NCBI GenBank assembly: GCA_001789205.1
Contig: MFYT01000019.1
Location: 3,157-67,156, forward strand
Direction: 5' to 3'
Source of the DNA: Candidatus Raymondbacteria bacterium RIFOXYA2_FULL_49_16
GTDB lineage: Bacteria > Fibrobacterota > OXYB2-FULL-49-7 > XYB2-FULL-49-35
Length of the DNA stretch: 64,000 bases
Part shown: in pieces, positions 1-64,000 of the stretch
Numbering within the stretch: position 1 is the stretch's first letter
Layout of the letters: each line of letters begins with the position of its first letter
Notes under the pieces: generated by a model
What the model was told of the DNA's origin: nothing
Databases searched by the model: none
What the model saw: only the letters and a program-made list of their open reading frames with translations
Made by a program: the position numbers and the translations under genes

Positions 1-491
1 TGGATGGAAAGGGAGGAGCCAATGGTGACATTAGTTGCAACCGTGGGAGATGTTACCGAGATGATGCCGAAATAGCGTGAGTAAATTCTAAAATTGGGAC
101 TGAAATCATATTTTGTTGTATCGTAGTAATTAGTGATTTTTATCTGGTAGAGCGAGCTTGAACTGACAGAGGGAAGATACCAAAGATACAACCCGTCATT
201 CAATGTACCGTTGATAATGGTTGTCACAAGTGAATCATTCCGATAGAGCGAAAGCGTCACATATGTTGACGTGTCCTGCGCAACCCAGGTGAGTGTCAGG
301 GAACTGTCGTTTCGCACAGAGGTGTAATATCGCGGATTGGAAAAGGCAGCCACTCCATTTGTCGTATTACCATGGTCTGTGGTATCAATACTATTTGGTC
401 CGGTTGGCGAAGCGCTGTCTTTAACGCACTGGGTCAGGAACAAAGCGCAGAAAAGAGCCAGACACAAACAAAATAGGCGGAACAATTTCAT
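1..491 (-). CDS. Partial lipoprotein with Kre9/Knh1-like beta repeats
   Basis: The gene runs off the left edge, so only about 163 N-terminal residues are visible. It starts at ATG 491 behind a GGAGGAC ribosome site. Residues 1-22 form a lipoprotein signal peptide with lipobox LTQC (Cys22). After a Ser/Thr/Asn-rich linker there is a beta-rich repeat (pattern LTLTW...VTLSLYRND...LYLWYLP...YQIKI). A second repeat begins with SVTSPTVATNVTIGSS. This pattern resembles the Kre9/Knh1 (Ser-Thr-rich) fold common in secreted bacterial proteins. An outer-membrane surface role is inferred; the exact function is unknown. Confidence 0.7.
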   Translation of the reverse strand, partial: MKLFRLFCLCLALFCALFLTQCVKDSASPTGPNSIDTTDHGNTTNGVAAFSNPRYYTSVRNDSSLTLTWVAQDTSTYVTLSLYRNDSLVTTIINGTLNDGLYLWYLPSVSSSSLYQIKITNYYDTTKYDFSPNFRIYSRYFGIISVTSPTVATNVTIGSSLSI

Positions 492-559
492 ACGTCCTCC
501 GGAAAATGATTATATACTAATATATATTCAAATCCGGAGAAAAGCCAATGGGAGTGTGC

Positions 560-1252
560 CTAACTTCTCCGGCCAAAAACGCCTGCGCGCATGAGGTAGT
601 AGAGAAGCGTCAGGATTGAGCTGACCGCGGCCGCAAGATAGGTGAGAAAAGCGGCATTAAGCACTTCACCCGCACGCGCGGCCTCGCCCTGGCTTACCAC
701 GCCGTACTCGACCATGTGTTCTTTTGCCCGTTTAGTAGCGTCCCATTCAACCGGAAGGGTCACAATGGAAAAGACCACGGCAGCGGAAAAGAGAAGCGCG
801 CCAAAGAGAAAGAGCGAGCCTGATTGCAGAATGAGGCCCAGCATAATGACCGCGTACGACAGGTAGGAACTGATGTTTGTGGCTGGGACCAGAGCGGTGC
901 GCACATACATCCAGGAGTAGCCTTGCGCGTGCTGGAGCGCATGGCCGGCCTCGTGGCAGGCAACGCCGATCGCTGAAAGGCTTTTGCTGCCATAAACATC
1001 GGGCGAAAGACGCAGGACTTTTTTCGCAGGATCATAGTGGTCTGAAAGAAAACCAGTTACCTCTTCAATTTTAACATCGGTTATTCCCGCGCCTCTGAGC
1101 AGTCGGCCCGCGGCCTTTGCGCCGGAAAGACCATTTACAGCGGCAACCTGCGCGTATTTGGCAAAGGTCGCCTTGGTCTTAAACGAGGCATAGAGCGCCA
1201 GGGCGAGCCCCGGTAGGGCAAACACAAGATAGAGGGGATCGAACATGAACAT
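560..1252 (-). CDS. YugP-type membrane zinc metallopeptidase
   Basis: The 230-residue protein has the family's usual length. An N-terminal membrane segment (about 5-22) is followed by a zinc site, HEAGH at 100-104, with the likely third ligand Glu169 (VEWDATKRAKE). Three further hydrophobic segments lie at about 126-146, 148-166 and 198-222. These features match the neutral zinc metallopeptidase 2 family (YugP), integral membrane proteases of unknown substrate. The ATG at 1252 is preferred over the one three codons later because GAGGAGG lies 7 bases upstream. The gene stands alone between a lipoprotein gene and a divergent chemoreceptor. Confidence 0.9.
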   Translation of the reverse strand: MFMFDPLYLVFALPGLALALYASFKTKATFAKYAQVAAVNGLSGAKAAGRLLRGAGITDVKIEEVTGFLSDHYDPAKKVLRLSPDVYGSKSLSAIGVACHEAGHALQHAQGYSWMYVRTALVPATNISSYLSYAVIMLGLILQSGSLFLFGALLFSAAVVFSIVTLPVEWDATKRAKEHMVEYGVVSQGEAARAGEVLNAAFLTYLAAAVSSILTLLYYLMRAGVFGRRS

Positions 1253-1373
1253 ACGTGTGCCTCCTCAATAGACCTATAATTTAAAAAAAAACATAGTGCA
1301 GTATCCATAGCCCATCCATTAAATTGTACACATCACTGCATATCAACTATTTTATCCTACTAAGGAGTCTTGT

Positions 1374-2936
1374 ATGAACACAAAATCAATAAAATTCAGA
1401 TTATTATCGGCGTTTTTCATTATCGGATTTGTCTTTGTCCTTTTCATGATTATCGCCATCCCCAACCGCACCAAGGCCACGGCTGAAAAGGTGATGGCTG
1501 AAAACGTCGAATTTATCGTTAAATTGCTTTCCGACAATCTGGCCCTTGGCATGCAGACGCGCGTTCTCGACGAAGGCGCTTCACTCCAGCAGACCCTTGA
1601 TCTGCTCAAGGGCGGCATGGTGAGGTCTGTGGCAATTCTCGACGAAAACAACGCTTTTGTGACAGGGCTCAACGCTGACAAGGCGTTATTTATAGTTGAT
1701 ACTGTGGTAAATACGGACACGCTGCTCATGGTGCGGCGCACCATGAAAGACAGCGACGGCAAGGTGCAGGGGTCTGTGGAAATCCATTTTTCAAAAGATT
1801 CCTTTGTGTCGAGTATCAAGCGTTTCATGGCCTTTATCTGGATTGCTGGCATCATGACCCTGGTCCTTGTGCTGGTCGCAGGAACAGTGCTTTCAAACCG
1901 GATTATCGGGCCGCTCAACAACTCCATCAGCATGCTTCAGGACATTGCTTCGGGCGAAGGCGACCTGACCAAGCGGCTGCGCCTGGCATCGGAAGACGAA
2001 GTCGGCGTGCAATCGCTCTGGATGAACCTCTTTATTGAAAAACTGCAGGCCATGATACGGGAGATAAAAGCCAATGCCGATGAACTCAACGTGGTGTCTC
2101 TCCAGCTTGCCTCAACGTCGTCCGAAACGAGCGGCCTGGCCCAGAACATGAAGACCAAGGCAGGGCAGAGCGCTTCCATAATGGACATGATGTCCGGGTC
2201 GCTGCGGAACATCATGCAGTCGGCGAATGATTCATCGGCCTCGGTAAAATCCATAGCCCTTTCCATAGAAACCATGTCTCAGGCAATGGACGAGGTTGCG
2301 CAAAACTGCCAGCAGGAATCAAAGATCGCCAAAAAGGCCGATGAAATGGCGCGGAACGCCCGTGAAAAGATCAAGGCGCTTGAGGAGGTCACCCGGCAAA
2401 TCGGAAAAATCACCAAGTTTATCCAGGACATTGCTGACAAAACCAACCTGCTTGCGCTCAACGCGACCATTGAGGCTGCTTCCGCAGGCAAGGCGGGCCT
2501 GGGGTTCGCGGTTGTGGCCAAAGAGGTGAAGGAACTTGCCAAGCAGACTTCAAAGGCCACCAGCGACATTAATACCCAGATCCAGAACATCCGGGGAACG
2601 GTTGAATCCACCATTACCGAGATCGGCGGCATTGCCACCATTATCAACGAAGTGAATACTATTTCCCAGACCATTGCCGCTGCCACAGAGGAGCAGTCTG
2701 CCACCACACAGGAAATTTTGCGTAATGTGCGCGACACCAGCAGCAGTACCGAGAACATGAAGGGAACCTGCAAACAGAATGTGGACACTATTTCCCAGAT
2801 TTCAGCCAATATTTCAGAAGTGAACACGTCGGCTGACAAAACCGAACAGGGTGTTCAGAAGAACAGGGAAAATATCATTAGCATGACCGGTACGGTCAAT
2901 AATCTGCATAAATTGGTTGGAAAATTTAAGACATGA
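1374..2936 (+). CDS. Methyl-accepting chemotaxis protein
   Basis: The 520-residue receptor has TM1 at 9-29, an extracytoplasmic sensor of about 120 residues of the Cache/PAS-like type, TM2 at 151-173 and a HAMP segment at about 174-226. A long cytoplasmic coiled coil follows. The signalling tip is well conserved: [18 protein letters not shown] at 353-370, followed by [15 protein letters not shown]. It would relay a periplasmic signal to CheA/CheW, although no che genes are present here. A ribosome site (AAGGAG) precedes ATG 1374. It converges with the TonB receptor gene, so any functional link with that gene is only positional. Confidence 0.93.
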
Positions 2937-2949
2937 TCCCCCTTTGCAG

Positions 2950-2994
2950 GGGCGTCATTCTGCAATGCTGGCCTGCGTCTTTTGAATGACGCCC
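2950..2994. terminator. Long inverted repeat between convergent genes
   Basis: GGGCGTCATTC at 2950-2960 is a perfect 11-bp inverted match to GAATGACGCCC at 2984-2994, with a 23-base loop. It lies between the stop of the chemoreceptor and the stop of the TonB receptor. No T-run follows on either strand, so it is a structural candidate for a bidirectional terminator or mRNA end, not a canonical intrinsic terminator. Confidence 0.45.
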
Positions 2995-3015
2995 GTACAT
3001 CAGGATTTATGCATT

Positions 3016-5091
3016 TTACAATCCCAAATCATACGATAATTTCAGGGTGAATTCGCGCGAGGGACCAGGATGCGGTGGCAGGTCACTGTCCACTACATAA
3101 TATGGCTGAAGATAATCGTATTTTTGCCCCAGAATGTTATACACGCCGATACCCGCAGTCAAATTGTTCGTCAGCAGGTTTTTATACTGCACGAAGATAT
3201 TCGTTATTAATGACGGTTTTTCTTTGTCAATAATTCCGTTGCCAAACGAGCCGAACCTTTGTGAAATGTATATAAGCGAAGGGTTAATGGAGAGGGAGCC
3301 TCGGAGCCAGCATCCATTGAGCGTCAATTTGTGCTGTGGTAATCCAAGGACCATGTTTTCCTTTCCCGGTACTTCATATGAGGGCACCTTGTTTTTATCA
3401 AAAAAATCGAATTTATCTGTAATATGCGGGTTGGCGTAAGAATATGTCACGTTTCCATATCCCCAACCGTATTTAATCCTGTATTCCAACTCAAAACCCG
3501 TACTCCCAGATCTTTCCTGATTTTCGTACCATTCAACGTCGTTCCCGTCGTTGTCAGAATAGTAGAAATAAATAATGGGATCGGTGATCGTAATGTCAAA
3601 TACATTCAAAGTAAGGAACATATTGTCTGTTGGACGCGCACCGAGTTCCACTTCGAAAACAGTGGTGCGTTCTGGCGTAATCTCTGTGCCGTCGGGCGAA
3701 GGCAGGTTCATGTTTTCGATGCCCGGCGCCCTGAATGCCCTGCTGAAAATGGCCTTGTAGTGCCATTTTTCAAAGGGGCCGGTAATGCCCAGGCGGGGTG
3801 AAAAGGCAGTGCCAAAGGCACTGTGGCCGTCGATGCGGCCGCCGGCGACCAGGTTTGTGTGCGGTAGCTTGAGCAGGCCCTGGGCAAAACCCGACACATT
3901 GTAATATGAGATGTTCTTCTCATCGTTGCCAAAGACCGATTCTGGATCATCGAGCCGGTCTGTGGCGTAATCATAATAACCTTCGGCGCCCGCCACAATG
4001 TTCAGCTTTTCCGAATAATCATAGTTGGCAATGGTATTTCCTGAAAAGCGCAATGCGGACCGGTCGTAGGGATAGCGTTCGTCAAGAAAGTTGTATGGAA
4101 TCTGGTATTTAATATTTACCTTGGGCGTGACGGTGAGGTTGGAAAGGGCCGCAATATCGTACTTTACCTCTCCATAATAGCCATCGAACGAGTTGTAGAC
4201 AGGTGTTTCACCGTCAAAGTAGTCGGACGTGCGTGTGGCATAGCGGTCATAGATGAGACGGAGGCTCAGGTCTTTGATATTCACGTTGGCATTGACATTG
4301 CTAAAGGTCTCTTTTGCCGCGTCGCTTTCCGGACCATAGTAATAATCCGAAGCATCGATATAAGGGCGGTCGCTCCGGTTTGCCATGCCTGCTGTGCCGG
4401 TAACGGAGAAATCAACATTGGTAAAGAATTTTCCAACACCAAAATTGACAGCAGTACGTCCAAAGTCGTTGGCCATGGTGCTTGCGGATACGCTTGCTGA
4501 GACTCCGTTCAGGTCGTCTGATTTTTTCGTGATAATGTTGATGACACCAAGTTCGGCAAAACCGCCATACACGCACGAGCCGGGACCGCGGAGAATTTCA
4601 ATGCGTTTGATGTTGGCCACGCCGTAATGGTTGCCGAATTGCAGGGTTGAATAGAGGAGTTCGTTCATCTCCTGGCCATCAATGAGAAGCAGGACTTTGC
4701 CTTCGTGGCCCCAGATGCCGCGCATGCCCGGCCCTATGGCGCCGTCGATATCGTATCCGAACTCAAAACCGGGAACCAGCCGCAGGACGTCCATAAGCGT
4801 TCGCGCGCCGGAATTCCGTATTTCTTCTTCGGTAATAAGGGAGATGATGCCCGGCGATTCGCGTGTGTTCATGGCTTTTTTCGACGACACGGAAATTTTC
4901 ATGTTCAGCAGGTCGTCGACCGAGACGCCCAGTTTGTCCGCAAGCACCATGAGGTCTTCGAGGGGCATTTCCATAAGCTGGGCATAGGTGAGTTTGGCAA
5001 TGTCTTTTTCGGTCATGGTTGCTACGTCGAGCGCCTCTCCGGCAAAAACAAGACAGGCTGCCACGGCTGCGAATGCGAGTATTTTTTTCAT
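3016..5091 (-). CDS. TonB-dependent outer-membrane receptor
   Basis: The 691-residue protein has a signal peptide (1-20) and a short N-terminal extension rich in acidic helices (about 25-65). A plug domain follows at about 70-190 (SPGIISLITEEEI; IEILRGPGSCVYGG; VINIITK). A beta-barrel of about 500 residues ends in aromatic/Leu residues. There is no carboxypeptidase-like CarboxypepD_reg domain and no visible TonB-box consensus. It lies 20 bases downstream of a YfiR-family gene. That pairing, with the same N-terminal helical extension, recurs in many proteobacterial and FCB genomes and suggests a sensory or small-ligand uptake role. The substrate is unknown. Confidence 0.93.
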   Translation of the reverse strand: MKKILAFAAVAACLVFAGEALDVATMTEKDIAKLTYAQLMEMPLEDLMVLADKLGVSVDDLLNMKISVSSKKAMNTRESPGIISLITEEEIRNSGARTLMDVLRLVPGFEFGYDIDGAIGPGMRGIWGHEGKVLLLIDGQEMNELLYSTLQFGNHYGVANIKRIEILRGPGSCVYGGFAELGVINIITKKSDDLNGVSASVSASTMANDFGRTAVNFGVGKFFTNVDFSVTGTAGMANRSDRPYIDASDYYYGPESDAAKETFSNVNANVNIKDLSLRLIYDRYATRTSDYFDGETPVYNSFDGYYGEVKYDIAALSNLTVTPKVNIKYQIPYNFLDERYPYDRSALRFSGNTIANYDYSEKLNIVAGAEGYYDYATDRLDDPESVFGNDEKNISYYNVSGFAQGLLKLPHTNLVAGGRIDGHSAFGTAFSPRLGITGPFEKWHYKAIFSRAFRAPGIENMNLPSPDGTEITPERTTVFEVELGARPTDNMFLTLNVFDITITDPIIYFYYSDNDGNDVEWYENQERSGSTGFELEYRIKYGWGYGNVTYSYANPHITDKFDFFDKNKVPSYEVPGKENMVLGLPQHKLTLNGCWLRGSLSINPSLIYISQRFGSFGNGIIDKEKPSLITNIFVQYKNLLTNNLTAGIGVYNILGQKYDYLQPYYVVDSDLPPHPGPSREFTLKLSYDLGL

Positions 5092-5111
5092 GGTGTATGT
5101 CCTATACGAGG

Positions 5112-5612
5112 TTAGGATTCAATGGTTTTGCCCAGCTTAAAGAGCGCTGGTTTTGCCTTGAGACCGCTGGTTTTCAGACTTCCGGGATTTATCTCGAACC
5201 GGAGTTTACCGTCGACTTGTATCAGGTTGATGGCAGAACCTGCCTTGCCAAGACCGTCCTTGTTGGTTACAATTAAGGTATTGCTCGGAAATTTTTGTAT
5301 TGCCGCGCCCAACTGGTTGCTTTTGTCCGGGGAGATAAAGAGAAGGTCGCACTGACCGACCTGGTCGAGTGAGGCGACTTTTTTAATGGTTATCTTGACG
5401 TCAGCTGATTTTTCCGCGATGATCTTGAGCTCATCGGTAATGGGGTCGTCGCCCAGGATAGTGATGGCGAATGCCGAGGGGGCTCCGGCCCATTCCACGT
5501 ATTTAGTAAAATTGTACACCAGAAGAGCGCTGAATTTGGTGTCCTGCGCCAAGGTGTAATCTGGCACAGTGAGTGCCAGAAAAACAGCGATCAGAAACAT
5601 GCTTTTTTTCAT
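5112..5612 (-). CDS. YfiR family (DUF4154) periplasmic protein
   Basis: The 166-residue protein has a signal peptide (1-22, ending TLAQ) and the YfiR pattern: LVYNFTKYVEW at the start of the mature protein, ITILGDDP, CDLLFIS, TLIVTNKDGLGKAGSAINL and LRFEINPGSLKTSGLK. YfiR itself is a periplasmic repressor of the diguanylate cyclase YfiN. Homologues beside TonB receptors are common, with undetermined partners. It starts at ATG 5612 behind AAAGGA and is the first gene of a two-gene operon with the receptor. No diguanylate cyclase is adjacent, so the YfiN-like partner, if any, is elsewhere. Confidence 0.85.
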   Translation of the reverse strand: MKKSMFLIAVFLALTVPDYTLAQDTKFSALLVYNFTKYVEWAGAPSAFAITILGDDPITDELKIIAEKSADVKITIKKVASLDQVGQCDLLFISPDKSNQLGAAIQKFPSNTLIVTNKDGLGKAGSAINLIQVDGKLRFEINPGSLKTSGLKAKPALFKLGKTIES

Positions 5613-5849
5613 GAAAGGTCCTTTGCGATGGGAAACAGGATAAGCCGTGAAAAGAATATATATTCAGAAAAAGAGTGAAAGCAAATGACAAAAAAGAAGG
5701 GGCATGCGCCGCGACGACAATGCGCTGATCCTAGAACCTGGCCAGTTTAAGACCATTGACTGAAAAGCAATGTACGCTTCTTGTTGCGCGCTGCGTGGAT
5801 ATAAAATATTTTATCAACAATCGTATGGAATGTTTCTCCACGCTCAAAC

Positions 5850-6455
5850 ATGTCTCCGTTTTTCCCGGCGCGCTCAGCCTCATGGTTGGTCCTGTGCGGG
5901 GGCCTGTTTTTTCCCTGTATGGCGCAACTCGACCTTACCAGCGCGAACGTACTCGAGAGCATCCGTGTCAGCGGCCCAATGTTCCCTGACTGCGGACCGT
6001 GCACGACCAAGGTGATTTTCACCTTCAAGACCCCCTCGGTATCATTCCAGCATGTGAAAGGGTTCGGCTATGTGAATGTCGATTTTCCCAATGCGGTGAC
6101 CGCGGAAAAGATGACGCCCATTCTCTATGCTTCGCCTGTTGAAGATATCGTGGTCTCGGTGAAAAAGGAGAGCCCCCAGCCCTTGGTGGTAAAAGAACAC
6201 GATGTGATCAGCGTTGATGTGAAACTCGCTTCCGGCGTCCCAGCTGATTATACGATTTTCAGGACACTGAACCAGGTGGCGCTTGTGCTTTCATGGGACG
6301 GCAACGAGTCCGTGTCGCAGGAAGAGAAGAAGCTACGGTCGTCCATCATCACGTATGGCATTGTCGGTGTTGTGACCATCGGTGTTGTCATTGTCGTTGC
6401 CATGCTTTTAAAGTGGTCCCAGGACAATACAGGCGATGATATCCATATCAAATGA
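5850..6455 (+). CDS. Exported protein with C-terminal membrane anchor, unknown function
   Basis: The 201-residue product is not recognised. A signal peptide covers about residues 1-25 (cleavage near CMAQ). The mature part is beta-rich with a Cys pair (PDCGPC), a central segment of alternating hydrophobics, and a single C-terminal membrane helix at about 168-189 (ITYGIVGVVTIGVVIVVAML) followed by a short acidic tail. It is the first gene of a plus-strand pair with the giant vWA protein 112 bases downstream. It could be a membrane-tethered partner of that secreted protein, but nothing proves this. No strong ribosome site is visible. Confidence 0.6.
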   Translation: MSPFFPARSASWLVLCGGLFFPCMAQLDLTSANVLESIRVSGPMFPDCGPCTTKVIFTFKTPSVSFQHVKGFGYVNVDFPNAVTAEKMTPILYASPVEDIVVSVKKESPQPLVVKEHDVISVDVKLASGVPADYTIFRTLNQVALVLSWDGNESVSQEEKKLRSSIITYGIVGVVTIGVVIVVAMLLKWSQDNTGDDIHIK

Positions 6456-6567
6456 CGATACCCATATCAAATTATAGGTAATCTTTTTATAAGTAATCTT
6501 TCACTCGTCAAGCGCTTGCATTCCTACGGTTTTGAGGTTATATTATTATTATATAAATTATATTAGT

Positions 6568-9500
6568 ATGAATTGCCGTATTGTTTTCTCTTTATTATCC
6601 GTTCTTTCTGCAGTACTGCTATTGCCCCTGTCTGCCTCTGCGCAGAGCTCAACAGCCCAGGTATGGGTGCGGCGCACCGTGGTGCCGTCGAGCATCAATT
6701 ACGAAGGAGCGCCCGCGAACACGCAGGCGACCGTGAACTTGTGGTCGTGGGCAAGCGGCGATTCCGTGGCAGTGGGCAAACCCATTGACGTCATTTTTCT
6801 CACGGACAATGGTCCGAAGATCCAGTCGCGGCTCCCGGGCGACCCCCACAACTGGATCAGCCCGAACCGGATTGAGGGCGCCTACAACGCAAGCGTCAAT
6901 TTTATCGATTCATTTTTTACGTCGAGTGAGAGGTGCGCCCTGCTGCGGTTCGCCTCAAACGTGGACACAGCGTTTTACTATACCACGAATTATCCCTATG
7001 CAAAAGGGCAGCTCGATTCCTCCCTGACCGGCGACGCGACCGAACAGGGCAATGCCATGTGGAAGGGCATCCTTGCATCGGCCCAGTACGCGGTCGCCAA
7101 CCTCCGGCCGAATGTCACGCCGGTCATCATTGCCCTGACCACGGGCAACGACAGGAATTCCTATCAGCAGGGCCTGCCGCCCGGTGCCCTGGGCAACACT
7201 GAAGCGGAGGCGGTCGATTCAGTGCTTTCGTATCTTGAATCGGCCCGGGTCGCGGGTATTCCGATAAAGGTTTTTATTGTTGGCGTTGGCAGCGGCGTCA
7301 ATGACAACGACGGCCTGATGACCATGATGGCAGATTCAGTCGGCGGCATGTACATTCATACCGAAGACGGCATTGGTATTGATTCGGTGTTCCAGGACAT
7401 CGGACAAAGACTGGTGGACATTGTCGGCATACGGGTTTCGCCGACCAAGCCCATGTTCGTCGATGTGCTTGGACCGGGCATCCACTATGTGCCGGGGTCG
7501 TTTCTGCAGGTCGGCTCTCAAGGCGACCTCACGCCCGCATTCTCCGTTGACACGGTCAACGGCCTTACCCGGATAACCCTTGCGCTCGATACCATCAAAC
7601 TTGGGCAGCTCTTCCTGGTTAGGTATAACATCACGGCAGCAGTCACTATTCTCGATACCACCCATGCGGTTCTCACCCGGACCAACAATACGCAGCTCAA
7701 TGACAGCGTCAATTACTCCCGCATCCAATATATGGACATCTTTGGAAGGGTCACTGAAAAACCTATCCCTCAGAATTTTGTCCTGGTAAAAAGTGGTGTG
7801 TCGGCCATTCGGCTCTCCCTGAGTCCTGACACGCTTATACCGCCGTCATTGACCAAGGTGGTGCCTCTTGAATATACATCAACCGCTCCTGCGGTCTTTC
7901 CCGACACCACGCTCTATGCCTTGCTTGAGCTTGATATGACCGGTGAGGTTTTATATACGCCTGCCACTGTTACGTGGAACTTTACCCCTTTATCAGGCTG
8001 GACCGCTCCATTGCTCTATAATGTGCAGGACGACCAGCAGGGGATGGGCATTACCGTACCTTTCGATAATGCGGGATTGTGCACATTAACCATTGAACTC
8101 ACTATGCAGGGACTTATCTACCGCGACTATCTCATATTTTCAGCGTATGGTGAGGGCAGCGTGGAAAAGATTATAGGTGTTGCTATCGACGATGACACGC
8201 TAACCAGGCAATTTATCGACCCGCCGCGTCTTCTTATTGCGGGAAACAGGGCGGAATTGAACGCATATTCGCAACCGCTTTTTGCACGGGCAATTACTAA
8301 TCATGGAAACATTCTGCCCCTTTCCGCATCGTGGTCTGCATCGGGTTTTTCAATCTATCAATCGCAACTTGGGGCCGCGTTCACGGGTACGCACCAGCAG
8401 CGGACGTTCGGCATTTCCGTGGCAACAACCGAAACAGCCCAGTCCGATTCCGGTCTCATCACCATTGATTCGGGCGGCCTCTCCTTCTCGTTCACGCTGG
8501 CGATATTAGACACCTCGCATTATGATGTAGTCAATACCATAGCTATCTACGACAATTATTATGCTGGAAACACTGATAGCATTGAGGCGCATTATTCGGG
8601 CCAGCAGTCTCAAGAGGTCTATTCTCCGGGATTGGGCGATTCCCTTACTTTCTGGCCATTGCTTTTTGACGCTAGCGGCACCCCGGTGCAATACATGGAC
8701 GTGGCCACGGCGGTCTGGCAGCGCAACAACAATCCGCCCGTGACCGCCTCCTACTATGTTGTCCGCGGCGGCGTTCCCATGCTTGAGGAACGGCTTACCG
8801 TCACTTTTGTGGGTCAGTCTGGCGATACCCTCACTGATACGGTGACCATACGCTGGGGTTATGGGAGTATCCGGCATATTTCCTTGGAAAGCAGACCGGG
8901 CCATATTGGCGATACGGTTTCGGCGCCGCTTACCGCACTGGTCATCCCGGCGAACGCGGACACTATGCGGGGCATTTATGCCGTGGTGCGTGACGAATAC
9001 GGGTATTGCGTGTACGATGGGAGCGATAACAATTTCACCGCATACGCAGCGTGGAGTGTGAGCGTGCCAGGTGTACTTACCTATATTGATATCCCGGCTG
9101 ACACTACCAGTCTTGGTTGGATCCACCGGAAGGGGACCCCTGGATCCCAGACCACCGCATATCTCGTTGCATCGGGGGTCAATCTTGTGGGGCTGTATAA
9201 TCAGAAAGACAGCATTGCCTTGACACTACTCACTTATTCGTTTGATTCCCTGGTCATTCAGGCCTGCGCCTCACCCTCGCCCCTTATCGATACCACCGGG
9301 CATGTCTATGCGGTTGGCGAAGACATTCCTAAAAGCGCGCTGCTATTTCTTACCGCGGGTCAAGACACCTCGGTGGTGCGCGCAAGAATACGGCGGGACG
9401 ATACCAATGCCTGGGTTTCCTGGCCGGTTTCCTGGCGTTTAACGGACATGTACTTTGTCGATGTTTCCGGCTTTCCTATTGATTCGCAGATGACCATTAT

Positions 9501-11994
9501 TCCCATGCGTAATGTCACGCGTACCGGTATTATCGCTTACCTCGATTTTGGCGGGGGTATTATTGTGACAGACACGGTTTACTGTATGGTCGATATTTCA
9601 TTTATCGATTCTTTTATTATGGTGTTCCCCGACTACCCGATAATCGCGGGCGACACCTTTTCTTTCACTATCATTGCCATAGACCAGAACGGGGACACGG
9701 TGAGGAACCCGGTGCGTCTGCCCAATGGCTATACGCTCTCCCTCAATACCCTGCTATTGCTCATGGGCGCTTCTGATACGCTGCTTTTAAACGACACCAC
9801 AGCGGGCATCACAGACCCGTTCCTGAACGGTATTTCCATCAACAACGGTGTGTTGTATTTTGCCGGAGACAACCTGCTTGTCATCAGCTTCACCTATCCG
9901 ACCAAGACCGGGACAGCCACTTATACCGATACTATCCGCATTTCGGTGCGGGCCGGTCCGCCCGACTCTATTGCTGTTATTCGTGAAAAGGACAGCACTC
10001 TTGCTGTGAGCGATACGCTCAGTTCGGTGCATACGGAAACATCCGATTCTGTGCTGTTTTATCAGATTGTGCTCTACGACCGTTTTGGCAATGCCATTCC
10101 CGCTTCCAGCGGTTTTTACGACAGCCTTGTGGTCACCGTGTCCGGCACGCTCGATACAGCGGGTATTATTCGCGACGGCAATCGGATTGGTTATTCCGCG
10201 GCAAACGCTCTTGATGGCGCAAGCGGGACCATTACCGTGCGCTACACCGGGCCTTCGGCTGATATTGCCTACGCGTTCGATTTGCTGATTGTTCCTGTTG
10301 CACAGGTGCTTTTAATTGAGACGCACGAGTGGGTTCCTGACACAGTATCGGGCATTGCTTTTATCCGCACGGTGCTCGATTCGGTTCTGGGCATTGATCC
10401 TGATTCCCTGTGGATTGCTTTACAGGCCAGAGGGTCTTCGCAGAACCAGGTATATCTTGCTGCTTTGCAGGCCAATGGATACATGCCCTTCAGAGACGGG
10501 TATCTCGACTATTTGGATATTACCCTGAGCATGCCTTTTGCGTTTAAGAATACATATATCAGCGCAATCAGATTCGACGCGCAAACCTATGATGGTCCTG
10601 ACAGCGTAGTATGGCGGGTCTCTGATTTGGGCCGCACCATTCGCCTTCTTCCGCGCGGACCGGGCAATACACTCTGGCGGCTGTGGCTTATTACCAACGC
10701 GGGCCAAAGCGTGCATGCTCCTTTTGAGACAGGCTTGCTGCCTTCGGTCTCATTCGACAACAATGCCATACGGCAGGCGAACAGTCATACTAATTTTCCA
10801 GTACTCATCGGCACTGATGGTGATATCTATTCCACGGACATGGCGATTACCGTTGATTCAACACCGCCGGTCATTGCTGGGTTCAGATTCCAGAACAACG
10901 CCTGCAAGATCGGGGAGCCTGAGAACAGGATTTTCATATCTTTCAGCGAACCTGTTGCCACTGGTGCTATCTCGATTTTTTCCTCTATTACCGCGTTTAC
11001 CATCGATTACCGGACGCGGACTGACAGCGGGTTCATGAGCACCGCGATTTTAGAGGCCAGCCCTTCGGGCAGGGTATACGACACGCTTGAAGCGTGGAGC
11101 TATGATGGCGACGCTGCATACACCATGACGTATGAAGCGGTTGTTAACAAGGACTCAAACGCGGTCTTTATTCCGGGCATGACCAAGATCCGTTTTTCGG
11201 TCAAACCGGTCAATACCCAGTTTGCCGATGCCACGGGAAACCGCGGGTGTGTGTCCGCGAACCGGAAAGCGGTCCTTGTTTCTGACGGGCAGACAGACGC
11301 ATATGTCTGTTCGCTTATCGGTACAACGATTATCTCGCGGTACGATGCCATGACCTTTGCGTGGGGCGGCAGTACCGAGGGAGGCACGCCACAGGCTGTT
11401 CCGCTTTTCCATTTCTTCGGGTTTACGGTCAACATGCTGCAGATTGTTGCGGACAACCCGCGTACCTTTGTAATCATTGATGACGCGGTAATCAGCGGTA
11501 GGCACTTTGTGGTGTGCGATTTTGACACTACCACACCGCTTATCGAGACCATGGTCAAGATCTACGATGTGTACGGTAACCTTGTGGCCTCGCCTGCCAC
11601 AAACGCCGCCCTGAGCGCCTCGTTCACCGTGGGTTCTCTGCGCGAGTTTATGGGCTTTGGCGCCATTGAGAACGATCTGGCTACCCTTACCATAAGCGAT
11701 ATCGAGAAGTCCTATTCGATAACCGAGGCTGTTTCGCCTTCAGATCCTGACACTTTACGGCCCATATATCCCACAACCCTTTCGCTGGGCTACGATTATC
11801 TTTCAGGGCGCTGCGGTCCAAGCACAGGGCGTGATTTGTGCATGCCTGCGTGGAACTGTTTAAACGCCAAGGGCAGGCTTGTGGCTCCTGGCGGATATGT
11901 GGGAGCGCAGGACATCAGGACCGGCCGTATTGTAACCGAGGCAGTCAAAAAGATCCTGGTTACCAGCGGCTCTACCCGCAAATCAAGCTACTAA
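6568..11994 (+). CDS. Giant secreted vWA and Ig-like surface protein
   Basis: The protein has about 1808 residues from ATG 6568. A TTG 12 codons upstream is less likely because it would bury the signal peptide. Signal peptide 1-26 (LSASAQ). A von Willebrand A-like domain spans about 72-285 with strands DVIFLTD, CALLRFAS, PVIIALTTG and IKVFIVGVGSG. The MIDAS DxSxS motif is replaced by DNGPK, so canonical metal binding is doubtful. The remaining 1500 residues are Asp/Thr/Ser-rich beta repeats ending in a FlgD/sorting-like module (KIYDVYGNLV and WNCLNAKGRLVAPGGYVG). The upstream region is AT-rich without a Shine-Dalgarno site. It is likely an exported adhesin or surface structural protein. Confidence 0.8.
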   Translation: MNCRIVFSLLSVLSAVLLLPLSASAQSSTAQVWVRRTVVPSSINYEGAPANTQATVNLWSWASGDSVAVGKPIDVIFLTDNGPKIQSRLPGDPHNWISPNRIEGAYNASVNFIDSFFTSSERCALLRFASNVDTAFYYTTNYPYAKGQLDSSLTGDATEQGNAMWKGILASAQYAVANLRPNVTPVIIALTTGNDRNSYQQGLPPGALGNTEAEAVDSVLSYLESARVAGIPIKVFIVGVGSGVNDNDGLMTMMADSVGGMYIHTEDGIGIDSVFQDIGQRLVDIVGIRVSPTKPMFVDVLGPGIHYVPGSFLQVGSQGDLTPAFSVDTVNGLTRITLALDTIKLGQLFLVRYNITAAVTILDTTHAVLTRTNNTQLNDSVNYSRIQYMDIFGRVTEKPIPQNFVLVKSGVSAIRLSLSPDTLIPPSLTKVVPLEYTSTAPAVFPDTTLYALLELDMTGEVLYTPATVTWNFTPLSGWTAPLLYNVQDDQQGMGITVPFDNAGLCTLTIELTMQGLIYRDYLIFSAYGEGSVEKIIGVAIDDDTLTRQFIDPPRLLIAGNRAELNAYSQPLFARAITNHGNILPLSASWSASGFSIYQSQLGAAFTGTHQQRTFGISVATTETAQSDSGLITIDSGGLSFSFTLAILDTSHYDVVNTIAIYDNYYAGNTDSIEAHYSGQQSQEVYSPGLGDSLTFWPLLFDASGTPVQYMDVATAVWQRNNNPPVTASYYVVRGGVPMLEERLTVTFVGQSGDTLTDTVTIRWGYGSIRHISLESRPGHIGDTVSAPLTALVIPANADTMRGIYAVVRDEYGYCVYDGSDNNFTAYAAWSVSVPGVLTYIDIPADTTSLGWIHRKGTPGSQTTAYLVASGVNLVGLYNQKDSIALTLLTYSFDSLVIQACASPSPLIDTTGHVYAVGEDIPKSALLFLTAGQDTSVVRARIRRDDTNAWVSWPVSWRLTDMYFVDVSGFPIDSQMTIIPMRNVTRTGIIAYLDFGGGIIVTDTVYCMVDISFIDSFIMVFPDYPIIAGDTFSFTIIAIDQNGDTVRNPVRLPNGYTLSLNTLLLLMGASDTLLLNDTTAGITDPFLNGISINNGVLYFAGDNLLVISFTYPTKTGTATYTDTIRISVRAGPPDSIAVIREKDSTLAVSDTLSSVHTETSDSVLFYQIVLYDRFGNAIPASSGFYDSLVVTVSGTLDTAGIIRDGNRIGYSAANALDGASGTITVRYTGPSADIAYAFDLLIVPVAQVLLIETHEWVPDTVSGIAFIRTVLDSVLGIDPDSLWIALQARGSSQNQVYLAALQANGYMPFRDGYLDYLDITLSMPFAFKNTYISAIRFDAQTYDGPDSVVWRVSDLGRTIRLLPRGPGNTLWRLWLITNAGQSVHAPFETGLLPSVSFDNNAIRQANSHTNFPVLIGTDGDIYSTDMAITVDSTPPVIAGFRFQNNACKIGEPENRIFISFSEPVATGAISIFSSITAFTIDYRTRTDSGFMSTAILEASPSGRVYDTLEAWSYDGDAAYTMTYEAVVNKDSNAVFIPGMTKIRFSVKPVNTQFADATGNRGCVSANRKAVLVSDGQTDAYVCSLIGTTIISRYDAMTFAWGGSTEGGTPQAVPLFHFFGFTVNMLQIVADNPRTFVIIDDAVISGRHFVVCDFDTTTPLIETMVKIYDVYGNLVASPATNAALSASFTVGSLREFMGFGAIENDLATLTISDIEKSYSITEAVSPSDPDTLRPIYPTTLSLGYDYLSGRCGPSTGRDLCMPAWNCLNAKGRLVAPGGYVGAQDIRTGRIVTEAVKKILVTSGSTRKSSY

Positions 11995-12057
11995 AACCTC
12001 TATTCTGTTGGCAATACGATCAAGACCAAAGCAATAACCCTGGTCACATAACAGCGC

Positions 12058-13146
12058 CTACAGCACAGTTTTTGCCCGCAATATCTCGCTGACAATTTCA
12101 AGCTTTTGGGGGCATCTGGCCTCGCACTCTCCGCATTCCGTGCATTTGTCAATATCGGCTCTGAATATCCAGTTGTTGTTCAGCCAGGAGCGAAGGTCTT
12201 TCTTTTCCATGCCGTAGCGCTGAAAATCGCGCATGGATTTCATAAGCTTGTGCGGCTCAAAGGTGTGCGGGCACTCTTTGCAGTATTCGCAGCTTGTGCA
12301 GAATTTGCCTTCGGTGAATTTGATTGCGTCCATCTTTTTTATCAGGTCCTGCCTGAACGCGTCATCAAGCCTGTCGGCCCTTTCAAGCGCTATCAGGTTC
12401 TCGTCCACCTGATAGGACCGTGACATGCCCGTGATGCAGGTGGTGATGTTTTGGTTGGCCACGAGGAACCTGAGCGCGCCGTACCAGGGATCGCGGCCCG
12501 CACTGGTCAGGAAATCAAAAGCCGGGTCCTTGCCCATGCCAAAGATGCCGCCAGCCAGGGGGTTCATGATGATGACGCCCACGCCTTTTTTCGCCGCATA
12601 GGCGATCTGTTCCTCTTCCTCGCGGTTCATGAGATTGTATGATACCGTTGCGCAGAGAAAGACCCCTGAGTCGATCGCGGCCCGAAAGACATCGGGCTTG
12701 CCATGAAAGGTGAAGCCCAGGCCGTGTTTAATCACCCCTTCTTTCATGGCCTTTTGGACCCCTTCAAGCATGCCGCCTTTCTTCAGTACATCGCGGAGTA
12801 TTTCGTGGGTTTCGCAATTCCAGACCTGATAGAAGTCGAGATAGTTAAGACCGGTCTTTTTCAGCGCCTGGTCTATGGAGGCGCGCACTGCGTCGGCCGA
12901 TGGAGCGCTCATCCAGTTCGCTTTTGACGAGAAATATATTTCATTGCGTCTTTTTTTAATTGCCCGGCCCAGCCATTCTTCGCTGTGTCCATTGATGTAT
13001 CCGGACGAGGTATCGACATAATTAAAACCCGCGTCAAGGCCCCGCTGTATGGTGTTGTGGCAGTCCTCCTCAGTTTCCCAGCGCATGCCGCCAAAGCTGA
13101 AGATGGAAAGCCGTATGCCGGTGTTTCCCAGCGGCCGGTATATCAT
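12058..13146 (-). CDS. Aldo/keto reductase with C-terminal 4Fe-4S domain
   Basis: The 362-residue protein has an aldo/keto reductase barrel (about 1-275) with Asp45, Tyr50 and Lys75 of the catalytic tetrad. The usual His position reads VWN, as in the ferredoxin-fused subgroup. The C-terminal part carries CTSCEYCKECP at 283-293 and CTECGECEARCP at 335-346, two cysteine groups for iron-sulfur binding. It is therefore a redox enzyme that probably passes electrons between an iron-sulfur centre and a carbonyl or flavin partner. The start codon overlaps the stop of the flavoprotein gene (ATGA), showing tight coupling. Confidence 0.92.
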   Translation of the reverse strand: MIYRPLGNTGIRLSIFSFGGMRWETEEDCHNTIQRGLDAGFNYVDTSSGYINGHSEEWLGRAIKKRRNEIYFSSKANWMSAPSADAVRASIDQALKKTGLNYLDFYQVWNCETHEILRDVLKKGGMLEGVQKAMKEGVIKHGLGFTFHGKPDVFRAAIDSGVFLCATVSYNLMNREEEEQIAYAAKKGVGVIIMNPLAGGIFGMGKDPAFDFLTSAGRDPWYGALRFLVANQNITTCITGMSRSYQVDENLIALERADRLDDAFRQDLIKKMDAIKFTEGKFCTSCEYCKECPHTFEPHKLMKSMRDFQRYGMEKKDLRSWLNNNWIFRADIDKCTECGECEARCPQKLEIVSEILRAKTVL

Positions 13147-14345
13147 GATTGTCTCCTGGACTGGATGTTTCTTTTTACCACAGGGGGAAGTATTTTCAGA
13201 AAAGCGAGAAAGCAGGCGCGGTAGAATTTCATCTCGTTAAACTGGTCCGCGGTTCCGAACGCGGCGTTGACCGAGGCAAAGAGCCGGTCGATCTCGTCAT
13301 CGCGCAAGGAATAGAAGAGTTTTTGCGCCCTGCGCTGCCATTTGAGGATCCAGCCGTATTTTTTTGTATAGATCTGTTCGTATACATGGCATTTATGCGT
13401 CTTTCCCTCGTTGATCAGTCTCAGCAGGGTTTGCACATAGAGATCAGCGTCCTCCATGCTGTTCATGATGCCGCCGCCGGAAAAGGGGTTTGCGTGGTGG
13501 GCCGCGTCGCCAATGAGCGTCACGTTGCCTTTGACGAATTGTTTCAGACCGCCGTCGATGGGAATACCGCCCGCGACGGTCCGCACAATACGCGCATCGG
13601 GCAGATAATCGCGCATGAACGCATCGAGATACGTTTTGGGAGAAGCAGCCGTTCCCGCGCCTGCCCGGATGAGCGCGATGCCAACATTCGCCTCGCTGTT
13701 TCCTTTGGGGAAGATCCATATGTATCCATGAGGGGCGACTGCGCTGCCTACATGGAAGCCGATAGTGTCGTCCCTGCCCGAATATTGGTTGACGCGGTAT
13801 TCGACGCATGAATAGATTTCCGGAAGCTGGCAGATTGTGGGCAAACCAGCCATGCGTCCTACCGACGATTCCGTGCCATCAGCGCCTATGACAAAATCGC
13901 ACCCTATGGACCGCACCCGTGTTGCGGTTTTCACTGAAGCGTGGGTCGCCCTGCCTGTGTTGTCGAACGAGAGGCCGCAGACTTCAGCGTTTGTGATGGC
14001 CTGCGCGCCAGCGGCAGCGGCGTTTTCAAAGAGCATGCGGTCAAAGATGCTCCGATCGAGCATGATGGGCGAACGGGGCACGCTGCGGCAATAGGCAATG
14101 CGGCTCGGGCCCATGACCATGCATTTTTCAATGGTCGCGGTGATGAACGCGGAATCGGGTGCAATGAAACGGGCGAGGTCGTCGCGGTATCCGGCAAGCT
14201 CCGCGCAGCGGACCGGCAGGCCCACGTGCGTGCGCTTCTCGCAGAGAAGCACGGACATGCCTGCCTGGGCGGCCCGCAGGGCGGCGACCGAACCAGCGGG
14301 TCCGCCGCCCGCTATCACAATATCGTATTTATCCTTGAGGTTCAA
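13143..14345 (-). CDS. Geranylgeranyl reductase family flavoprotein
   Basis: The 400-residue protein has an N-terminal FAD Rossmann motif (GGGPAG at 13-18), the second FAD segment FVIGADG (151-157), the family signature GYIWIFPKG (207-215) and the third FAD motif LIGDAAHHANPFSGGGI (278-293). These place it in the geranylgeranyl reductase/digeranylgeranylglycerophospholipid reductase family, which saturates prenyl chains and often uses ferredoxin. It starts at TTG 14345 with GGAGGCGC upstream and overlaps the ferredoxin gene by 17 bases. Its isoprenoid or quinone substrate is not deducible from sequence. Confidence 0.88.
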   Translation of the reverse strand: MNLKDKYDIVIAGGGPAGSVAALRAAQAGMSVLLCEKRTHVGLPVRCAELAGYRDDLARFIAPDSAFITATIEKCMVMGPSRIAYCRSVPRSPIMLDRSIFDRMLFENAAAAGAQAITNAEVCGLSFDNTGRATHASVKTATRVRSIGCDFVIGADGTESSVGRMAGLPTICQLPEIYSCVEYRVNQYSGRDDTIGFHVGSAVAPHGYIWIFPKGNSEANVGIALIRAGAGTAASPKTYLDAFMRDYLPDARIVRTVAGGIPIDGGLKQFVKGNVTLIGDAAHHANPFSGGGIMNSMEDADLYVQTLLRLINEGKTHKCHVYEQIYTKKYGWILKWQRRAQKLFYSLRDDEIDRLFASVNAAFGTADQFNEMKFYRACFLAFLKILPPVVKRNIQSRRQS

Positions 14346-14532
14346 GCGTCAGCGCCTCCGTGGGACAAAAGAGGATGCAGCGGCCGCATCCAGTGCATTG
14401 TTCAGGATCAATCAAAAGGGTCAGGTTGTCCATGCGCATGGCGTTTTCAGGGCAGACGGCAACGCATCCTGCGCATGAACAGCAACGCACTGCAGTGGCA
14501 CGGGCGCTTTTCCCGGTACGTACGTGAATCAT
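14329..14532 (-). CDS. Two-cluster 4Fe-4S ferredoxin
   Basis: The 67-residue protein has two complete CxxCxxCxxxC cluster motifs: Cys17/20/23/27 (CCSCAGCVAVCP) and Cys46/49/52/56 (CTGCGRCILFCP). The downstream gene is a prenyl-reductase-type flavoprotein and the next an iron-sulfur aldo/keto reductase. It is therefore probably the dedicated electron donor of this redox module, a known arrangement for archaeal-type geranylgeranyl reductases. It lies 34 bases downstream of the MFS transporter gene. Confidence 0.92.
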   Translation of the reverse strand: MIHVRTGKSARATAVRCCSCAGCVAVCPENAMRMDNLTLLIDPEQCTGCGRCILFCPTEALTLEPQG

Positions 14533-14566
14533 AAACGGAAAAGATACTTTTTTTAAAGAGGCAGTG

Positions 14567-15898
14567 TCAGTATTTCAACTTGCGGTCGAACCCGAAGAAG
14601 ACCTTGAACTTAAGCATGCTGAAAAAGAGGTCGGTATTTGAAATGGTCTCAACCTGGCGTACTTCCTTGACCCGGAAGGGTATTGCATAGGCTACCAGAA
14701 ACCGGAGGATCGAGGAGATCAGGAAGAGCATGAGGAACTTGTTCCCGAAAAGCGCCGGGACCTTGGTCGAGAAATAGCCGCCAAGGCTGGCGCCGAAAAA
14801 GAGAAAGACGCCGTTGAGCACGTTGAAATACGCAATGCACCGTGTGCGTTTTGCAGGCGAGCAGGCGTCAAAAATAAAATTAGAGGCGCTCAGGCTGAAT
14901 CCTGACCAGGCAAACCCGCCCAGTATCTGGACGAGAACCAGCAGGACCGGGTTTTTAATGAACAGCCAGAAAAACGGGGCTGCCGCAATAAGGCCTGAAG
15001 TCCACCGGATGACCCTGATGGTGCCTATTTTATCGGCAAGCCGGCCCCATCGGGTAATCATGAGCAGGGTAATGATTGTGGGCGTTGAGACAATAATGAT
15101 GTATGTCTGGTAGCTGAAATGCAGATCGTTGAGCATATAGACCGCGAAAAAGGGGCTGCAGAAACTGACCGCGAATGTCATGCTCGCGACAAAGAGGACA
15201 AAACGGGCGAAGTTGCTTACTCGCACGCGTTTGAGGAAATCGACCAGGTTGAAATAGTCCTCGTGCGTGGGTTTGCAGGGGGGCTCGTACATTTTTCCCA
15301 GGAAATAGCGCGACACTGTCCTGAAAATAGCGGCACAGGAAAAGATGATGGAAAATCCCAGGAGCGCCATGTCCTGCTTTTTGGCAAAACTGATGACAAA
15401 GCTGGCACCAAACATTGCCGCAATGGTGATAAAACCGAACAGGCGGGCGCGCCAGCCGAAATACTCGCCCCGTTTTTCCGGCGGCACAAGGTCTGACATG
15501 AGACTGCCCCATGCTGGCGCGGCAAATGCGCCGAACGTGCCGAAAAGGGTGACTAGCAGAATGGTAAGCGGTGTTGAAATCAGTTTTGCCCAGATGAGCA
15601 GGGGAATGCACGCAAGGGCAATGACCTGGAGCGTAATAAAGGAGGTTACTACCAGCCTGCGCGATCCCACCCGTTCCGTAACATCTGCGGAAAAAAGCTG
15701 GAGCAGGGCGGCTGCCAGGCTGGGAATGGCCGCGAGAAGCCCCACCTCGCGCGGTCCTGCGCCCAACACCAGGATAAATGGGGTAAAGTATTCCATGGTA
15801 AACCCGGCCATGCACGAGCCGAAAATACCGTCGTATATGGAATAGATGAGGCTTCGTTCAACTACGTTCTTTGCCTTGCGCAGGCTGAGCTGGAACAT
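14567..15898 (-). CDS. MFS transporter
   Basis: The 443-residue protein has about 12 hydrophobic segments in two halves. The loop between TM2 and TM3 has the MFS-type RVGSRR, and the cytosolic loop after TM4 has PPEKRGEYFGWRARLFG. The substrate is not recognisable. It heads a minus-strand run that continues into ferredoxin, geranylgeranyl-reductase-like protein and aldo/keto reductase with short gaps. Co-transcription is likely, and the carried compound may be linked to that redox module, but this is inference. Confidence 0.88.
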   Translation of the reverse strand: MFQLSLRKAKNVVERSLIYSIYDGIFGSCMAGFTMEYFTPFILVLGAGPREVGLLAAIPSLAAALLQLFSADVTERVGSRRLVVTSFITLQVIALACIPLLIWAKLISTPLTILLVTLFGTFGAFAAPAWGSLMSDLVPPEKRGEYFGWRARLFGFITIAAMFGASFVISFAKKQDMALLGFSIIFSCAAIFRTVSRYFLGKMYEPPCKPTHEDYFNLVDFLKRVRVSNFARFVLFVASMTFAVSFCSPFFAVYMLNDLHFSYQTYIIIVSTPTIITLLMITRWGRLADKIGTIRVIRWTSGLIAAAPFFWLFIKNPVLLVLVQILGGFAWSGFSLSASNFIFDACSPAKRTRCIAYFNVLNGVFLFFGASLGGYFSTKVPALFGNKFLMLFLISSILRFLVAYAIPFRVKEVRQVETISNTDLFFSMLKFKVFFGFDRKLKY

Positions 15899-15905
15899 GG
15901 GTTCC

Positions 15906-15964
15906 CATTAAAATAATAAATCCTCCATTCCCATTGCTTCAGGAAACAGCATGGGAATGGAGGA
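15906..15964 (-). terminator. Intrinsic terminator of the coiled-coil lipoprotein gene
   Basis: TCCTCCATTCCCAT at 15921-15934 is a perfect 14-bp inverted match to ATGGGAATGGAGGA at 15951-15964. Read on the minus strand, the hairpin is followed by a T-rich stretch (TTTATTATTTTA). This is a strong rho-independent terminator directly after the lipoprotein gene and upstream of the MFS gene. Confidence 0.85.
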
Positions 15965-15994
15965 TGTCTCTTGCCAACTACGCGATAGGCCGGG

Positions 15995-16609
15995 CTATTT
16001 TTTCTTTTTCGGTTTTTCGGTTTTTGCCGCTTTCGCGGGTTCTGCCATTTCTTTAATGAGCGACTCAGCCCTGCCAACGGCTGCCACTATCTGTTCCTTC
16101 ACAGAAGCGATCTCGCCGTTTTCGAATGAGGCCTTCAATGATGCCAGGCCATTTTCGAGATCATTGACCGCGCTTTCTAATTTTTCAGCAGCGTCCTTCA
16201 TTTTCTTGTTTTTTGACACTTTGTTCAACGCTGCCTTGGCCTCCGCGATTTTGGCTTCCTGCTTTTTAATGAGCGCCGCAACCTCGGCCTTCATCGCTTC
16301 CTTGTTTGCCGCAGCAGCAGTAAGGGCTGCCTCAGCGGACTGCATGGCGCTGGCAAGGGATTTTTTCGCCGCTTCGTAGTTTCTTCCCAACACGAATTTC
16401 GCCTTCTGTTTTTCGATTTCCGCGAGCGCGGCCTTTATTGCGTCGCTTGCCGCGGAGAATTCCACGGGAGCGTATTTCCCGGCTTCTCCTGCCTGGGCGG
16501 TCTCAACGGCCTTTTTCGCTTTCTCGACATCCTGGTCCGGGGCCTTTGCACATCCCGACATCAGGGCTGCAGCAACGCCTGCTGCGACAATGGCGTTCGT
16601 GAATCTCAT
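15995..16609 (-). CDS. Ala/Lys-rich coiled-coil lipoprotein
   Basis: The start is ATG 16609, with GGAGG 8 bases upstream, giving 204 residues. A longer frame to 16759 lacks a ribosome site and would bury the signal peptide. Signal peptide with lipobox LMSGC. The mature protein is almost entirely helical, rich in Ala, Lys and Glu with heptad character (about 30-185), and ends in a Lys-rich tail (KTEKPKKKK). This build resembles DUF4398/SlyB-like or Lpp-like envelope spacers, but no specific family is certain. It is monocistronic, with a strong terminator downstream. Confidence 0.8.
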   Translation of the reverse strand: MRFTNAIVAAGVAAALMSGCAKAPDQDVEKAKKAVETAQAGEAGKYAPVEFSAASDAIKAALAEIEKQKAKFVLGRNYEAAKKSLASAMQSAEAALTAAAANKEAMKAEVAALIKKQEAKIAEAKAALNKVSKNKKMKDAAEKLESAVNDLENGLASLKASFENGEIASVKEQIVAAVGRAESLIKEMAEPAKAAKTEKPKKKK

Positions 16610-16921
16610 ACAGAAACCTCCGGTTAATTGTGGAAATTTTGGAAAATAAAAAGGAGAACTGTCTTGTGAACAGCGTGCGGAACCAGCACAACAGTGTGCG
16701 CCCATACACGTAACTCGCTTCTTGGTGCAATAACGGGCAAGGATCGCTATGTTGGGCAATAAATTAATATTATTTCTTGCACTGGCGCAAGGCCTCTGCG
16801 AACAAGAACCGTGAAACGAGCAAGGTTCTTCAAGATTATCAGGCGCCGAACATGCGTAAATCTGTACTTTGGGTTGATTTGTTAATTATATTTGATGTGG
16901 GTTTAACGACCCAATATACCC
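16610..16921. other. Divergent intergenic region
   Basis: This 312-base gap separates the leftward lipoprotein gene from the rightward STAS gene. It must hold both promoters. The right half is AT-rich. A 7-bp inverted pair AAGAACC/GGTTCTT lies at 16804-16830. No tRNA-like fold, small gene with a ribosome site, or clear sigma-54 motif (GG-N10-GC) was seen. Confidence 0.4.
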
Positions 16922-17269
16922 ATGGATATTACCACTTATTCCGTCGGCGGATACGCCGTCATACTTATTAGCGAATCAGTCCGCAAGTACGAGGATGTTG
17001 TTTTTATCAAAAAAAAGATCAATGAGATTGTGGACAATGGCCAGATGTTTATCGCCATCAACCTTTCCAAAGTCGATTATATGCACAGCTTTTTCATCAA
17101 GATACTCACGTCCAGCTACAAGAAGCTGGTGAAAAGCGGCGGTGATATTGTGCTCATCGGGCCCAATGAATTCATCAGGAACCTCATCAATCTTCTCAAT
17201 ATCCATAAATACATCACTGTCTTCGAGAACGACGAAAGCTTCAGGGAATTCGTCAAGACCCATACCTAG
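16922..17269 (+). CDS. Divergent STAS-domain protein
   Basis: The 115-residue single STAS domain has the fold pattern of anti-sigma factor antagonists: VGGYAVILIS, then MFIAINLSKVDYMHSFFIKIL, then GGDIVLIGPN, then an ending of HKYITVFENDESFREF. The usual DSSG phosphorylation loop reads MHSFFI, so only one Ser remains and the Asp and Gly are lost. Phosphorylation-based switching may not apply. No ribosome site is obvious before ATG 16922. It is the first of four STAS-type genes within 8 kb, which suggests a partner-switching network. Confidence 0.75.
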   Translation: MDITTYSVGGYAVILISESVRKYEDVVFIKKKINEIVDNGQMFIAINLSKVDYMHSFFIKILTSSYKKLVKSGGDIVLIGPNEFIRNLINLLNIHKYITVFENDESFREFVKTHT

Positions 17270-17290
17270 GCGCCCGGCATATTTTCCATG

Positions 17291-17965
17291 TCAATTCCAC
17301 GACCCTAGCGCTTTTTCACGCGAGGGGTAGATGGTCACAAAAGGCGATGAAATATGTTTTTCGCACGCCTGGAGGGTCGCGGCGTCGGAACAGAAGATGC
17401 GTACGCGTCCCTTTGACTGTTCAACGATTTTCTGGAGGCGCTTCACGATAGGTTCAGTGATTGTGCATGCGGATACAAACCTGCTGATATCTATGAGGGT
17501 TTTGAATTCGTCGTTGAGAATGGTGTCGAGTGTGGTGATGTAGGTTTCGCAGTCTGTGTTTTCAGCTGGAAAGTCGCTGAATTTGAACACGCCCACGTTC
17601 TGAAAAAGGTCAAAATCCAGCTTAAGTGAAAGGGTCTCTTTTTTTTGACGCTCGGGCTGCTTATACGGTATCGAGGGCGCGTGCACTGTGAAGAAATTGA
17701 CCAGACTGGTAGTTTCAAGCACCTTCAGATTGTCTTCGGACACATTATCGAGAATTATGGCCCTGCCGTTTTCTTCGGCCATGTTGTGCAACTTAATGAG
17801 CGCGCCAATGGTCATACTATTCAGGAGAATAAGGTCCGCAAGATCTATCCGCATGTTGCCGCTTTTCGATGAAGTCAGAAACTGAACGCCCATTTCGATT
17901 AATTCATTAGAATTGTAAAAGGTTATTTCCGCGGGCAGTTTGTAACTGAATTCGTTATCTGGCAT
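17291..17965 (-). CDS. Tandem STAS-like domain protein
   Basis: The 224-residue protein reads as two STAS-like halves. Residues 1-105 contain RIDLADLILLNSMTIGALIKL, and residues 115-224 contain LIDISRFVSACTITEPIVKRL then RVRIFCSDAATLQA. Each keeps the strand-loop-helix core, but neither has the canonical SSG motif. AAGGAT precedes ATG 17965. It is convergent with the preceding STAS gene and divergent from the SpoVG pair. A scaffold or non-phosphorylated antagonist role is plausible. Assignment rests on pattern and neighbourhood. Confidence 0.6.
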   Translation of the reverse strand: MPDNEFSYKLPAEITFYNSNELIEMGVQFLTSSKSGNMRIDLADLILLNSMTIGALIKLHNMAEENGRAIILDNVSEDNLKVLETTSLVNFFTVHAPSIPYKQPERQKKETLSLKLDFDLFQNVGVFKFSDFPAENTDCETYITTLDTILNDEFKTLIDISRFVSACTITEPIVKRLQKIVEQSKGRVRIFCSDAATLQACEKHISSPFVTIYPSREKALGSWN

Positions 17966-18189
17966 GGAGTTATCCTTTATTAAACAGATTATTAATTTAG
18001 TTAATACCCGTGTTTTATGTCAAAATATTTGCAGATGTGACAGGTTTTGTCATATCTGGGTGTTATATTTTTAGTGCGATCTTCGAAACGATGAGCGCAA
18101 GAACAAACAAGTTCTTTGATATTCCAGTCCGGTCCGTCCCATAAGCAAAACAATTGTATTACGTATATACCAAACTTAGGAGTTTTATT

Positions 18190-18465
18190 ATGAAGACGAA
18201 CATCGAACTTACCGCCATTAAAGTGTATCCTTTCAAACAAGCAAAGGGAAAGATCAAAGGGTTTGTGCAGGTTGTGCTGAACAACGCGCTCAAGCTCAAC
18301 GGTCTTAAAATCGTGGAAGGGGAAAACGGCCTCTTCCTGAGTTATCCGTCTGAAAAGGGAAAGGATGGCAACTACTACAGCATCTACAATCCCATAACAC
18401 GGGAGAGCAGAACCGAGATCCAGGACGCTGTCCTGGCGAATTACGAGGCAGCGGTTTCGGCCTAA
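18190..18465 (+). CDS. spoVG: SpoVG family nucleic-acid-binding protein (copy 1)
   Basis: The start is ATG 18190 (TTAGGAG upstream), giving 91 residues. The protein follows SpoVG closely: ELTAIKVYPF, FVQVVLNNALKLNGLKIVEG, NGLFLSYPSEKGKDGNYY, NPITRESRTEIQDAVLANYE. SpoVG proteins are small DNA/RNA-binding regulators first known from Bacillus sporulation and later from spirochaetes and staphylococci. It is first of five co-directional genes reaching the sigma-54 activator. A 6-7 bp hairpin overlaps its stop codon and may tune read-through to the next gene. Confidence 0.9.
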   Translation: MKTNIELTAIKVYPFKQAKGKIKGFVQVVLNNALKLNGLKIVEGENGLFLSYPSEKGKDGNYYSIYNPITRESRTEIQDAVLANYEAAVSA

Positions 18466-18479
18466 AAGCGCACGCTTTT
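18464..18479 (+). terminator. Small hairpin at the spoVG copy 1 stop codon
   Basis: AAAAGC (18464-18469), loop GCAC, GCTTTT (18474-18479): a compact hairpin ending in four T's that overlaps the stop codon. It is too weak to be a confident terminator, but it could act as a partial terminator or mRNA 3' stabiliser, so that copy 1 is made in excess of downstream genes. Confidence 0.35.
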
Positions 18480-18567
18480 ATCGGAAACCAGTGAAAAGCG
18501 GGACGGGCCGGGTTGGAACCAAAGAACCAATGAAAAAACCATATGTAACGACCAAGGAGACGATATC

Positions 18568-18858
18568 ATGGAAAACGCAGTACTCGATATTACCGAACTC
18601 AGGATTTATCCAACAAAAAAAGAATCCGCTGTCAGGGCATTCTGCACAGCCACCTTCAACCACGCGCTATGCGTATCAGGCATCAGGATCAAGGAGGGAA
18701 AAAAGGGCGTCTATGTCGCCTTTCCCCTTTCCACAGGCGCAAATGGCAAACGGCATCCGATTGTGTTTCCCGTGACCGGCGAAGCCAGGCGCGAGATTTC
18801 CAACAGGATTTTGGCCACGTACGTCATCAACCACTGTGTTGATGATTATACGCTGTGA
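18568..18858 (+). CDS. SpoVG family protein (copy 2, divergent)
   Basis: This 96-residue paralogue of the preceding gene shows the same order of elements: DITELRIYPT, ATFNHALCVSGIRIKEG, KGVYVAFPLSTGANGKRHP, FPVTGEARREISNRILATY. It then has a C-terminal acidic extension. It is more diverged, with extra Cys residues, which argues for a separate binding specificity and not recent duplication. AAGGAG sits 8 bases before ATG 18568. It follows copy 1 by 102 bases and precedes the STAS gene by 30 bases. Confidence 0.82.
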   Translation: MENAVLDITELRIYPTKKESAVRAFCTATFNHALCVSGIRIKEGKKGVYVAFPLSTGANGKRHPIVFPVTGEARREISNRILATYVINHCVDDYTL

Positions 18859-18888
18859 AATATATCTTATACCTTAGGAGGGCATGCC

Positions 18889-19251
18889 ATGTCAAACCTG
18901 AGGATTGTCGAACATAAGACCGGGCCAGCGGGTAATCTGATTGTCCTGCGAATAGAGGGGAGCATTGATCAGGCAAACATCGACCAGCTTCAAAAAACCA
19001 TTGCACGGGTGGTGGCCGGGGGGTGCGCCAGGATCATCGCCAACTGTGAAAAGCTCTCCTTTATCTCCAGCTCGGGCATTGGGGTCTTTATCGACCTGAA
19101 GGAGGTTTTGGGAGAGAAAAATGGCGAACTGGCCTTTGCCGCGGTCACGTCCAAATTCCTGAACATCTTTCATAAGGTCGGCGTGGACGAGCTCTTTACC
19201 ATGTTTCCCGGAGAAAAAGAGGCCCTCAGCCATTTTAACCAGGGCGCTTAG
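18889..19251 (+). CDS. Canonical anti-sigma factor antagonist (STAS, RsbV/SpoIIAA-like)
   Basis: The 120-residue STAS domain has an intact phosphorylation loop, FISSSGIGVFIDL (about residues 63-75). This is the segment whose Ser is phosphorylated by RsbW-type kinases. The rest of the fold is typical: VLRIEGSIDQANIDQL, CARIIANCEKLSF, AFAAVTSKFLNIFHKVG. TAGGAGG lies 8 bases before ATG 18889. It is followed 6 bases later by the RsbW-like gene, the classical antagonist/kinase pairing. It would bind and sequester its partner when dephosphorylated. Confidence 0.92.
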   Translation: MSNLRIVEHKTGPAGNLIVLRIEGSIDQANIDQLQKTIARVVAGGCARIIANCEKLSFISSSGIGVFIDLKEVLGEKNGELAFAAVTSKFLNIFHKVGVDELFTMFPGEKEALSHFNQGA

Positions 19252-19257
19252 CGTTTC

Positions 19258-19656
19258 ATGAAGCGGTCATTTCCCTATTCACTCGAATCCCTTGCGGCGG
19301 TGCGTCAGCTTGCCGCTGATTTCTGCTCCAACAGCGCCATCAACGAATTGGTGTGCGGTGAAATGGAGCTTGCGCTCAACGAGGCATGCACCCATATCAT
19401 CAGCCACCGCGGCAGCAGCACCCAGCCGGACGAAACCTTCCACGTGACTCTTGCCACTGTGGGCGCCATGCTGGTCGCGTCTGTATCATTTCCCGGCAAA
19501 CGATACAATTTTATGCAACCAACCAATACGGCGCGCGCCAAAGGACCGGCCATGAGTCTCTTTGCCGCCTATGTGACCCGGAAAATGGTGGATATGGTCA
19601 TGTATAATTATCTTCCCGGCAATATTAACGAGCTCCGGCTCATCAAGAACCTGTAA
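19258..19656 (+). CDS. RsbW-like HATPase protein with degenerate ATP site
   Basis: The 132-residue protein lies in the RsbW position behind an antagonist gene and follows the HATPase_c_2 pattern (SLESLAAVRQLAADF, MELALNEACTHIISH). The N-box Asn, normally in EA-TN-H, is His here. The Asp-Gly motif that would contact adenine reads VSFPGKRYN, so two hallmark ATP-site elements are missing. The last motif is only loosely kept (GPAMSLFAAYV). It may bind the STAS protein without kinase activity. The gap to the sigma-54 activator is 9 bases. Confidence 0.7.
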   Translation: MKRSFPYSLESLAAVRQLAADFCSNSAINELVCGEMELALNEACTHIISHRGSSTQPDETFHVTLATVGAMLVASVSFPGKRYNFMQPTNTARAKGPAMSLFAAYVTRKMVDMVMYNYLPGNINELRLIKNL

Positions 19657-19665
19657 GGAGCGCGC

Positions 19666-21159
19666 GTGCCTGTTACTGAAAAAAAACAGCTCGAAAGCCT
19701 GTTGCAGGCAAGCGCGGCGCTCCATTCATCCATAGATCTGCCTGAACTTTTACGTAAAATGATCGACCTCATTTCCGGGGTTCTCGAATGTTCTGGCAGT
19801 TCCATCTATGTTTTTGACCAGGCAAAGGGCGAACTAGTGCTTGAGGCTGATACCGCGGGCAAGGACCTCAATCTCAAGATCGAGGCTGGACCCCGGGTAT
19901 ACGCCGCAGGCGTAGGCGTGCCGGTCCATGTGCGCGATTCCCGGACCGACAAGCGGTGGGAGGCGTTGGCCCAGGGCGATGAAGGACCGCAGAGCGTGCT
20001 CTGTGTTCCCATGCAGTTCAACGGCCAGTCCGTAGGGGTCATTGAGGCCACGGATAAAAAGGATGGCGGGCAGTTCGACTACGATGATCTGCAGCTCTTC
20101 CAGGGTTTCGCTAATATCTGCGGGGCGGCCATTATAAATGCGCGGCGTTTTTCCGCGGTCTCGTCCGAAAACAGGAAGCTCAAGGAGACACTCGCGGGCA
20201 GCGTGGTCAACCTGATCGGCAATTCAACGGCCGTGCAGAAAATAACCAGTGTTATCAAAAAAGTGGCGCATGTCGATTCCATTGTGCTCATTACCGGCGA
20301 GAGCGGCACGGGCAAGGAGATCATTGCCCGGAGCATCCATGCGCTTTCGGACCGCAAAGACAAGCCCTTTATTCCGGTCAACTGCGGTGCTGTGCCAGAG
20401 AACCTCCTTGAGAGCGAGCTCTTTGGCCACGAAAAAGGCGCTTTTACAGGCGCAGACCGCCAGCGCGCGGGCATTTTCGAGGAGGCCGAGGGCGGCACAG
20501 TGTTTCTCGACGAGATCGGCGAGACCTCGCTCACTACCCAGGTGAAGCTGCTCAGGGTGCTCCAGGAGGGCGCCTTCAAACGCGTGGGCTCTAACCGGGA
20601 AATAAAGTCGAATGTGCGTGTCATCTCAGCCACCAACCGGAAGCTTGAAGAGCTGGTCGCTGAAAAAAAATTCAGGGAAGACCTCTATTACCGGATCAAT
20701 GTTGTGGCCATTCCTGTGCCACCCCTGCGCGAGCGCATGGACGATCTGCCGGTGCTGGCCGGGTATTTTTTAAAGAAATCGTGCGAAAAGCTCAAAAAGA
20801 ACAGTGCGGGCATTTCACCAGCGGTCATGCGCCTCTTTTTTTCCTATGAATGGAAGGGAAACGTGCGCGAATTGGAAAATACCATTGAATCCGCGGTTGC
20901 CATGAGTGAAGGTTCCTTCCTTGAACCCGGCGACCTTCCCGTCCGCTTTTCAAGCGCACTGAGCTCTGCGCCTGGATTCATGTCGCTTGCCCATCTCACG
21001 TACGACGAGGCAAAGGACGAGTTTGAAAAGCAGTATTTTTCAGGCCTGCTCCAGCTCCACAATGGCGATGTGCACAAGGCCGCTGAACAGTCGAAGGTGA
21101 GTGAGAAATCGATTGTACGCAGACGCCAGAGATTTGATATTTCCAAGAACAAAGAGTGA
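19666..21159 (+). CDS. GAF-domain sigma-54-dependent transcriptional activator
   Basis: The 497-residue enhancer-binding protein has an N-terminal GAF sensor (about 20-165) and an AAA+ domain (about 183-410) with Walker A GESGTGKE (211-218), the sigma-54 contact loop GAFTGA (258-263) and Walker B VFLDEIG. The C-terminal Fis-type helix-turn-helix spans about 465-490. It activates RpoN promoters after a small-molecule or partner signal at GAF. GTG 19666 follows TAAGGAG. It ends the SpoVG-STAS-RsbW-like run, so its activity may be gated by that switch. Confidence 0.95.
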   Translation: MPVTEKKQLESLLQASAALHSSIDLPELLRKMIDLISGVLECSGSSIYVFDQAKGELVLEADTAGKDLNLKIEAGPRVYAAGVGVPVHVRDSRTDKRWEALAQGDEGPQSVLCVPMQFNGQSVGVIEATDKKDGGQFDYDDLQLFQGFANICGAAIINARRFSAVSSENRKLKETLAGSVVNLIGNSTAVQKITSVIKKVAHVDSIVLITGESGTGKEIIARSIHALSDRKDKPFIPVNCGAVPENLLESELFGHEKGAFTGADRQRAGIFEEAEGGTVFLDEIGETSLTTQVKLLRVLQEGAFKRVGSNREIKSNVRVISATNRKLEELVAEKKFREDLYYRINVVAIPVPPLRERMDDLPVLAGYFLKKSCEKLKKNSAGISPAVMRLFFSYEWKGNVRELENTIESAVAMSEGSFLEPGDLPVRFSSALSSAPGFMSLAHLTYDEAKDEFEKQYFSGLLQLHNGDVHKAAEQSKVSEKSIVRRRQRFDISKNKE

Positions 21160-21160
21160 C

Positions 21161-21195
21161 AAAAAAAGGTGGCATGGGGATTGTTACATGCCACC
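21161..21195 (-). terminator. Intrinsic terminator of the matrixin operon
   Basis: GGTGGCATG (21168-21176) pairs perfectly with CATGCCACC (21187-21195). On the minus strand the hairpin is followed by TTTTTTT. It terminates leftward transcription of the metalloprotease operon just past its last stop codon, and abuts the end of the convergent sigma-54 activator gene. Confidence 0.88.
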
Positions 21196-21217
21196 CGGAT
21201 GCGCGCGGTCTTCTCCG

Positions 21218-23707
21218 TTATTTCATCAGATAGAGTTTGCCGATCGCCGTTGTTGCGTCCGCAGCATACCGCACCAGATAGATACCCGATGCAACGGCTC
21301 TTCCCTGCGCGTCTTTTCCATTCCACATCGCACGGTACGCGCCCGCGCTGGCCAATGTCTTTGCCAGCGTTGTGATATGCCTGCCGTGCAGGTCAAAGAT
21401 CGCTATTTCAATGTTCTGTTTTTTCTCCACTTCATACGCAATGGTCACCATGGGGTTAAAGGGGTTGGGCGAGAGCGAGGTAATGGCCGTGGTCATGGCG
21501 CGTGCGGGTGTTGGCGACCGTTTTTCAATGGCAATTACGCTGTTCTCCAGTTCATTGAACTTTGCCAGTAATAGGGACGATCCGATGTCCGGGGTCGCTG
21601 TTGAGGCCGGGTTTTTCGGCGCAAGTGTAATGGCAAAAAGGCCAGCGGACCCGTCAATAGGTTCTGTGCCTGCAAAGGCCATGCGAATGGACGTGTTCCG
21701 GGTGTTATAGGCGCAGGTAAAGCCAATGAGCGCGGCAAGAGGCTCCACAGAGACCAGATTGTATTGGGCCGCGTCAAACGCCATTGTCAGTTCACCGGAA
21801 TAGACCCCCGCCATGTTTTCAGCCGCAATAGAGGTCGTAAAAACATTCTGCAGGTCAATGGCGGTCTCCGTGGTACGGGAGAAGGAATCGAGCACAACCT
21901 TGGCAACCGATCCGGCAAAGCGTTTTGACGGCGCAGGGTCATTGCTGTTTTGCCGGTTACCGCTTACATCGCCGATCAGAAGCGCCTGTATCTGCACATT
22001 GTGGATGGGCGCGGTCAGGGACTGGATGATGGTTGTTTCCGGGGTAACTATCCAACGGCCCAGCAGCGTATTGTCGTCAACGCCCACCAAGTACCTGAGT
22101 ACCAGGGCAGCGTCAAAGGCGGTGATCATTTTATTGCCATTGACGTCAGCGGCCGTGGTTTGTCCGGCAAAGTCATTCAGGGTCTTGAGCCCCACCAGAG
22201 ACCTGAGAATGAGCGAAGCGTCATAGGCTGATATGCCATTTGCTATATCACCAGAGTCCTTGGCGGCAATGAGCCTGAAGGGATCGGTCACTGTCCGGGG
22301 GAGGCTGGGGAAAACAAAGGAGCCAGCATTGTCCGAAATGGCCTTTGCAAGCGTATCGCCATTGGAGCGCAGCACAACCAGGCGCGCATTATCCACGCCT
22401 TTGCCGTTTGCCTTGTAGGTCACAGTACCGTCCACGCTGTAGTCAGGACTGGGTGCGCATTCCATGGAAATGGTCCCGGCCTTTGTTCCGGCAACAGGAT
22501 CACCGTCGTTGAATACCGCCTTGGTAATCCTGAATACGATGTCTTTGCCGCATGCGCTTCCAGGAATGACTGTGCGGATGGTGAAAAGCGGCCCTGTGCC
22601 TTCGAGCGGCTGCGTCTGGGCAAAGGCGATCTTGATGGATCCGGACGTGAGATTTTTCGCAATGGTAGCGCTGGCAATGATCGATCCGGCGGTATCGATG
22701 CCGATCACCGTTGCTTCGCTTGCGGTATACGTCAGTTCAATGTTGCCAGAAACAATCGCATAGCCGTCGGTAGGGGTCACGCTGACCGGATAGTCGAGTG
22801 TGTCATTGGCCGAGACATTCGTATCGTTCGTGAATACGACAAGGTCAGTAACCGTGATCTGCCAGGCCTGACGCGCATAGGCGCCGTATCTGTCATACGC
22901 GTCAGCCACAACTGTATGCGTCCCAATGTCGAGGAATTTTGGATACCAGGTAATAAGCCCGGTAAGCGAATCAATCTGCATGTTCAGGGGTTTTGTTGGC
23001 AAACGGTATTTAATAGTGTCATTGTCAGCATCTGTTGCAGTGATACGGTATTCATATTTGAGTCCCGCAATGGCTTCTTTTATAGGCGCAGAGGAAATCT
23101 GCGGGGCATGGTTGTTGGACCCTGTTCTCGGATAGAGCGCGGTAATGCCAAGGCTGTCGTCAGTCGCAAGATGGCGGTGCGACGTGTCGCCTTTTGACGC
23201 ATAGGCATACATGACCGCTTTGGTCACGCTGGTGTGGCCAAGACCAAGCGCATGGCCTATTTCATGCGTGGCAATGTGGCCCACGTCCATTTTTCCGGAT
23301 TCCGCGCTGGTCGACCACTGGAAATCACGGCCGTTGAAGATAATATCAAAATCAGAAAGGGCTGAGCTGCTATACCAGTAATAGCACACGGCAATCACGT
23401 TGCCGTCAAAGGGAAAACCGCTGCCTTCTTCCCATTTGAGTATATTTGCTTTGTCGGGCGCCACGCTCTTGGAAGCTGTTGTTCCCACGTATTGCGTGCG
23501 GATGGCTGTTCCGGGCGCTTCGCTCCAAACCGAAAAACCCCGGTGAATCGCGTCGAATTCATTGGTCACATCAGGCGTGCCTTCTTCGTTTATGCAGTAT
23601 TTCACCTCAGGGTTTGTTCCCTGCCATTTGGGGCCAAGGAACACATAGGAAAAGCACCAGGTGCACAAGAAAAGAACTGAAAGAATCAGAGTATGAATGG
23701 TTTTCAT
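21218..23707 (-). CDS. Secreted matrixin-type zinc metalloprotease with cohesin-, dockerin- and sorting-like modules
   Basis: 829 residues. Signal peptide 1-20. The matrixin catalytic domain (about 25-195) has HEIGHALGLGH at 148-158 and the Met-turn AVMYAY (Met166). Modules in order: putative Ig (He_PIG) at about 198-285; cohesin-like at about 288-415; carboxypeptidase-regulatory-like segment; two dockerin-like helical repeats (AYDASLILRSLVG and DVNGNKMITAFDAALVLRYL). A second cohesin-like segment follows, then a C-terminal FlgD/type-A sorting-like domain (LSPNPFNPMVTIAYEV and WNGKDAQGRAVASGIYLVRY). AAGGAGG precedes ATG 23707. It is an extracellular or surface protease; substrate unknown. Confidence 0.92.
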   Translation of the reverse strand: MKTIHTLILSVLFLCTWCFSYVFLGPKWQGTNPEVKYCINEEGTPDVTNEFDAIHRGFSVWSEAPGTAIRTQYVGTTASKSVAPDKANILKWEEGSGFPFDGNVIAVCYYWYSSSALSDFDIIFNGRDFQWSTSAESGKMDVGHIATHEIGHALGLGHTSVTKAVMYAYASKGDTSHRHLATDDSLGITALYPRTGSNNHAPQISSAPIKEAIAGLKYEYRITATDADNDTIKYRLPTKPLNMQIDSLTGLITWYPKFLDIGTHTVVADAYDRYGAYARQAWQITVTDLVVFTNDTNVSANDTLDYPVSVTPTDGYAIVSGNIELTYTASEATVIGIDTAGSIIASATIAKNLTSGSIKIAFAQTQPLEGTGPLFTIRTVIPGSACGKDIVFRITKAVFNDGDPVAGTKAGTISMECAPSPDYSVDGTVTYKANGKGVDNARLVVLRSNGDTLAKAISDNAGSFVFPSLPRTVTDPFRLIAAKDSGDIANGISAYDASLILRSLVGLKTLNDFAGQTTAADVNGNKMITAFDAALVLRYLVGVDDNTLLGRWIVTPETTIIQSLTAPIHNVQIQALLIGDVSGNRQNSNDPAPSKRFAGSVAKVVLDSFSRTTETAIDLQNVFTTSIAAENMAGVYSGELTMAFDAAQYNLVSVEPLAALIGFTCAYNTRNTSIRMAFAGTEPIDGSAGLFAITLAPKNPASTATPDIGSSLLLAKFNELENSVIAIEKRSPTPARAMTTAITSLSPNPFNPMVTIAYEVEKKQNIEIAIFDLHGRHITTLAKTLASAGAYRAMWNGKDAQGRAVASGIYLVRYAADATTAIGKLYLMK

Positions 23708-23719
23708 ATGTTCCTCCTT

Positions 23720-24271
23720 TTACCGTGAGGCCCTGTATTCGAGCACTTTTACCTTGAACTGGTCGAGTGGCAGGTTGTTTCCGGTCTCGACTGGCGTGGT
23801 GTCAGCGGTACGTTTGTAGAGGACCACCTTGCCGTCAATTTCCTGGGCGACCCGCTGAACACCCGAGGCGTCTTTGTATATCTTGTATTTTCCCTGGTAA
23901 AGGCCGATGGTCTGCCAGGTTCCCGGCATGGAGGGGTCTTTACGCAGGAAAAGGATATTGTCGTCACCAACTTTGTACGTCGTGGTCCCTTCAATCTCCA
24001 TGGTAACAACACCGACCTTGCCGCCGGGCTGGGCCAGGATAATTTCATTGTCTTCCTTGTCGCTGATCAGGTCATCGACAATGTTCGCCCGTATGTAGGT
24101 GACAATCTGGGTGTTGTCCTTTGTCCACTGGGTCACTGTGCTGGTCACTTTGGCCTGCACAATCATTTCCGACTCTGTTGACAATTCATCGAGTCCGGCA
24201 ATGAACATGCTGGTGGCATGGATCCAGGGAACGCAGGCGATCGCGAGCAGCGCGCATAGTATGGTCTTCAT
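23720..24271 (-). CDS. Secreted protein of the matrixin operon, unknown function
   Basis: 183 residues. Signal peptide 1-19. The mature part begins FIAGLDELSTESEMIVQAKVTS, followed by an alternating strand region, a Gly-rich turn (AQPGGKVG), a segment VGDDNILFLRKD and a final QGKYKIYKD. This resembles an unnamed family of small exported proteins seen in several phyla next to matrixin-type metalloproteases; the family resemblance is from memory. It sits 12 bases before the metalloprotease gene, so co-expression and a chaperone, inhibitor or accessory role are likely. The start codon overlaps the preceding small gene's stop (ATGA). Confidence 0.75.
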   Translation of the reverse strand: MKTILCALLAIACVPWIHATSMFIAGLDELSTESEMIVQAKVTSTVTQWTKDNTQIVTYIRANIVDDLISDKEDNEIILAQPGGKVGVVTMEIEGTTTYKVGDDNILFLRKDPSMPGTWQTIGLYQGKYKIYKDASGVQRVAQEIDGKVVLYKRTADTTPVETGNNLPLDQFKVKVLEYRASR

Positions 24272-24462
24272 AATAGCCCCTTTTTTGAATGGGTACCTGA
24301 TTTTATATGATATACATAAAGAAAATAGGCTGAACTGGTAATAAAAATGGTTATAAAGAGCATGGAAGCCTGAAAAATTTCAGTGCTGGCATGCATTTTA
24401 AGCGCAATGCCAAGAGTAAGAGCTGCGATACAATTCAGGGCGAACATTGTTTGTATAAACAT
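24268..24462 (-). CDS. Small two-helix membrane protein
   Basis: The start is ATG 24462, with AAGGAGG 6 bases upstream, giving 64 residues. Two hydrophobic helices lie at about 4-22 and 33-53, followed by a basic tail (HIKSGTHSKKG). No family is recognised. Its stop overlaps the start of the secreted protein gene, so it is translationally coupled to the metalloprotease operon. Possible roles are a membrane partner or immunity/export helper, neither supported by sequence beyond position. Confidence 0.6.
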   Translation of the reverse strand: MFIQTMFALNCIAALTLGIALKMHASTEIFQASMLFITIFITSSAYFLYVYHIKSGTHSKKGLL

Positions 24463-24598
24463 TCCAGGCCTCCTTCGTGCGAGTCGTGTATAGCAAGCCA
24501 AATGCCTATTGGAAACCTTCCCCTGGTTTTTTTTGAAAATCATATGAATAGCTGTTCTCTGGTTTTTGCACGCGGCTATTTATAAAGACAGACCTGTC

Positions 24599-24631
24599 CT
24601 TTGGCCAAAGAAAGGAAGGACAAATTTGTCC
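24599..24631. promoter_or_regulatory. Paired perfect palindromes in the divergent promoter region
   Basis: CTTTGGCCAAAG (24599-24610) and GGACAAATTTGTCC (24618-24631) are perfect palindromes 7 bases apart. They lie between the leftward metalloprotease operon and the rightward STAS gene. Symmetric sites of this size are typical of dimeric repressor operators. The binding protein is unknown. Confidence 0.5.
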
Positions 24632-24720
24632 CAGGATTATTGTGCTATCGGCATAACCAACTGATTTTCAATGCCATATGATGCGGCATTGTGTTTGCGA
24701 AACCAGTGGTGGAGGCACAC

Positions 24721-25098
24721 ATGACAATGAACTATGAGACAATGACAGTGACCATGCGTGAAATCGGGTATCTTTCGGTAGTGGAATTCATCGGAAAACT
24801 CGACAACAGGAACCTGAATAGTGTCAATCGTCTTTGCATCCACCTGATGACAAAACAGGTCAGTGAATTTGTTTTTGATCTTTCAAAGGTCCTGGATATC
24901 TCAAACGCGGTCATGACAATGTTTGTCAATTTCGGCAGGAAAATCCGTGAAGCCGGAGGCAGGTTCTTCATTATGAAACTGAATCCGCACATTGCTGATA
25001 AAATCGCCAGGGTAAAGGAACACGAGGACAAAATCGGCTATTTTGCCGACGAAGAAGAGGCGGAGGATTTTATCCTTCACGACAACAAGTATCTGTAA
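24721..25098 (+). CDS. STAS-domain protein (copy with altered phosphorylation loop)
   Basis: The start is ATG 24721, 5 bases after GGAGG, giving 125 residues. A GTG at 24691 lacks support. The STAS core is clear: YLSVVEFIGKLDNRNLNSVNR, FVFDLSKVLDISNAVMTMF, GRFFIMKLNPHIADKI. The loop that is usually DSSG reads DISNA, so one Ser remains but the Gly is lost. It is followed by a truncated response-regulator reading frame. It belongs to the local set of STAS proteins but sits apart from the SpoVG run. Confidence 0.78.
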   Translation: MTMNYETMTVTMREIGYLSVVEFIGKLDNRNLNSVNRLCIHLMTKQVSEFVFDLSKVLDISNAVMTMFVNFGRKIREAGGRFFIMKLNPHIADKIARVKEHEDKIGYFADEEEAEDFILHDNKYL

Positions 25099-25121
25099 CA
25101 GGACAATCAGGAGCAGACGCG

Positions 25122-25229
25122 ATGGAATACACCAGTTTCCCCAATGTGCTGATTGTTGACCAGTACTTTCTCATGCGCAAGACCGTGTGCAGTTACCTGC
25201 ATGGACGTTTCGCCTGTCATGAAAAATGA
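25122..25229 (+). pseudogene. Remnant of a response-regulator receiver domain
   Basis: A 35-codon frame (ATG 25122 to TGA 25229) encodes FPNVLIVDQYFLMRKTVCSYL. This is the first strand and helix of a CheY-like receiver, where LIVDD is usual and the second Asp is Gln here. It ends after HGRFACHEK, so over 80 residues of the domain are missing. GGAGCAG lies just upstream. It most likely marks a decayed two-component gene once co-transcribed with the STAS gene. A functional micropeptide cannot be excluded. Confidence 0.5.
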
Positions 25230-25231
25230 CC

Positions 25232-25345
25232 ATGAACGATACACTGCGCGCCATTCCCCTGTATATCGATGAAGATGCATTCAGGGCCCGCGCATGTAAA
25301 GGCGCTGGGCTAGGCATGTTTTATCCGAATCTCAGAAGTGTCTAG
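25232..25345 (+). other. Short open frame after the receiver remnant
   Basis: A 37-codon frame from ATG 25232, two bases after the receiver remnant, ends at TAG 25345. The product contains YIDEDAFRARACKGAGLGMF and has no recognisable family. It may be a piece of the decayed gene in another frame or a chance frame. No other gene is seen between 25099 and 25353. Confidence 0.2.
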
Positions 25346-25353
25346 ACACGCGT

Positions 25354-26328
25354 CTATTGTTTGTACCTGGAAAAATCACCGAATACCCGCACTCCCAGCG
25401 TATCATCCACGGTCATCGCGGCTTCCACAAGACCTGCCAATTCATTTCTGATGAATATCGCTGTTGAAAAGGCGTCGGCCCGTATTGGGTCTTTGCATAT
25501 GACCGTGGCGCTGATTGTTCCCTGTGCAGGGTATCCTGTGGCAATGTCAAAAATGTGGTGATAGCGGGTTTTTCCATCAAGAAAGAAACGTTCATAGTCG
25601 CCTGATGTGACAATGGAGGTGTTGGAGAGGCGCACTGTTGCTATGACCGAATCCTGGTTGCGGGGATGGCGGATGCCAATGACCCACTCTTCGTTGCCGG
25701 GTTTCGGGTCTCCGCAGACAATGTCGCCGCCCGCATTGATCATGAATGAAGAGATCCCTTGCGCCTTGGCGATTTCCGCCATTTTTTTCAGGGCATATCC
25801 TTTGGCAATGCCTCCAAGATCAATACGTATGGCCGTATCGGCGAAAAAGAGGGTGTCTTTGCGTACTGATACATTGCGAAAATTGACATGCGTAAGCGCT
25901 TGGTTAATCAAGGGATCAGCAGGGCGGGCAGGAGTAAGGTCAGCGCCAAAGCCCCAGAGCCATTTTACCGGTCCAATGGTACAGTCAAATATTCCTTTTG
26001 TTTCAGAGCCGATGTCCAGGGCTTGCTGCACGAGCGCAACGACTTCAGGGAGCGTCTGGATCCACTGTTTGTTTGTCCGGTGGTTTATCTGCCAGACCGC
26101 GCTTCCTGCAACGTGTGCGCCAAAGAGCTGTTCAATTCGCTTTGCCTCCTGGGCAAGCGCGTCCATGGCATGGTTTGCCGCCTTTGTCGAGGGTGCGTAA
26201 AGAACAACCTCCACCATGGTATCCATGGCGAAAAAGTGCTGTTTGTGCCGTTTTAGACCCTGAGAACAGGAAAAAAGGAGAAGACCGAGACAGAAGATCA
26301 TGGTCCAACGTCCGGCAAGGAGGCGCAT
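25354..26328 (-). CDS. apbE: FAD:protein FMN transferase (ApbE)
   Basis: The 324-residue lipoprotein has lipobox LLLFSC. ApbE motifs are present: AMDTMVEV near the N-terminus, IGSETKGIFDCTIGPV, AIRIDLGGIAKGYALKKM, INAGGDIVCGD, and the C-terminal SIVTSGDYERFF and HHIFDIATGYPA (metal and FAD contacts). ApbE attaches FMN covalently to Thr residues of partners such as Rnf/Nqr subunits in the periplasm. It diverges from the riboflavin operon across a 65-base gap, so flavin supply and flavin use may be co-regulated. Confidence 0.95.
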   Translation of the reverse strand: MRLLAGRWTMIFCLGLLLFSCSQGLKRHKQHFFAMDTMVEVVLYAPSTKAANHAMDALAQEAKRIEQLFGAHVAGSAVWQINHRTNKQWIQTLPEVVALVQQALDIGSETKGIFDCTIGPVKWLWGFGADLTPARPADPLINQALTHVNFRNVSVRKDTLFFADTAIRIDLGGIAKGYALKKMAEIAKAQGISSFMINAGGDIVCGDPKPGNEEWVIGIRHPRNQDSVIATVRLSNTSIVTSGDYERFFLDGKTRYHHIFDIATGYPAQGTISATVICKDPIRADAFSTAIFIRNELAGLVEAAMTVDDTLGVRVFGDFSRYKQ

Positions 26329-26355
26329 ATTAAATAAACATACTATTTTTCACCT

Positions 26356-26385
26356 TTGACTATAAATAATAGAATAACGTATCTT
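26356..26385 (+). promoter_or_regulatory. Candidate promoter of the riboflavin operon
   Basis: TTGACT (26356-26361) and TATCTT (26380-26385) are separated by 18 bases in the short apbE-ribD gap. A start about 7 bases downstream would put the 5' end nearly at the GTG start of ribD, leaving no room for an FMN riboswitch and giving an almost leaderless message. This is a consensus match only. Confidence 0.35.
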
Positions 26386-26393
26386 TTCCCACT

Positions 26394-27485
26394 GTGAAAA
26401 GCCCTGTCTTTGACCTCTACGACCGCCAGGCCATGGCCAAAGCCCTCGATCTTGCTCGTTCGGTAAAAGGGGCGACCGGGGACAATCCTGCCGTGGGAGC
26501 GGTTGTGTATAAAAAAGGCGCTATTCTGGGCATGGGCCGCACCCATATGCCCGGCCAGGATCATGCTGAAGCTGAAGCGCTCTGGCGTGCTGGAAAGAGC
26601 GCGCGTGGAGCAAGCCTTGCGGTTACCCTTGAACCCTGCTGCATCCATGGCCGCACTTCGCCCTGCACACATGCCATTATTGCCTCTGGCATCAAACGGG
26701 TTGTTGCAGCGCTCAAAGACCCCAACCCCCTTATTCATGGCCGGGGCTTGCTCGCCCTTGCACGCGCGGGTGTTCGCATCGAATGCGGCTTAGGTGAAAG
26801 CGAAGCAATGGTGATAAACGAGGATTTTTTCAAATATATTACCACAGGAATCCCCTTTGTCGTTGTCAAGGCCGGCCTTACGTTAAACGGGCTCATTGCG
26901 GCTGATTCTCGCCATTCACGCTGGATCACTTCTGAAGAGGCCCGGCAACTGGTGCACGAGTTGCGTGCGCGTACCAACGCCGTGCTTGTAGGGCTTTCCA
27001 CGGTTTTAGAGGACAATCCCAAGCTCACAGTACGGCATGTGGAAGGCCGCAACCCAATCCGTGTGGTGCTCTCGCATGGGCCGGACATTCCTAAAACATC
27101 GTATCTGGCTAAAACCGCCTCTGACATACGAACCATAGTTGTTACCCCGCGCGCATTGCGCACGCGTTGTTCCAACGCTATTCAATACATAGATCTTGGC
27201 GCGCGCACGTCACGGCTTCCCATTCGCCAGGTTTTGCGCAGGCTTGGCGTTGCGGGCATCAAGAGCGTTCTGGTCGAGGGCGGCAGTGAAATATACACAT
27301 CGTTCCTTGAACAGCGATGCATTGACATGTTCCAGCTTTTTTTTGCACCCCGGGTGCTGTCAAGCGGCATTCCCTTTGTTCACGGGCAGCGGACCCTTTC
27401 TGTACGTGAATCCCTGAATCTAAGGGATGTGACAATCAGGCAGCTTCAAAACGGGTTTATGGTAACCGCACGGCCGGAGAGATAA
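26394..27485 (+). CDS. ribD: Bifunctional riboflavin deaminase/reductase RibD
   Basis: The 363-residue protein has a deaminase domain (about 1-145) with zinc ligands His57 (HAEAE), Cys82 (TLEPCC) and Cys91 (RTSPC). Its reductase domain (about 147-363) has VVKAGLTLNGLIA, NAVLVGLSTVLEDNPKLT and VLVEGGSEI. It catalyses the second and third steps of riboflavin synthesis from the GTP-derived pyrimidine. It starts at GTG 26394 with no clear Shine-Dalgarno site; ATG 26433 is the next option. It is first gene of the rib operon and its stop is 3 bases from ribE. Confidence 0.95.
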   Translation: MKSPVFDLYDRQAMAKALDLARSVKGATGDNPAVGAVVYKKGAILGMGRTHMPGQDHAEAEALWRAGKSARGASLAVTLEPCCIHGRTSPCTHAIIASGIKRVVAALKDPNPLIHGRGLLALARAGVRIECGLGESEAMVINEDFFKYITTGIPFVVVKAGLTLNGLIAADSRHSRWITSEEARQLVHELRARTNAVLVGLSTVLEDNPKLTVRHVEGRNPIRVVLSHGPDIPKTSYLAKTASDIRTIVVTPRALRTRCSNAIQYIDLGARTSRLPIRQVLRRLGVAGIKSVLVEGGSEIYTSFLEQRCIDMFQLFFAPRVLSSGIPFVHGQRTLSVRESLNLRDVTIRQLQNGFMVTARPER

Positions 27486-27487
27486 GC

Positions 27488-28120
27488 ATGTTTACCGGAA
27501 TAATCGAGGAAACCGGCAGCATACGCGGGATAACCAGGAGCGGTTCTGGCGCGCGTATCGATGTGGCGTGTTCCACGATTCTTGCAGGACTCAAACAGGG
27601 CGATTCAATCGCTGTTGACGGGGTCTGTCTGACCGCCGATAGCCTCTCTAGCGCGGGTTTTTCAGCCATGGCCAGCCGCGAAACCCTTGAACGAAGCACG
27701 TTCAAGACCGCCCGACCCCAGGCTGCGGTCAATCTTGAAAGGGCCATGGCAGCCACAGGGAGATTTGGCGGCCATTTTGTACAGGGCCATGTTGATGCAA
27801 CAGGAACCATTGTCCGCGACTCACGCGATGGCGGCGCACTCTACCGGACCATACGAATAGACCAGGCGCTGGAAAAATACTGCATAGAGAAAGGGTCCAT
27901 TGCCATTGACGGTATCAGCCTTACCATTGCCATGAAGAAAAACAACGAGATGACCCTGGTGCTTATTCCCGAAACCCTGCGGCAGACCACCCAGGGATCC
28001 AAGGGCATTGGCAGTGCGGTCAATATTGAGATTGACTGTATCGCAAAATACGTGGAAAGCCTGCTGGAAGCGCGGCAGGGACCGCTCACAGAACACAAAC
28101 TCCGGGAGCATGGCTTTTGA
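27488..28120 (+). CDS. ribE: Riboflavin synthase alpha chain
   Basis: The 210-residue protein has two lumazine-binding halves. MFTGIIEETGSI opens the first and GHFVQGHVDATG the second, and each has a G-D-S-I-A-V-D-G-type motif (GDSIAVDGVCLT; GSIAIDGISLTI). It performs the dismutation of two lumazines to riboflavin. The GGAGAG site lies inside the ribD end, and the gene's TGA overlaps the TTG start of ribBA, showing translational coupling. Confidence 0.95.
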   Translation: MFTGIIEETGSIRGITRSGSGARIDVACSTILAGLKQGDSIAVDGVCLTADSLSSAGFSAMASRETLERSTFKTARPQAAVNLERAMAATGRFGGHFVQGHVDATGTIVRDSRDGGALYRTIRIDQALEKYCIEKGSIAIDGISLTIAMKKNNEMTLVLIPETLRQTTQGSKGIGSAVNIEIDCIAKYVESLLEARQGPLTEHKLREHGF

Positions 28121-29313
28121 AAAACCCTTTTTCGCCGGTTGAACTGGCGCTCCGCGAATATCGCAGAGGAAACATTATCGTCATTACTGACGACGAAGAC
28201 CGCGAAAACGAGGGCGACCTTGCCTGTGCCGCTGACGCCATTACCCCGGCAAAAATAAACTTCATGGCAAAATACGGCAGGGGCCTCATTTGCACGGCCA
28301 TGGCTGGAGACCTGCTCGACCGGCTCAACTTGCCCATGATGACATCCAATAACCAATCGACCTTTGGGACCGGATTCACCATTACCGTTGATGCGCGTAC
28401 TGGCGTATCCACCGGCATATCGGCAAAGGACCGTGCGCATACAATTAAAGTCCTTATAGATCCCAAGTCCCGCGCGGCTGATATTGTGAGTCCGGGCCAT
28501 ACCTTTCCGCTGCGCGCGCGCGACGGCGGCGTGCTCATCAGAGCTGGCCAGACCGAGGCGAGCGTTGATCTTGCCCGCATGGCCGGCCAGACGCCTGCCG
28601 GGGTCATCTGTGAAATTATGAACGCTGACGGTTCCATGGCACGTTTGCCCGATCTTGCTAAATTTGTCAAAACGCACCGGCTTGCCATGATCAGCATCAA
28701 GAGCCTCATAGAATACCGTTTGCGGAATGAGAAAATCGTCAAACGCATTGCCGAACCGGATCTTCCCACGAAATGGGGTGATTTCAAGCTTTGCGCCTAC
28801 GAGGAGATCATTACGGGCGCATGCCATTTTGCCCTGGTCAAGGGAGATATAGATCCCCGCAGGCCAGTGCTGGTGCGGGTCCATTCAGAGTGCCTTACGG
28901 GCGATATTCTCGGGTCTCTTAGGTGCGATTGCGGCCCGCAGCTCGATCTGGCGCTGCAGCAGATCGGCCGGCAGGGCGGTGTGCTTGTGTATCTGAGGCA
29001 GGAGGGACGGGGCATTGGTTTCGCGAACAAGATGCGGGCCTATGCGCTTCAGGACAAAGGACTCGACACGGTCGAGGCCAATGTCGAACTGGGCTTTCCA
29101 CCCGACAAAAGGGACTATGGTATTGGCGCGCAGATACTGGCTGACCTGGGCGTCTGTAAAATCCGGCTGCTCACCAACAACCCAAAGAAAATCTACGGTC
29201 TCGAAGGATACAATATTGAAATAGTCGAACGCCTGTCCATAAGGGTTACGCCGAACAAGTCGAATAAAAAATACCTGAAAACGAAAAAAGAAAAACTGGG
29301 TCATTTGTTTTAA
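28117..29313 (+). CDS. ribBA: Bifunctional DHBP synthase / GTP cyclohydrolase II (RibBA)
   Basis: The 398-residue fusion has a dihydroxybutanone phosphate synthase domain (about 1-205) with DDEDRENEGDL and STGISAKDRAHTI. Its GTP cyclohydrolase II domain (about 210-398) has the zinc cysteines in CLTGDILGSLRCDCGPQL, then LRQEGRGIGFANKMRAYALQ and the C-terminal RLLTNNPKKI. Together these make both riboflavin precursors. The TTG start at 28117 overlaps the ribE stop by 4 bases. A 9-base gap leads to ribH. Confidence 0.96.
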   Translation: MKNPFSPVELALREYRRGNIIVITDDEDRENEGDLACAADAITPAKINFMAKYGRGLICTAMAGDLLDRLNLPMMTSNNQSTFGTGFTITVDARTGVSTGISAKDRAHTIKVLIDPKSRAADIVSPGHTFPLRARDGGVLIRAGQTEASVDLARMAGQTPAGVICEIMNADGSMARLPDLAKFVKTHRLAMISIKSLIEYRLRNEKIVKRIAEPDLPTKWGDFKLCAYEEIITGACHFALVKGDIDPRRPVLVRVHSECLTGDILGSLRCDCGPQLDLALQQIGRQGGVLVYLRQEGRGIGFANKMRAYALQDKGLDTVEANVELGFPPDKRDYGIGAQILADLGVCKIRLLTNNPKKIYGLEGYNIEIVERLSIRVTPNKSNKKYLKTKKEKLGHLF

Positions 29314-29322
29314 GGAGGAGCT

Positions 29323-29790
29323 ATGTCAGTAAAGATCGAAGGGAACATTACCGCGAAGAATGTGCGCATTGCGCTGGTAATCAGCCGGTTCAACGACCTG
29401 ATCTCCCGTAAATTGCTTGAGGGCGCCCGAGACTGCGTTCTGCGGCACGACGGCGAGGAGAAAAACCTGACCGAGGTGTATGTGCCTGGCTCATTTGAGA
29501 TCCCCCTGGCGGCGAAAACACTCGCCGCGAGTGGAAAGTACGATGCGGTCGTCTGCCTGGGCGCGGTCATCCGCGGGGCAACCCCCCATTTTGACATGGT
29601 CGCCCAGCAGGTCAGCCGGGGTATTGCCACCGCGTCGCTCGAGACCGGTATGCCGGTCATTTTTGGCGTGATTACCGCCGACACCATTGAACAGGCCATT
29701 GAACGCGCGGGCACAAAGGCGGGCAACAGGGGATGGGACGCTGCCCTTGCCGCACTTGAAATGGCCGACGTCATGAAGAAACTGAAATGA
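29323..29790 (+). CDS. ribH: 6,7-dimethyl-8-ribityllumazine synthase
   Basis: The 155-residue protein has the family motifs: [51 protein letters not shown] (with the catalytic His), [20 protein letters not shown], and a final [14 protein letters not shown]. It condenses the RibBA and RibD products to lumazine in an icosahedral or pentameric shell. A strong GGAGGAGC site precedes ATG 29323. It is coupled to nusB through an ATGA overlap. Confidence 0.96.
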
Positions 29791-30227
29791 AACGCAGACG
29801 TTTGGCACGGGAACTTTCACTTCAGGCCCTGTACAGCATCGATATAGCGCATGAGGGCCTGGAAAAGATCCTTCTGGACATTAAGGCGGACAAGGACCTC
29901 GACGCTGAGACGTGGGAGTACATGCAGCGCCTGTCCGCCGTGGTTGTTTCGCGGCGACAGGAACTCGACGACCTCATCCAGAAGCAGTGCGACAACTGGG
30001 AATTGGACCGCGTCGCGGTCCTGGACAAGAACATTCTGCGCATGGCCATTGCGGAAATACTTTTTTTTGAGGACATTCCGCCCAAGGTTTCAATAGACGA
30101 GGCCATTGAACTGGCGAAGAAATTCAGCACGGACAAATCGGGGCAGTTTGTAAATGGCATACTCGACCCCATTGCGTTTAAAGATACAAAAAAGGAAACA
30201 ACAGCAGGAGAAAGTCATGGTGTATAA
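29787..30227 (+). CDS. nusB: Transcription antitermination factor NusB
   Basis: The 146-residue, all-helical protein has the NusB landmarks [37 protein letters not shown] and [20 protein letters not shown] followed by [11 protein letters not shown]. It binds boxA RNA with NusE and supports rRNA antitermination. The position directly behind ribH with an ATGA overlap is a very common bacterial arrangement. It overlaps the start of the next gene by 11 bases. Confidence 0.96.
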
Positions 30228-33216
30228 CGAGAAAAAAGTCATCGGGATATTCGGGGCGCTGGTCTTCGTGTTTGCCCTCATTCCCTATTTGCTCACGGTC
30301 CAGCCCACGGTCCCCTTCTGGGATTGCGGTGAGTTTGTGGCGTGCGGTAATTCTATGGGAGTGCCCCATCCTCCGGGAAGCCCATTGTTTGTCATCCTGG
30401 GACGGGTGGTCATCATGGCCCTCTCCTTTATCAAGGAGATCAGCCTGCGCATGAATCTCATCTCGGTTTTTTCCGGCGCCCTGACCGCGCTCCTCATCTA
30501 CCTTTCAGTCATCCGGATTTTCAAGATGTGGTTTAAGCCCGGGGACAACGCGACCCTGTGGGAACGGCTCATTCCGGTCATCGGCGGCTTTGCCTCGGGT
30601 CTTCTCTGCACCTATTCCTACACACCATGGTTCAGCTGCGTTGAATCGGAAAGTTACGCGTTTACCATGCTCATCATTTTCCTCGAAGTGTGGCTGGCGC
30701 TCAAATGGTTTGATTTCAAGGGCACGGCTGATGGTGATAAAATGCTCATTTTTATCACGTTTCTCGCCTATCTGGGCATTGGCTCCAGCCTGTACACCAT
30801 GATCCCGGTGCCCTTTGTTTTCCTGTTTGTCGTCATGAACGAGCCGCAGAAATTGAAGCATTACCAGCTCTGGCTCGTCGGTTTCTGCATTCTTTCGATC
30901 ATGTATTCCATCGCGAGCTTTCTCATCATTGCGCCAGTGCTTCTTGTCTACTGCCTGCTCTGGATATTCCTTGACAAGGAGAGCGCGAAATACATTAACG
31001 GCGTATTTATCGGCTTTTTCGGCCTGTGGCAGCTGAAGAACGCCCTTCCCCAGCAAAACGACGGGTTCGACGGCCTTGATTTTATCATGGGCCTTACCTA
31101 TCTGGCGCTTGCCATTTTGCCTTTTATGGTGCAGGTCCAATCTAAAGTCCAGGAACGGTCCAAATGGTATCTATGTTTCTGGCTCATATTTGCGGCAACG
31201 CTTGGATATTCAGTCAATTTTGTGATGCCGATCCGTTCATTCCTCGACCCCATGATCGACGAAAACAACCCCGAAGTCGTCATTAAAGAACCCGGAGATA
31301 TATTTAAAAAAGAAACGTGGAACCAGTTGTTCTATTTTCTTGAGCGCAAACAATACGGCGATGAGAGCATGGTCATGCGCATGTTTCACCGCCGCGGCAC
31401 GCTATTTCACCAGTTTATCAACCATCGGAACATGGGTTTTGGCGGTTATCTGGTAGCGCAGCTCTATAATTTTGGCGACCTGAAGGAAGGATCAATTGAG
31501 CTGGGCGACAATGCGGGAAAGAGGGCCATTAAGCTTCTTCTGTATCTGGCGCCGCTTTTTCTGGTCATCTGGGCCGTTGCCTATATATACAAAAGAGAGC
31601 GTAAAGGGGCGGTGTTCCTTGGAGCGCTCCTTTTGGCAAATACTCTTGGACTTATTTTTTACATGAATTTTGCCGATGGGACCCAGCCCGAAAACCGCGA
31701 CCTTGTCCAATGGGAGCGGAATGGCCGTATGGGACCGCAACCCGAACCGGTCCAGCTTGAAGTGAGGGAGCGCGACTATTTTTATTCAGCGGGATATTTA
31801 TTGTATAGCATGTGGGTGGGTATTGGCCTTGCGTGCCTGCTCCATTCCTTTGCCCAGAAATATCGTGGACGGAAGATGTTCTCTACGCTGGGGCCGCTCA
31901 TTGCCGTACTTGTCATGGCGACACCCGCAATCCCGCTGTCCATCAACATGGGCTTGCGCACCAGGGCTGATAACTGGGTGGCCTACGATTATGCCTACAA
32001 TCTGCTCCAGTCATGCGAACGCGATGGCATCCTTTTTACCAATGGCGACAACGACACCTTTCCCCTCTGGGCACTGCAGGAGGGGTATGGCATACGCCGC
32101 GATGTACGGATTGTCAACTTGAGTCTTCTGAACACTGATTGGTATATAGCTCAGCTGTTCGACCACAAGCCGGTCATTACGATTCCCACAGTAGTGTTTG
32201 ACGAATATTTCAGGCCGCAGCTCCTTTCAAAGGAGAATTTCGTCACAACCATCAATCATCACAGAAACATGCTCCAGAAGCCCCAAAAGGTGGTGCTTTC
32301 CTCTTGGAAGCTTGAGGTGGAGGTCCCGGACATTAAAAAGAAGAATTTTTTCCGGATACAGGACTACATGGTCATGAATATTGTCCATGGAAACGCGGGA
32401 AAAAGGCCCATCTATTTTGCGGTCACTGTTTCCGAGGGTAATATGATGGGGCTCGAATCCTATCTTTCCATGGAAGGACTTGTGTACCGCCTTACCCAGG
32501 AACACCAGACATCGCGCATGAACATTGAGAGGACCTTATTCAACCTGGACAAGGTATACCGGTATACCTTCCTTGGCCGCAAGGGACTCTATCTTGGTCC
32601 GGACAACGAACGGTTACTTTCCAATTACGCGGCTTCTTTTATCGGCTATGTATACGAGGAGCGCAGCAACCTGATGCGCCTCCGGCAGCAGGAAAAAGAC
32701 CTGGAAAGCGGCATCAACGGGCTCAAGGCGGCCAAGAAGGTCGATGCGGCTGCTGTTGCGGCCAAGGAAAGCGAGCTTGCCGCAGTCCGTATACAAGCCG
32801 ACAGCTTGTTCGCGAACATGCAGCGCGAGCTCGAACGGTGTATTTCAATCCTGCCCATGGATTGGCGTTCGCGTGTGCTCGCGGCGCAGATCTATGCCCA
32901 GGACAACAAGTACGACCTTGCCGAGGCAAAGCTCAAGGAAGGACTCAATCTTAATCCTGATGAATTTGTCTATGTTTCGAACATGGGGCTCTTCCTGCGC
33001 GACATAGGCAAGGAAAAAGAGGCAATGCCCTATTTCGAGAAAGCGGTGAATGTACTCGACAATGATCTTGCTAATGTCAAGCACCGTGAGACGCTTGGCA
33101 TGGCCCAGGCTTTGGTTGATATGTATAAAAAAGAAGGCCAGAAAGAAAAGGCCGAAAACCTGGAGCAGAAACTGAACGCGGTGCGTTCCATGTATCAGCG
33201 GATGAGGTCGAATTGA
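30217..33216 (+). CDS. GT117 family (DUF2723) membrane glycosyltransferase with TPR tail
   Basis: ATG 30217 is chosen because AGGAG lies 6 bases upstream. The product has 999 residues. The N-terminal half is a GT-C-type membrane domain with the family hallmark PFWDCGEFVACGNSMGVPHP in the first loop and about 12 membrane helices. A soluble stretch follows (FTNGDNDTFPLWALQEGYG), then a coiled coil and TPR-like repeats at about 870-990. DUF2723 proteins are O-glycosyltransferase-like and abundant in Bacteroidetes and relatives. The start overlaps nusB by 11 bases. Confidence 0.93.
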   Translation: MVYNEKKVIGIFGALVFVFALIPYLLTVQPTVPFWDCGEFVACGNSMGVPHPPGSPLFVILGRVVIMALSFIKEISLRMNLISVFSGALTALLIYLSVIRIFKMWFKPGDNATLWERLIPVIGGFASGLLCTYSYTPWFSCVESESYAFTMLIIFLEVWLALKWFDFKGTADGDKMLIFITFLAYLGIGSSLYTMIPVPFVFLFVVMNEPQKLKHYQLWLVGFCILSIMYSIASFLIIAPVLLVYCLLWIFLDKESAKYINGVFIGFFGLWQLKNALPQQNDGFDGLDFIMGLTYLALAILPFMVQVQSKVQERSKWYLCFWLIFAATLGYSVNFVMPIRSFLDPMIDENNPEVVIKEPGDIFKKETWNQLFYFLERKQYGDESMVMRMFHRRGTLFHQFINHRNMGFGGYLVAQLYNFGDLKEGSIELGDNAGKRAIKLLLYLAPLFLVIWAVAYIYKRERKGAVFLGALLLANTLGLIFYMNFADGTQPENRDLVQWERNGRMGPQPEPVQLEVRERDYFYSAGYLLYSMWVGIGLACLLHSFAQKYRGRKMFSTLGPLIAVLVMATPAIPLSINMGLRTRADNWVAYDYAYNLLQSCERDGILFTNGDNDTFPLWALQEGYGIRRDVRIVNLSLLNTDWYIAQLFDHKPVITIPTVVFDEYFRPQLLSKENFVTTINHHRNMLQKPQKVVLSSWKLEVEVPDIKKKNFFRIQDYMVMNIVHGNAGKRPIYFAVTVSEGNMMGLESYLSMEGLVYRLTQEHQTSRMNIERTLFNLDKVYRYTFLGRKGLYLGPDNERLLSNYAASFIGYVYEERSNLMRLRQQEKDLESGINGLKAAKKVDAAAVAAKESELAAVRIQADSLFANMQRELERCISILPMDWRSRVLAAQIYAQDNKYDLAEAKLKEGLNLNPDEFVYVSNMGLFLRDIGKEKEAMPYFEKAVNVLDNDLANVKHRETLGMAQALVDMYKKEGQKEKAENLEQKLNAVRSMYQRMRSN

Positions 33217-33269
33217 CCTCACCCTGTCAGCCTTTTCAGGCTGACATCCCTTTCCTAAGAGGAGAGGGA
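33204..33269 (+). terminator. Cluster of three hairpins after the GT117 gene
   Basis: There are three back-to-back hairpins. GAGGTC/GACCTC (33204-33220) spans the stop codon. TGTCAGCC/GGCTGACA (33225-33246) is a perfect 8-bp stem. The third is TCCCT-TCCT/AGGA-AGGGA at about 33247-33269. No T-run follows. They may terminate or process the long nusB-GT117 message, or be a copy of a dispersed palindromic element. Confidence 0.4.
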
Positions 33270-33291
33270 AAACAAAGGGATTCCATATTGT

Positions 33292-34044
33292 ATGCAGCCA
33301 TTTTTATCCATCGTTATTCCCGCATACAACGAAGAACGCCGCATTGGCGCCTCTTTGGAAGCGATCAAGGCGTATCTAGCGTCAAAGGCCTGGAGGTATG
33401 AGATTGTCATAGCTGATGACGGATGCAGCGACAACACGGAACAGGTGGTCCGGTCAATCCTTGGCGCCAATGGCCCGCTCATTTACCTGAAGGGCGGGCA
33501 GAACCAAGGAAAGGGAAATGCGGTAAAAAGAGGCATGCTGGCCAGTACCGGTGAGTTTTCCCTGCTTACGGACGCCGACCTTTCAACTCCCATCGAAGAA
33601 TTCGACAAATTCCTGGTGCACCTGACTTCCGCTGATTCTGTTGTTACCGGCACAAGAAAAACGATTGGCGCCAATGTAACCAAACACCAGGCATTTATCC
33701 GCGAGAACATGGGCAAATGTTTTACCCTATTCACCAATGTCATTCTGTCGCTTGGTCAGAGCGACTATACCTGCGGATTCAAGGTTTTTGGCCAGGCCGC
33801 GCGGCAGCGGATTTTTTCCGCAGCACGCATTGACCGCTGGGGGTATGACTCGGAGATATTTTTTCTTGCCAAGCTTTTTGGTTTCACGGTCACCGAAGTT
33901 CCCGTGGTATGGGCCAATTCGGAGGCGACCAGGGTGAACCTGCTCCTCGATTCCGCGCGGTCGTTCAAGGAACTATTCGAGATACGGTGGAATCAGGCAG
34001 GTGGGAAATACAAAGTAGGGCCGATCAGAAAGAATCTATGTTGA
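33292..34044 (+). CDS. GT2 glycosyltransferase, dolichyl-phosphate-sugar synthase-like
   Basis: The 250-residue protein has the GT2 core: LSIVIPAYNEERRIG, EIVIADDGCSDNT, GGQNQGKGNAVKRGML and FSLLTDADLSTPIEEFDKFL (the DxD-type metal site). The acceptor region CGFKVF and RWGYDSEIFFLAK are typical of ALG5/DPM1-like enzymes that load sugars on polyprenyl phosphate. It lacks membrane helices. It is separated from the GT117 gene by the hairpin cluster and followed by an unrelated sorting-domain fragment. Confidence 0.9.
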   Translation: MQPFLSIVIPAYNEERRIGASLEAIKAYLASKAWRYEIVIADDGCSDNTEQVVRSILGANGPLIYLKGGQNQGKGNAVKRGMLASTGEFSLLTDADLSTPIEEFDKFLVHLTSADSVVTGTRKTIGANVTKHQAFIRENMGKCFTLFTNVILSLGQSDYTCGFKVFGQAARQRIFSAARIDRWGYDSEIFFLAKLFGFTVTEVPVVWANSEATRVNLLLDSARSFKELFEIRWNQAGGKYKVGPIRKNLC

Positions 34045-34220
34045 CCACATATACCAATCCGTTCAACCTCTCTACGGCCATCACCGTGAACCTTGAAATG
34101 GCGTCGAATGTTAATATCGGAATTTTCAGTGTTAACGGGAGATTGGTCACCGAGGTTGCGAACAGGATATTATCATTGGGAACTCATACCCTCGTATGAA
34201 ATGCAAAAGGTCTTTTCTAG
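34038..34220 (+). pseudogene. Stranded fragment of a FlgD/T9SS-like sorting domain
   Basis: From 34038 a 53-codon frame encodes TNPFNLSTAITVNLE, then VNIGIFSVNGRLVTEVANR. This is the signature of the C-terminal domain that ends secreted proteins of this lineage (compare NPFNPMVTIAYEV in the local metalloprotease). It stops at TGA 34197-34199 exactly where a Trp is expected (TLV-stop-NAKG), after which the frame continues with the usual Asn-Ala-Lys-Gly. No N-terminal protein is attached. It is a decayed remnant of a lost secreted-protein gene overlapping the glycosyltransferase stop. Confidence 0.6.
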
Positions 34221-34321
34221 CGCTTGCTATATCATCCGTACTCAGATTGGAAGGGGGAACTTTTTTCAATAGGGCTGTGCTTCTTCGCTGACGTATCGAC
34301 CTGTCGCATGCAGGGTATTCA

Positions 34322-35061
34322 TCATGGCTTTTTAAAGTGAAAGTTTGCCGTACAGGGCAGAACTTTCTGCAGTATAGCGGATTTTGAAAGAATGTAATAA
34401 TAGATTGTTTTCAGTGGCACTCTCTTTGTCAATTTCTGGTTGAAGCGGATGGTGGCCTGGAGGCCCGATTCCCTGGCGATTCCGAGCAGCTTCTTATAGA
34501 CAATGACATCTTCGGGAACCATGGACCTTTTCCTGTTCACGCGCGTGTAGGCAAGCTTATAGAACAATTGCGTCGTGGAGGGCTCGTGTAAGAAAAAGCA
34601 ATGGCCGCCGCTACGTAAAACACGGGATATTTCTGCCATTGCTTTGCCAGCTCGGCAAAGTGATGGGCGGCTGCAAAACAGAAAACAACATCCATTGACG
34701 ATGAGGCCTCCGGGATCTTGTATGATGTGCATGCATACGCATTGTCCAATGAGACATTGAACACGTGCTCCCATTTCGGCTTCGATGCTATTGCGTATTC
34801 GCTGATGTTGGTCAATATGACCTTGAGATGCGGGAACACCTTCTTGCGCTCGCAGGATGCCCATCCCTGTCCGCCGCCAAGTTCCAGAACGGTTTCCTGC
34901 CGATTTGAAGTATTCCTTGTATCCGTCCAGGATGCTTCAAATACCCCGCAGTCCGTCATTTTATTTATTAAATTGTCAATAGGACCCGATTCCGGGCGTT
35001 CACTCGTCGAGTCTCTCCAGTAGGTGATCTCGGATAGCTCCCGTTCTTCCTGTGATTCCAT
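34322..35061 (-). pseudogene. Frameshifted SAM-dependent methyltransferase
   Basis: The upstream frame (35061-34537) holds the N-terminal half with the SAM motif VLELGGGQGWAS, FPHLKVILTNIS and MDVVFCFAAAHHFAEL. The downstream frame continues with GKAMAEISRVLRSGGHCFFL and a further 90 residues. The two join if one base is restored near 34646-34650, giving the expected HHFAEL-GKAMAEISRVLRSGG. AGGAGA precedes ATG 35061. The gene is either recently inactivated or affected by a sequencing error. It sits at the edge of the glycan locus, where methyltransferases often modify sugar chains. Confidence 0.75.
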
Positions 35062-35087
35062 TGGGGTGGTCTCTCCTGTGGTTTATT

Positions 35088-35993
35088 TCAGAAACATGAA
35101 TAGCGGAATATTTCCCACGCTGCTCTGACTGATGAACGCAGGCTCCTTTTTGTATGGCCGGAAGAAACCAGTGTTTGTGCAATCAAGTTCTGCAACCGGC
35201 GGCATTCCTGCTGCTCTTCGGCGGTTAGCCCCAGCCTTTGGATGTTTTCAAGCACACAATGATACAAAGGCGCTCTGAGGTCCGGACGAAGTTTGGCGCT
35301 TATCCAGTCCGGGTTTCCCGTCAATACCTGCCATGCCTGAGAAACGGTTCCGCCGCGCGCATCATTGTTCCCGAAAAGGTTTCCTCCATGCTGCCGGTAT
35401 CGTGTCAATGTTTCCGGAACATAGGTGATACCGGTTGTTTTCTCGGCGACCAGGGCAAGCCACCAGTCGTGGACCGGAAGCCCTTCGGGAAAAGGAAGGG
35501 CACGGTCCAGCAGCTCCCTGCGGAACATTGATGTGCAGCCGGTAACGGAATTTCTGAAAAGAAGTTTTTTAAACTCGGTCCGGGTCTGCTTATGGATCTG
35601 CCGACTGAAGGATGGGGCCACGATTGCGCCTTGATGATCAATGACGGATGCGTCACTGTGAACAAGGCTTGCGTGTTTAATTCCCTGCAGAAGCCGTTCG
35701 ACCTTGCCGGGTTCCCAGATGTCGTCCTGATCGCAGAGCGCAACATATTCACCATGGCAGGACCTCAACGCGTTTTCGAAGTTCCAGGTCGCGCCCTTTT
35801 TTCCAGGATTCCTGATCACCGTGAGCGGTAGCCTGCCAGCATATTCGGCCAGAATGTCCAGGGTCTTGTCTGTGGAACCGTCGTCCGAGGCTATGACCTC
35901 TGTCACTGGTTTTGTCTGCAGTACAAGGCTGTCGAGCAATTCCCGGATGAATCCGGCACCGTTGTAAAGGGCCAGGGCAATGGTAACGTTCAA
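35088..35993 (-). CDS. GT2 glycosyltransferase (rhamnosyltransferase-like)
   Basis: The 301-residue enzyme has VTIALALYNGAGFIRELLDSL, EVIASDDGSTDKTLDIL, YVALCDQDDIWEPGKVERL (DxD) and a SVTGCTSMFRRELLDRALPF acceptor loop. This is the GT2 pattern of enzymes adding rhamnose or similar sugars to O-antigen. The start is TTG 35993, immediately after the stop of the upstream GT2-GT4 gene, and uses GGAGGC inside that gene, so translation is coupled. Confidence 0.9.
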   Translation of the reverse strand: MNVTIALALYNGAGFIRELLDSLVLQTKPVTEVIASDDGSTDKTLDILAEYAGRLPLTVIRNPGKKGATWNFENALRSCHGEYVALCDQDDIWEPGKVERLLQGIKHASLVHSDASVIDHQGAIVAPSFSRQIHKQTRTEFKKLLFRNSVTGCTSMFRRELLDRALPFPEGLPVHDWWLALVAEKTTGITYVPETLTRYRQHGGNLFGNNDARGGTVSQAWQVLTGNPDWISAKLRPDLRAPLYHCVLENIQRLGLTAEEQQECRRLQNLIAQTLVSSGHTKRSLRSSVRAAWEIFRYSCF

Positions 35994-37946
35994 TTACGCC
36001 TCCGTGGAGCAGGCAATGCTGCGGTACAATTTCCGGTGATTCTCAGCCATATCCTCCATATCAAACAATCCTTGGATCCGGTCCCGGCCTGCACGCCCTA
36101 TCTTGGCCGCTTTCTCGGGATTCTGAAGCACTTCTTCCAGATTTGCTACAAGGCCGTCAAGATCTCCTGATTTGAACAAATAGCCGCTCACCCTGTCTTC
36201 GACCAGGTCAAGGACGCCATTGACTCTACTGGCAATGACCGGAACACCGTACCGCATGGCATCGACCAAGGAAAAGGGCAGTCCTTCCCAACGGGACGTG
36301 ATGACCTCCACCGTTGCTGTTGTTAACTTTTCATGGACGTTCGTTACATGGCCAGAGAATGTAATATGGTTTTCAAGCCCCATCGTATTCACGTCCGATT
36401 CCAATGCGCCCCGCAGCGGCCCATTGCCAATGAATTCAATCTGGAATTTGAATTTTTTTTCCCGCAGCCTGTTCGCGGCTTTGACAAGCAGTTCCGGGGC
36501 TTTTTGATATGACAGCTGGCCGACGTGGATGATTCTGGGTATTGGCGGTACAACACGCAGGCAGTCGCCTTTGGTGTCTGGTTTCCGTACTCCAAGATAA
36601 ATTGTCAGGCAGTTCCGGGCAGTACAGATTCCTCTCGATATCAGTGTTTGTCTGTCCGTATTGCTTACAAGGACGGTCATCCGGACGCGCTGTGCCAGGA
36701 TTTTCCATGCCATCCTGAAAAGCCTGAACAGCGCCTGGTTTTTCATGTCGATGGTATGGGGAGTGTGTATAAGGGGAAGCCTGAGCAGCGCCGATAGCGC
36801 GGAACCCCAGACCAATCCCTCAAACCCGTGCAGGTGCATGCAGCCGGAACGGAGGGGCTTTGCCCAGCGCCATGCTTTCCATAGGGAAAAATTCAATGTT
36901 TTTGATATGGGCACGGCAAGCACCGAGTCTACCCGGCCCTGCAGCCGTTCCCTGAGGCCGCTGTTCGATTTCTGGCAGATAAGGTCGAACCGGAAGCCGT
37001 TTCCTGCGTTTTCCACGATATCGCATACGGCCCTGCCCTGCCCGGAAAAACGGGGTTCGAAGACTACTAACAGGATTCTTACCGGATTGGTCATTGAACC
37101 CTGTCCGGATATGGCTCCTGTCTGTCCGCGAAGAAAAGCCATGGCGCCTTTTGCCATGTTTTTAAGCTTTGCAGCTTTTTCCCGCTCGAAACAGAGTATC
37201 TTCAGCGCTTCTTTGCATAGTACTAACAGCTGGTCAATGGAAAAGGCGGGAAACTGTTTCCACCATTCGCGGATCAGTTGCAATCTGTTGCGTGTCTGGT
37301 AGTACCTTCGCACTGGCGAATGATGCGTGGTCACCGCACCCATCCACGTACGCTCCTGCATACCGAGCGAATGATGCAAAAACGCATGATTGTTTCGGAT
37401 CACAGAGTATCCATGGTTGTTTAGACGCAGGCAATATTCGTGATCAACCATATCAATAAAAAAATCATCACGGAACCGCCCAACTTTCCGGTACGCTTCC
37501 GTATTCAGGAGATTTCCGGAGGTCATGACCGTGAGCAGGCGCTCATAGTACCTCGTCCGATCGTACGCAATCCCCATGGTTAATTGTAATGGAGCGCAGA
37601 TTCCTACCGTGCAATAATCGGTGAGAACTTCACTGGCAGCCAGTTCCTCGATTCCGCCTTTCGGAAACCGGCTGTCCTGATCCATGGTCAGGACCCAGTA
37701 ATATCCACCAGCATGCGCCATGTCCATGCCCTGGTTCAAGGCTGCGGCAAACCCGATATTTTTTCCAAGCCAGACATATTGAAGCTTGGGGCCAAGCGTC
37801 CGTACCGATGATGCAAACGCTGTGTTCTGGATTTCAGAATTATCAATAGCAAAGAGAGCTTCTGCCCAGTGAAGGTAGCTTTTTATATTATCGAGGACCT
37901 GGGCATCCGGGTGATAAAGAACCACGATGGCGGCTCCGGTAATCAT
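35994..37946 (-). CDS. GT2-GT4 fusion glycosyltransferase
   Basis: 650 residues combining two enzymes. The N-terminal half (about 1-280) is GT2 of the rhamnosyltransferase type (IVVLYHPD, GKNIGFAAALNQGMD, WVLTMDQDSRFPKGG). The C-terminal half (about 285-645) is GT4 (ILLVVFEPRFSGQGRAV, PRIIHVGQLSYQKAPELLVKA, TSRWEGLPFSLVDAMRYG with the E-x7-E site, PVIASRVNGVLDLV). The join passes through a basic linker ending GQGSMTNPV with no internal stop. Such a fusion would add two consecutive sugars. ATGA overlap links it to the next upstream gene. Confidence 0.92.
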   Translation of the reverse strand: MITGAAIVVLYHPDAQVLDNIKSYLHWAEALFAIDNSEIQNTAFASSVRTLGPKLQYVWLGKNIGFAAALNQGMDMAHAGGYYWVLTMDQDSRFPKGGIEELAASEVLTDYCTVGICAPLQLTMGIAYDRTRYYERLLTVMTSGNLLNTEAYRKVGRFRDDFFIDMVDHEYCLRLNNHGYSVIRNNHAFLHHSLGMQERTWMGAVTTHHSPVRRYYQTRNRLQLIREWWKQFPAFSIDQLLVLCKEALKILCFEREKAAKLKNMAKGAMAFLRGQTGAISGQGSMTNPVRILLVVFEPRFSGQGRAVCDIVENAGNGFRFDLICQKSNSGLRERLQGRVDSVLAVPISKTLNFSLWKAWRWAKPLRSGCMHLHGFEGLVWGSALSALLRLPLIHTPHTIDMKNQALFRLFRMAWKILAQRVRMTVLVSNTDRQTLISRGICTARNCLTIYLGVRKPDTKGDCLRVVPPIPRIIHVGQLSYQKAPELLVKAANRLREKKFKFQIEFIGNGPLRGALESDVNTMGLENHITFSGHVTNVHEKLTTATVEVITSRWEGLPFSLVDAMRYGVPVIASRVNGVLDLVEDRVSGYLFKSGDLDGLVANLEEVLQNPEKAAKIGRAGRDRIQGLFDMEDMAENHRKLYRSIACSTEA

Positions 37947-38881
37947 TCGACAATCCTTTGCATGATCATGCCAAGAGCATAGCGCAGCCGGTGGATCAAA
38001 GGAAAGAAAGGATGTGCGAGAAATAAGTGGAGCTTTTGCAGCACCTGCACATCCGGTGAAACCATTTTCATGAAATCATCGATGAGTTTTCTGTCGCCCG
38101 CATTCAGAGACGCGCCAAAATGTTCATGAAAAGCTCGGACGTCTGAAATATTTTCATTGGTTATGGTCAATTTCCGGTACAGCTTATGTATGATTCCCCG
38201 GAGTAAGACTGCTCCCATTTGATTACGGGCATGCAACCTGTAGTACATGAGCGGTCGTGACACGTAGCGCCTGACGCCGAATGCCTCATTCACCAGCGCT
38301 AAATAATAATCGTGCATGTGAATGCCACTTGGAAACGGCACAGCCCGTTCAACCAGCATTCTGTTGAAAAGCATGTTTGATCCCTGAACATACCCGGAAC
38401 AAAGCATTGTCGCCAATCCTGTTTTGCACGGCCGGCTGCCGACAAATGTGGTGCGTAAAACATTCAATCGCTCATCAGCGAGCATTGCATCGCCATGCAC
38501 AATTACCGGAGTCCTTTTCCAGTCCGGTACCTTTTCTAGGGCCGTCTTTAACACCAGTATCTTATAAGGAAACCAGACATCATCCTGGTCGCTGAACAGA
38601 AGAAGGTCGGCCGAAGAGCGAAGGACCAGTTCCTCGAAATTCCGGACGCTGCCCAGGCGTCCCTTGTTGTCCGATATCAATCGAATGCGGTCGTCCTGCG
38701 CGGCATATTCTTCAAGTATGGTAGGGGTTTCATCAATGGAACAATCATCGCGGACAAGCAGTCGCCAATTCGTGAACGTCTGCCGGATAATCGAGTTCAG
38801 TTGGTCGTGTATATATGCTTCCCCGTTGCAGGTTGCCAGCAGAATATCAATATCAACCAACAGCGCTCCTTTTTTTCGCAT
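37943..38881 (-). CDS. GT2 glycosyltransferase
   Basis: The 312-residue protein has DIDILLATCNGEAYIHDQLN, LLVRDDCSIDETPTILEEY, LLLFSDQDDVWFPYKIL (DxD) and an acceptor segment CSGYVQGSNMLFNRMLVERA. The longest frame starts at ATG 38881 and overlaps the ligase gene by 29 bases. TTG 38860 behind AAAAGGAGCG is an equally good start and would leave only an 8-base overlap. It resembles the 301-residue GT2 two genes downstream, suggesting duplicated transferases for related linkages. Confidence 0.88.
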   Translation of the reverse strand: MRKKGALLVDIDILLATCNGEAYIHDQLNSIIRQTFTNWRLLVRDDCSIDETPTILEEYAAQDDRIRLISDNKGRLGSVRNFEELVLRSSADLLLFSDQDDVWFPYKILVLKTALEKVPDWKRTPVIVHGDAMLADERLNVLRTTFVGSRPCKTGLATMLCSGYVQGSNMLFNRMLVERAVPFPSGIHMHDYYLALVNEAFGVRRYVSRPLMYYRLHARNQMGAVLLRGIIHKLYRKLTITNENISDVRAFHEHFGASLNAGDRKLIDDFMKMVSPDVQVLQKLHLFLAHPFFPLIHRLRYALGMIMQRIVE

Positions 38882-40226
38882 ATCGAGAAAAGACCACTAA
38901 TGCCGCAAGGGTATATCCCAGAAAAAGGCAGCTGCTGAAACGGTTAAAAAATCCTGATGTTATGGAAATCATAAGGGTGTTGATAAAGGACAGAAAAATG
39001 AATTTGCCCCAGAATGCCCGGTTGGAATTTGGATCTTTGGATAAACGGTATGCGGAGACAAGGTACAATCCTGCAAATATGAAAAATAAAATGAGGCCGA
39101 CGACCCCAGTATTATACAGGATATCCAAGTATTGATCATGGATTCCGTACCAATCGTCGGTTTTGTTGAAAAAAGGCAGATAAAGATGCAATGGGGCTTT
39201 AAATCCATGACCGAATACGGACGTTTGTTGCAAAACCATTAAAGATTCGTAAACGCGATATCCCATAGACGTGAATGGATTTATTAGTTCTGTTGGCTGG
39301 AGGTCCCCAAATCGTTGGGTTATGATACCCAAAACATCAATCCCAATTGTCACCTTGGCAATGAATACCGCACAGACAAGCATGGGAAGCAGCCAGGCAG
39401 CCTTCCGTATCAGTTTTAATTTGTTCGACGTCATCATGCTGATGTAGACGAGAAGGGCGACAGCAGTACCAATCCACATACCACGAGTTTGGTCTATGAG
39501 CATGGAGAGGCCAAGCATTGCTCCTGAAATTCCAAGGAAAATACGAACCTTTTTATTTTTAAAATAGGTTAACCCGATAATGCAAATAAGGAAACATTGG
39601 GAAAAGAAAAACGAGAGGTGAATCAATTGCCTGGATTCAATGCGTGTGAGCCCCAGGATGAGATGCCGGTAATAGAACCCAGCGGAATTGAGTGCGCCGC
39701 CTATACTTGCCAATACAATAATGAAAAACAGGATCTGGATCATGCGTTTGTGGCGTATATTCGAGCGCAGGATAATAAAGAAAGTCAATAGGGCATAGGC
39801 ATATTCTCGCAGTTCAAAGATTCCGTATAGACGTCCCATGTGGGTTGGCGCCTTGAAAAACAGCAGGAATTGGTAACCAAGAAAGACCATGAAGGCGATT
39901 AAAGCAGGGAAAACGGACAGATGGAATTCAAAGGGAGATTTTTTAAAGTTGAAAAAATAAACAATGATAAATAGAAGAACGATTGGGTCAATGACATGAA
40001 CGATTGCCCAATAGAGGAAAACAGCGGGTAACTTCTCTATGGGCATTAAAAGTATGAACGAGGCAAAAATATAGAGCAAGAACTTAAAAGGATCATTTAA
40101 AAAGAGCAGGCCTGCAATTGTTGCACATATGAAGACAGCGAGGCTGGGCGCCTGTAAATATCCCAAGAATCCCGCTACGATAGCGCTTATTACGCCCCAG
40201 AATCCAGGGGTGAGATGGTATAGCAT
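38853..40226 (-). CDS. O-antigen ligase/polymerase family membrane protein
   Basis: The 457-residue protein has about 11-12 membrane helices. The Wzy_C-type core is visible: IDQTRGMWIGTAVALLVYI in one helix pair, a large extracytoplasmic loop ending in GHGFKAPLHLYLPF, and HDQYLDILYNTGVVGLILFF. The conserved Arg and His of the loop are present. It would polymerise or ligate the lipid-linked glycan at the outer face of the inner membrane. Whether it is Wzy or WaaL-like cannot be decided from sequence alone. Confidence 0.88.
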   Translation of the reverse strand: MLYHLTPGFWGVISAIVAGFLGYLQAPSLAVFICATIAGLLFLNDPFKFLLYIFASFILLMPIEKLPAVFLYWAIVHVIDPIVLLFIIVYFFNFKKSPFEFHLSVFPALIAFMVFLGYQFLLFFKAPTHMGRLYGIFELREYAYALLTFFIILRSNIRHKRMIQILFFIIVLASIGGALNSAGFYYRHLILGLTRIESRQLIHLSFFFSQCFLICIIGLTYFKNKKVRIFLGISGAMLGLSMLIDQTRGMWIGTAVALLVYISMMTSNKLKLIRKAAWLLPMLVCAVFIAKVTIGIDVLGIITQRFGDLQPTELINPFTSMGYRVYESLMVLQQTSVFGHGFKAPLHLYLPFFNKTDDWYGIHDQYLDILYNTGVVGLILFFIFAGLYLVSAYRLSKDPNSNRAFWGKFIFLSFINTLMISITSGFFNRFSSCLFLGYTLAALVVFSRYAKKRSAVG

Positions 40227-40244
40227 GGATACCCGCTGGTGGAT

Positions 40245-41447
40245 TTAAAAGTTTTGGGGCAGGCGCAGGATGCCGAATGACATTTCGCGCAATAGGACCG
40301 ACATCCGTTTGTATTCATCAGGATTTACTGCCCTGTAGTTTACCATGAATGCGATGAGAAGGATATAGCCGCAGGTCAGGAGTTCAACGACCAGTACCGA
40401 GACTGCGACTATTTTACGGCGTATGGGGCTTGCTTTTTTCTGCGGCACATAGGCTGTATGAAGAAGCTTGATCTGGGGCACGTTATTTGCCTCATTGTAT
40501 TTTGCTTCTTCGTACATTTTGCATAAAAATAAAAACACTTCTTCCTGAATTTTTACATTGCGTTTTAATTCAGCATATTCTTTCAGAATATTTGGAGCCT
40601 TTGCCATGGGGAACATGAATTCATTGTTGTCGGCCGAATGTATCTGATTAAGCTGCGATTTGATCTCTTCAATCTTGCTCTGCAGTTGCAGGATTGTCGA
40701 GTGGCCCGGAGGATATGTTTTACGGGCAAGGTTCAATTCAATCTCGGCCGCATATTGTGTCTTTACCAGGGAGGCAATGTTGTCTATGGTCCCGCCGATT
40801 TGTGATTCGGGAAGCAAGGCTTTGTTCTGTGCCATGTAGATACTGAATTGAGTAGCCAGACTGTCCAGCCTGCTTTTTTCAATGGAAATCCGGGACTCAA
40901 GAAAAGTTTTCATCTCCCGGGCATGCCACGAATTCATCTGGCTGTTGATCTCGTTCATTTTTTTGAGCGCATAGTTTACCACGGCTGCTGCACGCTGAGG
41001 GTCCTTGTCAACAAAACCGACTTTCAGGGCTTTATTGTCAGTTTCTTCAATACCGTAAGACTTCAGAAACACTTTAATAACATCTTCGATTTTATAGTTT
41101 TTTGCTTTGTCGAATCCATAGACGTGAACCAGATTGAGCGTATCAATAGTTGAGCGTATGAGGGGCTGACTGAGAAGGATTTCTTTGACATCGCGAGCAT
41201 CGCTGCTCAGGAGTGAACCGCTGCCTGAGAGGAGCTCCATTGCCTTGTCACCGCCTATAATATTCTCAAATAAACTACCGGATTTAGCATTTGGAAGAAT
41301 GACCCCGAAGGCGTAATATTTTTTAGGAAGAATGAATGTGATGACAGAGGAAATAAGAAATGAAATAATGAACATCCGGACCAGGAGCCATTTACGCTTA
41401 ATAACCAGTTCAAGGATGTCTAAGATATTGATTTTAAATTCTTTCAC
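40245..41447 (-). CDS. Wzz-type polysaccharide chain-length regulator
   Basis: The 400-residue protein has an N-terminal Wzz domain and membrane helix (about 19-38, LVRMFIISFLISSVITFILP). A long periplasmic coiled-coil region follows (about 55-350, with EIELNLARKTYPPGHSTILQ). A second helix is at about 360-382, preceded by the Pro-rich KKASPIRR. No tyrosine-kinase domain is fused. GTG 41447 is the start. It lies between the ligase/polymerase and a GT4 gene. Confidence 0.9.
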   Translation of the reverse strand: MKEFKINILDILELVIKRKWLLVRMFIISFLISSVITFILPKKYYAFGVILPNAKSGSLFENIIGGDKAMELLSGSGSLLSSDARDVKEILLSQPLIRSTIDTLNLVHVYGFDKAKNYKIEDVIKVFLKSYGIEETDNKALKVGFVDKDPQRAAAVVNYALKKMNEINSQMNSWHAREMKTFLESRISIEKSRLDSLATQFSIYMAQNKALLPESQIGGTIDNIASLVKTQYAAEIELNLARKTYPPGHSTILQLQSKIEEIKSQLNQIHSADNNEFMFPMAKAPNILKEYAELKRNVKIQEEVFLFLCKMYEEAKYNEANNVPQIKLLHTAYVPQKKASPIRRKIVAVSVLVVELLTCGYILLIAFMVNYRAVNPDEYKRMSVLLREMSFGILRLPQNF

Positions 41448-41503
41448 GGGTTCTTATAAAATAGTAATAGTACGGATAAAAGACAAGATTCATAACAATA
41501 TTT

Positions 41504-42688
41504 TTATTCAGCGTCAGCAGTCGGTGCGGTCAGGATGGAAAATAGTCTTTTGGCAAGTGCAGACCCGGTATATACATTCTCAATCTGTCTGCGGTTACGC
41601 ATACGGATTGATTCGGCCAGGATTTGATCGGTAAAAAGGGCGTTCAGGTGGTCCCGGTACTCTTTTTTTGATTCTGCTTTTAGAATCATCAGGTCTTCCA
41701 GTCCTTCGGCACCGAGCGGAGTGGATATTATGGGTCTTCCGAACGCAGCAGCCTCAATGAGTTTCGTCCGGAGCCCACGCCTGCTAACGATTGGATTAAC
41801 AAAAACTGTAATAGACCGGTAAAAATCGGCAATATCGGGAAAATCTTCTATGCACTCAATTTTGCCTTTGGAGGGGTTGTGATTGCGTATGGCATCAGGT
41901 ATGTTTTTACCCCCAATAATTAATTCCAAGTCCGGCATTGATTCTGCAAGGAACGGAAAAATAGCGCCCAGGAAGTGGTGCATGGCATCAGCGTTGGGGG
42001 CATGCAGGAAATTGCCGATGAAGCCGATTCGCTTCGCGGCAGGAGACAGGGGAAGAAGGGGATATTCCTCCAGATCAACGCCGTATTTTAGAACGCTGAC
42101 CGTGGCTGCAGGAAAATATGATTTGATGATTTCTTGTTCCTGCGACGAAATTGCGATCCATGCGGTAATGTGTTTCAGCGCTTTCCTGTAGAATCTAAAT
42201 GTCTGCCAGTACCGGATTTTTTTCAGGAATTTTAATACTATGGATCGTTGTCCAGAGGCGGTGTTTCTCAGGGTCTCCAGTATTAAATCGTCTTCGAGAT
42301 AAACAGCCCTGTTGATCGCCTGTATCTGGGGAATGCACAAAAAACTGAGGGCAAGCGGATATGCGAGCAGCACGGCATCGAACGGACGATTGTTGAGGAA
42401 CCTGTCAATTGATAGCCGGTTTTTTCTGACCAGCTGCTGAAAGTCGATGGGGGAATAAAAAAACTTGTACGGCGCGGGAAGTGGCGGGTGGCACTGGGGA
42501 AGGAAAAGAAAGTTCTGCAGGCATTCTCCGCTTTTTTCAAAATCAGGTGCTTCCCCGGAGGCGTCGAGACAGATTGTATGCACATCGGCGAAACGGGAGA
42601 GTTCGTACACGAAAGAATAGAGCCTCTTTGCCCCGCCATATCGTGTTTCTTTGAACAGCAATAATGAAGAGATAACCAGAATTCGCAT
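41504..42688 (-). CDS. GT4-family glycosyltransferase
   Basis: The 394-residue protein is of the GT-B type. The N-terminal domain is ILVISSLLLFKETRYGGAKR. The C-terminal nucleotide-sugar domain has RIGFIGNFLHAPNADAM, LELIIGGKN, and ADFYRSITVFVNPIVSRRGLRTKLIEAAAFG RPIISTPLGAEGL (acidic contact residues). It belongs to the same group as the sugar transferases of EPS/exosortase-linked clusters. It is divergently oriented from a methyltransferase gene across a 166-base promoter-bearing gap. Confidence 0.9.
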   Translation of the reverse strand: MRILVISSLLLFKETRYGGAKRLYSFVYELSRFADVHTICLDASGEAPDFEKSGECLQNFLFLPQCHPPLPAPYKFFYSPIDFQQLVRKNRLSIDRFLNNRPFDAVLLAYPLALSFLCIPQIQAINRAVYLEDDLILETLRNTASGQRSIVLKFLKKIRYWQTFRFYRKALKHITAWIAISSQEQEIIKSYFPAATVSVLKYGVDLEEYPLLPLSPAAKRIGFIGNFLHAPNADAMHHFLGAIFPFLAESMPDLELIIGGKNIPDAIRNHNPSKGKIECIEDFPDIADFYRSITVFVNPIVSRRGLRTKLIEAAAFGRPIISTPLGAEGLEDLMILKAESKKEYRDHLNALFTDQILAESIRMRNRRQIENVYTGSALAKRLFSILTAPTADAE

Positions 42689-42854
42689 GGAGCCCCATCA
42701 GAAAAACATGTTCCGACAGTGATGAATAATTTATTAAAATAGTTAACCTCCTGCAAATATTTCAATGTTCCCGGCAGTTGGCGCTGTTCATTGACTTTGA
42801 ATTTGAGAGCAATATATCTTTTTACGTGCAAAACCACCTGTTTAGGACAATTCA

Positions 42855-43511
42855 GTGACGTCTTACCATGAGCGAACCATACGGCGATTGAAGGCCCTGT
42901 ACCGGAGCATGCGAAATATTGGTTTGTATGGGCGTTGGCGGCTGACGCGTCCCCCAGTCCCAGCCAATTCGGACGGTACAGTGCGGATCCATGTCGGGTG
43001 TGGTGACATAGATAGCCCCGGATTCATTAATGTTGACGCGCGTCCGTTGCGACATGTGCATTATGTAAAAAGTGATCTCTCTGATTTTCATGAATTTAGG
43101 GATGGGATTGTCGATTTTATATACATGAGCCATATCCTTGAACACGTCAGGCATGCTCAGCTGCTCAATGTGGTGTGTGAAATCCATCGCATACTCAAGC
43201 CCAAGGGCGTGTTCCGCATTTCTGTTCCAGACTTCGATCTGTTGAACGACATTTACGGGAAAAACGGCCGCGATATCAGCGTCATCATGCAGCCGCTCAT
43301 GGGAGGCCAGGATTATCCTGACAATGTTCACTACGCTGTCTTCAATCGTGTGTTTCTTGAACAGTTGCTGACGGCCGCCCGTTTTTCATCCGTGCGTTCG
43401 TGGGATCCCCTGGCGTGCAAAAACCATGATTTCACCGATTGCGCCACCTTCACCCTGTCCATTGGCGGAATAGCGTATCCCGTAAGTCTCAACATTGAAG
43501 CTGAAAAATAA
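42855..43511 (+). CDS. SAM-dependent methyltransferase
   Basis: The 218-residue class I methyltransferase starts at GTG 42855. SAM motif I is IHVGCGDIDSPGFINVD. The acidic loop is LRHVHYVKSD, and the DF-x-YMSHILEHV pattern with a following EIHRILKPKGVFRISVPDFDLL is characteristic of the methyltransferase 11/12 group found in polysaccharide loci. It lies 4 bases before the next glycosyltransferase and probably methylates a sugar of the glycan. Confidence 0.9.
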   Translation: MTSYHERTIRRLKALYRSMRNIGLYGRWRLTRPPVPANSDGTVRIHVGCGDIDSPGFINVDARPLRHVHYVKSDLSDFHEFRDGIVDFIYMSHILEHVRHAQLLNVVCEIHRILKPKGVFRISVPDFDLLNDIYGKNGRDISVIMQPLMGGQDYPDNVHYAVFNRVFLEQLLTAARFSSVRSWDPLACKNHDFTDCATFTLSIGGIAYPVSLNIEAEK

Positions 43512-43515
43512 AACC

Positions 43516-44289
43516 ATGAATGGCGCGCAACCGTTGGTAAGCATAATAACCGCATGCTTCAACGCACGTCCTACTATTGGACAGGCAATTGACAGCGTAC
43601 GGTCGCAGACCTATCAGAACATAGAATATATTATCATTGACGGCGGCTCCTCCGATGGCACGGTGGAAATAATAAAGGGCAACGCTAATGCTGTTTCCTT
43701 TTTTATCAGCGAACCGGACAATGGCATAGCCGATGCCTGGAACAAAGGCCTTGCCAGGGCAAAAGGGTCGATAGTGGGTCTTTTAAACGCTGACGATGCG
43801 CTTGATCCACGGGCTGTTGAGACAATCGTTGCGGGAATCGGGACAGATGAAAGGGTCGTCACATACGGAATTACAAAAATGTTTGAACATGCAATGACTG
43901 ACGTTGTTTTTGAAATGAAACCGCAGTACAACAAGGAACGGCTGGAGTACGGGTTTGGTTTTATGCACACCAGCTGTTTCACCACCCGTATTGTCTACGA
44001 TATTGTGGGCGGTTTTGACACTAGGTACAGGATTGCCATAGACACTGATTTCCTGCTGCGCTGCATCAGAGCCGGGATACCGTTCAAGCCCCTTTGCAAT
44101 GTAGTGTATATGCGTTCCGGAGGCCTGAGCGACCACAGGGTCATAGCGGCGCGCATTGAGTATTATGGGCAATTATTGCGGTATGGATATCCGCCCCTGC
44201 GGATCGGGATTGCGGCCGTACGTTTTGCCTATTTCGAGCTCCGCCGCCGGGTTGTACGGTTTCTCAAGCACGCCATTGGAAAAGCCTGA
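43516..44289 (+). CDS. GT2 glycosyltransferase (WcaA-like)
   Basis: ATG 43516 is preferred over the TTG at 43495, which lies inside the preceding gene. The product has 257 residues with LVSIITACFNARPTIGQAID, YIIIDGGSSDGTVEII, ISEPDNGIADAWNKGLARA and VGLLNADDALDP (DxD-like site), plus FGFMHTSCFTTRIVYD in the acceptor region. This is the WcaA/GT2 group of colanic-acid-like clusters. The gene runs tightly into the flippase gene. Confidence 0.9.
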   Translation: MNGAQPLVSIITACFNARPTIGQAIDSVRSQTYQNIEYIIIDGGSSDGTVEIIKGNANAVSFFISEPDNGIADAWNKGLARAKGSIVGLLNADDALDPRAVETIVAGIGTDERVVTYGITKMFEHAMTDVVFEMKPQYNKERLEYGFGFMHTSCFTTRIVYDIVGGFDTRYRIAIDTDFLLRCIRAGIPFKPLCNVVYMRSGGLSDHRVIAARIEYYGQLLRYGYPPLRIGIAAVRFAYFELRRRVVRFLKHAIGKA

Positions 44290-44296
44290 TATTACT

Positions 44297-45835
44297 ATGG
44301 AACCACTCAAGTCAAAGAGCGTTGTCACAAATATCAGCTACGCTGTCCTTGAAAAAACCCTGTACTCTGTTTCAACATTAATTCTGGTACCGATAGCCGT
44401 TAAACAGCTCGGGATGGATGTGTACGGGATCTGGGTGTTGTACTGTTCTCTCGCAGCCTTTTTTCTTCTGGCTCAATTCGGGCTGAGCACTTCGTTTGAA
44501 CGGTTTATTGCCGCATATCGCGCATCAAACGACCATGAGAAACTGATGCGGGTGGTTGCAACCTCATTCTACTCCCTGTGTGTGATAGCGATAGTTATTT
44601 TTGCGGTATCGGCCTTATGTGCAGAACACGTCATTTCATGGTTTGCCGGAACGCAGGTATCGCGGTATCAGGAATTGCTGTTCATCTGGTTTATGGGGAT
44701 CAACGCAGTCATGCTTGTGAATCAGATATTTATGGCAGTGCCGCGCGGCTATCTCAGGTACGATATATCGAGCTTCATAGGCATTGCCGCACGACTTGTG
44801 GAGACTGGATTGTCCATAGCGTTTTTACTGACCGGATCAGGGCTTGCCGCGTTTATCTGGGGATTGGGTGCTTCGTGCGTTATTTCTACCTGTGCAGGGT
44901 TCTGGGTCACCAGCCGCACATTGGGAAAGTGGCCCATTGCGCCACGTATGTTCTCGGGGAGCATGTTACTTGAGCTGTACCGGTTCGGCATTTATACTCA
45001 GGCGTCATTTTTCGCCATGTGGGCGTCAGCAAATATGGATAAGCTGATCATCAGCAGGCTTTTTGGTTCATATTATGTCGGATTGTACGATATCGGCACG
45101 CGTATTCCTCTGCTGGTCAGGAATACATTCAGCCTGATATTCGCTGTTTTGGTTCCGCGCGCGTCCGAACTGTTTGCAACCGGCGCCAGGAATACTCTGC
45201 AGCGCATCTATCGGCACGGGTCGCGGTATCTGGCGATCCTCTCTTCGGCCGCGGCTGCGCTGCTCATTCCAACAGCGGGCAGTATACTCGAACTCTGGCT
45301 CCGGAAACCGGCTGACCGCCTGGAAATATTCGTGTTTCAAGCGATCATGGTCGGGGTTGCGGTCCAATTGACAGCAGGGATAGGCAGTTCGGTCATCCGC
45401 GGAGTCAATAAGCCTTATTTTGAAACGATCGCCAACACTGGCATGGCCTTAGTGAACGTTGTCTTTTCATTGTCCTTGTGCCTGCTCTATGGCATGAACG
45501 GTGTTGCGTGGGGAACCGTGTTGTCTCTTGTGGCAGGAACCATTTTCTTTGAGGTCCTCGTGAATCGTGAACTTCAGGTCGACCAAAGCTCTTTTTTTCT
45601 GACCGATATTGCGGTGCCGTTCTTGTGGAGCCTGGCGTGTACTGTCGCGGGTGTGTTTGTCTTTCCCCTCCTTTGCAGCCGATTCTTCATGGACGTGTCT
45701 CCGGTCATGGCTTTGGCAGCATCCGTCTGCGTGTATGGAGCGGCATTGTGCGGCCTGACAGCGGTTTTTTACCGGGTGATCGGATATGTCTCATTGGGCG
45801 AAATAATCGGGGTATTCCGGAAAAAAATATTATAA
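44297..45835 (+). CDS. Polysaccharide flippase (Wzx family)
   Basis: ATG 44297 gives 512 residues. A longer frame runs through the preceding gene and is not used. About 14 membrane helices. N-terminal TNISYAVLEKTLYSVSTLILVPIAVK and YGIWVLYCSLAAFFLLAQFG with LSTSFERFIAAYR are typical of the RfbX/Wzx exporter family, as is the helix GMNGVAWGTVLSLVAGTI. It flips the undecaprenyl-linked repeat unit across the inner membrane. It precedes the acyltransferase gene by 15 bases. Confidence 0.93.
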   Translation: MEPLKSKSVVTNISYAVLEKTLYSVSTLILVPIAVKQLGMDVYGIWVLYCSLAAFFLLAQFGLSTSFERFIAAYRASNDHEKLMRVVATSFYSLCVIAIVIFAVSALCAEHVISWFAGTQVSRYQELLFIWFMGINAVMLVNQIFMAVPRGYLRYDISSFIGIAARLVETGLSIAFLLTGSGLAAFIWGLGASCVISTCAGFWVTSRTLGKWPIAPRMFSGSMLLELYRFGIYTQASFFAMWASANMDKLIISRLFGSYYVGLYDIGTRIPLLVRNTFSLIFAVLVPRASELFATGARNTLQRIYRHGSRYLAILSSAAAALLIPTAGSILELWLRKPADRLEIFVFQAIMVGVAVQLTAGIGSSVIRGVNKPYFETIANTGMALVNVVFSLSLCLLYGMNGVAWGTVLSLVAGTIFFEVLVNRELQVDQSSFFLTDIAVPFLWSLACTVAGVFVFPLLCSRFFMDVSPVMALAASVCVYGAALCGLTAVFYRVIGYVSLGEIIGVFRKKIL

Positions 45836-45850
45836 TTTAGCGAGGCATTA

Positions 45851-46405
45851 ATGGAATCAGTCCTGAAAAGAATAGCAAAATCGGCCTGTTTTTATTTTGG
45901 AAATCATGTCATTGCCCATGTTCCTTTTTATTGGATCCGGCACTGTTATTACAGGAATATTCTGCGTATGCGGATAGGGCGCGGTTCTGCCGTGCATATG
46001 GGCGCCTTTTTCGTCTGGAACCATATAACCATTGGCGAAAATTCCATCATCAACCGGCAGTGTTATCTTGACGGTCGCGTTGGCGTGGAGATCGGTAATA
46101 ACGTGAGCATTTCACCTCAAGTCATGGTCCTTTCCCTCACACACGACAAAAATTCTCCATATTTTGCCACAATACCAGGCAAGGTTACCATAGAAGATTA
46201 TACATGGATCGGGTCACGCGCGATAATTTTACAGGGGGTGACATTGGGGAGGGGGTGCGTTGTAGCGGCCGGCGCAGTGGTTACCAAGGATGTGGCGCCA
46301 TTTTGTGTTATTGGCGGGATCCCGGCAAAACCTATTGGCACCAGAAACCCCAACCTGGAATATACACTTAACTACCAACCCTGGTTTGATTCGGATATTT
46401 CCTGA
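45851..46405 (+). CDS. Hexapeptide-repeat acyltransferase
   Basis: The 184-residue protein has a left-handed beta-helix with hexapeptide repeats ([LIV]GxxxxI: ITIGENSIINRQCYLDGRVG, EIGNNVSISPQVMVLS) and the catalytic-type GSRAIILQGVTLGRGCVVAA. It ends with VIGGIPAKPIG. It is closest to WcaF/maltose-O-acetyltransferase types that O-acetylate polysaccharide sugars. It is last of the plus-strand segment and convergent with the Wza gene. Confidence 0.9.
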   Translation: MESVLKRIAKSACFYFGNHVIAHVPFYWIRHCYYRNILRMRIGRGSAVHMGAFFVWNHITIGENSIINRQCYLDGRVGVEIGNNVSISPQVMVLSLTHDKNSPYFATIPGKVTIEDYTWIGSRAIILQGVTLGRGCVVAAGAVVTKDVAPFCVIGGIPAKPIGTRNPNLEYTLNYQPWFDSDIS

Positions 46406-46416
46406 GATTACGGACG

Positions 46417-47973
46417 CTAATTCCTGAGCGTGGAGTAGAAGAGAACAGCTGTGGTGAGCACACCAGTCGTAAGCGTTAGAACATCCTTGAACCGGTTCCA
46501 CGCATAGTTCGGCGGCATTTCGGGAGCGAAGATAATGTCTCCAGCGTTTATTCCCCCTGTTTTTTCACCTGCAACCCATGCGCCTTTTGATGCCCGGTAG
46601 ATCCGTATGTGGGACTTGAACGCCTCGTTAGAAAATCCGCCTGCAGTATTGATATAGTATGGATATTGTTTGCCCTCTTTAAATTTGACAAGGCCGGGAT
46701 TGGCCACACACCCGATAACACTCACATCGTTTGTCTTCCACGGTATATACACAACATCCTGATGAACAGCTGCCAGGGCATATTCGCCGCTGGTTTTGAA
46801 GAAAACATTATTGAAATCAGCATTGATTTTTTTTGCATTCATCAGGAACCAGTCTGTCAATTCTGCCTTGTAGCCTTTGTCGACTTCGAGCGAGAGGTTG
46901 GTGAATCGGTCCCTGCGTATATAGGCGATATTCACATCTCCATCCTCAAGAATACCTCCTGCCATTTCAATGCATTTGGCAATGGATGTGCCTTTTTCAA
47001 CAAGATATTGGCCGGGGTTTCGCACTCTGCCAGCCAGAGTGACTGTGATCTGTTCTTGCCAGTATGGAATACCGCCGACAACAATAGCATCCGCTGGTTG
47101 CATCTGATAGGCCTTGCATTCTTCCGGGTATGTGAGGGTCTGCGATTGCAGTTTCATACCATCGGCTGAATAGCTTGTAACGCGCATGTTTGATGAGTCA
47201 GCATCGGGTCTCAGGCCGCCGCAAAATCGGATAAAATCGAACAGAGATTCCCTGCGATAATCAGGACTGCCGTACCGGACAATGGACCCGCTTATGGTCA
47301 CCAATTGGATACGGGGAGGTACAACAACCCGGTAACCTGAGAAAAGATAGGGATTGTCCTGAACTACCCCATTATTAAGAAAATTCTCAAAATCGTATGA
47401 TTGAGAAGCGCCATCAGGAGTGTTCACAATGATATTTCTGAAGGAACTTGACTTATAATTCAGGATATCGATCGTTTTTGAGAACGCCTGTGACAGCACA
47501 TCATTGAGCCGTACTGTAGACCGGAAGGTATACGAACCAGGCTTGTCAACTTCACCGGAAACCGTGATGATCACGGATTTTACCTGGCTAAGTTCAATAA
47601 TCACATCGGTATATTTTGTTTTTGATCTGATCAGGGCAACGACATCCTTTTTTAGTGTTCTAAGGTCCTTTTGTGTTGGAACAATCCCGATCTTTGGAAG
47701 CAGGAGGTTCCCTTCAGGGTCCACGGAGACCTTGAGGTCGTTCTCCTGGACATTGCCCCACATGACAATCCGGAATTCATCGCCAGGGCCGACAATATAG
47801 GTGCTGTCGGCAATTGGTTCGTGGACCATATTCTGCTGCAGGGTCTGATTTTTCTGGAAATCGCCAAGGGAACCGGGAAAGACCATGTCTGAAGATGAGA
47901 AATCGGATGGCATCATTCCTTGACCCGCAATGCCGCCAATAGCAATAGTGACAAACAGAACAAATAATTTCAT
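46417..47973 (-). CDS. Wza-type polysaccharide export outer-membrane protein
   Basis: 518 residues. Signal peptide 1-18. A Poly_export domain begins YIVGPGDEFRIVMWGNVQEN and has LKVSVDPEGNLLLPKIGIV. At least two SLBB-type modules follow (VITVSGEVDKPGSYTF; TVTLAGRVRNPGQYLVEKG; VSVIGCVANPGLVKFKEG). It ends in a hydrophobic helix (TLTTGVLTTAVLFY). It forms the periplasmic/outer-membrane channel for the glycan and works with the Wzz at 40.2 kb. The C-terminal helix suggests the outer-membrane alpha-barrel known for Wza. Confidence 0.92.
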   Translation of the reverse strand: MKLFVLFVTIAIGGIAGQGMMPSDFSSSDMVFPGSLGDFQKNQTLQQNMVHEPIADSTYIVGPGDEFRIVMWGNVQENDLKVSVDPEGNLLLPKIGIVPTQKDLRTLKKDVVALIRSKTKYTDVIIELSQVKSVIITVSGEVDKPGSYTFRSTVRLNDVLSQAFSKTIDILNYKSSSFRNIIVNTPDGASQSYDFENFLNNGVVQDNPYLFSGYRVVVPPRIQLVTISGSIVRYGSPDYRRESLFDFIRFCGGLRPDADSSNMRVTSYSADGMKLQSQTLTYPEECKAYQMQPADAIVVGGIPYWQEQITVTLAGRVRNPGQYLVEKGTSIAKCIEMAGGILEDGDVNIAYIRRDRFTNLSLEVDKGYKAELTDWFLMNAKKINADFNNVFFKTSGEYALAAVHQDVVYIPWKTNDVSVIGCVANPGLVKFKEGKQYPYYINTAGGFSNEAFKSHIRIYRASKGAWVAGEKTGGINAGDIIFAPEMPPNYAWNRFKDVLTLTTGVLTTAVLFYSTLRN

Positions 47974-48015
47974 GGTGTAAAATTTAATAAAACAGCATAA
48001 CTTTATTCAATCATT

Positions 48016-49113
48016 TCAATTGCGCTTGAAAAGGGCGGCCAATTCCACATGAGGGGTCTGGGGGAACATGTCAAACCCCTGCAGGTCCTGAAGCGCGTAT
48101 GCATCACTGAAAAACCGCATGTCATCGGCAAATGATTTTGGATTGCACGATACATACACGATGGACTGCGGCGCGAGTTTCAGGATTTTTTTTATGATCT
48201 TGTTTCCCATGCCCGAGCGCGGCGGATCGCAGACAAATGTGTCAAACGACTCTGTCGTTGTCGCGAGCCACTCTTTGACCGGTGAACAGACAAACGAGCA
48301 GTTGGCAACATTGTTCTCCCGTGCATTTTCGTGCGCAAACCTGATTGACTCTGCCTCTGATTCCACGCCTGTGACATGGATACAATGGCTGGCAAGCACA
48401 AGACTGAGCGTGCCCACCCCACAGAAGAGGTCTGCCACGTTTCCGGAAACAAAGGGCGTAATATGTTCCAGTATTTTTCCAGCAACATGGGCGTTGTTCT
48501 GGAAAAAGGTGTTGGGCCCGGCCCGGTATAAAAGGCCCCCTATTTTTTCCGTAAAATACCCTTTTCCCATGGATTGTACTATGCGTCCAAAACTTGTTTC
48601 AGACAAGGTGTCGTTTACCAGCCAATTGACGGAAGTGGCAATACTGCAGGTCTTTTCCATGATCGGTACAATGTGCGGCTCTTCATTTGCCGTGACAAAA
48701 CTGATCATAAGATCGTCTGTGAATTGGGTGACCCTGCAGACAATATAGCGCAAATAGCCCATGTGTTTGAGATAATCATGGTCTTTTATATCGCCTTGCC
48801 TGAGCCATTCCCGGATTGCGCGCAATGCCTCAGAGACCTTTGGGTGCACCAGATGGCAGTGTTCTATATCCACAACTTTATAGAACTTGCCGCGCTCTCG
48901 AAGCCCGATTTTCCCAAAGGCGCAGACAAAATCCATGCGGTTCCGGTACTCAAAGGCAATAGGCGAGTCTGCCACAGGCACGCTAAAGCCGAAGAGACGC
49001 TTTAGAACCTCCTCTTTTTGGCCAATCTGGCCTTGGGGATAGGGCAGGTCCTGGTATGCGCATCCGCCGCACAGGGGAAAATGGGAGCAGCGGGCTGGGA
49101 TTGTGGTGTCCAT
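48016..49113 (-). CDS. TrmA/RlmD-family RNA (uracil-5-)-methyltransferase
   Basis: The 365-residue protein has an N-terminal iron-sulfur type cysteine cluster (CSHFPLCGGCAYQ), SAM motif NVADLFCGVGTLSLVLAS, the acceptor loop FVCDPPRSGMGNKI and the catalytic Cys in IVYVSCNPKSFADDMRFF. It ends with FPQTPHVELAALFKR, as in the RlmC/RlmD/TrmA family that methylates uridine in rRNA or tRNA. It is shorter than RlmD because it lacks an N-terminal TRAM domain. It is divergent from the GT2 gene at 49.2 kb. Confidence 0.92.
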   Translation of the reverse strand: MDTTIPARCSHFPLCGGCAYQDLPYPQGQIGQKEEVLKRLFGFSVPVADSPIAFEYRNRMDFVCAFGKIGLRERGKFYKVVDIEHCHLVHPKVSEALRAIREWLRQGDIKDHDYLKHMGYLRYIVCRVTQFTDDLMISFVTANEEPHIVPIMEKTCSIATSVNWLVNDTLSETSFGRIVQSMGKGYFTEKIGGLLYRAGPNTFFQNNAHVAGKILEHITPFVSGNVADLFCGVGTLSLVLASHCIHVTGVESEAESIRFAHENARENNVANCSFVCSPVKEWLATTTESFDTFVCDPPRSGMGNKIIKKILKLAPQSIVYVSCNPKSFADDMRFFSDAYALQDLQGFDMFPQTPHVELAALFKRN

Positions 49114-49167
49114 CTTGGCAAAAAAAGATAATTTATTGAACCTTTCCAGGACAGATTAATATATTTA

Positions 49168-50106
49168 TTGCACATGAAAAGCGTTTCCATTGTTATCCCC
49201 TTCCTTAACGAGTCTGAAAGTCTGCGCGAACTGTACCAGCGGATTACCGTTGTGGTCCGCGATAACAGCATCAACGAGTACGAGATCATTTTTGTTAATG
49301 ACGGCAGTACTGATAATTCCCTCGATATTGTCCGCGCTCTTGCAAAGGACGACGCACAGGTAAAATGCATTGGCTTCAGGAAAAATTACGGCAAGGCGGC
49401 GGCGCTCTCCGAAGGATTCAAGGCTGCGCGGTACGGCTATGTTGTTACCATGGATGCGGACCTGCAGGACGATCCCGCTGAAATTCCCGGGCTTATCGCG
49501 GAGATCGATACAGGGTTTGACCTTGTCTCGGGCTGGAAACGAACACGGCACGATCCCGTGCTTACCAAAAACCTGCCGTCAAAGCTTTTCAACTGGGCCA
49601 CATCGGTCACCAGCGGCGTCCGGCTGCACGATTTCAACTGCGGGCTCAAAATCTATCGCAAGGAAGTGGTAAAGTCCCTCGAGTTTTACGGGGAAATGCA
49701 CCGGTATCTTCCGGTCTTGGCGCATTGGAACGGGTTCCGCATTGGCGAGAAGGAAGTGCAGCACCATCCACGCAAATACGGGGTGACAAAATACGGACTA
49801 AACCGGTTTGTCAATGGATTTCTCGACTTACTCACCATCACCTTCCTGCGGCGGTACACGAAAAACCCCATGCACCTCTTTGGCCTGTTCGGCATTCTTT
49901 TTTCTCTCGTGGGGTTCTCCATTATCGGCTACTTTGGCGTCCAATGGATCGTTGAACGGGAACTCCATATCCGGCCCCTTTTACTTTTAGGCGTTGGCGC
50001 CATACTCATGGGCATACAACTTTTTTCCATTGGCCTTGTCGGCGAAATGATCACCCACACTGGCAAGCGCGAAGAGTATCAGGTTGCGGAAAAGATAAAT
50101 CTCTAA
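49168..50106 (+). CDS. GT2 membrane glycosyltransferase (GtrB/ArnC-like)
   Basis: The 312-residue protein has a GT2 catalytic part (SVSIVIPFLNESESLREL, IIFVNDGSTDNSLDIV, FRKNYGKAAALSEGF, VVTMDADLQDDP). Two C-terminal membrane helices lie at about 235-258 and 270-295. This is the build of enzymes transferring a sugar to undecaprenyl phosphate (GtrB/ArnC). ATG 49168 is preceded by an AT-rich gap. It is followed 5 bases later by the GT9 gene. Confidence 0.92.
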   Translation: MHMKSVSIVIPFLNESESLRELYQRITVVVRDNSINEYEIIFVNDGSTDNSLDIVRALAKDDAQVKCIGFRKNYGKAAALSEGFKAARYGYVVTMDADLQDDPAEIPGLIAEIDTGFDLVSGWKRTRHDPVLTKNLPSKLFNWATSVTSGVRLHDFNCGLKIYRKEVVKSLEFYGEMHRYLPVLAHWNGFRIGEKEVQHHPRKYGVTKYGLNRFVNGFLDLLTITFLRRYTKNPMHLFGLFGILFSLVGFSIIGYFGVQWIVERELHIRPLLLLGVGAILMGIQLFSIGLVGEMITHTGKREEYQVAEKINL

Positions 50107-50111
50107 AACGC

Positions 50112-51176
50112 ATGCCTGCCTCCACCCGGATCCTCGCCATTTGCCCTGTGGGAATTGGTAATTTCCTGTTACTTACCCCTGCATTGCAGCACCTCAAGGC
50201 GTGTCTGCCCCAGTCGCGCATCACCCTTTTATCTCTCAAGGCCGGAATCTCACAGATTGCCGGACGATACGCGTTTGTCGATGATATTGTCACGCTTACT
50301 GTTGCCAAAAGCAGGTCACCGGTCTATGTCCTGGGTTTCCTGAAGAAGCTTTTCAGGGCATATGATATCTCCCTGGCATTTTTCCCGGCGAACAGGGCTG
50401 AATACAATCTGGTGCCCTGGCTGGCACGCATTAAAAAACGCATTGGGTTTCGCTATGCGATAAAGGCAACTAAATCATTGGCCTTTTTAAATACAGATCT
50501 TGTGGTTCCGGATGAGAAGAAGCACGATGTACTTCAGAATTTCAGGCTCTTTTCCTGTCTGGGGTTGTCTGAGCCGGAAACCGTATCGCTTGTTCCTGTT
50601 CCCCTGACGCCCACTGAGGAGACATTTGGCATTACTTATGTTCGTTCGTGCGTTCCCAGCGGCAGTACACTCATTGGCATGCATCCGGGATCGAGCAGCG
50701 AACACGATATGGAGAAGAAACGGTGGCCGGTGGAGAGATTCGCCGCGCTCGCGGGTTTGATTTCAAAAGACCGGAACTCATTATATCTCATATTTGGCGG
50801 GCCCGAAGAGGAGGGGCTAAAACAAAGGCTGGCTGCGTTGATTGGAAAGAACGCACACGTTGTCACGAGCCAATCGCTTTTTGAAACAGCGGCTGTGATT
50901 AAACAGTGCACGGCCTTTATCAGCAACGATTCGGGCCTCATGCACATTGCAGCCTCATATGGGGTAAAGACCGCGGGTATTTTCGGACCAACCGATGATA
51001 CCCGTACCGCGCCATTTGGGCCGAATCATCTGGTCATCAGGGGAAGGTATGATTGTTCCCCATGCTGGACCATTGCGAATGCGGGCAAACGGGAGCAGTG
51101 CAGGTTCGGCGATTTCCGGTGTCTTCAGCGCCTGTCAGCGGAAGAAGTGTTCATGAAGATCGGGCAGTGGCTTTAG
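50112..51176 (+). CDS. GT9 heptosyltransferase family protein
   Basis: The 354-residue GT-B enzyme has an N-terminal ILAICPVGIGNFLLLTPAL and ITLLSLKAGI. The C-terminal donor site has LIGMHPGSSSEHDMEKKRWP, SLYLIFGGPEEEGL, AFISNDSGLMHIAASYGVKT and IFGPTDDTRTAPFG. It belongs to the ADP-heptose:LPS heptosyltransferase family (WaaC/WaaF-like), pointing to lipopolysaccharide core synthesis. It is convergent with nadK, and their 3' ends overlap by 26 bases. Confidence 0.9.
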   Translation: MPASTRILAICPVGIGNFLLLTPALQHLKACLPQSRITLLSLKAGISQIAGRYAFVDDIVTLTVAKSRSPVYVLGFLKKLFRAYDISLAFFPANRAEYNLVPWLARIKKRIGFRYAIKATKSLAFLNTDLVVPDEKKHDVLQNFRLFSCLGLSEPETVSLVPVPLTPTEETFGITYVRSCVPSGSTLIGMHPGSSSEHDMEKKRWPVERFAALAGLISKDRNSLYLIFGGPEEEGLKQRLAALIGKNAHVVTSQSLFETAAVIKQCTAFISNDSGLMHIAASYGVKTAGIFGPTDDTRTAPFGPNHLVIRGRYDCSPCWTIANAGKREQCRFGDFRCLQRLSAEEVFMKIGQWL

Positions 51177-52044
51177 GATTGGGCGCTTTTCCCCACAGGA
51201 GTTTTTCACGCAAGACTTGGAAATACGTCACATTCTTTGGCGCGAGCAGCGTGGTATCGTGACGTGAACGGGTAATCCGCACCTCATCGCCGCAGCGCAG
51301 CGGCAGTCTCTTTTTTCCATCGATATTCAGATGCATGGCTGTTTTCTCGTCGTGCATCTTCACGGTCACCGGTTTCACGATCGAACAGACAATAGGTTTT
51401 TGCGTAAGGGAATGGGAGCAGATGGGCGTGATTATGACACTGTTGAGGCTTGGATAGACAATGGGGCCGCCCGAGGCCATGGAGTAGGCCGTGCTGCCCG
51501 TGGGTGTTGCTACGATAAGGCCGTCACTGTTGTAGAATGACACCAGCTCTCTGCCGTAAAATACGGAAAGATTCAGGAGCTTGCCCAAGCCTTTGATCAC
51601 CACGTCGTTGAGACAGATATCGCGGGCAGCCACGCGGCCTGAACGGACCAGTGACACGTCGAACATTATCCGCTTCTCGCTCCGGTAACGCCCTTTCAGA
51701 ATGTCCGAGAGCTGCTCCACGGCGCTGGCAGCGGCGATATCGGTCAAAAACCCGAGCCGTCCCATATTGATGCCGATGAGCGGTATCCGCGAGGTTGCCA
51801 CAAGCCGGGCTGCGGAGAGAAAGGTGCCGTCTCCTCCCACGGAAACAAGCACGTCTATTTTTTTCAGGAATTCTTTTACTTCGGCGGTTTTTACCCGGGG
51901 GCCTGCAGGCAGGCTGAATATGCCCCGGTTGAAATAAAACGTATGGCTGTTGAAGGCGCTGTATGAGACAATCTCAGCAATAAGCTTTCGTACCTCTTTT
52001 GACCGTTCAAAGGCAATGATGCCGATGTTCGAGAGCTTCTTCAT
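51151..52044 (-). CDS. nadK: NAD kinase
   Basis: The 297-residue protein has the NAD/polyphosphate kinase motifs: VSVGGDGTFLSAARL (GGDGT at 70-74), IGINMGRLGFLTD, VSFYNSDGLIVATPTGSTAY and a C-terminal ICSHSLTQKPIV. It phosphorylates NAD to NADP. Its start overlaps the stop of the EPSP-synthase-like gene (ATGA), making it part of a leftward operon with that gene and chorismate mutase. Confidence 0.95.
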   Translation of the reverse strand: MKKLSNIGIIAFERSKEVRKLIAEIVSYSAFNSHTFYFNRGIFSLPAGPRVKTAEVKEFLKKIDVLVSVGGDGTFLSAARLVATSRIPLIGINMGRLGFLTDIAAASAVEQLSDILKGRYRSEKRIMFDVSLVRSGRVAARDICLNDVVIKGLGKLLNLSVFYGRELVSFYNSDGLIVATPTGSTAYSMASGGPIVYPSLNSVIITPICSHSLTQKPIVCSIVKPVTVKMHDEKTAMHLNIDGKKRLPLRCGDEVRITRSRHDTTLLAPKNVTYFQVLREKLLWGKAPNPKATARSS

Positions 52045-53435
52045 TCCACGTTCCTGACAAGGTTTTCAAACTGAAAGTAAAAATCGGGCCAGTATTGGTC
52101 AACGGCCTCGGCATTGACAAGCGTGCTCTCGCCCTGGTTTTTGATCGCCGCGACGGAAAAGGCCATGGCAATGGCAGGGTGGCCGCAGGCGTCGAATTCC
52201 GCGCCGTCGTATTCGCGCGCGCCTTCGATGACTATGCCATCTTCGATTTCACCGGTTTTGACGCCCATGGTCCTGAGGTTTTTCAGGGTCCCAGTAAAGA
52301 GATCCATGGGCCCCTGCCGCAGGAAATCAGCGTCGCGGATAATGGTTTGTCCCGTGGCATAGGCCGCGGCCACGCATACGAAGGGGAAGAGTTCGCCTAT
52401 GCCTGCCATGAGTTCTCCGGAAAAGCGGCGGCCCGCCAAGGGCGCTGAACTTACCTGGCAATCAAAGCGATCGCTGTCTTTGTGCTTTTCAGTTTGCAGC
52501 CGGCCGCCCATGCGCCGCAGAACGTGGATGAAAGGCGCGCAACCGCTGCTAATACCTTTTACCGTGACCGTGCTATGACCGCACAGCGTAGCGGCAAGGA
52601 GAAATGGGGCAGCGCACACTGCTCCGCCCGTAAGGGTAAAATGGGCGGCAGTGAGTACAGGCTGTTCGCGCACGGTGATGATGCGCATGGACTTTTCGTC
52701 TGATTCCGCGGCCTTTTGTTTCTGAATGCGCCTGATGCGGCGTTCAAGTTCGTTGCCGTGGTCCTGCTCGTGCTCCTGTTCGGACTCTTCGTATGAGGCG
52801 CCCTGTTTTTGCACGGTGATTATTGCGCCGAATTTCTGCGCGATCGCTTCAGTCTCTCCGGGAAGGGGTGTGGTTTCAATAATCCGGTTTTGGCCGGACG
52901 CGGCGGCCATGGCGGCAAAGAGGCAGATGGTTTTCATTGTTTCATCGGGATGGTCGATCGCGCATTCCAGCGATTCGGGAGAGGAAGGGATGATTTCCAG
53001 TTGAAATGCGTTGTCCTGTTCCTTGAACTCAAAGGAAAATCCCGATGCCGACAGTTTTTTCAGGGCGTTGCGGAAGCGGCCGGTAATGGATGACGCGTTT
53101 CCCGAGATGCGCACGCCTTTCCGAAAAAAGAGGGGTGCAATCAGCTCGAGCGTTTCAGCGGAGGGGATGTTCTCGATCGCGGCCGGCAAAGAAGGGTCGC
53201 TGAAGCCGCCGGACCCCTGGACAATACAGGAACCGCCCTGGCGCGTGATGGCGCCGAACGAACGTTGGACAAAGGAAAAAAGCTCCTCAGCGGCCCCGCA
53301 TTTGGGCGTGTTTTCAATGGTTGTTTCTCCCTTGGCAAAGAGGGAGAGCAGAGTGGCCTTCAAGAGCGCGGAGACCGACGCGGGCGGCTGGATCTCTCCG
53401 GATATGCCTTTTGCCTGATGGAAGGTGCGGTTCAC
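52041..53435 (-). CDS. EPSP-synthase-like protein, apparently without active site
   Basis: The 464-residue protein has the two-domain enolpyruvyl-transferase fold pattern (helix/strand repeats about 1-245 and 255-460; VAAAYATGQTIIRDADFLR; AIAMAFSVAAI). The catalytic landmarks of 3-phosphoshikimate carboxyvinyltransferase are not kept. GSKS near the start is QPPASVSALL. SSQ is absent at about 160-175. The IDE/D catalytic Asp site reads IGELFP (347). The KESDR motif reads RQGPMDLF (373-380), and DHR is GHP (418-420). A charged insert lies at about 210-250. It is probably a pseudoenzyme. GTGA overlap follows chorismate mutase. Confidence 0.65.
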   Translation of the reverse strand: MNRTFHQAKGISGEIQPPASVSALLKATLLSLFAKGETTIENTPKCGAAEELFSFVQRSFGAITRQGGSCIVQGSGGFSDPSLPAAIENIPSAETLELIAPLFFRKGVRISGNASSITGRFRNALKKLSASGFSFEFKEQDNAFQLEIIPSSPESLECAIDHPDETMKTICLFAAMAAASGQNRIIETTPLPGETEAIAQKFGAIITVQKQGASYEESEQEHEQDHGNELERRIRRIQKQKAAESDEKSMRIITVREQPVLTAAHFTLTGGAVCAAPFLLAATLCGHSTVTVKGISSGCAPFIHVLRRMGGRLQTEKHKDSDRFDCQVSSAPLAGRRFSGELMAGIGELFPFVCVAAAYATGQTIIRDADFLRQGPMDLFTGTLKNLRTMGVKTGEIEDGIVIEGAREYDGAEFDACGHPAIAMAFSVAAIKNQGESTLVNAEAVDQYWPDFYFQFENLVRNVE

Positions 53436-53713
53436 GCTACGGTCCTTTTCTCGAGCCGTTTGGTCTCGGCGATGATGACTGAAAAAACGCGGTTCACCGC
53501 GGCGCTGTCGAGCGGTCCCTTGTTGAGCGCGCGCATTGCCGTGAGTATGGCTTTCTCCCGTTTTTCATCTGATACGGCAAGACCGGTCTTCTTTTTTATT
53601 GCGCCGATGCGGCGGGCAATGCGTACGCGCGCGTTCAGCTGGGCAAGCAGGACCCGGTTAATGGCGTTGATTTTTCCACGCCATTTTTCGATTGAGTGTT
53701 GTGCGGTGCTCAT
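53432..53713 (-). CDS. AroQ-type chorismate mutase
   Basis: ATG 53713 gives 93 residues. A longer frame to 53899 is not used because it would overlap the signal-peptidase gene. The protein is a single all-alpha AroQ domain: WRGKINAINRVLLAQLNARVRIA, GAIKKKTGLAVSDEKREKAIL, SAAVNRVFSVIIAETKRLEK. Key basic and acidic residues (Arg in NAR, Lys in KKK, Asp-Arg-Glu in DEKREK) are present, so it should convert chorismate to prephenate. It stands between the two suspected pseudoenzymes, linking the operon to aromatic amino acid synthesis. Confidence 0.85.
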   Translation of the reverse strand: MSTAQHSIEKWRGKINAINRVLLAQLNARVRIARRIGAIKKKTGLAVSDEKREKAILTAMRALNKGPLDSAAVNRVFSVIIAETKRLEKRTVA

Positions 53714-53742
53714 GGTTTTTTGTCCATTAGAAAATACATAAA

Positions 53743-54714
53743 TTAAATGAACCGCAGCACCCTTTTCCAGTGGATAGCGTTGGTATCGGCTGACCAATAG
53801 ACACAAGAGACCCTGCCCAGGATCCTGCGGCCGCTGATAGGGCCGAAGTAGCGGCTGTCGGGCCCTTGGTCCCAATTGTCGCTGATCAGGAAATAGCAAT
53901 CGGATGTGACCGTGTATTCCCTGACCGGATGGCCGTCCATATAGAGCGCGCGCCTGAACCTATAGCTGGATGAATCATTCCGCGCCACCAGGAAGTTGCG
54001 GACATTGCGCAGTTCAATCCAGGTCATGGTATCAAAATTGAGACTGGCGTTTGTCCGGCGATACGAAGCCATGAGCTCAGCGAGCATGAGATTATCGCAG
54101 ACCGCGCCGTTTACCAGGAGGTCGGTGGTGGTCGAAACGCGTACATCGGGGTTTTCCTGCCTGATGAGTGAGACCAGGCAGTCAAAGCCGTATAGTGAAA
54201 GGCTATCGGTACGCACCACGTCGTCTTTGGCGGGCACCGCGACCTTTTCAAGGTTGTCGCGCGGGGAATACCGGGCGTCGATCTGGAATTCGTCGCCAGC
54301 CAGGGCTGACGCGGGGAAGAGGTATTCAGCGCCGTTTATCCTGCATTTTTTCTTCGCGATTTCGACCATGTCCCCGGGTCCGGCAACACAGCGGAGCACG
54401 GAAAAGCGGCTGTTGTCATCGAGGCTCCTGAAGGCCACCACATCGCCCGGGGAGGGGTTTTTAATGGTGAAGGCGCGATGGCCGGTGCAGGGGACCAGAG
54501 GGCCATAGATGAATTTATTGACAAAGATGCGGTCGCCGGGCAGCAGTGTGTTGTCCATGACCGTGCCGGAAATGGAGAAAGACTGGAAAAGGAAGATCCG
54601 GAAAAGCGCCGCGACAACAACGACGCCGATGATGAATTCGGCAAGCTCGAGGGCCATGACCTTGAAGTCGCGGGGGGAGCGGGTGTCCTGGCCTGCCTCG
54701 TGAAAAGCGCTCAT
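53743..54714 (-). CDS. Signal peptidase I-like protein lacking the catalytic dyad
   Basis: The 323-residue S26-fold protein has an N-terminal membrane helix (about 26-45), then ISGTVMDNTLLPGDRIFVNK. This matches the signal peptidase I box except that the SGSM serine is absent. Box D is SVLRCVAGPGD where KR-GLPGD is expected, so the catalytic Lys is Leu. Box E is intact (YFLISDNWDQGPDSRYFG). An insert of about 130 residues sits between boxes D and E. The loss of both Ser and Lys indicates an inactive homologue. It starts 1 base after the lepA stop. Confidence 0.8.
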   Translation of the reverse strand: MSAFHEAGQDTRSPRDFKVMALELAEFIIGVVVVAALFRIFLFQSFSISGTVMDNTLLPGDRIFVNKFIYGPLVPCTGHRAFTIKNPSPGDVVAFRSLDDNSRFSVLRCVAGPGDMVEIAKKKCRINGAEYLFPASALAGDEFQIDARYSPRDNLEKVAVPAKDDVVRTDSLSLYGFDCLVSLIRQENPDVRVSTTTDLLVNGAVCDNLMLAELMASYRRTNASLNFDTMTWIELRNVRNFLVARNDSSSYRFRRALYMDGHPVREYTVTSDCYFLISDNWDQGPDSRYFGPISGRRILGRVSCVYWSADTNAIHWKRVLRFI

Positions 54715-54715
54715 G

Positions 54716-56521
54716 CTATTCCTGTTCCCCTTTCATATTGAGCACCGCGAAAAAGGCCTCCTGGGGAATGTCCACGCTGCCCACCTGTTTCATGCGTTTT
54801 TTTCCTTCTTTCTGTTTTTCGAGCAGTTTCCGTTTCCGGGAAATGTCGCCGCCGTAGCATTTCGCGGTCACGTTTTTCCGGAGCGCCTTGACCGTTGTGC
54901 GGGCAATGATCTTTCCGCCGATTGCCGCCTGGATGGCCACCTCGAACATTTGGCGCGGAATAAGGTCTTTGAGCTTTATGCAGAGGGACTGTCCCCATGT
55001 GTACGATTTCTCCCTGTGGATGATCACGGAGAAGGCGTCTATGGGATCACCGTTGATAAGAATGTCGAGTTTGACCAGGTCGGATTCGCGATACTCGATG
55101 AACTCATAATCGAGCGATGCGTAGCCGCGGGACATGGATTTGAGCCGGTCGTAAAAATCGAATATGATTTCAGCAAGAGGGAACTCATAACTCATGCTGA
55201 CCCTGGTTTTATCCAGGTATTCCATGGTGACATACTTGCCGCGCTTTTCCTCTCCCAGCTTCATGATGTTGCCCAAATATTCTGCGGGCACGATTATCTG
55301 CGCCGCGACAAACGGTTCTTCTATGTGGTCGATGACCGTGGGCTCCGGAAGCCTGCTGGGATTTTCAAGGAATTCGGGTTCTCCGGAGGTGCGGATCACC
55401 TTGTATTTGACGTTGGGGACCGTGGTTATGATGTCAACATCGAATTCGCGGTCCAGGCGTTCCTGTACAATTTCCATGTGCAGCAAGCCCAAAAAACCAG
55501 CGCGGAAACCAAAACCAAGGGCATTGGACGTTTCCGGCTCCCATGAAAGGGAGGAATCGTTCAATTTCAGCTTTTCCAGGGAGGCGCGCAGGTTTTTATA
55601 GTCGTCGGGATTTACAGGGTAAATACCCGCATAGACCATTGGTTTTATGTCTTTGTATCCGGGCAATGGTCCGTCTGCCCTGCGTTCCGCATGGGTCGCG
55701 GTGTCGCCTATTTTGATGTCCTGCACGTTTTTGATGTTACAAATGAGGTAGCCTGCTTCACCTGCTGCCAAACGGTCCTTTTTTATCCGTTTCATTCTGA
55801 CGATGCCGAGTTCGTCGGCCCGAAACGCCTGGTCCTGGGCAAAGAAGTAGAGGTTGTCGCCCGTGTTCAGTGTCCCTTGGAAGACCCGTACAAACGCGAC
55901 CGCGCCGCGGTATGCGTCAAAAACAGAATCAAAGATCAATGCCTTTAGCGGAGCGTCCGGATCGCCCAAAGGCGGAGGAACGCGTTCGATGACGGCCGCA
56001 AGCAGACCGGCCACGCCAGTGCCCTCTTTTGCGCTTATACGAAAGGGCTCGTGCGCATCGCCGAGAAGGTCTTTTATCTCACGGGCCACTTCGTCGGGCT
56101 GTGCGCCGGGCAAATCGATTTTGTTGATCGCGGGAATGATCGTCAGGTTGTGTTCCAGGGCAAGATACAGGTTTGAGAGTGTCTGGGCCTGAATTCCCTG
56201 CGCTGCGTCAACCACAAGAATGGCGCCTTCACATGCGGCCAGCGATCTGCTGACTTCATAGGTGAAGTCCACGTGTCCAGGCGTATCAATAAGGTTGAGA
56301 ATGTATTGATTGCCGTCCTGGGCCGTATAGTCCATGCGGATATAATGCGCTTTAATGGTGATGCCGCGTTCCCGTTCCAAGTCCATGCTATCAAGGACCT
56401 GTTCCTTCATTTCGTATTTTGAAAGGGTGCCGGTTATTTCGAGCAAGCGGTCCGCAAGCGTTGATTTGCCATGGTCAATGTGCGCAATGATGCAGAAATT
56501 TCTGATGTTTGACTGGTGCAT
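54716..56521 (-). CDS. lepA: Elongation factor 4 (LepA)
   Basis: The 601-residue translational GTPase has G1 [11 protein letters not shown]2 [10 protein letters not shown]3 [11 protein letters not shown]4 AINKIDLP and the LepA-specific C-terminal domain ([40 protein letters not shown]). It back-translocates stalled ribosomes under stress. It is first of a leftward operon with the signal-peptidase-like gene directly behind it. That is the classical lepA-lepB arrangement, here with a non-catalytic LepB. Confidence 0.97.
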
Positions 56522-56569
56522 AGAGAGGAAAAAATAATTAAATGCAGGGCCTGAAGTATAACACCATCG

Positions 56570-57676
56570 TCAGGAAGTCCATGGTGGCGCGGGTTTTTCG
56601 TGAAAGACCAGATATTTCAGTGGCCAGAATGAGCACACAAGAGCCAATCCGCCTGCAAGCAGGCGCGCGGGCACTGCGTCAAAGCCGTGGTTTTGCAGCA
56701 GGAGCGTTAGGTGGTGGCTTGCAAGGCAGCATAGGGCAAGTATGATCAATGCAAGGGCTGATGTTATGGGGGTGTTCCATTGGGCATTACGCCGGAAAAT
56801 GACCGCGGACGCAATGCCATAGAGGAGAACGGCTGATCCGGCAAAGGCAATGGGGGCTGCCCAGGAAAGCTGGGCGCCCAAACCTGAAAGACCAAGGAAA
56901 AGAGCGCAATTGACCAGCGCCGCCAGGCACGAAACAGTGACAAAGGCCGCAAGCTGCAAAACAAACGGCGCAGTGGGAAGATTGTATTTCAAAATACAAT
57001 ATACTGCCCTGAAACCGTCTTTTAAGCCGATCTTTTTTCCCTGTGCATAGGTACGGCCGTGGTAGGAGACGCCGATTTCGTACACGCGCAACCGTTTGTG
57101 CGCCACTTTTGCCACAATTTCAGGTTCGAACCCGAACCGGTTTTCGCTTAGGGTTATGCTTTGGATCACTTCGCGTTTAAAGACCTTGTAGCAGGTCTCC
57201 ATGTCGGAAAGGTTGAGATCGGTAAGCATGTTGCTCAGAAACGTGAGGAGGCGGTTGCCCAAAGAGTGCCAGAAATAGAGCACGCGGTGGGCATCGCCCG
57301 AAAGAAAGCGCGAGCCAATGACCACTTCGGCTTGGTTGTTTCGCAGAGGCTCGATCAACCGGACAAGGTCGCGGGGATCGTATTCGAGGTCCGCGTCGTG
57401 GACCGCCACAAAGTCGCCCGTGGCATGAGTAAAGCCGGTACGAAGGGCAGCCCCTTTTCCCGAATTTATTTCATGGCGTATCACGCGGATGTTATTGAAG
57501 GTCTGAGACAGGCTGGATGCTATGGCAAAACTATTGTCTGTTGATGCGTCGTCGACAATGATAATTTCCAACTGTAAGTCTTGCGATGAGATGGTTTGAA
57601 TACCTTTTGCGCAAGCCTCCAATGTTTTTTCTTCGTTGTAACATGGAATAATGATACTCAGAAGCACGGATTTCAT
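56570..57676 (-). CDS. GT2 glycosyltransferase fused to a GtrA-like membrane domain
   Basis: ATG 57676 (GGAGG 6 bases upstream) gives 368 residues. The GT2 domain (about 1-240) has SIIIPCYNEEKTLEACAKGI, EIIIVDDASTDNS, NSGKGAALRTGF and VAVHDADLEYDP. The C-terminal part (about 245-360) has four hydrophobic helices of the GtrA type, which flips lipid-linked sugars. Together they form a synthase-flippase for polyprenyl-phosphate sugars. The ATGA overlap ties it to the GT-C gene upstream, the classical donor-plus-transferase pairing. Confidence 0.92.
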   Translation of the reverse strand: MKSVLLSIIIPCYNEEKTLEACAKGIQTISSQDLQLEIIIVDDASTDNSFAIASSLSQTFNNIRVIRHEINSGKGAALRTGFTHATGDFVAVHDADLEYDPRDLVRLIEPLRNNQAEVVIGSRFLSGDAHRVLYFWHSLGNRLLTFLSNMLTDLNLSDMETCYKVFKREVIQSITLSENRFGFEPEIVAKVAHKRLRVYEIGVSYHGRTYAQGKKIGLKDGFRAVYCILKYNLPTAPFVLQLAAFVTVSCLAALVNCALFLGLSGLGAQLSWAAPIAFAGSAVLLYGIASAVIFRRNAQWNTPITSALALIILALCCLASHHLTLLLQNHGFDAVPARLLAGGLALVCSFWPLKYLVFHEKPAPPWTS

Positions 57677-59328
57677 TGAGCGCCTCCATTGTTGGAAATC
57701 TGGCGGCATCCATCAGTCTGGCGAATGAATTTGCGGAGGATTACGGCATTGAACTTTTTGGCTTCAGGTTCGACCATCACTTCGCACAATCCCGGTATGG
57801 TATTATTAAAGGTATTGATGATTATACGCCGACTGCTATCCGCCACTGTTATGCCGATACGTGGGATGACAAGATAGAACGTGTCATTGGGGGATGATTG
57901 GATGAAGGAATCTATTTTTGCCGGGGTAGCATACAGACCCCATGCCTCAGCGAGGATGTTGGGAGCGCCATTGGAAAGACATAAAATTTGTGTTCCAACA
58001 CCCCAATCAGCCGTAATGAATGTCGTTCCTTTCGCATGTCTGCCCGCGAATTTTCCTAATTGCGTCAGGCTTGGATCCCAGCGAGGATCGGTTTTTCCAT
58101 TTTTCAGTGCGAGATGCATGGAAGCAATTACTGGAATACGGAAAAGCAGCAGGGCGCATAGAAGGGTCAAAAAAAGAAGCGCGGCAAAGCGCATCCGGTG
58201 TATTTGTTTCAATGCTCCTTGGGCCAGAATAGCGATTCCCGCGTATTGATAGGGTGTAATAAGAATCCAGTGATGATATGAGGTTGTACGGGGCAACAGA
58301 TAGAGACCTATGCCGGTCAGTATGAAGGAAATAAGGAAAAGCAAGGCGTCCTTTGAATATTGTTCCTCTTTTACCGTACACAGGCAGAGGTATGCACCTG
58401 CGATAAGCGTGCCAAAGAGCAATACCGATTCCACACACCGCGGAATTGGTGAGGGATTTGAACCAAAAATGAAAGTGGCGGTAAAGGAACCGTTCCCTAA
58501 GCCGAGAAGTTCCGTGATGTAGCGTATGATGCCGGGTTTTATCATGAGTATTGGATCTTTTATGTTGTGCAGAGAGATCAAGTATCCCTTTAAAATCAGG
58601 GATCCCGCATTGAGTAAGATGAGCGAACCACTTCCGAGAAACAGTCCTCCCATAAAGACAAGAAGATACTTTCGATTACGAAACTTTTTTTCAAAAATTA
58701 GCAGGAACCCAAGCGGTAGAAGTAAAACACAGGAGGTCAGTTTTTCTACAATGGCGATGCCGCAGAAGAATGCGATAAAAAAGGTATAGTACGGCTTAAT
58801 GGTCTTCTGCCGAATCGCCCGGATGGTCAGACCAATGATAATGAATCTCAAGGAGAGCGCCAAGGCTACGGGACCCCAGTCGTGTCTTGTGGAAAGAAGG
58901 ACCATCGTGTCAGTCAGAACCAATGTGAAAAACACCAGTAACTCAAAGATGGAAAGATAGTTTGCGGTGAGCAAAGAGAACGCCAAAATCCCGGCCGCCA
59001 CCATGGCGATACCTGTCAGCCGCCAGCTTCTGACCGAAAAAAGACCGTCGTTGAATTTTAAGTATAAACCATAGAGCGCTGTCTTGAAGGCGGCATTGTA
59101 AGACATGTTCAGGGCCGGAAAATTGCCGGGGCCCAATGAAAAAAGAGTCTGGGGCTTTCCCACATACCAGAAGCTTGCCGTTGCTTGGAAGAGTTCGTCG
59201 TAGTACAGACCTTGACGTTCAATATGATGAGCAGATACAAAGCAGTATGCTATCGCACACATGATTCCCACGATAATGGCATTTTTCAGTCCGGCAGGTT
59301 TTTCAACAACCGTAGAGAGCATGGCCAA
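57673..59328 (-). CDS. GT-C-type membrane glycosyltransferase
   Basis: The 551-residue protein has about 11 membrane helices. In the first external loop is GLYYDELFQATASF (the D-E motif of GT-C enzymes using polyprenyl-phosphate sugars). A large soluble C-terminal part covers about 430-551. It pairs with the downstream GT2-GtrA gene: one makes and flips the lipid-linked sugar, the other transfers it to a lipid, protein or glycan. The acceptor is unknown. Confidence 0.8.
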   Translation of the reverse strand: MAMLSTVVEKPAGLKNAIIVGIMCAIAYCFVSAHHIERQGLYYDELFQATASFWYVGKPQTLFSLGPGNFPALNMSYNAAFKTALYGLYLKFNDGLFSVRSWRLTGIAMVAAGILAFSLLTANYLSIFELLVFFTLVLTDTMVLLSTRHDWGPVALALSLRFIIIGLTIRAIRQKTIKPYYTFFIAFFCGIAIVEKLTSCVLLLPLGFLLIFEKKFRNRKYLLVFMGGLFLGSGSLILLNAGSLILKGYLISLHNIKDPILMIKPGIIRYITELLGLGNGSFTATFIFGSNPSPIPRCVESVLLFGTLIAGAYLCLCTVKEEQYSKDALLFLISFILTGIGLYLLPRTTSYHHWILITPYQYAGIAILAQGALKQIHRMRFAALLFLTLLCALLLFRIPVIASMHLALKNGKTDPRWDPSLTQLGKFAGRHAKGTTFITADWGVGTQILCLSNGAPNILAEAWGLYATPAKIDSFIQSSPNDTFYLVIPRIGITVADSSRRIIINTFNNTIPGLCEVMVEPEAKKFNAVILRKFIRQTDGCRQISNNGGAQ

Positions 59329-59338
59329 CTCGATACAA

Positions 59339-59884
59339 TTAACGTTTCTTAATCAGATGCAGGAATTCGTCCCTGGTGGGATGATCGTCGTGGAAGCTGC
59401 CCAGCATGGCTGAGGTGAGCATGCGTGAGTTCTGTTTTTCCACGCCCCGCATCATCATGCACAGGTGCTGGGCCTCGATGACCACGCCCACGCCCTCCGC
59501 GCCAATGGTGTCCATGAGAATACGGGCGACTTGCTGGGTCATGCGCTCCTGGACCTGGAGCCTGCGGGAAAAACACTCGACCACGCGTACGATCTTGCTG
59601 ACACCGTATATCTTATTTTTCGAGATATAGCCGATGTGGCATTTGCCGAAAAAGGGGAGCATATGGTGTTCGCACATGCTGTAAAACTCAATGTCGTCAA
59701 CAATGATCATATGGTTGCATTGTTCGTGGAAAATGGCGCCCGATAAAATCGCCTTTGGGTCTTCCTGGTATCCCTTGGTGAGGAATTCATAGGTTTTTTT
59801 CACCCGTGCCGGTGTTTTCAAAAGGCCTTCGCGGTCCGGGTCTTCACCTATTTTTACCAGCAATTCCCGTATTATTTTTTCCAT
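59339..59884 (-). CDS. folE: GTP cyclohydrolase I
   Basis: The 181-residue protein has the zinc-type folE signature. EHHMLPFFGKCHIGYI carries the zinc Cys/His pair (CEHH), and IYGVSKIVRVVECFSRRLQVQERMT is typical, as is the third zinc ligand in EAQHLCMMMRGVEK. It makes dihydroneopterin triphosphate, the first pterin step. It ends the folM-folB-folE group and lies 10 bases from the GT-C gene. Confidence 0.96.
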   Translation of the reverse strand: MEKIIRELLVKIGEDPDREGLLKTPARVKKTYEFLTKGYQEDPKAILSGAIFHEQCNHMIIVDDIEFYSMCEHHMLPFFGKCHIGYISKNKIYGVSKIVRVVECFSRRLQVQERMTQQVARILMDTIGAEGVGVVIEAQHLCMMMRGVEKQNSRMLTSAMLGSFHDDHPTRDEFLHLIKKR

Positions 59885-59944
59885 CGCATACCTTCTTTCA
59901 GCGCTGAATTGGTCTTTTTATCCGGGCAGATAATATACGAATTT

Positions 59945-60301
59945 TCATCCATGGCGTGCGCGCTCAATCGTGACTGCCACGCTTCTGGCAAAACGGAGCG
60001 CGCCTGGCTTGTCAACTGTTACCACGGCCTTTTTCACCCGGCGGTCTGCCAGGCAGATTCGCGCTATCCGGTCGGCGCAGTGTTCCACAAGGTTAAAACG
60101 CGTTGATTCCACCATGGTGATTATTTCGCGTTTTAATTTTTTATAATCCACGGTATCGTCGATGTTGTCTGTCTTCCCCGGTTTGCGTAAATCGACTGAC
60201 AGCGCGATGTTTATTACAATGCTCTGTTTTTTTCGTTGTTCTTCGGGGTAGATGCCGATAAAGGCACGCAGCGCAAGATCACGGATGATTATAGCGTCCA
60301 T
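59945..60301 (-). CDS. folB: Dihydroneopterin aldolase
   Basis: The 118-residue protein has IIRDLALRAFIGIYPEEQRKK (pterin pocket), IALSVDLRKPGKTDNIDDTV and NLVEHCADRIARICL with the catalytic Lys in KAVVTVDKPGAL. This is the FolB fold and length. Its ATG overlaps the folM-like stop by 13 bases. It produces 6-hydroxymethyl-dihydropterin for folate or, in the FolM context, feeds the tetrahydromonapterin branch. Confidence 0.93.
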   Translation of the reverse strand: MDAIIIRDLALRAFIGIYPEEQRKKQSIVINIALSVDLRKPGKTDNIDDTVDYKKLKREIITMVESTRFNLVEHCADRIARICLADRRVKKAVVTVDKPGALRFARSVAVTIERARHG

Positions 60302-61029
60302 GGTGTTCCTTGTTTAAAAAGGCGCAGCCCCTGATCGCAATACATGATCTGGCCGGTTGCCTCGGATTCAACAAGATACCGGAACGCCTTGAGCAGGCCG
60401 GCTATAGTACCCCAGGTTTGTCCCGGCCTTTTATTGAAGCGTGAGGGCAGGATTGCTCCGGGCGCAATAGCGTTTACCCTGACCTTTGGGGCAAAAAGCG
60501 CAGCGCATTCGACAGTAAACTCGCGCAGCAGGCGCTTGCTTATGCGATAGAGCTGGAAATTCCGGTTGAAACCATCGATGTTGGCGTCGAGAAGATTAAT
60601 GATAAAGGAACGAGGCGCGAGGCGCGAGGCTGGAGACTGTTTGAAAAAACTGGTCGAGAGGATAAGCGGGGCAAAGGCATTTACTTGGAACATCTGCCAG
60701 AAGCCAGCCTCGCGCCTCGTTCCTCGCGCCTCGTTCCTCTGCAATAGATCTCCCTTCTCAAACACTGACGCATTGTTTACCAACCCAATCAACCGTACCG
60801 GCAGTTTCACGCATGCGCGGATGAGTTTGTCCGGGTTTTTTGACAAGTCAGCCTGGATTGGGAAAAAAGGAACACCGAGTTTGCGGACCTCGGTGCCAAG
60901 AGACAGGACCGCGGACCGGGATGTCCGAAAGTGGGCGATAACGGCGAATCCCATGCGCGCACTTTCGAGCGCCAGTTCCCTGCCCAGGCGCTTTGCCGAG
61001 CCAGTGATGAGGATTGCGCGGGGTTTCAT
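60289..61029 (-). CDS. Short-chain dehydrogenase, pteridine reductase FolM-like
   Basis: The 246-residue SDR has ILITGSAKRLGRELALESA, then VNNASVFEKGD, and the catalytic pair in FQLYRISKRLL (Tyr-x3-Lys). VRVNAIAPGAILP is the usual tail. FolM-type enzymes reduce dihydromonapterin/dihydrofolate, and the adjacent folB and folE support that role. Two blocks, ARGTRREAG and ASRLAPRS, do not fit the family. They are translated from inverted-repeat elements inserted in frame (see the repeat entry), so activity may be altered. Confidence 0.82.
   Translation of the reverse strand: MKPRAILITGSAKRLGRELALESARMGFAVIAHFRTSRSAVLSLGTEVRKLGVPFFPIQADLSKNPDKLIRACVKLPVRLIGLVNNASVFEKGDLLQRNEARGTRREAGFWQMFQVNAFAPLILSTSFFKQSPASRLAPRSFIINLLDANIDGFNRNFQLYRISKRLLREFTVECAALFAPKVRVNAIAPGAILPSRFNKRPGQTWGTIAGLLKAFRYLVESEATGQIMYCDQGLRLFKQGTPWTL
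60607..60739. repeat. Inverted repeat elements inserted in frame within the folM-like gene
   Basis: GGAACGAGGCGCGAGG plus a further GCGCGAGGCTGG (60607-60633) is matched in inverse orientation by CCAGCCTCGCGCCTCG followed by TTCCTCGCGCCTCGTTCC (60704-60739), with about 70 bases of native gene between. Each arm is itself built from repeated CGAGGCG/CGAGGAA units. Both arms are translated without breaking the frame. They resemble REP-type mobile palindromes but lie inside a gene. Confidence 0.8.
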
Positions 61030-61044
61030 GGCAGCGGCAATGGG

Positions 61045-62619
61045 TCAGAATTTCCTGTTTTTCTTGTACATGACCAGTTTGCGGCCGCTGTCGAGAAAGA
61101 CGGTGCGGGTCATGCTCTCTTCAATGCGTTTGACGTTTTTCGCATGGTGTTGCGCGTACAGGGCGGTGTAGTCTTTAATGGTCTCGAACCGGTTGTCCAC
61201 CACGACCACACGGACCTCCTCGTGTGTGCACTGCCAGGCAATGAAGAGGCCTGTGGATTCCTCGGGCGCGGTATCGTGAAAAAGATCGAGCGCCTCGAAG
61301 ATGGCGTACTTTGTTTTTTTGATTTCGCTGTCCGCGAACCGGTTCGCATCCATGTCCTTGAGGACCTTTGCGATGAGGGTCTCGAAATTGAGAGGATGAT
61401 CGGCCCTGAAGACGCGGATCTCTTTTCCCGGTATGAAATGGGGCGTGAGTTCAAATTGGGTCAGAGCGTCAGAGTGGGTGACGTCAATGATGACCAGGGT
61501 CACATCGTCGTTGAATTCGTCATTGTTCTGGAACGATCGGGAGGTGCTTATGATGTTTTTTTTCAGATCGTCGAGGGAAGCGTCTTTGTTCGCGAGAATG
61601 GTGTTTTTCAGGCCTTCGATGCCAAAGCGCTCCTTTGCCCTGTTTTGTACGTCGATGATGCCGTCCGTATAGAGGACCAGGCGATCGCCTTTTTGAAGCT
61701 TGATTTCCTTTCCCTCATAGGTGCTATTTGACATCATGCCCAGAAAAAAGCCGTCAGTGTTCAATTCCTCGATTTTTCCGGTCGCCTGCCGCAGCAGCAG
61801 GCCTGACGGGTGTCCTGCCCATGAAAAACGCAGGGTATTGTTCAGGGAATTGTAGATAAGATAGGCGCCGGTGAGGTAGTGTTCCATGCGCAGGTTGCCG
61901 TACAGGTCGGTGTTGACCTTTTCAAACACATCGACCGTTGAGAGATTGCCTGGTGTGTGCATATAGAACGACATCTTGGACATGGCGCCAATAAGCGCCG
62001 CGGGAATACCGTGGCCTGCCACGTCGACCACAATGATGCCCCAGTGGTCTGTATCAATAGGGATGAAGTCATAGAGGTCGCCGCCCACGTCCGCCTGTGA
62101 TTTGTAGTAGACGTCCATGGCAAACCCGGGAATGGCGGGAAGGGTCTGGGGAAGCAGGGCTTCCTGGACCTTTTGGGCAACCATGATCTCCTTCATGATC
62201 TGCTCATAGGCCTCACGCAGCTTTTCCTTTGCCACTTCGCCCTCGGTAACATCGACATAGTGTTCCACAATGGCATGGACTTCGCCGTTTTTATCGTACA
62301 GGGGGAAGTAGCGCATATCGTAGATATGTTCCTGATTATTGATTTTTTTCCTGAAGATGAGGCTGCCCTTCACTTTTTCGGCGAGGATTTTCTGGATGGG
62401 GCAGTCTTTGCACGAATCGCCGAACTGGTGGAATTTTTCGTAGCATTTCGCGCCGATGATGGTACGATAGTCGCCTTTGATCTGGTCCGCGGCCGCCTTG
62501 TTAAGACGCTGAATGGTATAGTCGGGCCCGATAATGATGATGGGGTCGGTAATTGAATCAAAAATGGTCTCGAGGTGGCGTTTTGCCGAAAGAATGGCTT
62601 CGTTGATTTCAACAGGCAT
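61045..62619 (-). CDS. PAS-PP2C (SpoIIE-type) phosphatase with degenerate HATPase tail
   Basis: ATG 62619 (AAAGG 6 bases upstream) gives 524 residues; ATG 62646 is possible. A PAS sensor (about 10-125) with a Cys pair (CKDC) is followed by a PP2C-type SpoIIE domain (about 150-365): DVGGDLYDFIPID, VDVAGHGIPAAL, LYTDGIIDVQN carry the metal Asp residues. The last 150 residues resemble an RsbW-type HATPase with a lost N-box (IFEALDLFHD). Such phosphatases dephosphorylate STAS antagonists, so it may act on the STAS proteins at 17-25 kb. Confidence 0.88.
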   Translation of the reverse strand: MPVEINEAILSAKRHLETIFDSITDPIIIIGPDYTIQRLNKAAADQIKGDYRTIIGAKCYEKFHQFGDSCKDCPIQKILAEKVKGSLIFRKKINNQEHIYDMRYFPLYDKNGEVHAIVEHYVDVTEGEVAKEKLREAYEQIMKEIMVAQKVQEALLPQTLPAIPGFAMDVYYKSQADVGGDLYDFIPIDTDHWGIIVVDVAGHGIPAALIGAMSKMSFYMHTPGNLSTVDVFEKVNTDLYGNLRMEHYLTGAYLIYNSLNNTLRFSWAGHPSGLLLRQATGKIEELNTDGFFLGMMSNSTYEGKEIKLQKGDRLVLYTDGIIDVQNRAKERFGIEGLKNTILANKDASLDDLKKNIISTSRSFQNNDEFNDDVTLVIIDVTHSDALTQFELTPHFIPGKEIRVFRADHPLNFETLIAKVLKDMDANRFADSEIKKTKYAIFEALDLFHDTAPEESTGLFIAWQCTHEEVRVVVVDNRFETIKDYTALYAQHHAKNVKRIEESMTRTVFLDSGRKLVMYKKNRKF

Positions 62620-62629
62620 TGAAGACCTT

Positions 62630-63865
62630 TCAGAAAACGTGGACAAAAAGGCCGCTGCGCAGTTTGGGCTCGAACCAGGTGGATTTGGGCGGCATGACCA
62701 TGCCCGCGTCAGCCACGTTCATGAGCTGTTGCACGGTGACCGGATACAGCGAAAAGGCCACGCTGAATTTTCCGGAATCGACCAGCCGTTCGAGTTCTAA
62801 TGTGCCCCTGATGCCGCCGACAAAATCAATGCGTGTTGAGATACGCGGGTCGTCGATGCCCAGGATGGGCTGAAGCACAGTGTCCTGCAAGATACTGACA
62901 TCGAGGCTTTTGTACGGATCAGTGTGGTCGACAACGTCTTTCCGGGGAACCAGCATGTACCATTTTTTCGACAAATACATGGAGAAGGTCTCAGGGGCTG
63001 TTGGCGCCTTGAGCCTGTTTTGCTCCACGGTAAATTTTTCGCTTATTTTTTTCAGGAACCCCAACTGGTCATTTCCATTCAGGTCCATTACCACGCGGTT
63101 GTAGGGCATGATGGCCAGCTGGCTTTCAGGGAAAATGACAGAGAGGAAGAAGTTGTACAGTTCGTTTCCCGTGTGCGCTGGGTTTTTCTCGCGTAAAATC
63201 CTGCGCACGCGCGAGGCTGAGGCGCTCCGGTGATGGCCGTCCGCCACATAGAGCAGAGGCATTGCACTAAATGCCTGGGAAAGGGCCGCGATGTCAGCCG
63301 GCTCTTTGACAATCCAGAGCGTATGGCCAATTGCGTCAGGGGAGGTGAATTCGTATTCAGGCTCTGTCTTTGTAATCCGGCTGGTTATAGCGGTAATGGT
63401 CTGGTTATTGCCATGGATCAGGAACACGGGTTCAGCGGCCGCGTTGAGTTCAAGAATGTGGCGCGTGCGGTCGTCTTCCTTGTCTTTGCGGGTTTTCTCG
63501 TGTATCTTGATGGTTCCCGCGTCATAATCATCCACGCTGGTAAGGGCGACAAGGCCGGTTTGGGTCCGGTTTCCCATTTTTTGTGCATACAGGTAGAAGC
63601 AGGGCGCGGTATCGGGCTTAAGAACGCCTGATGAGATAAAACGCTGGAAATTCTCCTTTGCCTTTGCGTACACAGGGTTGCTGTGCAGGTCTGTACCGGC
63701 CGCAAGGTCGATTTCGGGCCGTGAGACATGGAGAAAGCTGTACTGGTTGTTGCTCGCGAGTTTAAGCGCTTCCTCGGTGTTCACCACGTCGTAGGGCACA
63801 GATGCCACATGCGCGGCAAGGTGTTTGGGCGGCCGAAGGGCCTGGAAGGGACGGATAATGGCCAT
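62630..63865 (-). CDS. DUF1015 family protein
   Basis: The 411-residue protein matches DUF1015: ending of MAIIRPFQALRP, VASVPYDVVNTEEAL, FLHVSRPE, YVADGHHRSASASRVR (conserved HH) and FVGGIRGTLELERLVDSG. The family is widespread, soluble and of unknown function, and in many FCB genomes it is near serine-synthesis genes. It lies 10 bases from the PP2C gene and probably shares its transcript. Confidence 0.88.
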   Translation of the reverse strand: MAIIRPFQALRPPKHLAAHVASVPYDVVNTEEALKLASNNQYSFLHVSRPEIDLAAGTDLHSNPVYAKAKENFQRFISSGVLKPDTAPCFYLYAQKMGNRTQTGLVALTSVDDYDAGTIKIHEKTRKDKEDDRTRHILELNAAAEPVFLIHGNNQTITAITSRITKTEPEYEFTSPDAIGHTLWIVKEPADIAALSQAFSAMPLLYVADGHHRSASASRVRRILREKNPAHTGNELYNFFLSVIFPESQLAIMPYNRVVMDLNGNDQLGFLKKISEKFTVEQNRLKAPTAPETFSMYLSKKWYMLVPRKDVVDHTDPYKSLDVSILQDTVLQPILGIDDPRISTRIDFVGGIRGTLELERLVDSGKFSVAFSLYPVTVQQLMNVADAGMVMPPKSTWFEPKLRSGLFVHVF

Positions 63866-63903
63866 GAAGGGTAAAATAATAATAATCGTGTGAAAGGCGG
63901 CAA

Positions 63904-64000
63904 ATGAATAAACTGGTGTTTTGTGATTCAGACAGTGCGATGACCGATGGTCGATTGTTGGCTGCTGTCACTGTGGGGGAGACGAGGTTCAGCGGGTCAC
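63904..64000 (+). CDS. Start of an unknown gene, cut by the right edge
   Basis: ATG 63904 behind GAAAGGCGG opens a frame of 32 codons to the window end. The product begins NKLVFCDSDSAMTDGRLLA and then AVTVGETRFSG. No family is recognisable from this piece. The ribosome site and the divergent position relative to the DUF1015 gene support a real start. Confidence 0.5.
   Translation, partial: MNKLVFCDSDSAMTDGRLLAAVTVGETRFSGS

Follow-up and report, generated by a model that had tools for sequence, protein, structure and literature searches.

A putative duplicated RsbV-RsbW pair with a degenerate kinase half encoded upstream of a sigma-54 activator

What would a partner-switch pair do when the next gene on the same strand encodes a sigma-54 activator? 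Sigma factors are the usual binding partners of RsbW and its kin, which counts against a model in which such a protein serves as an anti-activator, and yet this is the model that we consider here. The locus lies in a window of 64,000 nucleotides, the whole stretch of contig MFYT01000019.1 that was analysed, and the host genome is that of a deep-branching bacterium. The features discussed below are:

16922..17269, + strand: STAS-a (Pfam STAS 41.8 bits; own-genome STAS tree)
17291..17965, - strand: 224-aa tandem-STAS-like protein (one STAS domain over the cut-off, 38.9 bits)
18032..18058, + strand: 27-bp dyad CAGATGTGACAGGTTTTGTCATATCTG, between the divergent tandem-STAS gene and SpoVG1
18047..18069, + strand: predicted promoter TTGTCA-N11-TATATT toward SpoVG1, laid out as before recA
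18190..18465, + strand: SpoVG1, 91 aa (PF04026 80.6 bits)
18568..18858, + strand: SpoVG2, 96 aa (PF04026 67.6 bits)
18889..19251, + strand: STAS2, RsbV/SpoIIAA-like (STAS 68.2 bits; matches SpoIIAA structures)
19258..19656, + strand: RsbW-like GHKL protein, 132 aa (HATPase_c_2 36.4 bits, cut-off 27.4)
19666..21159, + strand: GAF-AAA+-Fis sigma-54 activator, 497 aa (Sigma54_activat 246.6 bits; GAF 51.3 bits)

Every named gene is present and scores above the Pfam cut-offs for its named domains, the HTH_8 of the activator being the exception, and the five genes from SpoVG1 to the activator (18190-21159) share the + strand and a similar GC3 as judged by codon-position GC. For SpoVG1 a TTG start at 18154 was rejected and the ATG at 18190 taken. 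A sequence-only reading of this DNA had described five co-directional genes in a tight run with two more STAS genes just upstream. The shared strand holds, but as the successive gaps are 102 bp (SpoVG1-SpoVG2), 30 bp (SpoVG2-STAS2), 6 bp (STAS2-RsbW-like) and 9 bp (RsbW-like-activator), only STAS2, the RsbW-like gene and the activator form a truly tight unit. Both upstream STAS genes exist, but the one for the tandem-STAS protein runs on the - strand, divergent from SpoVG1. Its product has no canonical phosphosite, and its second STAS-like half was judged by eye, the own-genome STAS search giving one match there. STAS-a has a single STAS domain without the conserved Ser-Gly phosphosite (MHSFFI); we regard it as a neighbour of the gene run, its membership in the operon being only putative. 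In the list of neighbouring ORFs, read by eye, no sigma-factor or phosphatase gene was recognised.

The origin of the STAS2/RsbW-like pair is indicated by a second locus of the same genome, C58, which carries a standard SpoIIE phosphatase-STAS-RsbW set with an intact RsbW. The RsbW-like protein is sister to the C58 RsbW (tree support 100/99) and STAS2 is sister to the C58 STAS (92/88), and the C58 STAS and RsbW genes follow each other in the same order and with likewise close spacing. As both members of the window pair are sister to the C58 pair, the pair arose, on the evidence of the trees, by duplication of an RsbV-RsbW couple, and its kinase half has degenerated. The two halves have diverged differently: the branch of the RsbW-like protein is about 3 times longer than that of the C58 RsbW (1.74 vs 0.6), whereas the STAS2 branch is short. 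STAS2 retains the phosphosite FISSSGIG (S62), with a Ser before Gly as in a partner-switch antagonist. The RsbW-like protein consists of HATPase_c_2 alone, with no PAS-DHp-GHKL architecture.

The loss of the N-box Asn and the adenine-contact Asp, already noted from the sequence, was borne out by alignment and proved to be more extensive. The N-box Asn is replaced by His46 and the G1 Asp by Phe78, and both glycines of G2 are gone as well (SGMGVFFIRK has become MSLFAAYVTRK). All of these residues are retained in the nearest relative, the C58 RsbW, and in 17 of the 18 others aligned, the exception being a remote C95 fusion in which the N-box Asn is present and the G1/G2 signature absent; that fusion apart, the N, G1 and G2 residues were lost only on the window branch. 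Since the lost ATP motif reappears in no other forward frame, as the ORF list and a reading of the sequence show, this is not a simple frameshift. From its residues the RsbW-like protein appears kinase-dead. A single-sequence structure model of STAS2 continued in frame into the RsbW-like protein, with the TAG taken as Gln, reached a mean pLDDT of only 39.7 and was discarded as unusable.

Such losses could also mean that the gene is a duplicated kinase copy that is losing its function and has no present role, a reading with which the long branch, the loss of all ATP motifs and the restriction to this lineage would agree. Yet the frame is open and intact, the HATPase_c_2 match exceeds its cut-off, GC3 (0.667) and codon-position GC are as in the neighbouring genes, the catalytic-base Glu42 and the NEACT core are retained, and STAS2 is well conserved; we consider decay improbable.

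The activator that follows has NifA-type architecture, and its sequence shows GESGTGKE, GAFTGA and a Walker B motif. The nifA model is its top match at 384 bits, under the equivalog cut-off of 529. As HTH_8 scores weakly (13.2 bits, cut-off 22), the assignment of its Fis HTH rests partly on reading of the sequence. RpoN is encoded in the genome, and matches to sigma-54 -24/-12 promoters occur in the window only at chance level. Of the 27 matches to the activator in the genome, one of which is the activator itself, only 19666..21159 was found beside a single-domain RsbW-like gene; at C85 a REC-STAS protein lies downstream of a REC-AAA activator, an arrangement unlike that of the window.

That the two genes are adjacent need not mean that their products meet. 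The STAS2/RsbW-like pair may serve another target, such as a sigma-70-family factor, a cyclase or some other STAS target, with the activator a mere operon neighbour. Known RsbW proteins bind to sigma factors or to other targets whose genes lie elsewhere, the 57 STAS domain matches found by the STAS search of the genome point to a wide STAS network, and the gene order is unconserved. Nonetheless, the spacings of 6 and 9 bp in one reading direction and the lack of a recognised sigma-factor gene among the neighbouring ORFs argue for the activator as the partner. In addition, what follows the pair at C58 is a FapA-family gene and not an activator, so the activator is specific to the window copy. 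On balance we find service to another target rather unlikely.

The sequence-only reading had named a gene order not conserved in relatives as what would refute it, and across 167 genomes of the phylum the order is indeed not conserved: it was found in none of the other 166, and in the 167 searched neither the RsbW-like protein nor the activator GAF domain has an orthologue beside such genes. For the GAF domain the best match in the phylum is 28%, and no carrier protein is encoded beside STAS or RsbW genes. Two scans of genome collections, one with a single protein and one with a two-sequence alignment, which reach close relatives only, gave no relative of the RsbW-like protein, and none was found among plasmids. 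Viral contigs yielded AAA+ fragments only, with no RsbW, SpoVG2 or STAS relatives and no copy of the dyad. Outside its own genome the sole relative of the RsbW-like protein is a remote one (22% identity) in genome G097, which adjoins a STAS gene and transporter genes and not an activator. The arrangement looks lineage-private, and as the gene set is conserved in no other genome searched, comparative support for a functional link is absent. The statement that no system of this composition has been described agrees with the literature that we searched, in which none was found.

Both SpoVG proteins score under the NF009749 equivalog cut-off (108 bits), though PF04026 is present. SpoVG1 is 39% identical to a housekeeping-type SpoVG on contig C73. 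The kin of SpoVG2, at 62-73% identity, are copies at three places of the same genome (C47, C94 and C96); they sit in element-like exonuclease/DUF932 modules, two of which have blocks in common at 85-86% DNA identity. This kinship argues for separate recruitment, leaves the connection between SpoVG and the switch weak, and tells against the proposal that the switch gates two nucleic-acid-binding proteins. It likewise suits the view that the cluster was assembled by chance or by mobile elements, SpoVG2 coming from an element module and SpoVG1 and the switch being separate units with no hub, as do the 102-bp gap after SpoVG1 and the lack of conservation. Set against this are the gap of only 30 bp between SpoVG2 and STAS2, the single strand and the similar GC3 across the genes, and we think such an assembly improbable.

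The dyad upstream of SpoVG1 occurs at eight sites of the genome (that of the window and seven others) at up to 3 mismatches, whereas the backward control gave 0. Its spacer and the downstream TATATT are conserved across the sites, although they are outside the search pattern; TTGTCR-N11-TANNNT is exact at six of the eight, with the same spacing at all eight. Besides SpoVG1, genes with the promoter element include recA, yifB/comM, BrnT, ORF6N and IS91-type genes. The mycobacterial recA P1 consensus is tTGTCRgtg-8 nt-TannnT (PMC5656591), and the predicted promoter before SpoVG1 resembles this LexA-independent recA promoter. The dyad was rejected as a LexA box, being absent before both lexA genes; GAAC-N4-GTTC, which precedes lexA(C78) and recA, is the candidate for that box. 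Nor is it likely to be an enhancer of the activator, as it overlaps the -35-like position and also precedes recA. Because SpoVG1 may be followed by a weak hairpin (z -0.72) and lies 102 bp from SpoVG2, the reach of the promoter to the switch genes is only putative. Neither this recA-type promoter nor the intact switch at C58 had been mentioned in the sequence-only reading.

Based on these data we propose that a duplicated RsbV-RsbW pair came to lie in front of a GAF-AAA-Fis sigma-54 activator, and that the RsbW copy, having lost ATP binding, would act as a binding partner only. It would hold the activator inactive through the AAA+ or the GAF part, as NifL does NifA, until unphosphorylated STAS2 pulls it off and the activator is freed. 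The phosphate on STAS2 would be added and removed in trans, and the simplest candidates for this are the two enzymes of C58, its intact RsbW kinase and its SpoIIE phosphatase. The gene run would be transcribed from the promoter with the recA element and, as this element is the same as that of recA, would probably be co-induced with it (DNA damage or competence). The duplication, the loss of ATP-site residues, the tight gene coupling and the common promoter element are supported by the sequence, and we infer that the RsbW-like protein contacts the activator and inhibits it, that STAS2 is phosphorylated in trans, what the inducing signal is, and that transcription runs on from SpoVG1 into the activator gene. 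A kinase-free switch gating an RpoN activator, as suggested earlier, gains from a kinase-dead-looking RsbW and a phosphorylatable STAS immediately upstream of the activator and from an encoded RpoN, but loses from the unconserved gene order. We put the whole model forward tentatively, as a plausible account that falls somewhat short of being probable. Its strict form, a partner switch rebuilt for a sigma-54 activator with a NifL-like kinase-dead RsbW, release by STAS, phosphorylation from a paralogous locus and a LexA-independent damage promoter, is more doubtful.

If true, the model would join STAS/RsbW partner switching with GHKL anti-activation of AAA+ sigma-54 activators, which are normally separate, and would mean that a kinase, once duplicated, can give up ATP binding and turn into a pure binding switch. 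The eight sites suggest a recA-type promoter class outside Actinobacteria. Should the functional link fail, the locus would still be a clear example of a partner-switch pair that was duplicated and whose kinase degenerated.

Among known systems, RsbV-RsbW and SpoIIAA-SpoIIAB share with the locus a phosphosite STAS beside a GHKL (HATPase_c_2) protein, in the gene order of C58, whereas the window locus is without kinase motifs, phosphatase and sigma factor and precedes a sigma-54 activator. In NifL-NifA, too, the gene for a GHKL protein that is not a kinase, as the window protein appears not to be, lies next to that for a GAF-AAA-Fis sigma-54 activator: the GHKL/DHp part of NifL binds the AAA+ domain of NifA and has no phosphotransferase activity (PMC12998174), and in K. 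pneumoniae NifL this region has no ATP/ADP-binding character (PMC9866876). The window protein, in contrast, is an RsbW-type GHKL with no PAS or DHp and with a STAS partner, and the activator falls below the NifA equivalog cut-off. The Syp locus of Vibrio fischeri likewise combines a STAS protein (SypA), an RsbW-type regulator (SypE) and a transcription activator (SypG) in one locus (PMC10120452), but there the regulator SypE has an active kinase, the STAS protein works further downstream and not on SypG, and SypG is a response regulator whereas the window activator is a GAF protein. A kinase-free RsbW is in itself not new, since in M. smegmatis RsbW1 is inactive as a kinase and the STAS protein is phosphorylated by a second RsbW (PMC7693655); binding and kinase roles are split between paralogues there, as we propose for the pair described here, but the target is the sigma factor SigF and not a sigma-54 activator. 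Finally, the promoter shares with the mycobacterial recA P1/PafBC promoter (RecA-NDp) the TTGTCR, the 11-nt gap and the TAnnnT before recA, with a separate LexA-type box alongside (PMC5656591), and whereas RecA-NDp is non-palindromic (PMC6789036), the window element lies within a 27-bp palindrome.

ORF listing and Pfam show that the genes named in the sequence-only reading exist, and that reading described the locus well. STAS2 (RsbV/SpoIIAA-like), the RsbW-like gene and the sigma-54 activator gene lie in one reading frame with intergenic gaps of 6 and 9 bp, downstream of two SpoVG genes. The features are as follows (genes from ORF listing and Pfam, the promoter from a whole-genome pattern search):

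16922-17269, plus strand, STAS-a
17291-17965, minus strand, tandem-STAS gene, divergent from SpoVG1
18032-18069, dyad and promoter before SpoVG1
18190-18465, plus strand, SpoVG1
18568-18858, plus strand, SpoVG2
18889-19251, plus strand, STAS2
19258-19656, plus strand, RsbW-like gene
19666-21159, plus strand, activator gene

A fourth STAS gene (24721-25098), 3.5 kb 3' of the activator gene, is without the canonical Ser-Gly phosphosite. The window lies on contig C19 of a 5.43 Mb genome whose 57 STAS domain hits, several tandem-STAS proteins among them, are the highest number in a sample of 60 genomes from the phylum, the two that follow having 45 each. The phylum, presumably Fibrobacterota, also includes a large genus (g30) with many genomes of 2-4 Mb, and the lists returned label all other phylum genomes only as 'same phylum'.

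Elsewhere in this genome, contig C58 carries a standard switch locus in the order Cache-HAMP-SpoIIE phosphatase, STAS, RsbW and a FapA-family gene. The RsbW-like protein groups as sister to C58 RsbW in the RsbW domain tree (support 100/99), on a branch about three times longer, and STAS2 is sister to C58 STAS (92/88) among 23 STAS domains of the genome, with long branches flagged by the tree program in both trees. When aligned with C58 RsbW and 18 other relatives, the RsbW-like protein retains E42 and carries H46 in place of the N-box Asn, F78 in place of the G1 Asp and MSLFAAYVTRK in place of SGMGVFFIRK. The canonical residues are present in the aligned relatives except for a remote fusion on C95, which has the N-box Asn and not G1/G2. 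The SSG phosphosite of STAS2 is intact. In structure searches STAS2 matched SpoIIAA and C58 RsbW matched RsbW and SpoIIAB, and the same kind of search returned no structure for the window RsbW-like protein. From the sister relations of both members to the C58 pair we conclude that STAS2 and the RsbW-like gene arose by duplication of the pair and that the ATP-site residues were lost from the kinase copy. On C95 (L138 5271-6893) an RsbW-like gene, a STAS-HATPase fusion and a STAS gene are consecutive; as on C95, several relatives pair a STAS gene with a longer STAS frame, at a distance of about 800 bp.

The activator has Walker A (GESGTGKE), GAFTGA and Walker B motifs, its best equivalog model is NifA with a score below the NifA cut-off, and RpoN is encoded in the genome, in which the activator matches 27 places, itself included. 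Contig C28 (L139 4877-8850) encodes an FHA-GAF-AAA-Fis sigma-54 activator with a Ser/Thr protein kinase gene upstream.

Among 167 phylum genomes, own included, no orthologue of the RsbW-like protein was found apart from the paralogue on C58 and a remote protein of genome G097, nor was any orthologue of the activator GAF domain; relatives of C58 RsbW are present in 86 of them, and for 29 RsbW relatives that were retrieved, a search of the surrounding 1.5 kb detected no activator gene. Scans of plasmids and genome collections, the latter reaching close relatives only, returned no relative. The sequence-only reading had named an order not conserved in relatives as evidence against it and, given the missing orthologues and neighbouring activators, the order is indeed not conserved within the phylum searched. 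STAS2, RsbW-like gene and activator possibly form a lineage-private unit.

The interval that separates SpoVG1 from the divergent tandem-STAS gene contains CAGATGTGACAGGTTTTGTCATATCTG. Searching the whole genome with up to 3 mismatches yielded exactly eight such 27-bp dyads (the others at C31:26798, C73:28392, C97:106670, C97:81984, C77:31757, C21:117199 and C64:27197) and none with the reversed pattern. The spacer GGTTT, left free in the search pattern, is identical at all eight, a TATATT-like sequence follows at fixed distance, and every site is oriented toward a downstream gene: recA, yifB/comM, a BrnT toxin, an ORF6N protein, SpoVG1, two IS91-type transposase genes and, behind a small ORF, an AAA_14/DUF4143 ATPase. 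Six of the eight fully fit TTGTCR-N11-TAnnnT, the layout of the mycobacterial LexA-independent recA promoter (PMC5656591), and the sites may constitute a LexA-independent recA-type regulon; the pairing of yifB with recA would fit a competence regulon. A separate GAAC-N4-GTTC box precedes recA and one of two lexA genes, and from dyad promoter and box together recA appears, by sequence, to be under two controls as in mycobacteria. The lexA genes on C78 and C8 (L187 and L188) have differing candidate boxes: TGAACGCTTGTTCA precedes one, and recA has a similar box; an E. coli-like TGTATATACTGTATA stretch lies upstream of the other.

The genome has six SpoVG genes, relatives mostly one or two. SpoVG1 is 39% identical to the housekeeping-type SpoVG of C73, which adjoins a gene read as ispE, and SpoVG2 shares 62-73% identity with the copies that C47, C94 and C96 carry. 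The C47 and C94 copies adjoin DUF932 and PD-(D/E)XK exonuclease genes within blocks of 85-86% DNA identity, modules that look mobile or phage-derived; because of this kinship, SpoVG2 was probably recruited from such a module. The extra SpoVG genes on C47, C94 and C96 are close to recombination-type genes, and C47 and C94 also encode a protein of 741-743 aa that has a DxDGD motif and whose C47 copy matched no Pfam or PHROG family. The proposal of a hub joining the switch to SpoVG was over-interpreted, proximity being all that speaks for control of SpoVG by the switch.

The locus is real, and the case for it is strengthened by the C58 paralogue and the promoter findings. The sequence supports a duplication, loss of ATP-site residues, coupling to an activator gene and a recA-type promoter. 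We propose that DNA damage would induce the gene run, that the RsbW-like protein would hold the activator inactive and that STAS2, controlled in trans by the C58 locus, would free it.

The likeness of the dyad promoter elements to the mycobacterial recA promoter is one of sequence only, as here the element lies within a dyad whereas RecA-NDp is non-palindromic (PMC6789036). In the SigF system of M. smegmatis kinase and binding roles are divided between RsbW paralogues (PMC7693655). The parts of the Vibrio Syp system are comparable to those of the window, yet there the STAS protein acts downstream and the RsbW-type protein is an active kinase. NifL, which has a GHKL part and no phosphotransfer, is able to hold NifA, an activator of the GAF-AAA-Fis type (PMC12998174, PMC9866876).
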